Shown: positions 1 to 33,487 of the stretch, in pieces
Numbering within the stretch: the first letter of the stretch is position 1
Layout: each line of letters starts with the position of its first letter
NCBI RefSeq assembly: GCF_003732545.1
Contig: NZ_AYKF01000087.1
Span: forward strand, 1 to 33,487
Direction: 5' to 3'
Length of the DNA stretch: 33,487 bases
DNA from: Salinisphaera orenii subsp. halophila YIM 95161
GTDB lineage: Bacteria > Pseudomonadota > Gammaproteobacteria > Nevskiales > Salinisphaeraceae
Notes under the pieces: generated by a model
Database searches by the model: none
What the model saw: only the letters and a program-made list of their open reading frames with translations
Told to the model about the DNA's origin: nothing
Made by a program: the position numbers and the translations under genes

Positions 1-57
1 CGAACCAGCGACCAATGGCTTAGAAGGCCATTGCTCTATCCCCTGAGCTACGGGCGC
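1..57 (-). tRNA. tRNA-Arg (TCT), 3' end cut by window edge
   Basis: On the minus strand the sequence begins GCGCCCGTAGCTCAG, the usual acceptor and D-arm start. The anticodon stem ATGGC/GCCAT encloses the loop CTTCTAA, giving anticodon TCT (Arg, AGA codons). The T-arm start GGTTCG is present at the window edge; the rest of the T-arm and the acceptor 3' strand lie outside. It sits 86 bp downstream of tRNA-Pro in the same direction and may be co-transcribed with it. Confidence 0.93.
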
Positions 58-72
58 CGAGGCGGCGAATGA

Positions 73-119
73 CGGGCCGGATGCCGGTGACCGATCAACG
101 CCATGGGTGATCCGGCCCG
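73..119. repeat. Inverted repeat between tRNA-Pro and tRNA-Arg
   Basis: A perfect 10-bp inverted repeat, CGGGCCGGAT (73-82) and ATCCGGCCCG (110-119), flanks a 27-nt loop in the spacer between the two tRNA genes. There is no T-tract after either arm, so it does not look like a standard intrinsic terminator. In a joint transcript it would form a stem between the two tRNAs. Function unknown. Confidence 0.5.
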
Positions 120-143
120 GGCTGTTCCGGTGCATTCTGGAAT

Positions 144-220
144 TGGTCGGGGCAACAGGATTCGAACCTGTGACCTTCTGCTCCCAAAGCAGACGCGCTA
201 CCAGGCTGCGCTATGCCCCG
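144..220 (-). tRNA. tRNA-Pro (TGG), CCA encoded
   Basis: The minus strand reads CGGGGCATAGCGCAGCCTGG at the 5' end and closes with GCCCCGACCA, so the terminal CCA (144-146) is genomically encoded. The anticodon stem TCTGC/GCAGA holds loop TTTGGGA, giving anticodon TGG. The T-arm ACAGG-TTCGAAT-CCTGT is intact. It is 77 nt long. A second copy of its promoter and 5' half lies 187 bp upstream. Confidence 0.95.
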
Positions 221-265
221 CCGATCGTCGCAGACTCTAGCGCGGTTGCACGCCCGTGGCCATCC
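183..265. repeat. Direct repeat copy 1 (tRNA-Pro 5' half plus promoter)
   Basis: This 83-bp segment recurs at 370-452 with an offset of 187 bp and five mismatches (221/408, 226/413, 228/415, 251/438, 256/443). All 38 bases inside the tRNA are identical. The left boundary lies in the anticodon loop and the right boundary just beyond the -35 element. Confidence 0.9.
234..262 (-). promoter_or_regulatory. Promoter of tRNA-Pro
   Basis: On the minus strand TGGCCA (257-262) and TAGAGT (234-239) are separated by exactly 17 bp, a sigma70-like arrangement matching 4/6 in each hexamer. The predicted start near position 227 lies a few bases before the tRNA 5' end at 220. The same two hexamers with the same spacing recur in the duplicated copy at 421-449. 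Confidence 0.55.
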
Positions 266-369
266 CGCGTCTGCTCTGCGAGCCGTCTGTTTCTAGGCTC
301 GGCTAGGCCTCGCCAACAAACCCGGCCTCGCGACATCCGTCGCTCGGCGTTCGCCGCCGTGCGGCTCAC

Positions 370-407
370 CCCAAAGCAGACGCGCTACCAGGCTGCGCTA
401 TGCCCCG
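370..407 (-). pseudogene. Truncated tRNA-Pro 5' half
   Basis: The 38 bases are identical to the 5' half of the intact tRNA-Pro, from its first base to the anticodon loop, and then stop matching. No 3' half, T-arm or CCA follows. It has its own copy of the promoter, so a truncated or read-through transcript is possible. It cannot make a normal tRNA. Confidence 0.8.
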
Positions 408-452
408 TCGATTGCCGCAGACTCTAGCGCGGTTGCATGCCCATGGCCATCC
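370..452. repeat. Direct repeat copy 2 (tRNA-Pro 5' half plus promoter)
   Basis: Partner of the repeat at 183-265, keeping both promoter hexamers, TGGCCA (444-449) and TAGAGT (421-426), 17 bp apart. Between the copies (266-369) is 104 bp without a gene. That spacer contains cgcgtctgct (266-275), an inverted copy of ten tRNA-Pro bases (188-197). Confidence 0.9.
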
Positions 453-531
453 TTTCTCCAATCAGAGCGCCATCCGTTACCGCGCCGAGCGGTATACCGG
501 CACATCGCAACGCCGGCCATCCACGGCGCAC

Positions 532-1932
532 TCAGCCACGCCGCCAGCGGGTGCCGTCCGCGCCGTCCTCCAGCAGGATGCCGTTGGCCTGGAGCTCGTC
601 GCGGATGCGATCGGCCGTGTCGAAATCCCGCGCCGCGCGGGCGGCGCGCCGCTGGCGGAGCATGGCTTCGATGGTTTCCGCATCGTAGGTATGGTCGCCG
701 GAACGCGCCGCGCCGCCCTGCAGATAGCGCGAGGCATCCTGCTGCAGCAGACCGATCCAGCCGCCGAGTTCGCGCAGCCCCGCGGCGATATCGGCAGCCA
801 CAGCTGGCGCCTCTTCCCGCTGCCGATTGCATTCGCGCGCCATCTCGAACAGCACGGCGATCGCCGCGGGCGTGTTCAGATCGTCCGCCATGGCCTCGGC
901 ATAGCGCGAGCGATAGCGCTGCACCGCGTCGGATCGCGGGTCGCCGTCGCCTGCGGTATCGCGCAGCGCTGTATAGAGCCGGGCGAGCGCGCTGGCCGCC
1001 GCGCTCATGGCATCCGCGTTGTAGGCCAGCGGACTGCGGTAGTGCGTCGAGAGCACGAAGTAGCGCACCGTCTCCGCGTCGAAGGTGTCCAGAACGTCGC
1101 GAATGGTCAAGAAATTGCCGAGCGATTTCGACATCTTCTCGTCGTCGACAGTCACGAAGCCGTTGTGCATCCACAGCGTCGCGAAACGCTTGCCGGTGGC
1201 GGCCTCGCTCTGCGCGATCTCGTTCTCGTGGTGGGGGAACTGCAGGTCCAGCCCGCCGCCGTGGATATCGAAGCTCTCGCCCAGGCAATGCGTGGACATC
1301 GCGGAGCATTCGATATGCCAGCCCGGCCGCCCCGGGCCCCACGGCGAGTCCCAGCTCGGCTCGTCGGCCTTGGCGGCCTTCCAGAGCACGAAATCGAGCG
1401 GATCCGTCTTGGCCTCGTTGACGGCGATGCGCGCGCCCGCCCGCAGATCCTCGGTTCGCCGTTTCGACAGCGCGCCGTAGTCGCCGAAGGTGCTCACGTC
1501 GTAATAGACGTCACCGTTGTCGCCGACATAGGCATGGCCGTTGTCGACCAGACGCTCGATCATGGCCAGGATCTGTTCGACGTGTGCGGTCGCCCGCGGT
1601 TCGTGGTCCGGCGCGATCAGGCCGAGCGCGGCCTCGTCCTCGCTCATCGCGGCGGCAAAGCGCTCGGCGATGGCCTCCGGCGTGGCGCCGGTCTCCGCGG
1701 CACGGTTGATGATCTTGTCGTCGATGTCGGTGACGTTTCGAACGAAGGTCACCCGCCAGCCGGTCGCGCGCAGATAGCGCACGAACATGTCGAACACGAT
1801 CATCACCCGGGCGTGCCCGAGATGACAGTAGTCGTAGACCGTGACCCCGCAGACATACAGGCGCACGTGGCCGGGTTCGAGCGTGACCAGCGCCTGGCGC
1901 GCGCCGGTGAGACTGTCGTGCAGTTGCAGCAT
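532..1932 (-). CDS. cysS: Cysteine--tRNA ligase
   Basis: This class I cytoplasmic synthetase activates cysteine and charges tRNA-Cys. The 466-residue protein has the first catalytic motif HLGH (37-40) and KMSKS (266-270). The zinc/cysteine-binding residues are Cys28, Cys209, His234 and Glu238, the same numbering as in the E. coli enzyme. Start chosen at the ATG giving [10 protein letters not shown], which matches the family N-terminus; a TTG eight codons upstream is in frame but unneeded. The C-terminus ends in the usual TRWRR-type tail, so the gene is complete. It is followed on the same strand by the tRNA-Pro region and is separated by about 580 bp from thiL upstream, so it is probably its own unit. 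A -10-like TAGAAT lies at 1965-1970. Confidence 0.97.
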
Positions 1933-1964
1933 GCGGCTACGACGGATCGGTGGCAAAGCGCGAT

Positions 1965-1972
1965 ATTCTATA
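1965..1972 (-). promoter_or_regulatory. Candidate -10 element for cysS
   Basis: The minus strand reads TATAGAAT, containing TAGAAT about 33 bp before the cysS start. No good -35 hexamer is visible 16-18 bp upstream, so only the -10 is proposed. Confidence 0.35.
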
Positions 1973-2029
1973 CGTGCGCGCGACTTCGGGTCTCGCCGAC
2001 AGCCTCCGCGCCCGGATCATGATGACGGC

Positions 2030-2516
2030 ATGCGCGGGATTACGGTCATCATCGCGGTCGTCGCGACTGCGGTACTGGCCGCGTTCGCGGTGGCGCCGCG
2101 CCTGGACGCCGGCCGTGCGATCGAGCGGCTTCGCGACGACGCCCGCCGGACACGCCGGCTGGCCCGGTGTCCCCGATGTCGCCGCGCGCGGCGATTTCGG
2201 AGTCGTCGAATCGGCCCCGGCCGCCGGCGCGTCCGGGGAGGCGTCGGCACGCGGGCTCAGCCCGACCTCATCGACGCGCTGCGGATCGACACGGCCAACC
2301 GCGGACGCCCGCGAGGCCCTGGCCCGGCTCCATGTCGACGGGGACGACCACGCCGACACAGGCCCGGCCCCGCAGCGCCCGCTGACGGCTGGGCCCGACA
2401 ACGCGCGGGCGTGGCATCTGCCTGACGAGAACCATCAAGGCCCGGACGAGACCGAGACGACGACCGCCGCCTTCGCCCATGCCTGCAGCCCGGGGATTCG
2501 ACCCGCCTGCCGCTAG
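2030..2516 (+). pseudogene. Possible decayed exported protein
   Basis: From ATG 2030 the frame encodes a convincing hydrophobic leader (MRGITVIIAVVATAVLAAFA) and then RLDAGRAIERLRDD, after which it turns into Arg-rich out-of-frame sequence and stops at 2425. Protein-like composition continues in another frame (about 2135-2240 and 2300-2516, with segments such as GDFGVVE and ADAREALARLHVDGDDH), and a short stretch near 2260-2300 (QPDLIDALRIDTA) returns to the first frame. This pattern suits a small secreted or membrane-anchored protein broken by two frameshifts, or sequencing errors. I recognise no family. It could also be non-coding. Together with its flanks it accounts for the 580 bp between cysS and thiL, where no intact gene is seen. 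Confidence 0.25.
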
Positions 2517-3490
2517 ACCGCGCCGCGGCCGCCGAAATGATCCCAGCCCGCAGCGTCCGACTCGAACGGCGGACAGCGTCGACCATGGGCATCGACCACG
2601 CGCAGACCGGGCTCGGACTCGATCACGCCGACGACCGTGAGACCGCAGTCCAGCCGCGCCCGCGCGGCGTCGACGCTCGCGGCCGGCAGGGTCAGACACA
2701 GCTCGTAGTCGTCGCCGCCCCGCCACTGCAGATCGCGACGCTCCTCGTCGGTCGCCGCCCGGCGTCGCAGCGCCTCCGAGGCCGGCAGTGCCGCGAGCTC
2801 GATGCGCGCGCCCACACCGCTCGCCGCCAGCACGTGGCCCAGATCGGCGCCGAAGCCGTCGGACACGTCGATGCCCGCATGCGCCAGTGCCCGAACGGCG
2901 GCACCGTTTCGCCACTGCGGCCGGGCCAGGCGTCGGAGCAGAAACGCGGTGTCGGGATCGTCGGCCATGTCCCCGCGCGCGGGCCACAGCCCCAGCCCCT
3001 TCGCGGCGTCGCCGAGCGTTCCGGTCACGGCCACCACGTCGCCGGGAACGGCACCGGCGCGCGTCAGCGCCGCACCCGCGGGCAGCATGCCGATCGCGGT
3101 GACGGTGATCGACAGCGGGCCACGCGTGGTGTCGCCGCCCACGATATCCACGGGGGCGTCGCCGATGGCGGCCAGCGCGCCGTCGACGAAATCATCGCAC
3201 CAGGGGCCGTCCAGAACGGGCGTCGACAACGCCACGGTCAGCCACGCCGGTGCCGCGCCCATGGCGGCCAGATCGCTCAGATTGACCGCGATCGCCTTCC
3301 AGCCGATATCGAAGGCCGGCGTGTCGTCAGGGAAATGACGACCGCTGATCAGGGTGTCGGTCGTGATCGCCAGAACCTCGCCCGGCGCGGGCGCGACAAC
3401 CGCGGCGTCGTCGCCGATGGTCAGCTGCGTATCGGCGCGGCGCGCGGCCAGGCGAGCGGCGAGCCGGTCGATCAGCTGGAACTCGCGCAC
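2513..3490 (-). CDS. thiL: Thiamine-monophosphate kinase
   Basis: ThiL phosphorylates thiamine monophosphate with ATP to thiamine diphosphate, the active cofactor. Visible family motifs are the N-terminal REFQLIDRL, GDDAAVV, the segment DTLISGRHF with WKAIAVNLSDLAAMGA, VGGDTTRG, DVSDGFGADLGHVL and GGDDYEL. The GTG start at 3490 gives VREFQLID, matching the family start MREFELI; the open frame upstream overlaps nusB and is not used. It lies 13 bp after the nusB stop as the last gene of the rib-nusB-thiL run. Length 325 residues is normal. In many gammaproteobacteria pgpA follows, but here it does not. Confidence 0.95.
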   Translation of the reverse strand: MREFQLIDRLAARLAARRADTQLTIGDDAAVVAPAPGEVLAITTDTLISGRHFPDDTPAFDIGWKAIAVNLSDLAAMGAAPAWLTVALSTPVLDGPWCDDFVDGALAAIGDAPVDIVGGDTTRGPLSITVTAIGMLPAGAALTRAGAVPGDVVAVTGTLGDAAKGLGLWPARGDMADDPDTAFLLRRLARPQWRNGAAVRALAHAGIDVSDGFGADLGHVLAASGVGARIELAALPASEALRRRAATDEERRDLQWRGGDDYELCLTLPAASVDAARARLDCGLTVVGVIESEPGLRVVDAHGRRCPPFESDAAGWDHFGGRGAV

Positions 3491-3503
3491 GCGGGCGGTC
3501 GTG

Positions 3504-4016
3504 TCAGTCGCCGGCCGGCGTCTCGCGGGCGCGCAGATCGCGCGCGGTGGCGTCCAGCACGCCGTTGACGAAGCGATGGCCGTCGGTCGCGCCGAACACC
3601 TTGGCGAGATTGGTCGCCTCGTTGATGACCGCGGCGAACGGAATCTCGACGCGATCACGCAGTTCGTAGGTCGCCAGCAGCAGGATGGCGTGCTCGACCG
3701 GGTCGAGCTGTGCGGCCGGCCGGCTCAGATGCGCGTCGAAGATCGCCTCCAGCGCGTCGGCGTCGTAGGCCACGCCGCGCAGGAGCGTCTCGAAATACTC
3801 ACGATCGAGCGCACTCAGGCGCCCGGCCTGGGCGAACTGCAGCACCAGCGCGCCGAGCTCGGTGCCGGTCATGCGCCACTGATAGAGCGCCTGCACGGCG
3901 GCCATGCGCGCACGGATGCGGGCGCCGCCCGGCATCCGCGGCGGCAGTTCCGGCAGGCGATCGTCGTCGTCCGGTGAGTCGGCGGCGTCGCCCAGGGATT
4001 GATTCTCGATCGGCAC
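3504..4016 (-). CDS. nusB: Transcription antitermination factor NusB
   Basis: NusB binds boxA RNA with NusE (ribosomal protein S10) and takes part in rRNA antitermination. The all-helical family pattern is visible: ARMAAVQALYQWRMTG near residue 37, the segment AQLDPVEHAILLLATYEL in the middle, and INEATNLAKVFGATDGHRFVNGVLD near the C-terminus. The 170-residue protein carries an unusual acidic N-terminal extension of about 30 residues with DSPDDDDRLPELPP; the usual core is near 140 residues. It lies 7 bp downstream of ribH and 13 bp upstream of thiL, so all three are likely on one transcript. Confidence 0.95.
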   Translation of the reverse strand: MPIENQSLGDAADSPDDDDRLPELPPRMPGGARIRARMAAVQALYQWRMTGTELGALVLQFAQAGRLSALDREYFETLLRGVAYDADALEAIFDAHLSRPAAQLDPVEHAILLLATYELRDRVEIPFAAVINEATNLAKVFGATDGHRFVNGVLDATARDLRARETPAGD

Positions 4017-4023
4017 TGCGGTG

Positions 4024-4506
4024 TCAGTCCTCGATGGAGCGCAGCAACGTGATCATCTCCACGACCGCGCTGGCCGCCTCGGCGCCCTTGTTGTGGTCCT
4101 CGTCGGACTGGGCCCGCGCATCGGCCTGCTCCGCGGTGTCGGCGGTGATCACGCCGAAGCCCACGGGCAGGCCGTATTCGAGCGCCGTCGCCGACAGGCC
4201 CTTGGCGCATTCGGTGCAGATGTAGTCGAAGTGCGGCGTCTCGCCGCGGATCACCGCTCCCAGCGCCACAATGCCGTCGAGCGCACCGTCCTCGGCGTAG
4301 CGATCGGCGAGACGATCCGCCACCAGCGGCAGCTCGAAGGCGCCCGGCACCCGTACGAGCGTGATGTCGTCGTCGTCGACACCGCAGTCGCTGAGCACGT
4401 CCATGGCGCCGTCGACCAGCCGGTCGACGACGTCGTCGTTCCAGCGGGTGCACAGCACCGCGATCTTCAGACCACTGCCGTCGAATTCTCCTTGCAGCGT
4501 GCGCAT
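4024..4506 (-). CDS. ribH: 6,7-dimethyl-8-ribityllumazine synthase
   Basis: RibH condenses 5-amino-6-ribitylamino-uracil with 3,4-dihydroxy-2-butanone 4-phosphate to form lumazine, the penultimate riboflavin step. Family motifs: RWNDDVV near the N-terminus, VPGAFELPLVA, ALGAVIRGETPHFDYIC (substrate and phosphate binding) and GVITADTAEQADARA. Length 160 residues is typical. It follows ribBA by 66 bp and precedes nusB by 7 bp. The start ATG (MRTLQGEF) is close to the family position. Confidence 0.96.
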   Translation of the reverse strand: MRTLQGEFDGSGLKIAVLCTRWNDDVVDRLVDGAMDVLSDCGVDDDDITLVRVPGAFELPLVADRLADRYAEDGALDGIVALGAVIRGETPHFDYICTECAKGLSATALEYGLPVGFGVITADTAEQADARAQSDEDHNKGAEAASAVVEMITLLRSIED

Positions 4507-4572
4507 GGCGCGTCCTCGCTTGAGCGTTGGCCCATTATTGCACGCGCGGCGTGCGCGGCCACGCGGAATGAA

Positions 4573-5706
4573 TCAGTCGCCGTCGTCGCCCTGCACGTAC
4601 TCGACGACCTCGAGCCCGAAGCCCGAGATCGCCTGCAGCCGCATGGGCGCCGAGAGCACGCGCATCCGGCGCACGCCCAGATCGGTCAGGATCTGGGCAC
4701 CGACGCCGTAGGTGCGCAGAATACGGCTTTCGTCGCCGCCCGGATCGCCGCTGTCCGGCGCCGCGGCCGCCTCCGCGCCCTCGACCAGGCGGATGCGCTC
4801 GATGAGTTCGCGCGCGGATTCGGGCTTGCGCAGCACGACCACCACGCCGCAGCCCTCCGCGGCCACCCGCGCCAGCGTGTCGCGCAGCGGCCAGCCGAAA
4901 TCGCCGTGGCGCACGCCCAGCACGTCGGAGAGCGTGTTGCGCACGTGCACGCGCACCAGCGTCGGCGTCTCGGGGTCGATCGCGCCGCGCACCATCGCGA
5001 AATGCACGACCTTATCGACCTCGTCCTCGTAGGAGACCAGCGTGAACGGGCCGAACTCGGTCTCGACCTCGGACTCGGTCACGCGCACGACCGTGCGCTC
5101 GTTCTCGATGCGATAGCGAATGAGATCGGCGATGGTGCCGAGCCGGATGTCGTGCTCGGCGGCGAAGGCTTCCAGATCCGGCAGCCGCGCCATGGTGCCG
5201 TCCTCGTTGAGGATCTCCACGATCACCGAGGCCGGCTCTAGGCCGGCCAGACGGGCGAGATCGCAGCCGGCTTCGGTATGGCCCGCGCGCGCCAGCGTGC
5301 CGCCCGGCTGCGACATCAACGGGAAGATGTGACCGGGCTGGACCAGATCCGACGGCCGGGCGTCCTTCTGCACCGCCGCGCGCACGGTCTGGGCGCGATC
5401 ATGCGCGGAAATGCCGGTGGTCACCCCTTCGGCGGCCTCGATCGAAAGCGTGAAGTTGGTCGACTGCTCGGCATCGCTGGCCGCGACCATGAGCGGCAGG
5501 TGCAGCTGCCGGCAGCGTTCCCGCGTGAGCGTCAGACAGATCAGCCCACGCCCGTAGCGGGCCATGAAGTTGATGTCCTCGGGCCGCACACATTCGGCGG
5601 CCATGATGAGATCGCCTTCGTTCTCGCGGTTGGCGTCGTCGAGCATGATGACCATGCGCCCGGCGCGCATGTCCGCAACGACATCCTCGATGGGGCTGAT
5701 GGGCAT
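4573..5706 (-). CDS. ribBA: 3,4-dihydroxy-2-butanone-4-phosphate synthase with degenerate GTP cyclohydrolase II domain
   Basis: The N-terminal half (about residues 1-200) is an intact Rib[12 protein letters not shown] (23-33), [17 protein letters not shown] with ISAHDRAQT, and PGHIFPL with RAGHTEA. It makes the four-carbon unit of riboflavin from ribulose 5-phosphate. The C-terminal half (about 205-377) aligns with GTP cyclohydrolase II, but the zinc cysteines are gone: where the active enzyme has HSEC and RCDCG, this one has VHVRNTL and VRHGDFG, and the RNIGL motif is replaced by SARELIE. Such fused but degenerate proteins are known in proteobacteria, so cyclohydrolase activity must come from another gene. 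The start ATG at 5706 gives MPISPIEDV and is preceded by AAGGACG; an upstream in-frame start adds a non-conserved leader. Confidence 0.93.
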
Positions 5707-5811
5707 GGTGCGTCCTTGATCGATTGATCGCCGCGAAGGCTGCGCGCGGCGGGCGCGCATTCTAGCACCGCGTCCCGGCCTCGGGCGTGGCCCCCGCCGG
5801 GTGCCGGCCCC

Positions 5812-6405
5812 TCAGCGTGCGTCGACCAGTCGCGCGAGATAGCGCGCGATGACGTCGATCTCGAGGTTGACCCGGTCGCCGACCTCGCGCTCGCCCAGCG
5901 TCGTGTGCGCCATCGTGTGCGGCACGATGTTGACGCCGAAACGGTCGTCTTCGACCTCGTTGACGGTCAGGCTGATGCCGTCGACACAGACCGACCCCTT
6001 CGCGGCGAAAAAACGCGACAGGGCCACCGGCACCGTGAAGACCAGACGCCAGGAGCGCGCATCCGCCGTCTTCTCGGCCAGCGTGCCGAAACCGTCGACG
6101 TGGCCGGACACGAGATGTCCGCCCAGCGGTTCGCCGGCGCGCAGGGCCGCCTCCAGGTTCACGCGCGAGCCGACCGCGAGTGCGCCCAGCGTCGTCAACG
6201 ACAGCGTTTCCTGAGAGACGTCGGCGGCGAAGCGCCGGCCGTCGAGTGCGGTGGCGGTCAGGCACACGCCGGATACGGCGATGCTGTCGCCGAGGGCGAT
6301 CGAGCCGAGATCGGCGTCGCCGGTATCGATGACCAGACGGGTGTCGCCGCCCACGGGCTCGATCTCGGCCACGATGCCGATGCCCTTGATGATTCCGGTG
6401 AACAT
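5812..6405 (-). CDS. ribE: Riboflavin synthase (alpha chain)
   Basis: The enzyme dismutates two 6,7-dimethyl-8-ribityllumazine molecules to riboflavin. The protein begins with the diagnostic MFTGIIKGIGIV. It shows the two related beta-barrel halves: the first with SIALGDSIAVSGVCLTAT and VNLEAALRAGEPLGGHLVSGHVDG, the second with KGSVCVDGISLTVNEVE and VNLEIDVIARYLARL. At 197 residues it is slightly shorter than the common ~210. The start is 7 bp after the ribD stop; the open frame upstream of it is antisense-like and overlaps ribD. Some authors call this gene ribC. Confidence 0.96.
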   Translation of the reverse strand: MFTGIIKGIGIVAEIEPVGGDTRLVIDTGDADLGSIALGDSIAVSGVCLTATALDGRRFAADVSQETLSLTTLGALAVGSRVNLEAALRAGEPLGGHLVSGHVDGFGTLAEKTADARSWRLVFTVPVALSRFFAAKGSVCVDGISLTVNEVEDDRFGVNIVPHTMAHTTLGEREVGDRVNLEIDVIARYLARLVDAR

Positions 6406-6412
6406 GCGTTTT

Positions 6413-7543
6413 TCAGTTCCTGTTGTCGGCCGCCGCGGGGCGAGCGCGAATGCGCCAGTCGGATCCGACCGGCTCGACCGCGATGATCTCGAGCGGCCGC
6501 GCATCGGCGAGGCGGTTCGCGCCGGGCAGATGCACCAGCCCACGGCCGGTGTCGCCGATGAGCATCGGCGCCATGTAGAGGATGTACTCGTCGACGCAGC
6601 CGGCCTCGGCCAGCGAACCGGCCAGCGTTGGTCCGGCTTCGACGAGTACGTCGTTGATCTCCTGCGCGCCGAGGCTGTCGAGCACGACCGGCAGGTCCAG
6701 ACCCGCGCCGGCCAGGGCGACACGCTCGACCGCGGCACCGGCCCGTTCGAGCGCATCGATGCGCGCGTCGTCCGCGCTGGCGGTGAAGATCCGCACGGCG
6801 CCGGGTCGCTCGAGCATCCGTGCCGCCGGCGTGATCTCGAGGTGGGTGTCGACCACCACGCGCAGCGGCTGCGGCCACTCGCCGTCGAGGCGTACCGTCA
6901 GCGACGGATCGTCGGCCTGGCGCGTGCCTCGGCCGACCAGCACGGCGCCGGATTCGGCGCGCAGCCGGTGCACGTCCGCGCGCGCCGCCTCGCCGGTGAT
7001 CCACTGGCTCTCCCCGTTGGCCGCGGCCGTGCGGCCGTCGAGGCTCATGGCGAGCTTGACGCGCACCCGCGGGCGCCCGGTGGTCATTCGCCGGTTGAAA
7101 CCCGGGTTCAGATCACGGCAGCGATCCGCGAGCACGCCGGTGACGACCTCGATGCCGGCCGCGCGCAGGGCCGAAACACCGCGACCGTCCACCGCCGGAT
7201 TCGGGTCGCCCGCGCCGACCACCACCCGTGCCACGCCGGCCTCGATGAGCGCCTCGGTGCAGGGCGCCGTGCGGCCGACATGGCTGCAGGGCTCGAGCGT
7301 GACGTAGGCGGTGGCGCCGCGCGTGGCGTGCCCGCGGCCGGCGGCGTCGTCGAGGGCGCGCCGCTCGGCGTGTCCCTCGCCGGCCCGTTCGTGCCAGCCC
7401 TCGCCGATGATCCGCTCGTCCGCGACCAGGATGCAGCCGACGCGGGGGTTCGGGCGCGTGGTGTACCAGCCGCGCCGGGCCAGCTCGATTGCACCCTGCA
7501 TGAAGTAGCGGTGCACGGCCTCGCGCACGCCGGGCGCGCTCAC
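6413..7543 (-). CDS. ribD: Bifunctional diaminohydroxyphosphoribosylaminopyrimidine deaminase / 5-amino-6-(5-phosphoribosylamino)uracil reductase
   Basis: RibD performs the second and third riboflavin steps: deamination of the pyrimidine from GTP, then NADPH-dependent reduction of the ribose chain. The N-terminal deaminase domain has the zinc site His58-Ala-Glu60, Cys86 and Cys95 ([11 protein letters not shown]) after TRPNPRVGC. The C-terminal reductase domain (about 150-376) contains [37 protein letters not shown] and VLVGRGT. The GTG start at 7543 overlaps the nrdR stop as GTGA and has AAGGA just upstream, so translation is probably coupled to nrdR. A GTG five codons later is an alternative start. 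Confidence 0.95.
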
Positions 7544-8046
7544 CGGTCCTTTCCGCCGGCGTCGATCAGCGACAGCTGGCCGCTGTCCGGGTCGGGCGCC
7601 GCCTCGAGCCGTTCGATCTCCTCGCGGAAAGCGTTGACGTCCTCGAAACGGCGATACACCGAGGCGAAGCGGACGTAGGCCACCTGGTCGAGCTCGCGCA
7701 GTTCCGCCATCACCCATTCACCGAGTTGACGCGACGCCACCTCGCGCTCGGCGTCCGTACGCAGGCGCTGGAGTATGTGGATGATCGCGGTGTCGATGGC
7801 CTCGGCCGCCACCGGGCGCTTGTAGAGCGCCCGCTCGATCCCCTGGCGCAGCTTGTTCTCGTCGAAGGGCTCGGGCGTACCGTCGCTCTTGACGATGCGC
7901 GGCAGCACCAGCTCCGCCGTCTCGAAGGTGGTGAAGCGGGCACTGCACGCCGGGCATTCGCGCCGACGCCGCACCTGGCTGCCTTCCGCGGCCAAGCGCG
8001 AGTCGACCACGCGCGTGGCGCGCTCGTCGCAGAACGGACACTGCAC
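7540..8046 (-). CDS. nrdR: Transcriptional repressor NrdR
   Basis: NrdR senses adenine nucleotides and represses ribonucleotide reductase genes. The N-terminal zinc ribbon has Cys3, Cys6, Cys31 and Cys34 (MQCPFC and ECPAC), followed by the ATP-cone domain beginning [20 protein letters not shown]. The C-terminus contains [17 protein letters not shown], also typical. The 168 residues are a little more than the usual ~150 because of a longer C-terminal tail. It lies between glyA (24-bp gap) and ribD (4-bp overlap), a known gammaproteobacterial order. Its targets (nrd genes) are not in this window. Confidence 0.96.
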
Positions 8047-8070
8047 GGCGAACCCCGCGGACGACGCAGC

Positions 8071-9360
8071 CTAGGCGGCGCCCTTCCCGGCCGCGCGATA
8101 CACCGCGTGCCGGGCGCACAGATCGGTGACCGCCGCCCGCACCCGGGCGACCATGGCATCGACATCGCCGCCATCGGCCAGCGTGTCGAGCACGTCGCAG
8201 ATCCAGCCGGCGACCTGGCGCATTTCGTTCTCGTCAAAGCCGCGCGTAGTGGCCGCGGGCGTACCGATGCGCAGGCCGGAGGTGACGAAAGGCGAGCGCG
8301 GATCGCCGGGCACGGCGTTCTTGTTGGCGGTGATGTGCGCCTTGCCGAGCAGCGCTTCCGCATCCTTGCCGGTGATGTCCTGGCGCACAAGGCTGACCAG
8401 CATCAGGTGGTTGTCGGTGCCGCCGGACACGACCTCGTAATTGCGGTCCATGAAGACCTGCGCCATCGCCCGGGCATTGGCCACGACCTGGCGCGAATAG
8501 GTCTGGAACTCGGGTTCGAGCGCCTCCTTGAACGCGACCGCCTTGCCGGCAATGACGTGCATGAGCGGGCCGCCCTGCGTACCCGGGAAAACCGCGGAAT
8601 TAAGCTTCTTGTAGAGGGCCTCGTCGCCGTGAGCGGACAGGATCAAGCCCCCGCGCGGGCCGCGCAGGGTCTTGTGGGTCGTGGTCGTTACCACGTGCGC
8701 GTGCGGCAGCGGGCTCGGGTATTCACCCGCAGCCACGAGACCGGCGACGTGCGCCATGTCCACGAGCAGCCAGGCACCAACCGAGTCCGCGATCTGACGC
8801 ATCCGCGCCCAGTCGATCCGGCGGGAATAGGCCGAGAAGCCGCCGATGAGCATCTTCGGCCGGTGTTCGTCGGCCAGCCGCTGGATCTCGTCGTAATCGA
8901 GCTCGCCGGTCTGCTCGTTGAGGCCGTACTGAACCGCGTTGTAATTGCGGCCGGAGAAGTTCGGCGCCGCGCCGTGGGTCAGATGGCCGCCGGCGTCCAG
9001 GCTCATGCCCAGAATCGTGTCGCCAGGCTTGACCAGCGCAAGATAGACCGCGGCGTTGGCCTGGGCGCCGGAATGCGGCTGCACGTTGGCATAGTCGCAT
9101 TCGAAGAGCCGGCAGGCGCGGTCGATCGCGAGCTGCTCGGCGACGTCGACGTACTCGCAGCCGCCGTAGAAGCGCTTGCCCGGATAACCTTCCGCGTACT
9201 TGTTCGTCAGCAGCGATCCCTGGGCTTCCATCACCCGGGGACTGGTGTAGTTCTCCGAGGCGATCAGCTCGATGTGATCTTCCTGGCGCTGGTCCTCGTC
9301 GGCGATGGCCGACGCCAGCTCGGGGTCGAAATCGACAATGCGTTGCATGGCATCAAACAT
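8071..9360 (-). CDS. glyA: Serine hydroxymethyltransferase
   Basis: This cytoplasmic PLP enzyme interconverts serine and glycine and charges tetrahydrofolate with a one-carbon unit. Motifs seen: [20 protein letters not shown] (29-48), [28 protein letters not shown], the aspartate in [20 protein letters not shown] and the PLP lysine in [14 protein letters not shown] (Lys230). The 429-residue length is close to the usual ~417. The ATG at 9360 ([11 protein letters not shown]) best matches the family N-terminus, with an alternative ATG at 9348; the frame stays open far upstream but is not coding there. It is the first gene of the glyA-nrdR-rib-nusB-thiL run. Confidence 0.96.
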
Positions 9361-9453
9361 GGGCAAATGATCTGTCTGTAAAACGAAGAAGCCGTAGCGT
9401 CGCCGCCTGCGGGCGCGGGCGTCGACGCGTTGTCTGATCCGGTAAGGCCGCAT

Positions 9454-9482
9454 AGTGTAGCGCAGACGCGGCGCGGGCTCAG
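9454..9482 (-). promoter_or_regulatory. Candidate promoter for the glyA-nrdR-rib run
   Basis: In the 158-bp glyA-nadA spacer the minus strand has TACACT (9454-9459) 17 bp downstream of CTGAGC (9477-9482), which matches the -35 consensus in only three positions. The predicted start is about 85 bp before glyA. I see no recognisable riboswitch in this leader. Confidence 0.35.
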
Positions 9483-9518
9483 GCGTGGCGCCCGGCGCGT
9501 GCCGCTCGCTGCCGCGGC

Positions 9519-10619
9519 CTAGGCCGTGATCTCGAGCATGAGATCGAGCGTCGCCTTGGCTTCGCGCGCCTCGTCGGCCGGCACCTGAATACGGTTCACG
9601 ACCTCGCCCTCGACCAGATTGTCCAGAACCCAGGCCAGATGCTGGGGATCGGTGCGGAACATGGTCGAGCACATGCACACGACCGGCGACATGAACTGCA
9701 CCTTCACGCCCTTGTCGGCCATCTCGTGGTGCAGGCGATTGACCAGATTGAGTTCGGTGCCCACCAGCCAGTGCGTGCCCGGTTCGCTGGCACGCACGTG
9801 CCGGAGAATGGTCTCGGTGGAACCGACCACGTCGGAGGCCTGACAGACCTCGAAGGCATTCTCGGGATGGGAGATCACCCGGCCTTCCGGATGTTCCTCC
9901 CGGAACTTGTGGATGTGATTGGGGTGGAACATCTGGTGGACCGAGCAGAATCCCTTCCAGAGGATGATGCGCGCGCCGCGGATCTCGTCCGCGGTGAGCC
10001 CGCCCATCGGCTTCGAGAAATCCCAGACGACCATCTCGTCCAGCGGGATGCCCATGTCGTGGCCGGTATTGCGCCCCAGGTGCTGATCGGGGAAGAACAG
10101 CACCTTCTCGCGACGCGAGAACGACCAGTCGAGCACGCCGCGGGCGTTGGACGAGGTACACACGATGCCGCCGTGGCGGCCGCAGAACGCCTTCAGATCG
10201 GCCGCCGAGTTGATGTAGGTGACCGGCGTGACCTGCTCGTCGGGCTCGAGCACTTCGGAGAGCTCGCGCCAGGCGCGCTCGACGTTGCGCAGGTTGGCCA
10301 TGTCCGCCATCGAGCAACCGGCGGCCATATCCGGCAGGATCACCTGCTGGTCGGGCCGCGACAGGATGTCGGCGACTTCGGCCATGAAGTGCACGCCACA
10401 GAAGACGATGTATTCGGCGTCGGAATTCGCTGCCAGCTTCGACAGCTTCAGCGAGTCGCCGGTGTAATCGGCGTGTGCGAAGACCTCGTCGCGCTGGTAG
10501 TGGTGACCGAGAATCGCGCAGCGGGAACCGAGCGCGGCCTTGGCGGCCCGAATGCGCTCGTCGCAGGCCGCATCGTCGTAGAAGGAGTAATCCTGCAGGG
10601 CGAATGCGTTCGCAGTCAT
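9519..10619 (-). CDS. nadA: Quinolinate synthase A
   Basis: NadA condenses iminoaspartate with dihydroxyacetone phosphate to quinolinate in de novo NAD synthesis, using a [4Fe-4S] cluster. Conserved features: [17 protein letters not shown] (near 35-51), [20 protein letters not shown] (Cys74), [10 protein letters not shown] (Cys154), [13 protein letters not shown] and [13 protein letters not shown] (Cys315/Cys317), with the cluster ligands expected among these cysteines. The 366-residue protein is full length. Start at the ATG giving MTANAFAL; the extended open frame beyond it overlaps the divergent gene at 10720. The partner nadB is not in the window. Confidence 0.96.
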
Positions 10620-10707
10620 GATGATTGCAGGCGGATGTTGTCCTTCAAATGTACCACAGTCCGCCGGCGCGCCTCCCCCACCACGAGCCGCGAGCGGCGT
10701 ATGTCTA

Positions 10708-10713
10708 TATAAT
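10708..10713 (+). promoter_or_regulatory. Perfect -10 element directly before the DUF6502-like gene
   Basis: TATAAT at 10708-10713 is followed by only six bases before the ATG at 10720, so transcription should begin at or next to the start codon, implying a leaderless mRNA. No Shine-Dalgarno sequence is present, and no good -35 is visible. The 11-mer TATAATTCGCG also forms the -10 of the tRNA-Ala promoter at 22332. Confidence 0.5.
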
Positions 10714-10719
10714 TCGCGA

Positions 10720-11559
10720 ATGAAAGACGACGCCCGCCAATGGCTGGCACGGGCCTGCCGCCGCCTGCTTCGCCCGGTCGTGCGCATCCTGCTGCAGCAC
10801 GGGATCGCGTACCGGGATTTCGCCGAGATCGCACGCGGCGTATACGTCGACGTCGCCCGCGAGGCGAGCGATACCCGCGGCCGACCGCCGACCGACTCAC
10901 GCGTCGCCGTGGTCACGGGCCTGACCCGCAAGGAAGTGCGGCGCCTGCGCGAGGCCGCCGATCAGGATTACGTCGATCCCACCTGGGGCGGCGCCAACCG
11001 GGCCACCCGCGTGCTGGCGGGCTGGCACCGCGACCCGGACTTCAACGACGACCGCGGCCATCCACGGGTGCTCGATTTCACGGATGCGCACAGCGGCTTC
11101 ACCGCGCTCGTGCGCCGATACAGCGGCGACATTCCGGTCAACGCCGTGTTCGAGGAGCTCGAGCGCGTCGGCGCGGTCGATATCGACGACCGCGACCAGG
11201 TCAGCGTACTCGGCCGCGCCTACGTGCCCATGGCCAGCGATCCGGAGAGCCTGCGCATGCTCGGCACCGCCAGCCACGATCTGCTGGCCACGATCGCGCA
11301 CAATATCGGTCGGCATCCGGACACGCCGGCACGCTTCCAGCGCACGGTATTCAATGCCCGCGTCGACGTGCGCGCCCTGCCGGTGTTCCACCGGCTGGCC
11401 TCGGAACACGGCCAGCAGCTGCTGGAGACCCTCGACGACTGGCTGGAACGCCATGAGATCGACGAACAGGACACCGAGACCCCGGTCGTGCGAACCGGCG
11501 TCGGCATCTATTATTTTCAGGATGCACCCCGGTCCGAGGAGAACAAGAATGACGACTGA
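10720..11559 (+). CDS. DUF6502-like protein, probable DNA-binding
   Basis: This 279-residue soluble protein resembles the DUF6502 family of proteobacterial proteins of unknown function. Residues 15-80 contain LLRPVVRILLQHGIAYRDF and VVTGLTRKEVRRLRE, which read like a helix-turn-helix or winged-helix unit (inference). The middle (about 85-150) has WHRDPDFNDDRGHPRVLDF, and the C-terminal half has a helical region ending in a Tyr-rich YYFQD segment. There are no membrane segments or catalytic motifs. Its last 11 bp overlap the start of the DUF5666-like lipoprotein gene, so the two are probably translationally coupled. A regulator of its partner or of cell-envelope genes is possible but unproven. 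Confidence 0.7.
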   Translation: MKDDARQWLARACRRLLRPVVRILLQHGIAYRDFAEIARGVYVDVAREASDTRGRPPTDSRVAVVTGLTRKEVRRLREAADQDYVDPTWGGANRATRVLAGWHRDPDFNDDRGHPRVLDFTDAHSGFTALVRRYSGDIPVNAVFEELERVGAVDIDDRDQVSVLGRAYVPMASDPESLRMLGTASHDLLATIAHNIGRHPDTPARFQRTVFNARVDVRALPVFHRLASEHGQQLLETLDDWLERHEIDEQDTETPVVRTGVGIYYFQDAPRSEENKNDD

Positions 11560-12985
11560 CCGACGATTCGTTCGCTCGCTTCGCCGCGGCATCGCCCTGC
11601 TGACGTGCGTCGCCTTGGCCGCCTGCGGCGGCGGCGGCGACGACGGCGGCGGACAGATCGCCGGCATCGAGGGCACCGGTATCGTCTCCGGGTTCGGCAG
11701 CGTCTGGGTCAACGGCATCGAGTTCGAGACCGACGACGCCGAGATCGTGTTCAACGGCGAACCGGTCGGCGAGGACGCGCTGCGTGTCGGCGACATCGTC
11801 ACGGTTCGCGGCACAATCGAGGACGATCGCGCCGAGGCCGATCGGATCGTGTTCGACCGCGTACTCGACGGGCCGATCAGCCGGATCGAGGTCCGCAACG
11901 GCGTCGGCCGGCTCGTGGCGCTGGGCGAGACCGTGCATATCGACACCGATACGCGCCTCATCAACACGCCCGCGGACGAACTAGCCGCAGGCGATCTCAT
12001 CGCCGTCAGCGGCGTCGCCGCGGACGACGGCGATCTGCGCGCGACCTCGATCGAACAGGGCCCCACCTATCGGCCGGACAGCACGCGCATCGACATCGAG
12101 GGCCGCGTCCGGGATCTGGCGGCCGACCGCTTCTACATCGGTCCGCTGGAGATCGACTACGGCGGCGCCACCGTCGACCTCGCCGCGGGCGAACTCAAGG
12201 ACGGCGCCTTCGTCCAGGTCTTCGGCACCCAGGGCGCGGCGGCGGATGCCCCGCTGGTCGCCGACAGCGTGATCGTGCGCTCGCGCGGGCCGGCATCGGA
12301 TAGCGGGCACGTCTTTCGCACCGGCCGTATCGAGAACTTCGACGGCCCGGGCGACTTCACCATCGCCGGCCAGCGCATCGACGCCCAGGACGCCAGCCGC
12401 AACGACGACGCCTCGATCGATCCGGCAGAGGGCGTGTTCGCCTGGGTATACGGGACGATGCGCGACAATGTGCTCGTCGCAGACACCCTGACCGTTCGCC
12501 CCGACCCCAACGTGGTGATCGAGGCCCGGATCCGGGACATCGACGAGGCGAACGACGCGCTGACCCTACTGAGCGTCGACGTCCGGACCCGCTCGGACAC
12601 GCTCTACGTGGACGAGCGCGACGCGGCCGACCGCCGGCTTCGCTTCGACGGGCTCGCCCGCGGCAATTCGGTGCGCATCTCCGGCTACGCCACCGACACC
12701 GGCGTGACCGCGACCCGGGTCACGCGCGTCGATTCGGCGACGACCCGCACGCGCGGGCCGGTCGCGAGCGTATCGGGGAGCGGCGACGCGCTGTCACTGG
12801 AAGTCGCCGGCATCCCGGTCATCGCCCGGGACGACGTCACCGAGTTCGAAGACGCCGACGGCGAGCGCCTCGACGCCGCCGCGTTCCGCACCCGGGCGGA
12901 AGACGGCGCGATCGTGGAGGCCACGGGCCCCGACAACGACGGCCGCATCGATACAGCCCGCACGCTGCGCCTGATCGAGCACTGA
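11549..12985 (+). CDS. DUF5666-like repeat lipoprotein
   Basis: The 478-residue protein starts with a basic region and hydrophobic stretch ending in the lipobox LAAC (23-26), so Cys26 should be lipidated; a Gly/Asp-rich linker follows. The rest consists of about five to six copies of a small all-beta unit of roughly 75-80 residues, with recurring patterns such as GTGIVSGFGSVWVNGIEF, LRVGDIVTVRG, LAAGDLIAVSG, GRVRDL and DGAFVQVFG, as in DUF5666 proteins. The ATG overlaps the previous gene and has GAGGAG about 8 bp upstream. Likely anchored to the inner leaflet of the outer membrane or the periplasmic face; no binding partner can be named. Confidence 0.75.
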   Translation: MTTDRRFVRSLRRGIALLTCVALAACGGGGDDGGGQIAGIEGTGIVSGFGSVWVNGIEFETDDAEIVFNGEPVGEDALRVGDIVTVRGTIEDDRAEADRIVFDRVLDGPISRIEVRNGVGRLVALGETVHIDTDTRLINTPADELAAGDLIAVSGVAADDGDLRATSIEQGPTYRPDSTRIDIEGRVRDLAADRFYIGPLEIDYGGATVDLAAGELKDGAFVQVFGTQGAAADAPLVADSVIVRSRGPASDSGHVFRTGRIENFDGPGDFTIAGQRIDAQDASRNDDASIDPAEGVFAWVYGTMRDNVLVADTLTVRPDPNVVIEARIRDIDEANDALTLLSVDVRTRSDTLYVDERDAADRRLRFDGLARGNSVRISGYATDTGVTATRVTRVDSATTRTRGPVASVSGSGDALSLEVAGIPVIARDDVTEFEDADGERLDAAAFRTRAEDGAIVEATGPDNDGRIDTARTLRLIEH

Positions 12986-12996
12986 CGCCATCTCGA

Positions 12997-13019
12997 CCCG
13001 GCGGCAGCACGCCGCCGGG
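12997..13019 (+). terminator. Stem-loop after the DUF5666-like gene
   Basis: A perfect 9-bp GC-rich stem (CCCGGCGGC and GCCGCCGGG) with a 5-nt loop lies 11 bp after the stop codon. No T-tract follows, so intrinsic termination is uncertain; it may only protect the 3' end. Confidence 0.4.
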
Positions 13020-13931
13020 GCCGTCCACGACAGTCGGAATACGCCGGTCCCGCGATCGAGGACCGCCCTGCGATACCGCCTCGCACGCGCGCCCATCAGT
13101 CTGCAGGCAGTGACAACCGACGACGCACGGGCACCCCCGGCCGGACCGAGATCGGCCGCCCCCTCGGCATCGCCCGCTAAGCACGTACCGCCATTGCCGG
13201 CGACGCGCGCTGCGCGCCGGACACACTCGACTTATGCGATCCCGTCGACAGCCTGCGCCGCGCCCCCGTGTGAACGGTGCAACGGGGCGCGATGGCCCCA
13301 CGCTCGGCAGCGGTCGCCGGCAGGCCGATGGCTTTAATGAAGTCCTGCCACTACGCCCAGTCCCGGCACGCGACGCAGCGGCCGGATGAGGCGCGATGCC
13401 CCACTGCAGGGCCGAGGCGCGGCACAAGCGCCCGGACGTGTCGGCGCACCTCATGTCCACGATGGCCTCACCGAGTGTCGGCCAGTCGATCCACTACACC
13501 GCTCCTGCACGGTCTTTGCAGGACGCGCCGCGGGGCCCGGGTGCGGTGTCCCTGACAGGTGAGCGGGAGCTGGCACCAGGCCAATGAGCGCAGGTTTGCC
13601 ACCACTCCTCTTTTCATTCCTACGATCGCCTGACAGGCACTTGGGCCATATCGGCCCGCGGCATCGGCGCGGCGGCGGCGATCAATCGACCATCCCAACG
13701 GACGAACGATCGGTGATGCGCCTGCCGCGGCCAAGACTAGCGTGGGCTCGACGGCCGAAATGGATACCTCGGCCCGCCGACACCTGGGCGACAGCGCAAT
13801 GGCGCCGCGAGCGAGCGAACCGAATGTCACCAAGCCGACCTACGGCGAGAGCCGCCATATCGACATCGCCGACGGCGATCGCAGGTCCGGACCACGCGAG
13901 TCGCAAAACGGCTCGATCTCGGCCGGAGACG
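13020..13931. other. About 0.9 kb without a convincing gene
   Basis: Every open frame here lacks a plausible start with ribosome-binding site, a recognisable family or typical composition. The longest (13468-13833 minus, 13584-13991 plus) look like by-products of high GC content. A small hairpin TCCTGCA/TGCAGGA lies at 13503-13523. I see no transposase remnant, tRNA or repeat array. It separates two genes converging on this spacer. Confidence 0.5.
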
Positions 13932-13964
13932 AAAAAGGCCGGACCGGGTCACCCCGATCCGGCC
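13932..13964 (-). terminator. Intrinsic terminator of the beta-helix gene
   Basis: On the minus strand GGCCGGATCGGGG pairs with CCCGGTCCGGCC around a 3-nt loop and is followed by TTTTT. It lies 24 bp after the stop codon of the gene ending at 13988. The stem has one or two mismatches but is otherwise a standard rho-independent terminator. Confidence 0.8.
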
Positions 13965-13987
13965 CAAGGGCCATGCCAAACGCGCGA

Positions 13988-14290
13988 CTAGCGCATATCG
14001 TCCGACGCCGAGGCCGACTGTTCGACCTCGAACGCGACCGTCGCCCCGCGCACCGGCAGGCCGTCACCCACGACGAGGTCCGTTTCGTCAGCACCGTCGG
14101 TAGTATCGAGCGACTGCAGCACGAATCGCAGCTGGCCCATGCCCATGACGTCGTCGTCCATGTCGTCATTCATGTCGCCGTTATCTCCCGGCTGTCCGAG
14201 ATCGACGCCGTCGCCATCACTGTCGCTGCACGCGGTGAGCGTGAGCGCGATCACGGCCACGACCAGCAGGAGCTGGGTACGACGACGCAT
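13988..14290 (-). CDS. Possible internally initiated lipoprotein (alternative to the fusion)
   Basis: ATG 14290 lies in the same frame as the beta-helix gene and would start a 100-residue lipoprotein: MRRRTQLLLV, a hydrophobic stretch, lipobox LTAC with Cys21, an acidic Asp/Met-rich linker (DGDGVDLGQPGDNGDMNDD) and a small domain with GQLRFVLQSLDTTDG and GATVAFEVEQ. That is a textbook lipoprotein layout and hard to explain as the tail of another exported protein. No strong ribosome-binding site precedes it (GGTCGGCGGC), so re-initiation or a former separate gene are both possible. No family recognised. Confidence 0.35.
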   Translation of the reverse strand: MRRRTQLLLVVAVIALTLTACSDSDGDGVDLGQPGDNGDMNDDMDDDVMGMGQLRFVLQSLDTTDGADETDLVVGDGLPVRGATVAFEVEQSASASDDMR

Positions 14291-16990
14291 GCCGCCGACC
14301 GAGAGCAGACCGACCAGGCCCAGCAGCGCCCCACCGGCATACAGCACACCGGCATTCGTGCCCGAGCCGCCGAGGTCCATCAGGCCAATCATCGCCTCGG
14401 AGTCCGCATCGTCGTCGCCGTCGTCCGCCACCAGCAGATAGGTCACGCTGTCGTTGGCGGGAATCGACACGCCGGCGCCGTCGGCGAAGGTCACGCTGAA
14501 CGTGGTGCCGTTGTCGGCCACCGAACCGCTGCCGACCGCCATGTCACCGCCGGCGTCGAAGCGACCGTTGTCGTTGCCGTCGACATAGACCGTGAGGTCG
14601 AGGTCGGCCGGATCCACGTCCTCGGGCAGCATGTCGTCGCGCTCGAGATAGCCGGAAAAGCCACCGACGTTGACGCTGTCGTCACTGTCGTTGCTCAGCG
14701 TCACGCCCAGCACGGCGACCGAGTCGGCCTCGTCGTCCGCCTCGATCACGACGTCGTCCAGATCGACGGCGGTCGCGGTGAGGACCGGGTCGTCGGTCAG
14801 CTCGAAGGCGCCGGCATCGCAGTCGCCGGCATCCGAGTCGCCGGCGTCGAAGCCGCGATCGGCACCGCGCTGATCGACGTCCATGTCGTCGCAGTCGGCG
14901 TTGCTGTCGAGCGCGGCACTGCCCGTCGCCAGCGGCTGCGTCGGCGTGGTGCCACCGAACAGGCGATAGGCGCCGTCCAGCGCCACGTCGCCGGTGACGT
15001 TGCCGTCATCCGCCTCGGCCGCGACTCCGGAACCCAGATCGGTATCATTCCCCGAGATCAGGCTGTTTCGGATCGCGATCGACCCGCCGGCCTCTTCCGC
15101 GGCGTCGACGCCGGTGCCCGCGTTGTCGGTGACCGTGACATAGTCCAGCGTGATGCTGCCGCCGGCGCCGTCGAGATAGACGCCCGCACCAGTGTCCGCA
15201 CTGTTGTTCGACACCGTGACGTTGTCCAGATCGAGCGTACCGGCGCCCGAGTTCCAGAGTCCGCCGCCTTCAACAGCGCTGTTGTAGCCCACGCTGGAGC
15301 GCTCGATGGTCACGGACCCGGCGCCGCCGATGTGCAGCCCGCCGCCGTTGCCCGGATTCGGACTCGGGTCGATGGCGTTGCCCAGCGCCGAGGACACGCC
15401 GCCGAGGGTGACCCGCAGCATCGTGACCGTACCGTCGGCCACTTCGATGCCGGCGCCGGCGCGGTTCGCACGGTTGCCCTCGATGCGGCTGTCGGTGATC
15501 TCGGCCGTTGCCCCCGGGCTCACGAGCAGAGCGCCCCCGGAACCGGCATCGCCGGTGGCGCGATTCGTCGCGATCCGGCTGTTGCGGATGGTCACCATGC
15601 CGCTGCCTTCGCCTTCATTGGCTTCGGCTTCGGCGAAGATGCCGCCACCGCCCTGGTCGGCGCCGTCCCCGGTGGCTTCGTTGTTCACGATCGACACGCC
15701 GTCGAAGTGCATGTCGCCCTGATTGTTCCAGAACGCACCGCCTTCAACGGCCGTGTTGCGGGCGAAGATGCCGCCGTTGACGTCCACATCGCCATCGCCG
15801 GTGACGTGCACCACGCCGCCATTGCCGGGATTCATGCCGGCGTCGTTGCCGGTGGCGGTCACGTTGTCCAGCATGGTGTCGGTCCCCGCAAGGACCTCGA
15901 TCGCCCCGCCGGCGCGGCGCGCGGCGTTCATGCGGAAGCTGGAGTCGTGAACGCGCAGCGTCGTGCCGGTCGACGCCAGGATGGCGCCACCGGAGCTGGC
16001 GCTGTCCGCGCCGTCCATCTGATTGCTGTCGTCGGCGCCCGCGCGATTCTCCACGAAGCGTGAGTCATCAATGATCAGCGTACCGCCGTTGCTCTCGGCG
16101 TAGATGGCGCCGCCACCCTGGTCCGCCGCGGGTCCGGTCGCGGTATTGCCGCTGAATGCGACGCCGTCGACGTGCATGGTGCCGCCGTTGTTCCACAGCG
16201 CACCGCCCTCGACCGCGATATTGTCGCTGAACGCACCGCCGTCGATCCGGATGTCGCCGCCACCGGTCACGTGGAGCGCACCGCCGTTACCCGGGTTCAT
16301 GCCGGCGTCGTTGCCGGAGAATTCAACGCCGTTGAGCGTGACACGCACGTTGTCGAGCGAATCGTCGTCGTCATCGTCGTCGATCGACACGCCCGAGGCT
16401 TCCTCGATCGCGCCGCCGGCACGGTCGGCCGTGTTGTCGCGCATGGCACCGCCGTTGACCGTGAGCACGCCGCCGTCGTCGTTCAGAATCGCGCCGCCCG
16501 AACGGTCGTCGGCTCCGGCGTCGCCGCCGGCCGTCATGCCGTTGACCAGCACCAGGTGATTGAGCGTGAGCTGGCCCTGGTTGGTGAAGATACGGCTCTG
16601 CCCGTTCGCATCGATGGTCACACCATCCGCGTCCTCATCCGAGTCACCGCCATCGCCGTCGGCCGCGCCGATGGTGAGCGTAGAGCCACCCTCGATCGTC
16701 GGCAGGGCTTCGCCGGCCAGCATGATCGTGCCGCCGGCCACGCCGTCGGCGAAGACGATGGTGTCGTTGTTGTCGTCGCCGGCGGCACAGCCACCGACGG
16801 TCGCGTTGTCGTTGGCCGCCATGATGGCGCTGCGCAGCGTGCAGCCGTCGCCGCCACTCATGTCGCCGCCGCTGTCGACCATGATCGTCGCGGCCATGGC
16901 GCCCGGCGCCGCCGCGACCAGTACCGATCCGGCGATCGCAGCCCGCACCTGACGGTGCAGGCGGCCGACGCCGTTGCGATTGATAGACAT
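13988..16990 (-). CDS. Exported right-handed beta-helix protein fused in frame to a lipoprotein-like C-terminus
   Basis: The 1000-residue product starts with a Sec signal peptide (about 1-33, AMA cleavage site) and a CSLREA-like motif CTLRSAIMAAND. Residues about 85-650 form a parallel beta-helix of Gly/Asn/Asp-rich coils, including three ~156-residue super-repeats sharing NPGNGG and AVEGG. DVDQRGADRGFD near 704-715 resembles the end of 'choice-of-anchor' beta-helix proteins. Residues 733-857 look like a beta-sandwich with a calcium-site-like DGNDNGRFD. Then comes GGSG, a transmembrane stretch (879-900) and Met-Arg-Arg-Arg, like a GlyGly-CTERM sorting signal. Instead of stopping, the frame continues through a second hydrophobic segment with lipobox LTAC (918-921) and an acidic 80-residue tail. 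AGGGGA precedes the ATG. Likely surface-exposed; ligand unknown. Confidence 0.85.
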   Translation of the reverse strand: MSINRNGVGRLHRQVRAAIAGSVLVAAAPGAMAATIMVDSGGDMSGGDGCTLRSAIMAANDNATVGGCAAGDDNNDTIVFADGVAGGTIMLAGEALPTIEGGSTLTIGAADGDGGDSDEDADGVTIDANGQSRIFTNQGQLTLNHLVLVNGMTAGGDAGADDRSGGAILNDDGGVLTVNGGAMRDNTADRAGGAIEEASGVSIDDDDDDDSLDNVRVTLNGVEFSGNDAGMNPGNGGALHVTGGGDIRIDGGAFSDNIAVEGGALWNNGGTMHVDGVAFSGNTATGPAADQGGGAIYAESNGGTLIIDDSRFVENRAGADDSNQMDGADSASSGGAILASTGTTLRVHDSSFRMNAARRAGGAIEVLAGTDTMLDNVTATGNDAGMNPGNGGVVHVTGDGDVDVNGGIFARNTAVEGGAFWNNQGDMHFDGVSIVNNEATGDGADQGGGGIFAEAEANEGEGSGMVTIRNSRIATNRATGDAGSGGALLVSPGATAEITDSRIEGNRANRAGAGIEVADGTVTMLRVTLGGVSSALGNAIDPSPNPGNGGGLHIGGAGSVTIERSSVGYNSAVEGGGLWNSGAGTLDLDNVTVSNNSADTGAGVYLDGAGGSITLDYVTVTDNAGTGVDAAEEAGGSIAIRNSLISGNDTDLGSGVAAEADDGNVTGDVALDGAYRLFGGTTPTQPLATGSAALDSNADCDDMDVDQRGADRGFDAGDSDAGDCDAGAFELTDDPVLTATAVDLDDVVIEADDEADSVAVLGVTLSNDSDDSVNVGGFSGYLERDDMLPEDVDPADLDLTVYVDGNDNGRFDAGGDMAVGSGSVADNGTTFSVTFADGAGVSIPANDSVTYLLVADDGDDDADSEAMIGLMDLGGSGTNAGVLYAGGALLGLVGLLSVGGMRRRTQLLLVVAVIALTLTACSDSDGDGVDLGQPGDNGDMNDDMDDDVMGMGQLRFVLQSLDTTDGADETDLVVGDGLPVRGATVAFEVEQSASASDDMR
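15170..16501 (-). repeat. Three ~156-residue internal repeats of the beta-helix
   Basis: Protein-level repeats begin near residues 164, 333 and 484, each opening with SGGA(I/L)L. The marker NPGNGG occurs at 232, 388 and 545, and AVEGG at 259, 414 and 572, so the period is 155-158 residues (about 468 bp). Each unit holds several shorter beta-helix coils. The third is the most diverged and ends near residue 607. Confidence 0.8.
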
Positions 16991-17035
16991 AACGTTGCTT
17001 CCCCTGTGACACGGCGCGAAGGGCGCGCCACCCGG

Positions 17036-17055
17036 TTTGGGATTTTTGTCCCAAA
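17036..17055. repeat. Inverted repeat upstream of the beta-helix gene
   Basis: TTTGGGA (17036-17042) and TCCCAAA (17049-17055) form a perfect 7-bp inverted repeat with a 6-nt centre, ending 46 bp before the start codon. It is AT-richer than its surroundings. It could be an operator or a leader hairpin; the regulator is unknown. Confidence 0.5.
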
Positions 17056-17110
17056 TTTGTGTCGCTCACTTTCCAGCGCCCGCCGGGAAACGTCAAAACA
17101 AGGTGGCTAA

Positions 17111-17148
17111 TACAACAAGGCCGGCGCCCGCTGTCGCAGGCGCCGGCC
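17111..17148 (-). terminator. Terminator downstream of aspS
   Basis: A perfect 10-bp stem, GGCCGGCGCC (17119-17128) and GGCGCCGGCC (17139-17148), with a 10-nt loop lies 51 bp beyond the aspS stop. On the minus strand it is followed by TTGTTGTATTAG, a broken T-tract, which fits a somewhat weak intrinsic terminator. Confidence 0.65.
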
Positions 17149-17199
17149 CTTTCAGTTCACGGAAAAGCCGCGATCAAGCGGCCGCGGCCGCAGCTCGGT

Positions 17200-18987
17200 T
17201 CAGCCCTCGGCCTTCCCGGTCGTGCGCAATCGAATCCCGAGTTCGCGAAGCTGGGCGTTGTCCGCCAGCCCCGGGGCCCCGGTCAGCAGATCGGTCGCGG
17301 TCTGGGTCTTGGGGAAGGCGATGACCTCGCGAATCGAATCCGCGCCGGCCATGAGCATGACCAGCCGATCCAGGCCGAAGGCGATGCCGGCGTGCGGTGG
17401 CGCGCCGTACTTGAGCGCCTCGAGCAGGAAGCCGAACTTCTCTTCGGCCGCCTCACGCGGTACACCGAGGACGTCGAACGCCGCCTGCTGCATTTCGGGG
17501 GTGTGGATACGCACCGAGCCGCCCCCGATCTCGGTACCATTGAGCACCATGTCATAGGCCTGTGACAGCGCGCTCTCCGGATCCGCTCGCAGCGCCTCGG
17601 CGTCGTCGACCGCAGGCGCGGTGAATGGATGATGCAGGGCCTCCCAGCGCTTGGCGTCGGGGTCGTACTCGAACATCGGCCAGTCCACGACCCACAGCGG
17701 CGCCCATTCGCCGGCGACACGGCCGAGATCGTGGCCGAGCCGCACCCGCAGCGCACCCAGCGCGTCGTTGACCACGGTGGCGCGGTCGGCGCCGAAGAAC
17801 AGCAGGTCGCCGTCGGCGGCACCGCTGCGCGACATGATGCCGTCCACGGCCTCGTCCGACAGGAACTTGAGGATCGGCGAGGCGAGGCCGTCGCGGCCGG
17901 CAGCCGTGTCGTTGACCTTCACATAGGCCAGTCCCCGGGCGCCGTAGCGGCCGACGAAGTCGGTGTAGTCGTCGATCTGCTTGCGCGTCAGGCTCGCGCC
18001 ACCCGGCACGCGCAGCACCGCCACGCGTCCGCTGGCGCTGTTGGCCGGCCCGGAAAAGACCTTGAACTCGGCATCCGCGACCAGATCGGCGATGTCGACG
18101 AGTTCCAGGTCGATGCGCAGGTCGGGCTTGTCGGAGCCGAAGCGGCGCATCGCCTCCGCATAGCTCATGCGCGGGAGCGGGTCGGGCAACGCGGCGCCGA
18201 GCACGTCCGCGAACAGCGCGCGGATCATGGTCTCGTTGATGGCCATGATGTCGTCGGCGTCGACGAACGACGCCTCGATGTCGATCTGGGTGAACTCGGG
18301 CTGGCGGTCGGCGCGCAGGTCCTCGTCACGGAAGCAGCGGGCGATCTGGTAATACCGGTCCATCCCGGAGACCATCAGCAGCTGCTTGAACAGCTGCGGC
18401 GACTGCGGCAGCGCGAAGAAGTGGCCCGGCTGCGTACGGCTCGGCACCAGGTAGTCGCGCGCACCCTCGGGGGTGGCGCGTGTGAGGATCGGCGTCTCGA
18501 TATCGAGAAACCCCTGATCGTCCAGCGCCTTGCGCACGGCCCGCGTGACCTGGGCGCGCAGCTGCATGTGCCGCTGCATGCGCGGCTTGCGCAGCTCCAC
18601 GTAGCGATAGCGCAGACGCGCGGCATCGCCGACGTTCTCGGTCTCGTCGAGCTGCAGCGGCGGCGTCTCGGAGGCGTTGAGTACGGTCAGCTCGGTGGTG
18701 TAGATCTCGACCTCACCCGAGGCGAGACTGGCATTGACCGTGCCTTCCGGGCGATGGCGCACGCGGCCGGTGACCTGGATCACGTACTCGCTGCGCAGAT
18801 CCTCGGCCACCGCGAAGATGTCCGGCTCGTCCGGGTCGAAGACGACCTGTACGAGACCGCTGCGATCACGCAGATCGATGAAGATGACTCCGCCGTGATC
18901 GCGACGGCGGTGGACCCACCCGCAGACCGTGATGTCGGTGTCGATGGTCGCGGCGGTTACGTCGCCGCTGTAGTGGGATCGCATCAT
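17200..18987 (-). CDS. aspS: Aspartate--tRNA ligase
   Basis: AspRS charges tRNA-Asp in the cytoplasm. The 595-residue protein has the N-terminal OB-fold anticodon-binding domain ([20 protein letters not shown]), class II motif 2 ([18 protein letters not shown]), the bacterial GAD insertion (about 290-420) and class II motif 3 ([13 protein letters not shown] followed by IAFPK). Length is typical of bacterial AspRS. ATG at 18987 is immediately followed by a second ATG, either of which could be used. Whether it also misacylates tRNA-Asn cannot be judged from sequence alone. It lies 102 bp downstream of the FmdB-type gene, a common pairing. Confidence 0.96.
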
Positions 18988-19022
18988 GACTCGCGTGTCG
19001 CCCTGTCAAAAGAGCGCGAGTC
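18988..19022 (-). promoter_or_regulatory. Leader inverted repeat abutting the aspS start
   Basis: GACTCGCG (18988-18995) and CGCGAGTC (19015-19022) form a perfect 8-bp inverted repeat with a 19-nt loop. The 3' arm in the mRNA ends at the base before the ATG, and the only Shine-Dalgarno-like bases (AGGG) lie in the loop. It may influence aspS translation. Confidence 0.4.
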
Positions 19023-19089
19023 TAGCAACTCCGGCCGCCGCGCCGGTAGCCCGCCGTCGACGAGCCCCCGGCGCGCCGGTCCGCCGGCG

Positions 19090-19494
19090 TCAGCCGCTGT
19101 CGCCGGATGCGCTCTTGCGGCTGCTCTTGTCGCCGCTTTCACGCGCCGGCTTGGCGGCGTCGGTCTTGCCGCTGCCCTTGTCCGGCGCGGCCTTGCCCGC
19201 GCCCTCCTTGGGTTTGGCGGCAGAGGCGCCGTCGCCGTCCTTCTTGCCGGCGCCATTGGTCTCGGACGACTTCGCGCTGTCGCTCTTGTCCCCGGACAGG
19301 TTGCGCTGCCCCTCGGACTTGAAGTCGGTCTCGTACCAGCCGCCGCCGGCCAGCCGGAAGCCGGCCGCCGAGACCTTGCGCTTGAGGGCGGCCTCCCCGC
19401 AGTCGGGGCATTCGGTCAGCGGATCATCGGACAGGCGCTGGAGACGTTCCAGCTCATGGCCGCAGTCACGGCACACATATTCATAGATGGGCAT
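19090..19494 (-). CDS. FmdB-family zinc ribbon protein
   Basis: The first ~45 residues are a zinc ribbon of the FmdB/putative regulatory family: MPIYEYVC, with Cys8, Cys11, Cys29 and Cys32 as likely ligands, then KRKVSAAGFRLAGGGWY. The remaining ~85 residues are low-complexity (Lys, Ser, Gly, Asp, Ala), probably disordered, and longer than in many homologues. The family function is not established; it is commonly found beside aspS, as here. Total length 134 residues. The stop codon TAG of ugd, 37 bp upstream, lies inside a -10-like TAGAAT (19528-19533) that could drive this gene. Confidence 0.88.
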   Translation of the reverse strand: MPIYEYVCRDCGHELERLQRLSDDPLTECPDCGEAALKRKVSAAGFRLAGGGWYETDFKSEGQRNLSGDKSDSAKSSETNGAGKKDGDGASAAKPKEGAGKAAPDKGSGKTDAAKPARESGDKSSRKSASGDSG

Positions 19495-19530
19495 GTCGCT
19501 TGCCTCGCAACATCGGTGAAGACGCCTATT

Positions 19531-20883
19531 CTATCCAAGCGTCGTGCGGGCGCCAGAGGCGGCCGAACGACCGATTCCGTAGTATGCAAACCCGGCCTGC
19601 GCGACGTACGACGGTTTGTAGATGTTGCGGCCGTCGACCAGCACCGGCGTGTTCATCAGCCCCGCCAGGGCATCGAAGTCCGGCGTGCGAAAGATATGCC
19701 ATTCGGTGACCAGCACGAGCGCATCCGCGCCGGTGGCCGCCGTCTCGCCGTCCGTGCACAGGGTCAGGTCGTCGCGCTCGCCGTAGATGCGTCGCGTCTC
19801 GCCCATGGCCTCGGGGTCGTAGGCGCGCACCCGCGCGCCCGCCGCCCAGAGCGACTCCATGAGCGTGCACGCCGGGGCCTCGCGCATGTCGTCGGTATTC
19901 GGCTTGAAGGCCAGCCCCCACAGCGCGATGGTCTTGCCGGTCAGATCGCCGCCGAAGTGGTAGCGGAGCTTGTCGAACAGCACGCTCTTCTGGCGATTGT
20001 TGACGCGCTCGACCGAGTTGATGATCTCCGCCTCGTAGCCCAGCTCCGCCGCGGTCTGGCCGAGCGCGCGCACATCCTTGGGGAAACAGGAGCCGCCGAA
20101 ACCGCAGCCCGGGTAGATGAAATGGTAGCCGATGCGATGATCGGCACCGATCGCCCGCCGGACCTGCTCGATATCGGCGTCGACCCGGTCGGCGACCTGC
20201 GAGAGCTCGTTCATGAGGCTGATCTTGGTCGCCAGCATCACGTTGGCGGCGTACTTGGTCAGCTCCGCGGAGCGGATGTCCATGACGATCGTACGGTCGT
20301 GCTGGCGGTTGAAGGGCGCGTAGAGCGCGCGCAGATGCTCGGCCGCGCGCTCGTTGTCGACCCCGACGACCACGCGGTCGGGCTTCATGAAGTCGTCGAT
20401 CGCCGCGCCTTCCTTGAGGAATTCCGGATTGGAGGCGACATCGAATTCGACCTCGACGCCGCGCGCGGCCACGGCCGACGCGAGCTGGGCGCGCACCTTG
20501 TCGGACGTACCGACCGGCACCGTCGACTTGGTGATCACCAGACGATAGTCGTTCATGTGCTCGCCGATGGTCTGGGCGACCTTGAGCACATATTTGAGGT
20601 CGGCACTGCCGTCCTCGTCCGGCGGCGTGCCCACGGCGATGAACTGCAGCGTGCCGTGCGCCACCGCATCGGCGGCGTCCGTGGTGAAACGCAGCCGGCC
20701 GGAAGCGACGTTCTCGTGCACGATCTGCTCGAGTCCGGGCTCGTAGATCGGAATCTCGCCGCGCGTCAGGCGCGCGATCTTGTCCTCGTCGATATCCACG
20801 CAGACCACGTGATTGCCGCTATGTGCCAGACAGGCACCCGTGACCAGGCCGACGTAGCCGGTTCCGAAAATCGTGATGCGCAC
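19531..20883 (-). CDS. ugd: UDP-glucose 6-dehydrogenase
   Basis: Ugd oxidises UDP-glucose twice with NAD+ to UDP-glucuronate, a precursor of surface polysaccharides. The N-terminal Rossmann motif is [26 protein letters not shown] and TKSTVPVGT follow; the catalytic cysteine is Cys266 in [16 protein letters not shown]; and the C-terminal domain has [15 protein letters not shown]. Length is 450 residues, normal. The GTG start at 20883 gives [10 protein letters not shown] and is preceded by AGGGAAGC at good spacing; the frame upstream has no homology. It is the first of three same-strand genes ending with aspS. Confidence 0.96.
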
Positions 20884-20970
20884 CGCTGCTTCCCTGTCCG
20901 TTGGAAAAACCCGACCGCGGATTATGCGCACGCACAACGACGGTTGCGAGGACACGCACGCTGCGGCCAT

Positions 20971-20998
20971 AAAAAAGGCCAGGCAATCCGCCTGGCCT
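20971..20998 (-). terminator. Intrinsic terminator of tRNA-Val
   Basis: On the minus strand GGCCAGGC and GCCTGGCC form an 8-bp perfect stem around a 5-nt loop, followed directly by TTTTTT (20971-20976). It lies 10 bp after the tRNA-Val CCA and just upstream of ugd, a strong rho-independent terminator. Confidence 0.9.
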
Positions 20999-21007
20999 CG
21001 TCATGTC

Positions 21008-21082
21008 TGGTGGGCGGTGCTAGGTTCGAACTAGCGACCCCTGCCGTGTGAAGACAGTGCTCTACCGCTGAGCTAACCGCCC
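21008..21082 (-). tRNA. tRNA-Val (CAC), CCA encoded
   Basis: The minus strand starts GGGCGGTTAGCTCAGCGGTA and ends CACCGCCCACCA, with acceptor GGGCGGT pairing to ACCGCCC. The anticodon loop TTCACAC gives CAC (Val, GUG). The T-arm CTAGG-TTCGAAC-CTAGC shape is intact apart from minor wobble. 75 nt including CCA. Confidence 0.95.
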
Positions 21083-21098
21083 GATCGCGAGACGCGGG

Positions 21099-21127
21099 AG
21101 TGTATGCGTCCGCCGCGCGCCGGTCAA
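21099..21127 (-). promoter_or_regulatory. Promoter of tRNA-Val
   Basis: On the minus strand TTGACC (21122-21127) and TACACT (21099-21104) are separated by exactly 17 bp. The predicted start near 21092 is about 10 bases before the tRNA 5' end. Confidence 0.75.
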
Positions 21128-21161
21128 CGTAAACATGGCCGCGCCACCCCTTGGCCGATGC

Positions 21162-21167
21162 TAGAAT
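21162..21167 (+). promoter_or_regulatory. Candidate -10 for the WbpE-like gene
   Basis: TAGAAT lies 46 bp before the ATG at 21213. No matching -35 is visible at the usual distance, so confidence is low. Confidence 0.3.
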
Positions 21168-21212
21168 CCCCGCCACACGAGCGCCCGACCCAACGCCGCG
21201 ACAGGAGCGTGC

Positions 21213-22295
21213 ATGCAACTCATCGATCTCCAGGCCCAGTATCAGCGCATCAAGCCGGATGTCGATGCGCGCATTCAGGCGGTGCTCGATCACGGCCGCT
21301 ACGTCATGGGGCCGGAGATCGAGGCGCTGGAAAGCCGTCTCGCCGAGTACGCCGGCATCGAGCACTGTGTGGCCCTGTCCAGCGGCACCGACGCGCTGCT
21401 GGTCACCATGATGGCGCTGGACATCGGTCCGGGCGACGAGGTCATCACATCGCCGTTCACCTTCATCGCCACCGGCGAGATGATCGGCCTGCTCGGCGCC
21501 ACGCCGGTGTTCGTCGACATCGATCCGGCGACCTACAACATCGACGCGACCCAGATCGAGGCCCACGTCAGTGAACGCACCAAGGCGATCATGCCGGTGA
21601 GCCTGTTCGGCCAGATGCCGGATATGGACGCGATCAACACCATCGGCGAGCGTCACGGCATCCCCGTGATCGAGGACGCCGCCCAGAGCTTCGGCGCGAC
21701 CTATCGCGACCGGCGCTCCTGCGGCGCATCGAAGCTGGCGGCGACGTCCTTCTTCCCCGCAAAGCCGCTGGGCTGCTACGGCGACGGCGGCGCCGCGTTC
21801 ACTTCCGACGCCGACCTCGCCCAGCGCATGCGCGAACTGCGCAATCACGGCCAGGACGCGCCGTACCACCATCCGCGGCTGGGCATCAACGGTCGCCTCG
21901 ACACCATCCAGGCCGCGGTTCTGCTGGCGAAGATGGAGGTCTTCGACGACGAGGTCGCACGCCGGGCCGAAGTCGGCGCGCGCTACGACAACAAACTCGC
22001 CGGGCTGGCCAAGACGCCCGCCGTTGCCGACGGCTGCACGAGCGTCTACGCCCAGTACACGATCGAGGTCGAGGACCGCGATCGCGTGCGCGCGGCACTC
22101 AACGAAGCCGGCATCCCGAGCGCGGTCTACTACCCCGTCCCGCTCAATCGCCAGCCCCCGCTGTATTCAGACGTCGCCATTCCGCAGTCGGAGGCGGCCG
22201 CGGCGCGCGTGCTGAGCCTGCCCATGCATCCCTACCTCGACGAGGCGGATCAGGACCGGGTCGCGCACGCACTGGCGGAAGCTGTCGGAAAATAA
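21213..22295 (+). CDS. DegT/DnrJ/EryC1-family sugar aminotransferase, WbpE-like
   Basis: This PLP enzyme should transfer an amino group to a keto nucleotide sugar. The closest remembered relative is WbpE of Pseudomonas aeruginosa, which acts on UDP-2-acetamido-2-deoxy-3-oxo-D-glucuronate: shared stretches include MQLIDLQAQ, HGRYVMGPEIE, SGTDALL, VITSPFTFIATGE, PVIEDAAQSFGATY, and SLPMHPYL near the end. The PLP lysine is Lys184 in FFPAKPLGCYGDGGA. Length 360 residues is normal. AGGAG precedes the ATG at good spacing. It stands alone between tRNA genes, without the WbpA, B and D partners expected for this pathway, so the substrate is inferred. Involvement in O-antigen or capsule sugar synthesis is likely. 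Confidence 0.9.
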   Translation: MQLIDLQAQYQRIKPDVDARIQAVLDHGRYVMGPEIEALESRLAEYAGIEHCVALSSGTDALLVTMMALDIGPGDEVITSPFTFIATGEMIGLLGATPVFVDIDPATYNIDATQIEAHVSERTKAIMPVSLFGQMPDMDAINTIGERHGIPVIEDAAQSFGATYRDRRSCGASKLAATSFFPAKPLGCYGDGGAAFTSDADLAQRMRELRNHGQDAPYHHPRLGINGRLDTIQAAVLLAKMEVFDDEVARRAEVGARYDNKLAGLAKTPAVADGCTSVYAQYTIEVEDRDRVRAALNEAGIPSAVYYPVPLNRQPPLYSDVAIPQSEAAAARVLSLPMHPYLDEADQDRVAHALAEAVGK

Positions 22296-22302
22296 TTTCG
22301 GA

Positions 22303-22332
22303 AGAGACTTGGCACGGCGCAACCAAGTCTCT
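22303..22332. repeat. Inverted repeat overlapping the tRNA-Ala promoter
   Basis: AGAGACTTGG (22303-22312) and CCAAGTCTCT (22323-22332) are perfect 10-bp arms with a 10-nt centre. The left arm runs into the -35 hexamer and the right arm ends at the first base of the -10. It begins 8 bp after the stop of the WbpE-like gene, so it may also act as that gene's 3' stem, but no T-tract follows. Confidence 0.8.
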
Positions 22333-22337
22333 ATAAT
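22309..22337 (+). promoter_or_regulatory. Promoter of tRNA-Ala/tRNA-Glu
   Basis: TTGGCA (22309-22314) and TATAAT (22332-22337) are 17 bp apart, a near-consensus sigma70 promoter. Transcription should start near 22344, about 14 bases before tRNA-Ala. The GC-rich bases after the -10 (TCGCGCC) are like a stringent-control discriminator. Confidence 0.88.
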
Positions 22338-22357
22338 TCGCGCCTCGCAACGGTTAC

Positions 22358-22433
22358 GGGGCCATAGCTCAGCTGGGAGAGCGCAACACTGGCAGTGTTG
22401 AGGTCGGCGGTTCGATTCCGCCTGGCTCCACCA
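22358..22433 (+). tRNA. tRNA-Ala (GGC), CCA encoded
   Basis: Acceptor GGGGCCA pairs with TGGCTCC (one G-T pair), followed by A and CCA. The anticodon stem CAACA/TGTTG encloses CTGGCAG, giving anticodon GGC. The T-arm GGCGG-TTCGATT-CCGCC is intact. 76 nt. It is one base from tRNA-Glu and shares its promoter. Confidence 0.96.
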
Positions 22434-22434
22434 A

Positions 22435-22510
22435 GTCCCCATCGTCTAGAGGCCTAGGACACTGCCCTTTCACGGCAGCGACAGGGGTTCGAATCCCCTT
22501 GGGGACGCCA
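22435..22510 (+). tRNA. tRNA-Glu (TTC), CCA encoded
   Basis: Acceptor GTCCCCA pairs with TGGGGAC, followed by G and CCA. The anticodon stem CTGCC/GGCAG encloses CTTTCAC, giving anticodon TTC. The T-arm AGGGG-TTCGAAT-CCCCT is intact. 76 nt. Co-transcribed with tRNA-Ala; I see no clear terminator directly after it. Confidence 0.96.
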
Positions 22511-22907
22511 TTGTTGCATAGGGCGCTACCCAGCCCTCCTTCGCGGCACCGCGTCGAACTCGATCCTCTAGACTCCGCTGCAGTCGCTGCAATGTCGCCG
22601 GCTCGCGCGACCAGGACCGCTCCGTCTACGATATGAGACAGCGGGCGACAAGCTATTCGGCTGAGCCGGCAAGATTCCTCCCCGAGACGCGCCCGCTGCA
22701 GGCGAACCATAGCCGCCATGGTGTCTCGACTGTCTCTCGACAGCTCCCGCGGACATGTCATTCCCGCTATCTCGCCAATCTGCGTATTTCTCCGGAGAGA
22801 CGGCTCAATAGCGGACAATTATTCTATACTCGCTTCCTTGGTGCAGGAATCTAGTGCGTGCTCTTGCCCCGCCTCCCCTGGCCTGCATCTCGGAAGCACC
22901 TTCTTTC
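22511..22907. other. Spacer of about 400 bp without a recognised gene
   Basis: The open frames here are short, lack ribosome-binding sites and show no family resemblance. One -10-like TATACT lies at 22825-22830 on the plus strand, with only a poor -35 (GGCTCA). Together with the hairpin at 22908-22932 it could bound a ~95-nt RNA, but the support is weak. Confidence 0.4.
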
Positions 22908-22932
22908 GCCGACCGCCGCAGCGGCGGTCGGC
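22908..22932. terminator. Strong GC hairpin between tRNA-Glu and the MFS gene
   Basis: GCCGACCGCCG and CGGCGGTCGGC are perfect 11-bp arms with a 3-nt loop, 14 bp after the MFS stop on the minus strand. Neither side has a run of T, so it may stop transcription weakly, or in both directions. It is the only stem-loop candidate for the end of the MFS transcript. Confidence 0.5.
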
Positions 22933-22945
22933 TTCCTCGCCCGGC

Positions 22946-24163
22946 TCATGACGACGCGCGTTCGATACGGCGCAGTCGCTGCATCGCCAGCGTGCCGATC
23001 AACGGTCCGACGGCCAGCAGGGCGAATGCCGGCAGCCAGCCCCAGGCGGCGTGCACCATCGGGATCAGCCAGAGCGCGGGCACGGTCAGCAGGTAGCCGA
23101 TCGCCAGCTGGAGCGTCAGCGCGGTGCCCACATAGGCCTGGTTGCCGAGCTCCGTAATGACGGTCGAGAACTGCGCCGAGTCCGCGACCACCCAGAATCC
23201 CCAGACGAGCCCGACGACGAGCACCACCGGCCAGGGCAGCCACTGAACCAGGCCGATGAGCACGGCGCAGCCGCCGGATATGATCATCGCCACCATCGTC
23301 GCCGTGCCACGGCCCCAGGCGTCGCCGAGCACGCCGCCGATCCAGCAGCCGACGGCCCCGATGCCGATCACCGCGAAGGTCGCGATCGCGCTGCCGACCA
23401 GCGGCGCCGCGACCTCCTGCCGCGTGAGCACGTCGCCGAAGAACACGCCGAACCACGCCCACATGGCGTACAGCTCCCACATGTGTCCAAAGTAGCCGAT
23501 ACAGGCCAGGCGCACAGGTCGGTCCGAGAACACCCGCCACGCCTGACGCGGGTCGAAGGGCGCGCGCGGAAAATCGAACGGGCCGTCGCTGCCGACGTAC
23601 TCGGCGATCACGCCGCCCGCCAGCGTCAGCGCGGACGTCAAAGCGATCACGACGCGCCAGTCCAGGCCGCCCAGACCGTTGACCAGATGCGGCGCGGCCG
23701 ACCCCAGGGTCAGCGCGCCCACCATGATGCCCAGCGCGGTGCCGCGCTTGACCTTGAACCAGGTCGCCATGGCTTTCATCGCCGGCGGGTAGACGCTGGC
23801 CAGCGCAAAACCGGTGATCGCGCGCAGGGCGATGGCCGCGGCGACACCGGGCTCCACGAGCAGCAGGGCATTCGCCAAGGCCGCGATCGCGCCGCCGTAG
23901 AGCATCAGCCGACGCGGAGCGATGCGGTCGGCGACGTTGAATACGGCGGAGGCGAGCGCGCCTGCGACGAAGCCCACCTGCACCGCGATTGTCAGCCACG
24001 CCGCCTGCCCGGCCGACAGCGCCCAGGCGTCACGCAGCTGCGGTACGACCGCGGTCGCCGAAAACCACGTGGTCATGCCGCAGAGCATCGCCAGGGCCAG
24101 CACGATCAGCGCGGACCAGCGGCCGGGCGGATCCACCGGCGCTGCGGTTGCATCAGTCGTCAT
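22946..24163 (-). CDS. Major facilitator superfamily transporter
   Basis: A 405-residue inner-membrane protein with about 12 predicted transmembrane helices in two bundles. MFS-type loop features include the basic motif ADRIAPRRLM between helices 2 and 3 and the corresponding GDAWGRGTA in the second half. ALRAITGFALASVYPPAMKAM and RGTALGIMVGALTLGSAAPHLV resemble MFS families that carry small anions or metabolites, such as the CynX/NarK-like groups, but the substrate cannot be named. It lies 166 bp downstream of a TetR-family gene in the same direction, which suggests control by that protein. Confidence 0.88.
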   Translation of the reverse strand: MTTDATAAPVDPPGRWSALIVLALAMLCGMTTWFSATAVVPQLRDAWALSAGQAAWLTIAVQVGFVAGALASAVFNVADRIAPRRLMLYGGAIAALANALLLVEPGVAAAIALRAITGFALASVYPPAMKAMATWFKVKRGTALGIMVGALTLGSAAPHLVNGLGGLDWRVVIALTSALTLAGGVIAEYVGSDGPFDFPRAPFDPRQAWRVFSDRPVRLACIGYFGHMWELYAMWAWFGVFFGDVLTRQEVAAPLVGSAIATFAVIGIGAVGCWIGGVLGDAWGRGTATMVAMIISGGCAVLIGLVQWLPWPVVLVVGLVWGFWVVADSAQFSTVITELGNQAYVGTALTLQLAIGYLLTVPALWLIPMVHAAWGWLPAFALLAVGPLIGTLAMQRLRRIERASS

Positions 24164-24294
24164 ATCGCCCTCACACCAGCCGGACCGCCGCGCGCCTGCG
24201 GGTGATTCCCGAATCGCCTGCCGTCATCATGGGCCATCGCTCCTCCGTGGCATCTGTGGTGTCAGCCGCGGCGGGCACGGCGTCCCGATTGACT

Positions 24295-24308
24295 GTACTG
24301 ATCGGTCC
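24295..24308. promoter_or_regulatory. Candidate TetR-type operator
   Basis: GTACTGATCGGTCC is an imperfect palindrome (five of seven base pairs symmetric) centred on GATC, in the spacer between the tetR-type gene and the MFS gene. Its spacing and sequence resemble operators of TetR-family repressors. The link to this regulator is inference. Confidence 0.3.
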
Positions 24309-24329
24309 AGCCGAATGCGAGCGCCGATG

Positions 24330-24947
24330 CTATCCGGCGGCCGGCGAGGAGGGATTCGACGGTTCGTCCCACCCCCGCAAACCGTCGAGGAGCATGTCGC
24401 AGAAGGCATCCGCGATCGCCTCGGGCGTTTGCGCCCCGTCCGGGCGCAGCCAGAGATAGCCGTAGTGATGCATGCCGAGCACGGCCTTGACGGTGAGCGT
24501 ATCGACATTGCGAAAGACGTCCGCCGCCGCACCGGCGCTCAGAATGCGCGCCCAGACGCGTTCGTAGTCGCGGTGCAGCGCCAGCAGCGTGCGCCGGTTG
24601 TCTCCGGTCACCGCGTGCATCTCCCGAAAGCAGACGGTGAGTTCGTCCCGATCGTCGGCCACGCTGCGCATCACGACCCGGGAAAAGCGTCGCAGCCGTG
24701 TCTCGGGCGCCATGGGCGCATCGAGCAGCGCGCGCCCCTCGACGACCAGGGCCCGCAGGTAGCGGGTCGTGATCTCGAAGAGCAGCTCCTCCTTGTTGCG
24801 AAAATAATGATAGAGCGAACTCCGCCCGAGCCCGGTGGCCCGTTCCAGGTCGGCCATGCCGGTGGCGTGGTAGCCCTGCTGGGCGAACAGCCGCGCCGCC
24901 ACGGCCAGCAGATGAGCGCGGTTGTCGCGTCCGGCGGCGGTATTCAT
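24330..24947 (-). CDS. TetR/AcrR-family transcriptional regulator
   Basis: The N-terminal ~55 residues form the TetR helix-turn-helix: LLAVAARLFAQQGYHATGM, then LERATGLGRSSLYHYFRNKEELL. The remaining ~150 residues are the helical ligand-binding and dimer domain, with ELTVCFREMHAVTGDNRRT and a C-terminal segment resembling TetR_C domains of fatty-acid or acyl-CoA responsive members; the ligand is unknown. Length 205 residues is normal. The neighbouring MFS gene is the likely target. It is divergent from putA with a 131-bp spacer, so control of putA cannot be excluded. Confidence 0.93.
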   Translation of the reverse strand: MNTAAGRDNRAHLLAVAARLFAQQGYHATGMADLERATGLGRSSLYHYFRNKEELLFEITTRYLRALVVEGRALLDAPMAPETRLRRFSRVVMRSVADDRDELTVCFREMHAVTGDNRRTLLALHRDYERVWARILSAGAAADVFRNVDTLTVKAVLGMHHYGYLWLRPDGAQTPEAIADAFCDMLLDGLRGWDEPSNPSSPAAG

Positions 24948-25078
24948 GCCTGTTGACCCGGTGCGGGGCGCCGCAATGCAGCGCCGTTTGACGATGCGGC
25001 GAGTCTATCGCAGAGGCTGCACCTGACGGTCGCGGTCAATCAGAGGTCGACAGGCCGACATACGCCGCGCTAGCGTAA

Positions 25079-28000
25079 ATGCCAACCCTCCAACACGGCC
25101 CAACCATGGACTACTCCCGACCGAGTCAGGTCGACGAAGACGCCTATCGCGGCGTACTCGAGACCTATCGCTGCAACGAGGCCGATCAACTCACGCGCCT
25201 GCTCGACATCGCCGAACGCGACCGGCAGACCACGCAGCGCATCGAGGCCGATGCCGCCGCGCTCGTGCGCGCCGTCCGGGAGGCCGACGAGCACGGCAGC
25301 GGCATCGACGCCTTCATGCACGAATACGAGTTGTCGAGCCAGGAGGGTGTGGTCCTGATGTGCCTCGCGGAGGCGCTGCTGCGCATCCCCGATGACGCCA
25401 CGGTCGACAAGCTCATCGACGACAAGATCGGCGGCTCCAACTGGGAGTCGCATCTGGGCGAATCGCGCTCGTGGTTCGTCAACGCCTCCACCTGGGGGCT
25501 GATGCTCACCGGGCGCATCCTGCGCTACGAGGATTCACCGCAGCGCAATTTCCGCAGCGTGCTGCAGCGCCTGGTCAAGCGCAGCGGCGAGCCCTTCATC
25601 CGCCAGGCCGTCAGCCGGGCGATGCGCATCATGGGCAAGCAGTTCGTGATGGGCCGCACGATCGACGAGGCGATCTCCAACGCCCGTTCCCTCGAAAGGC
25701 GCGGCTATACCTACTCGTACGACATGCTCGGCGAGGCCGCGCGCACCGACGCCGACGCGCAGCGCTACTACGACGACTATCATCGCGCCATCGAGGCCTG
25801 CGGCGGCGCCAGCCGCGAGCTCGGCCCGGAGAAATCGCCGGGCGTATCGGTCAAGCTCTCGGCGCTGCTCGCGCGTTACGAACTCGCCCATCGCGAGCGC
25901 GTGCACCGGGAGCTGCTGCCGCGGCTGCTCAAACTCGCGCGCCTGGCCGCCGAGAAGAACATCAATCTGACCATCGACGCCGAGGAGGCCGCCCGCCTCG
26001 ACCTGTCGCTGGAACTGTTCGCCTGCGTGTCGCAGGAGGACGATCTGGCCGACTGGCAGGGCCTCGGGCTCGCGCTGCAGGCCTACCAGAAGCGCGCCCT
26101 CGACGTCATCGACTGGCTCGCGGACCTCGGCCGCCGTCATCAGCGCCGCATCATGATCCGGCTGGTCAAGGGCGCCTACTGGGACACCGAGATCAAGACC
26201 GCGCAGGAGGCCGGGCTCGACGACTATCCGGTGTTCACCCGCAAGACCAACACCGACGTGTCGTTCCTGGCCTGCGCGAACCGCATCCTGGCGCACGACG
26301 ATGTCTTCTACGGCCAGTTTGCGACCCACAACGCCCATACCCTGGCCTACATCCGTCATGCCGTGGGCGAGCGTACCGACTACGAATTCCAGCGCCTGCA
26401 CGGCATGGGCGAAGCCCTCTACGAGCAGATCGTGGAGAAGGGCGACCGACGTGCGCCCTGTCGCATCTACGCCCCGGTGGGCGCGCACGAGGATCTGCTG
26501 GCCTATCTCGTCCGGCGGCTGCTGGAGAACGGCGCCAACAGCTCCTTCGTCAACCGCGTGGTCGACGAGAACGAACCGGTCGAGGACATCGTCGCCGATC
26601 CGGTGACCGCCGCCCGCCAGCAGACCGAGGCCCGCCACCCGCGCATACCCCTGCCCCGCGATCTCTACGGCGAGCGCCGGCCAAATGCGCGCGGCATCGA
26701 CCTCACCGACGTCCGTGCGCTGGACGCGCTGGCCCGGGGCATGCGCGAAGCCGACGCCCGCGTCTGGCATGCCGGCCCGGTCATCGGCGGCCGTCTGCGC
26801 GGCCCGTCCGACGGCGACAAGACCGGATCCGACGATCGCGCCCAGCCCGTCCACTCGCCGGCCGACACCGAACACGTCGTGGGCGACGTGGTCTGGGCCG
26901 GAGGCGACGATATCGAGGCCGCGCTCGCTTCGGCCGCGGCCGCCGCCGACCGCTGGGATGCGACCCCGGGAACCGAGCGCGCGGCCTGTCTGCGTCGCTA
27001 CGCCGACCTGCTGGAAACCCATATGCCCGAGTTGATCGCGCTGTGCGCGCGCGAGGCCGGCAAGCATATTCCGGACGGCGTGGCGGAAGTGCGCGAGGCG
27101 GTCGATTTCTGTCGCTACTACGCCTGTCAGGTCGAGGACGAGTTCTCCGGCGAAATGCCGCTGCCGGGGCCGACCGGCGAACGCAACACCTACCGCCTGG
27201 ACGGCCGCGGCGTGTTCGTCTGCATCAGCCCCTGGAACTTTCCGCTGGCGATCTTCACCGGCCAGGTCGCGGCCGCCCTGGCCGCCGGCAACGCCGTGAT
27301 CGCCAAGCCGGCGGAGCAGACCTGCCTGATCGGCGCCCGCGCGGTCGCCCTCATGCACGAAGCCGGCATCCCCGGCGATGTCCTGCATCTGCTGCCGGGC
27401 GACGGCCCGAGCGTCGGCGCCAAGCTGGTCACCGATCTCCGCGTGGCCGGGGTGGCCTTCACCGGCTCGCTGGCCACGGCCAAGGCCATCAACAAGTCAC
27501 TGGCCGAGCGCGACGGCCCGCTGATCCCGCTGATCGCCGAGACCGGCGGCCAGAACGCCATGATCGTGGATTCCTCGGCACTGATCGAACAGGTGGTCGC
27601 CGACGTCATCAAGTCCGGCTTTCAGAGCGCGGGCCAGCGCTGTTCGGCGCTGCGGGTGCTGTATGTGCAGAACGACATCGCCGACACGCTGCTCACGATG
27701 CTCTCGGGCGCCATGGCCGAACTATCGGTCGGCGATCCGTGGCGGCTGTCGACCGACGTGACCCCGGTGATCGACGCCGAGGCGCGCGACGCGCTGACCG
27801 ACTATGCCGACAAGGCCGGCAAGACCTACGAATCGATCTACACCTGCCGGCTCGGCGAGGACACGCGCCGCGGCACCTTCGTCGCCCCGCGCGCCTTCGG
27901 GCTGAAGAACGTGGACGAACTCGGCGACGAGCAGTTCGGCCCCATCGTGCACGTCGTGCGCTTCGAGGCCGACGAGATCGACGAGGTCGTCGACGCCATC

Positions 28001-28333
28001 AACGGCCTCGGCTACGGCCTGACCTTCGGCATCCACAGCCGCATCGACACCACGGTCGAGCGGGTGCTGCGGCGGATCAAGGTCGGTAACGCCTACGTCA
28101 ACCGCAACATGATCGGCGCCGTGGTCGGCGTGCACCCGTTCGGCGGCGAGGGCCTGTCCGGGACCGGCCCCAAGGCCGGCGGCCCGCACTATCTCCACCG
28201 CTTCGCCACCGAGCGCGCCGTCAGCCGGGATACGACGGCCGCCGGCGGCAACGCGTCGCTGATGTCGCTGGAGGAGGATGAGCCGGCCGACAATACGCTG
28301 GTCACGCCAGAGCCCCAGCGTTACGCCCGTTGA
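25079..28333 (+). CDS. putA: Bifunctional proline dehydrogenase / L-glutamate gamma-semialdehyde dehydrogenase
   Basis: PutA oxidises proline to glutamate in two steps, an FAD-dependent dehydrogenase (about residues 85-490) and an NAD-dependent aldehyde dehydrogenase (about 540-1050). Seen in the first: ARSLERRGYTYSYDMLGEAA, MIRLVKGAYWDTEIK, FATHNAHT and YAPVGAHEDLLAYLVRRLLEN. In the second: FVCISPWNFPLAIFTGQ, Glu821 in IAETGGQNAM, and the catalytic cysteine Cys855 in SAGQRCSALR. The protein has 1084 residues, with no N-terminal ribbon-helix-helix domain of the E. coli kind, so it should not repress its own gene. ATG at 25079 was chosen; ATG 25106 is also possible, neither with a strong ribosome-binding site. 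It converges with putP. Confidence 0.95.
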   Translation: MPTLQHGPTMDYSRPSQVDEDAYRGVLETYRCNEADQLTRLLDIAERDRQTTQRIEADAAALVRAVREADEHGSGIDAFMHEYELSSQEGVVLMCLAEALLRIPDDATVDKLIDDKIGGSNWESHLGESRSWFVNASTWGLMLTGRILRYEDSPQRNFRSVLQRLVKRSGEPFIRQAVSRAMRIMGKQFVMGRTIDEAISNARSLERRGYTYSYDMLGEAARTDADAQRYYDDYHRAIEACGGASRELGPEKSPGVSVKLSALLARYELAHRERVHRELLPRLLKLARLAAEKNINLTIDAEEAARLDLSLELFACVSQEDDLADWQGLGLALQAYQKRALDVIDWLADLGRRHQRRIMIRLVKGAYWDTEIKTAQEAGLDDYPVFTRKTNTDVSFLACANRILAHDDVFYGQFATHNAHTLAYIRHAVGERTDYEFQRLHGMGEALYEQIVEKGDRRAPCRIYAPVGAHEDLLAYLVRRLLENGANSSFVNRVVDENEPVEDIVADPVTAARQQTEARHPRIPLPRDLYGERRPNARGIDLTDVRALDALARGMREADARVWHAGPVIGGRLRGPSDGDKTGSDDRAQPVHSPADTEHVVGDVVWAGGDDIEAALASAAAAADRWDATPGTERAACLRRYADLLETHMPELIALCAREAGKHIPDGVAEVREAVDFCRYYACQVEDEFSGEMPLPGPTGERNTYRLDGRGVFVCISPWNFPLAIFTGQVAAALAAGNAVIAKPAEQTCLIGARAVALMHEAGIPGDVLHLLPGDGPSVGAKLVTDLRVAGVAFTGSLATAKAINKSLAERDGPLIPLIAETGGQNAMIVDSSALIEQVVADVIKSGFQSAGQRCSALRVLYVQNDIADTLLTMLSGAMAELSVGDPWRLSTDVTPVIDAEARDALTDYADKAGKTYESIYTCRLGEDTRRGTFVAPRAFGLKNVDELGDEQFGPIVHVVRFEADEIDEVVDAINGLGYGLTFGIHSRIDTTVERVLRRIKVGNAYVNRNMIGAVVGVHPFGGEGLSGTGPKAGGPHYLHRFATERAVSRDTTAAGGNASLMSLEEDEPADNTLVTPEPQRYAR

Positions 28334-28360
28334 GCGTGCCCGGCGTGTAACCGGCACGCA

Positions 28361-28393
28361 TCACGGCCTCGGATGAATGATTCGGGGCCGTGA
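28361..28393. terminator. Hairpin between putA and putP
   Basis: TCACGGCC (28361-28368) and GGCCGTGA (28386-28393) form a perfect 8-bp stem, extendable with wobble pairs, in the spacer between convergent putA and putP. There is no long T-tract on either side; a bidirectional terminator is possible. Confidence 0.45.
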
Positions 28394-28588
28394 CTTCGTG
28401 CGCCCGAGCGGATGTAACGCCACCCCGGACCAGCACGAAGCCCGGCGTGAGTCGGGCGGACCCTATCCCCGTTGCCCGAAAGCACCGCGCGTACGCGCTT
28501 CGCTGGTGGGGCGGCGTCGAGTCGTGCGCGAGGCGCCATCCGCCACGGCCTTTCGCGCCGTGACGGATGGCCTTCTAGGCGTCTCGCA

Positions 28589-30088
28589 CTAGGCGCGGTC
28601 CGCCTCGAGCGGCCGGAATTCGCCGCTCGACTCGGTCGCCAGGCTGACGACATAGATCGCGATCCAGGCGACGATGAAGCCCGGAATTATCTCGTAGATG
28701 CCGTCCCAGCCGAAGAATTCGCTGTTCCAGCCGAGCTGTATCCAGACGATGACGGTCAGCGCGCCGGCGACCAGCCCGGCCACCGCGCCGCTACCCGACA
28801 TGCGCGGCCAGGTCAGCGACAGGATGATCAGCGGTCCGAACGCCGCACCGAAGCCGGCCCAGGCGTTGCTGACCAACCCGAGGACCTGGGAATCGGGATT
28901 GCTGGCAATGAACACGGCCGCCAGGCCGACGAGCAGCACGCTCAGGCGACCGATGAGCACCGTTTCACCCTCACTGGCGTTCCGGCGCAGAAACAGCCGA
29001 TAGAAATCCTCCGTCAACGAGGATGAGGCCACCAGCAGCTGGCTGGAGATCGTGCTCATCACGGCCGCGAGCAGTGCGGCGTAGAGAAAGCCCGTGATCA
29101 ACGGATGGAACAACAGGTCCGCGAGCACGATGAAGATGGTCTCGGCGTCCTCGACCTCGACGCCGTTGCGCTCGACGTAGGCCCGGCCGAACACGCCGAG
29201 GGCGACCGCGCCGATCAGCGACACCGCCATCCACGTCATGCCGATGTTGCGCGCCTTGGGCACCTCCGAAATGGAGCGGATCGCCATGAAGCGGACGATG
29301 ATGTGCGGCTGACCGAAATAACCCAGCCCCCAGGTCACCGCGGAAAGAAAGCCGATGATCGACAGACCGTCCGTCCAGGACAGGAAATTCGGATCGACGC
29401 CGGCCAGCGTCTCGGAGGCCTGGTCAAAACCGCCGCCCCCGCTGCCGAAAAGGACCACCACGGGCATCAGGACCAGCGCCACCATCATGATGCAGCCCTG
29501 ACAGAAGTCGGTCAGGCTCACCGCCAGGAAGCCGCCGACGACCGTGTAGGTGAGCACGATGCCCAGCGTCAGCCAGATACCGACGGCGTAGTCGCTCATC
29601 ATGTCGGTATCGATGACGCCCCCGAAGGCGCTCGTGAACAGCTTGCCCCCGGCGACCAGCCCCGAAGCGGTGTAGACCGCGAAGAAGACGACGATGATGA
29701 CCGCCGACACCGTCCGCAGCGCCATCGCGCGGCTGGGAAAGCGGTTGGAGAGGAACTGCGGGATCGTCAGGCTGTTGTCGTAGCGCTGGGTCTGTTCCCG
29801 CAGGCGCGGCGCCACGATGATCCAATTGGCGAACGCGCCGACGAACAGCCCGATGCCGATCCAGGCCTCGACCAGGCCCGAGGCGTAGAGCGCGCCGGGC
29901 AGACCCAGCAGCAGCCAGCCGCTCATGTCCGAGGCGCCCGCGGACAGCGCCGCCACGGCCGGGCTCAGATTCCGTCCCCCGAGTATGTATTCCTCGGACG
30001 ACGACGTGGACTTGCGCCAGGCATAGAAGCCGATGCCGAGCATCAGCGCGAAATAGCAGATCAGACTGATCCAGATGCCGATTGCCAT
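28589..30088 (-). CDS. putP: Sodium/proline symporter
   Basis: PutP imports proline with Na+ across the inner membrane. The 499-residue protein has 12-13 predicted transmembrane helices of the SSS (LeuT-fold) family, and strong similarity to E. coli PutP in EEYILGGRNLSPAVAALSAG, ASDMSGWLLLGLPGALY, YTASGLVAGGKLF, TYTVVGGFLAVSLTDF, GLGYFGQPHIIVRFMA, LAAVMSTISSQLLVASSSLT and LVSNAWAGFGAAFGP. ATG at 30088 has AAGGGGGA at ideal spacing. It is convergent with putA; together they form a proline uptake and catabolism locus. Confidence 0.96.
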   Translation of the reverse strand: MAIGIWISLICYFALMLGIGFYAWRKSTSSSEEYILGGRNLSPAVAALSAGASDMSGWLLLGLPGALYASGLVEAWIGIGLFVGAFANWIIVAPRLREQTQRYDNSLTIPQFLSNRFPSRAMALRTVSAVIIVVFFAVYTASGLVAGGKLFTSAFGGVIDTDMMSDYAVGIWLTLGIVLTYTVVGGFLAVSLTDFCQGCIMMVALVLMPVVVLFGSGGGGFDQASETLAGVDPNFLSWTDGLSIIGFLSAVTWGLGYFGQPHIIVRFMAIRSISEVPKARNIGMTWMAVSLIGAVALGVFGRAYVERNGVEVEDAETIFIVLADLLFHPLITGFLYAALLAAVMSTISSQLLVASSSLTEDFYRLFLRRNASEGETVLIGRLSVLLVGLAAVFIASNPDSQVLGLVSNAWAGFGAAFGPLIILSLTWPRMSGSGAVAGLVAGALTVIVWIQLGWNSEFFGWDGIYEIIPGFIVAWIAIYVVSLATESSGEFRPLEADRA

Positions 30089-30513
30089 GATTCCCCCTTG
30101 AGCGACTGAATAATGTCTTTTGAACAGTTACACAGTTGGTCACGGGTGTGAAGGTGCCGACGATCGCCGCGCACCGCCGCCCTGACCCGAGCCCGGGGTC
30201 CGGCGTCGACCGCGAAGCGGACCGCGATGGCGTGCATTCGCATTGCCACGGGCTTCCATCCCGGTTCGGAATCGATCGAGTCGGCACGTCCGAGGCGGGC
30301 CGGAACCGACGCGACCCCGGCCGAACGGGCGTCATCGACGATGGTTTCATGGCACATGCGCCGATCCCATGCGCGCGCATCAAGACGTACCACCCCGCCC
30401 GGCCGAGCGGGCGCACCTCGAGACATCGCCTGCCCGTCGACGCGTCACGGCCCGGTTCGGCGAGGCGCGTCGCGGTTGCATCGTTCGAATACCGGCGGCG
30501 GTGGCCGGCGCGG
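30089..30513. other. putP leader and spacer of about 425 bp
   Basis: No gene is convincing here; a minus-strand frame 30061-30426 lacks family features. Upstream of putP are two ACAGTT hexamers (30124-30129 and 30132-30137) in direct repeat with 8-bp period, a possible regulator site. No standard promoter pair stands out. Confidence 0.4.
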
Positions 30514-31806
30514 TCAGATATCGTCGTCTCGGCCCACGCGCTGCCGAATGAATGCGACCGTATCGGCCAGTGCCCCGCCCTGCGCCGCGACGAGCCGCGC
30601 GCCGGCGGCACCGGCATCGCGGCCCGCATCGGGGGCATCGAACCAGTCGGCGAGCACCGCGGCCAGCGCCTCAGAGCCGGACACGACCTGCAGCGCGCCG
30701 GTCTCGGCCAGCGCGTCGACGATATCGCGCCAGTCCTCGATATGCGGCCCCACACAGATCGGACGGCCGAGCGCGGCCGGCTCGAGCACGTTATGGCCGC
30801 CGATGCCGGCCACCAGACTGCCGCCGACGAAGGCGGCGTCGGCCGCGGCGTAGAAATCCGGCACCTCGCCGAGCGTGTCCGCGAGCACGACGTCCGTGTC
30901 CGCGGCCACCGCGGCGCCACCGCTGCGACGCACATAGCGCCACGAGCGCGCCGTCAGCAGTTCGGCGACCCCGTCGAAGCGCTGGGGGTGGCGCGGCGCG
31001 AGTACCAGCAATGCCTGCGGGTGCCGCCGACGCAGGCGCTCGAACGCCTCGAGCACGATCGCCTCCTCGCCCTCGTGGGTACTCGCGGCGACCAGAATCG
31101 GGCGCCCTTCGGCCTGCCAGCGGCGGCGAAGCGCCGGCCCCTCGGCCAAGCGCGTCGACAGATCGGGCACATCGAACTTGAGGTTACCGGTGACGGTCAC
31201 CGCCTCCCTGCGGGCGCCAAGCGCACGGAAACGCTGGGCGTGGGCTTCGCTGATCGCGCCGATGCCGGCCAGCCGACGCAGCGTGGCGCCGACGAGTCCG
31301 GCGATCGGCGGCGACCGATAGCGCGTCGCGGAGCGCGTCGACACGCTCGCGTTGACGATCACCATCGGCACATCGGCGCGCTCGGCGGCGGCGATCAGAT
31401 GCGGCCAGAGCTCGGTTTCGGCGACGACGCCGAACGCGGGGCGTACGCCGCGCATGAAACGCCGGGTCGCCCCGACCGTATCCAGCGGCAGGTAGCGCAC
31501 GCGCACCGTATCGCCGAAGCGCGCCCGCGCGCGTTCGCGGCCGGTGGGGGTCACGGTCGTGAGCAACACCGCCCGATCCGGCCACTGCGCGCGCAGGGCG
31601 TCGACCAGCGGCGCGATGAGCACGACCTCGCCCACGGAGGCGGCGTGCACCCAGATCGGCCCGCCGGCGAGCGGCGCGCCCCGGCCGAGCCGCTCGCCCC
31701 AGTGCGCGCGATAACTAGGCTCCCGCCGACCGCGCCAGTGGAAATAGACGAATGCCAGCGGCAGCGCGATCGCCGTCGCCAGCCGATAGACCGCGCGGGC
31801 GAGCAC
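30514..31806 (-). CDS. waaA: 3-deoxy-D-manno-octulosonic acid (Kdo) transferase
   Basis: WaaA (KdtA, glycosyltransferase family 30) adds Kdo to the lipid A precursor at the inner face of the cytoplasmic membrane. The N-terminus has a short hydrophobic anchor (residues 4-24). Conserved motifs: HAASVGEVVLIAPL, LLTTVTPTGRERA, ETELWPHLI, VNASVSTRSA, VTGNLKFDVP, VAASTHEGEEAI, APRHPQRF, LADTLGE and FVGGSLVAGIGGHNVLEPAA. Length 430 residues is normal. The GTG start at 31806 follows the hldE stop by one base, so they are translationally linked. How many Kdo residues it adds is not evident. Confidence 0.95.
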   Translation of the reverse strand: MLARAVYRLATAIALPLAFVYFHWRGRREPSYRAHWGERLGRGAPLAGGPIWVHAASVGEVVLIAPLVDALRAQWPDRAVLLTTVTPTGRERARARFGDTVRVRYLPLDTVGATRRFMRGVRPAFGVVAETELWPHLIAAAERADVPMVIVNASVSTRSATRYRSPPIAGLVGATLRRLAGIGAISEAHAQRFRALGARREAVTVTGNLKFDVPDLSTRLAEGPALRRRWQAEGRPILVAASTHEGEEAIVLEAFERLRRRHPQALLVLAPRHPQRFDGVAELLTARSWRYVRRSGGAAVAADTDVVLADTLGEVPDFYAAADAAFVGGSLVAGIGGHNVLEPAALGRPICVGPHIEDWRDIVDALAETGALQVVSGSEALAAVLADWFDAPDAGRDAGAAGARLVAAQGGALADTVAFIRQRVGRDDDI

Positions 31807-31807
31807 G

Positions 31808-33253
31808 TCAGTCCGCGTCGGCCGGGCCGCTCGCGTTCATGCGCTCGATGATGGCGGTGGTGGAGTAGCCCTCGACGAAATCCAGTATTCGGACCTCGCC
31901 GCCGGCCGCCCGCACGCATTCGCCGCCGGCGACCTCGTCGGGCCGATAGTCCCCGCCCTTGACCAGAACGTCCGGCTCGAGACGACAGATGAGGCGCTCG
32001 GGCGTGTCCTCGGAGAACGGCACGACCCAGTCCACCGCCGCCAGCCCCCGCAGCACCTGCATCCGGTGGCTCAGATCGTTGAGCGGCCGGGCCGGGCCCT
32101 TCAGGCGGCGCACCGAGGCGTCGTCGTTGACCGCCACCACCAGACAGTCGCCGAGCGCCCGCGCCGCCTCGAGATAGGCGATATGGCCCGGATGCAGCAA
32201 ATCGAAGCAGCCGTTGGTCATCACCACGCGCTGGCCGTGGGCGCGGGCGTCCGCGAGCAGCGCGACCAGGCTGTCCTCGTCCACGAGACCGACGGCACCG
32301 CCCTGCATGGCGTGGGCGGCGCGCTCGAGCTCGGCGATCGACGCGGTGGCGGTGCCCAGCTTGGCCACGACGATGCCGGCGCCCAGATTCGCGATGGCCG
32401 CGGCGTCGCCCACCTCGAGGCCGGCGCCGATGCCCGCGGCCAGAAGCGCGATCACGGTATCGCCGGCACCGGTGACGTCGAACACTTCCCGGGCCTGGGC
32501 GGGCAGATGCAGATGCCCCGCGGCCGAGAACAGGCTCATGCCCTTTTCGCTGCGCGTGACCAGCAGCCCGTCGACGGCGAGATCGACGCGCAGGCGCTCG
32601 GCGCGTTCGACCAGGGCGTCGTCGTCGCCGGCCGCGCCCGCGACCGCCTCGAATTCGGTCAGATTCGGCGTGATCAGGCTGGCGCCGGCATAGCGCTGCC
32701 AATCCCGTCCCTTGGGATCGACCAGCACGGGGATGCCCCGGCGCCGGGCCGCGGCGATCAACGCCTGCACATCGGCGAGCGTGCCCTTGCCATAGTCCGA
32801 GCACACGACCACATCGGTGCCCGCCAGGGCCTGCTCGTAGCGCTGCATGAGCGCGTCGCGCTCGAACGCGCCGTCGAGCGCGAAGGATTTCTCGAAGTCC
32901 AGCCGGATCAGCTGCTGACTTCGGCTCATCACGCGCAGCTTGGAGACCGTGGGATGCGAGCCGCTTTCGAGCAGCAGCGGCTCGACGCCGGCGCCCGCGA
33001 GCAGACCGCGCACCGCGGCTCCCGGTTCGTCGTCGCCGATCACGCCGATGAGCCGCGTGACCGCGCCGACGCGCGCCAGGTTGAGCGCCACGTTGGCCGC
33101 GCCACCCAGACGACGCTCCTCGTCGCCGATGCGCACCACCGGCACCGGCGCTTCCGGCGAAATACGGCCGGTGTCCCCGTACCAGTAGCGATCCAGCATC
33201 ACGTCGCCCACCACGAGCACGCGGGCCTGATCGAACGGGGGAATGGTCAGCAT
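31808..33253 (-). CDS. hldE: Bifunctional heptose 7-phosphate kinase / heptose 1-phosphate adenylyltransferase
   Basis: HldE makes ADP-heptose for the LPS inner core, acting on either side of the phosphatase GmhB. The N-terminal ~320 residues are a PfkB-type kinase: VLVVGDVMLDRYW, GGAANVALNLARVGA, DYGKGTL, LITPNLTEFEAVAG and the catalytic DVTGAGDTV. The C-terminal domain (from about 345) is a nucleotidyltransferase with TNGCFDLLHPGHIAYLEAAR (HxGH), KGPARPLNDLSHRM and VKGGDYRPDEVAG. At 481 residues it is full length. The ATG at 33253 (MLTIPPFDQARV) was chosen; 13 codons upstream an alternative start adds no conserved sequence. Confidence 0.95.
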   Translation of the reverse strand: MLTIPPFDQARVLVVGDVMLDRYWYGDTGRISPEAPVPVVRIGDEERRLGGAANVALNLARVGAVTRLIGVIGDDEPGAAVRGLLAGAGVEPLLLESGSHPTVSKLRVMSRSQQLIRLDFEKSFALDGAFERDALMQRYEQALAGTDVVVCSDYGKGTLADVQALIAAARRRGIPVLVDPKGRDWQRYAGASLITPNLTEFEAVAGAAGDDDALVERAERLRVDLAVDGLLVTRSEKGMSLFSAAGHLHLPAQAREVFDVTGAGDTVIALLAAGIGAGLEVGDAAAIANLGAGIVVAKLGTATASIAELERAAHAMQGGAVGLVDEDSLVALLADARAHGQRVVMTNGCFDLLHPGHIAYLEAARALGDCLVVAVNDDASVRRLKGPARPLNDLSHRMQVLRGLAAVDWVVPFSEDTPERLICRLEPDVLVKGGDYRPDEVAGGECVRAAGGEVRILDFVEGYSTTAIIERMNASGPADAD

Positions 33254-33382
33254 GCGCGCTTTCGCCGGCCGGACAATTCGCGCATCATACAAAGCCTGCC
33301 GGATGCTGTGTAGCGCAGCCGGCCGTGTTTTTCCTGTCGTTTTCGCCTATGACCGCATCCCGGCCGTGCCGGCGGGCCGACC

Positions 33383-33487
33383 GTGGCTGACCCGGCCAAC
33401 ACCCACGGCGACGCCCTCAAGCGCCCCCGCCACTGGCTGAGCTGGCTGGTGATCGGCATCGGCTGGCTCGTCACCCCGCTGCCCTAT
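33383..33487 (+). CDS. Lipid A acyltransferase (LpxL/LpxM-type), N-terminal part only
   Basis: The 35 visible residues begin VADPANTHGDALKRPRHWLS and continue as a hydrophobic segment ending in WLVTPLPY. The pattern of a tryptophan-rich start, a membrane anchor and LPY matches the N-terminus of LpxL/HtrB-type acyltransferases that add secondary acyl chains to Kdo-lipid A. The GTG at 33383 is the only possible start after an in-frame stop at 33350. It is divergent from hldE and waaA, whose products act just before it, which supports the call. Most of the gene lies outside the window. Confidence 0.65.
   Translation, partial: MADPANTHGDALKRPRHWLSWLVIGIGWLVTPLPY

Follow-up and report, generated by a model that had tools for sequence, protein, structure and literature searches.

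A candidate structured RNA element between two copies of a host segment at tRNA-Pro of Salinisphaera and at other genes

Among described systems, the closest to the locus reported here is the RtT RNA (RF00391) of E. coli tyrT, where the repeats are 178 bp in length. Its layout comprises the complement of a tRNA 3′ end, hairpins carrying tandem GA, and a duplicated tRNA 3′ end. Rickettsia palindromic elements, which span about 100 to 150 bp and reside inside both protein and RNA genes, are another comparison, and are set apart by description alone from the element reported here, whose accompanying duplication preserves an intact host gene. One account of the tyrT RNA describes covariation in support of the helix that frames the tandem GA (PMC8250186). 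The TwoAYGGAY RNA (RF01731), as outlined in two reports, carries two GGA hairpins and tandem GA and occurs in gammaproteobacteria and Clostridia (PMC2864571, PMC4333381), and the second of these puts it forward as a CsrA-binding RNA (PMC4333381).

The window analysed here is a stretch of 33,487 nucleotides that constitutes a whole contig (NZ_AYKF01000087.1) of Salinisphaera orenii subsp. halophila YIM 95161 (genome G000). On its minus strand, an ORF at 1956 to 532, which from its sequence we take to be cysS-like, is followed by a copy of half a tRNA, by the intact tRNA-Pro(TGG) at 220 to 144, and by a tRNA that is cut at the contig end. Between the half copy and the intact gene lies a sequence of 104 bp that we call E. 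The features of this region are given below, with matches to two models of E (R1, and R2 for the E core). Elsewhere in the window, the minus strand at 13988-16990 carries a repeat-rich ORF of 1000 aa that resembles a secreted surface protein.

144 to 220, minus strand: intact tRNA-Pro(TGG), the host gene (ARAGORN and Rfam tRNA).
183 to 265, minus strand: right copy of the duplication, 45 bp upstream with a −10-like TAGAGT plus tRNA nucleotides 1-38, running on into the intact tRNA (78/83 identity to 370-452).
266 to 369, minus strand: element E, 104 bp, three hairpins and a tail (R1 match 267-385, 129.2 bits; R2 match 281-348, 62.3 bits).
267 to 278, minus strand: 3′ strand of the closing helix, the E tail, CAGAGCAGACGC (helix 1 of the covariation analysis).
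289 to 321, minus strand: hairpin H3 of E, the core, with GA/GA and an apical loop lacking GGA in the window copy (predicted fold and comparison).
325 to 348, minus strand: hairpin H2 of E, with GGA in its loop and GA/GA flanks (predicted fold and comparison).
349 to 369, minus strand: hairpin H1 of E, GTGAGCC...GGCGAAC (predicted fold and relatives).
370 to 452, minus strand: left copy of the duplication, the upstream 45 bp (408-452) plus the tRNA-Pro 5′ half (370-407), with GGG at the E junction (78/83 identity to 183-265).
372 to 383, minus strand: 5′ strand of the 12-bp closing helix, within the half tRNA, GCGTCTGCTTTG (helix 1 of the covariation analysis).

The initial annotation had noticed the direct repeat, read it as a promoter duplicated together with a tRNA half, and overlooked that the 104 bp between the copies (369 to 266) are structured and conserved and that the arrangement forms an array in some relatives. 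The repeat itself is real. Its copies differ at five of 83 bp, are identical over all 38 nucleotides of the tRNA part, and end in the anticodon loop of tRNA-Pro(TGG) after ...CTTTGGG; because the same arrangement recurs in relatives, the half-tRNA repeat is far beyond chance. The promoter reading was not confirmed as stated. Both copies share the −10-like TAGAGT, which starts 19 bases before the tRNA and scores 7/9, a score attained by 4.3% of random 60-base windows. However, the proposed sigma-70 site with 17-bp spacing lacks a convincing −35, and a consensus promoter scan of positions 1-700 returned no full sigma-70 site. A −10-like box scoring at least 7/9 is present in seven of the ten half copies compared, with both copies in G003 scoring 5 and that in G044 scoring 6. 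The tRNA half is kept at 36-38 of 38 positions among these copies, even where the upstream region has diverged; in G013, only 16 of the 45 upstream bp are identical, yet 37 of 38 positions of the half are.

Structurally, the E tail pairs over 12 bp with the anticodon arm of the half tRNA. The half contributes GCGUCUGCUUUG and the tail CAGAGCAGACGC, and the resulting helix encloses the three hairpins. This fold is conserved after the half tRNA in six Salinisphaera genomes (the window's own, G013, G006, G004, G005 and G003), and the closing helix shows compensatory changes in relatives, for example a half reading GCACCUGC that is matched by a tail reading GCAGGUGC. The same tRNA-Pro unit occurs outside the order in G123, where the tail CAAAGCAG turns a G-U pair into A-U as judged by eye. 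In an alignment of eight units, 12 of 39 pairs have changed on both sides, and the covariation score exceeds that of all 500 shuffles. One of the five covariation measures, further pair types, did not rise above shuffles in this alignment (368 of 500), and H1, being misaligned in it, is paired in just 57% of cells. Over the 33 copies in the alignment behind R2, 16 of 19 pairs have changed on both sides. The 33 sequences of this training set (A3) were chosen by a script that required paired H3 stems, and thus H3 pairing in it is partly selected, while H2 pairing was never a selection criterion. An Rfam scan of the window yielded only tRNAs at gathering scores and no family at E, plus one chance-level radC match with an E-value of 3.

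Related Salinisphaera genomes carry from one to three or more units spaced 187-192 bp apart. There are three halves in G006 (successive spacings of 188, 187 and 187 bp, the last one reaching the intact gene), at least two in G003, one unit with a half and an adjoining weaker match (56.6 bits) in G005, and one unit at tRNA-Pro in the window's own genome. Within the order, R1 finds E in 15 of 85 genomes, with 24 copies in G044. R2 finds the core in 22 of the 85, with 47 copies in G044 and a single copy in the window's own genome, and in 12 of 369 genomes of a class sample, three of them Salinisphaera; many R2 matches are its own training sequences. Searches with R1, R2 and the RtT model that spanned more than 40 genomes used stricter filters, with the loss of weak matches. 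A core pattern that required no loop sequence and little stem pairing has 38 matches in 10 of the 85 genomes (zero for the reversed control) and occurs in two of the 369. Inspected by eye, 35 of these 38 matches have each of the three variable stem positions paired, and 35 contain GGA in the H3 loop.

A narrower pattern matched 17 stretches in a genome contig collection, including Nevskia, Stagnimonas, Algiphilus, Salinisphaera and Rhodanobacteraceae, and five of the 17 come from Lachnospiraceae or Faecalicatena. It had no match in a viral contig collection, and a plasmid collection held no DNA similar to window positions 183-460; a phage or plasmid origin was rejected on these results. The gut Lachnospiraceae and Faecalicatena MAG loci (L100, L102, L103, L106 and L110) contain this H3 core within a different dispersed repeat, present twice in tandem in L106. 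Six loci of G044 (L118, L119, L120, L122, L126 and L130) hold E in inverted pairs about 100 bp apart, which are seemingly parts of a larger composite repeat.

The hosts of E include the tRNAs for Pro, Gly, Thr, Arg, Ser and Ala, the RNase P RNA (rnpB), and, by Pfam, mnmG, murG, a pfkB-family gene and a yhhQ-like gene. Further hosts, named from sequence, are presumably mutL, sthA-like and DAHP-synthase-like genes. Regardless of gene direction, a partial copy of the host lies to the left of E and the intact copy to its right; at two copies beside tRNA-Ser the order is reversed, and a partial 3′ end lies to the right of E. Direct repeats scoring at least 16 flank 53 of 92 E copies, compared with 2 of 389 spots chosen at random within the same loci, and part of those found lie between tandem units. 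This test covered 93 of the 95 R2 matches (two copies at contig ends in G079 were omitted), one of which was too short. The remaining 39 copies, mostly in G044, have no flanking repeat of that score.

The junction is fairly uniform. Among 35 hand-picked sites, one per host site, 34 passed a score of 15. At 27 of these 34, GG forms the exact end of the partial copy; at 30 it lies within the last three bases, and at seven an exact GG end is lacking; the GG dinucleotide frequency is 0.084 for comparison. After the junction, E often starts with GTGAGCC or GCGAGCC (GYGAGYC). In tRNA hosts the junction falls in the D-loop, or in or just behind the anticodon loop. The earlier observation that the repeat ends in the anticodon loop is right for tRNA-Pro, but D-loop sites are used as well (L107, L109, L145 and L128), and what the sites have in common is the GG before the junction.

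Clean single insertions are few (L145 and L066), and the left edge of L145 resembles an old E end. A possible guide role, in which the 3′ strand of the H3 outer stem would equal a 5-mer that the left edge of the duplication had beforehand, fits these two loci; most other sites are in tandem or too diverged to read. At the mnmG site, the sequence spanning the junction is complementary to the tail CGACGGTGCCGGC, which might make the tail an antisense to its host gene. By eye, no such complementarity of tail and host was seen at tRNA-Gly, tRNA-Ala, tRNA-Arg or murG. In five loci (L051, L159, L161, L165 and L186), an open frame of 50-69 aa runs through the gene fragment and E; it stops close to or at the start codon of the intact gene, and sometimes overlaps it. 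Copies in G073 and G041 (L158, L183, L184 and L185) make up an E subfamily located at the starts and stops of genes, with TGAGCGCGCCGACACGG as a shared sequence on the left. In G018, locus L139 (about 1250-1640) has a tRNA-Gln preceded by repeated 5′ halves that lack the E core; an RtT match lies downstream of it.

The loops of E differ between lineages. In a count that covered 93 of the 95 R2 matches, copies outside Salinisphaera have GGA in the H2 loop in 77 of 84 cases, in the H3 loop in 81, and in both in 75, although R2 was built largely from GGA-loop copies and this favours finding them. Inside Salinisphaera, GGA occurs in the H2 loop of four of nine copies and in the H3 loop of none. 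The window copy has GGA in H2 alone, and thus lacks the two GGA loops of a CsrA decoy. Its genome gives no match to the CsrA family PF02599. CsrA is intact (78.5-91.5 bits) in 15 of the 16 E-bearing genomes outside Salinisphaera, and the exception, G065, is 79% complete. By contrast, CsrA is missing from three of the six E-bearing Salinisphaera genomes (G000, G006 and G013) and is a partial match in the other three (G003, G004 and G005); across 14 genomes of the genus, it is absent in eight and partial in six. This distribution, which involves a single clade, points to a CsrA-type decoy in most lineages that may have been lost in Salinisphaera.

Outside Salinisphaera, the paired GGA hairpin loops of E resemble those of CsrB/RsmZ-type sRNAs, whereas E is short, dispersed and tied to gene fragments, and the window's own genome is without CsrA. 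With TwoAYGGAY, E shares two GGA hairpins and tandem GA, but the passages that describe that RNA in the reports cited above mention no flanking gene pieces. RF01731 gave no covariance match at the window and none on E itself where tested. It did match outside the E core in L063, L083 and L092, and near some G044 copies.

In its anatomy, E comes closest to RtT. Beside a tRNA gene, both repeat in tandem with a unit length of about 176-190 bp, and in both a tRNA piece and its complement make the closing helix around hairpins with tandem GA, a combination that units of the window type also show. The layouts are mirror images, in that RtT lies downstream with a copy of the tRNA 3′ end whereas E lies upstream with a 5′ piece, as does the window unit. 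E also has a different core sequence, and occurs at protein genes and rnpB too. An RF00391 covariance search of window positions 200-560, with E-values up to 10, gave no match. When R1 was run on 12 loci bearing RtT or E, its three matches with E-values below 0.01 were all E copies of L093 and L094, and none fell at RtT. The likeness is one of design, and this test brought out no sequence homology. In L093 and L094, E precedes and an RtT match (46.3 and 38.1 bits, respectively) follows the same tRNA-Ser gene. RtT has matches in 19 of the 85 genomes of the order, 11 of them with matches above the cut-off. In the window's own genome, a copy that follows tRNA-Tyr scores 72.1 bits against a cut-off of 45, and a second, weaker one of 31.8 bits is found at a distance of 176 bp; in all, L132 (G000:C105:556-861) and G000:C86:15-331 contain this one RtT match above the cut-off and three weaker ones, in tandem pairs. 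Titles and abstract openings of open-licence literature contained no description of E or of 5′-sided tRNA-half arrays, which is weak evidence given that scope.

Several explanations must be weighed against that of a spreading element. Common tandem arrays, and the presence of the tRNA-Pro unit across several genera and in G123, from another order, in a pattern that resembles inheritance, suit an old, immobile RNA gene family beside tRNA and other genes, with the gene pieces as breakpoints of tandem duplication kept by chance. We judge this unlikely, since the junction GG recurs at 27 of 34 sites in unrelated hosts, 47 dispersed copies occur in G044, and presence is patchy, with the close relative G012 empty despite 97% flank identity. 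The earlier suggestion of tandem duplication agrees with the duplicated flanks and tandem units, but every unit contains E at a uniform junction. It is quite improbable that the working product is instead a tRNA-Pro fragment acting on translation or tRNA metabolism, which E merely protects or ends. The retention of the 38-nt half despite upstream divergence favours this idea, and a transcript joining half tRNA and E is plausible given the −10-like box, so that the proposed source of tRNA-half RNA survives to this extent. However, it is E rather than the half that is conserved across loci: elsewhere the left piece comes from the D-arm of another tRNA or from the beginning of mnmG, murG or mutL, a weak E match in G002 has no visible half, and the outer tRNA-Pro unit of G044 keeps just about 20 nt of it.

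REP/BIME-type repeats moved by a Y1 (RAYT) transposase are likewise small, palindromic and dispersed, and some G044 copies form inverted pairs. Long flanking duplications are, to our knowledge, not typical of REPs, and E comes with duplicated gene ends. The window's own genome has three Y1_Tnp matches, but six of the 22 E-bearing genomes have none, including G044, the richest with 47 copies. Such an origin is highly improbable, even though one report assigns rtT-like elements of Enterobacteria to BIMEs (PMC2965389). An excised integrase element, as raised in the initial annotation, would account for a breakpoint in the anticodon loop. After clean excision, its att scar should consist of one repeat copy with no conserved sequence between, which is not the situation here. 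Comparison of relatives, proposed as a search for an island between the repeats, found the conserved E there, in some cases in tandem, and the interval has a conserved fold in six Salinisphaera genomes. The same layout at rnpB and at the protein genes mnmG, murG and mutL also speaks against it, and we give a scar of this kind only the slightest chance. An assembly artefact, conceivable in a draft of 153 contigs, deserves practically no weight and was rejected because the same unit is present in Salinisphaera shabanensis E1L3A, in G004 (an assembly of nine contigs) and in G044 (on a contig of 3.8 Mb).

The locus probably represents a unit of a short structured RNA element that is spreading and is situated between two copies of a host segment. 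What the genomes display directly is the layout, its recurrence at many hosts, a covarying fold, a junction that is fairly uniform and a variable tandem copy number. That junction, together with the dispersal of E among hosts that are unrelated, favours a defined insertion process. In this layout, a putative promoter and a host gene end piece ending in GG are followed by E (about 100-130 bp), and then by the promoter and the intact host gene. E would arrive by an insertion that duplicates about 55-90 bp of the left flank, such that the host gene survives and E gains its own copy of a housekeeping promoter. Unequal recombination of the direct repeats might then add or remove units. For tRNA-Pro, transcription would yield a chimera of half tRNA and E in which the E tail closes the anticodon arm. 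Where CsrA exists, the most likely function would be that of a decoy RNA with paired GGA hairpins. Because CsrA is missing or partial in Salinisphaera, and the fold is kept there while most GGA loops are gone, the window copy is presumably a derived one.

The fuller account is more tentative. E may be a mobile RNA element with a GG target rule, promoter capture by duplication and a CsrA-type decoy product; E and RtT may be 5′- and 3′-sided forms of one tandem-GA class; and the Salinisphaera copies may have outlived an intact CsrA. We regard this possibility as less likely than not. Either way, what seemed a local curiosity becomes a recurrent and testable layout, in which a small structured RNA, accompanied by a copied host promoter, would settle in tRNA genes, rnpB and housekeeping genes. 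It may also offer an origin for the puzzling tRNA-fragment repeats of E. coli tyrT, and it would provide a natural comparison, that of GGA loops with the presence of CsrA, for the class of predicted CsrA-binding RNAs.
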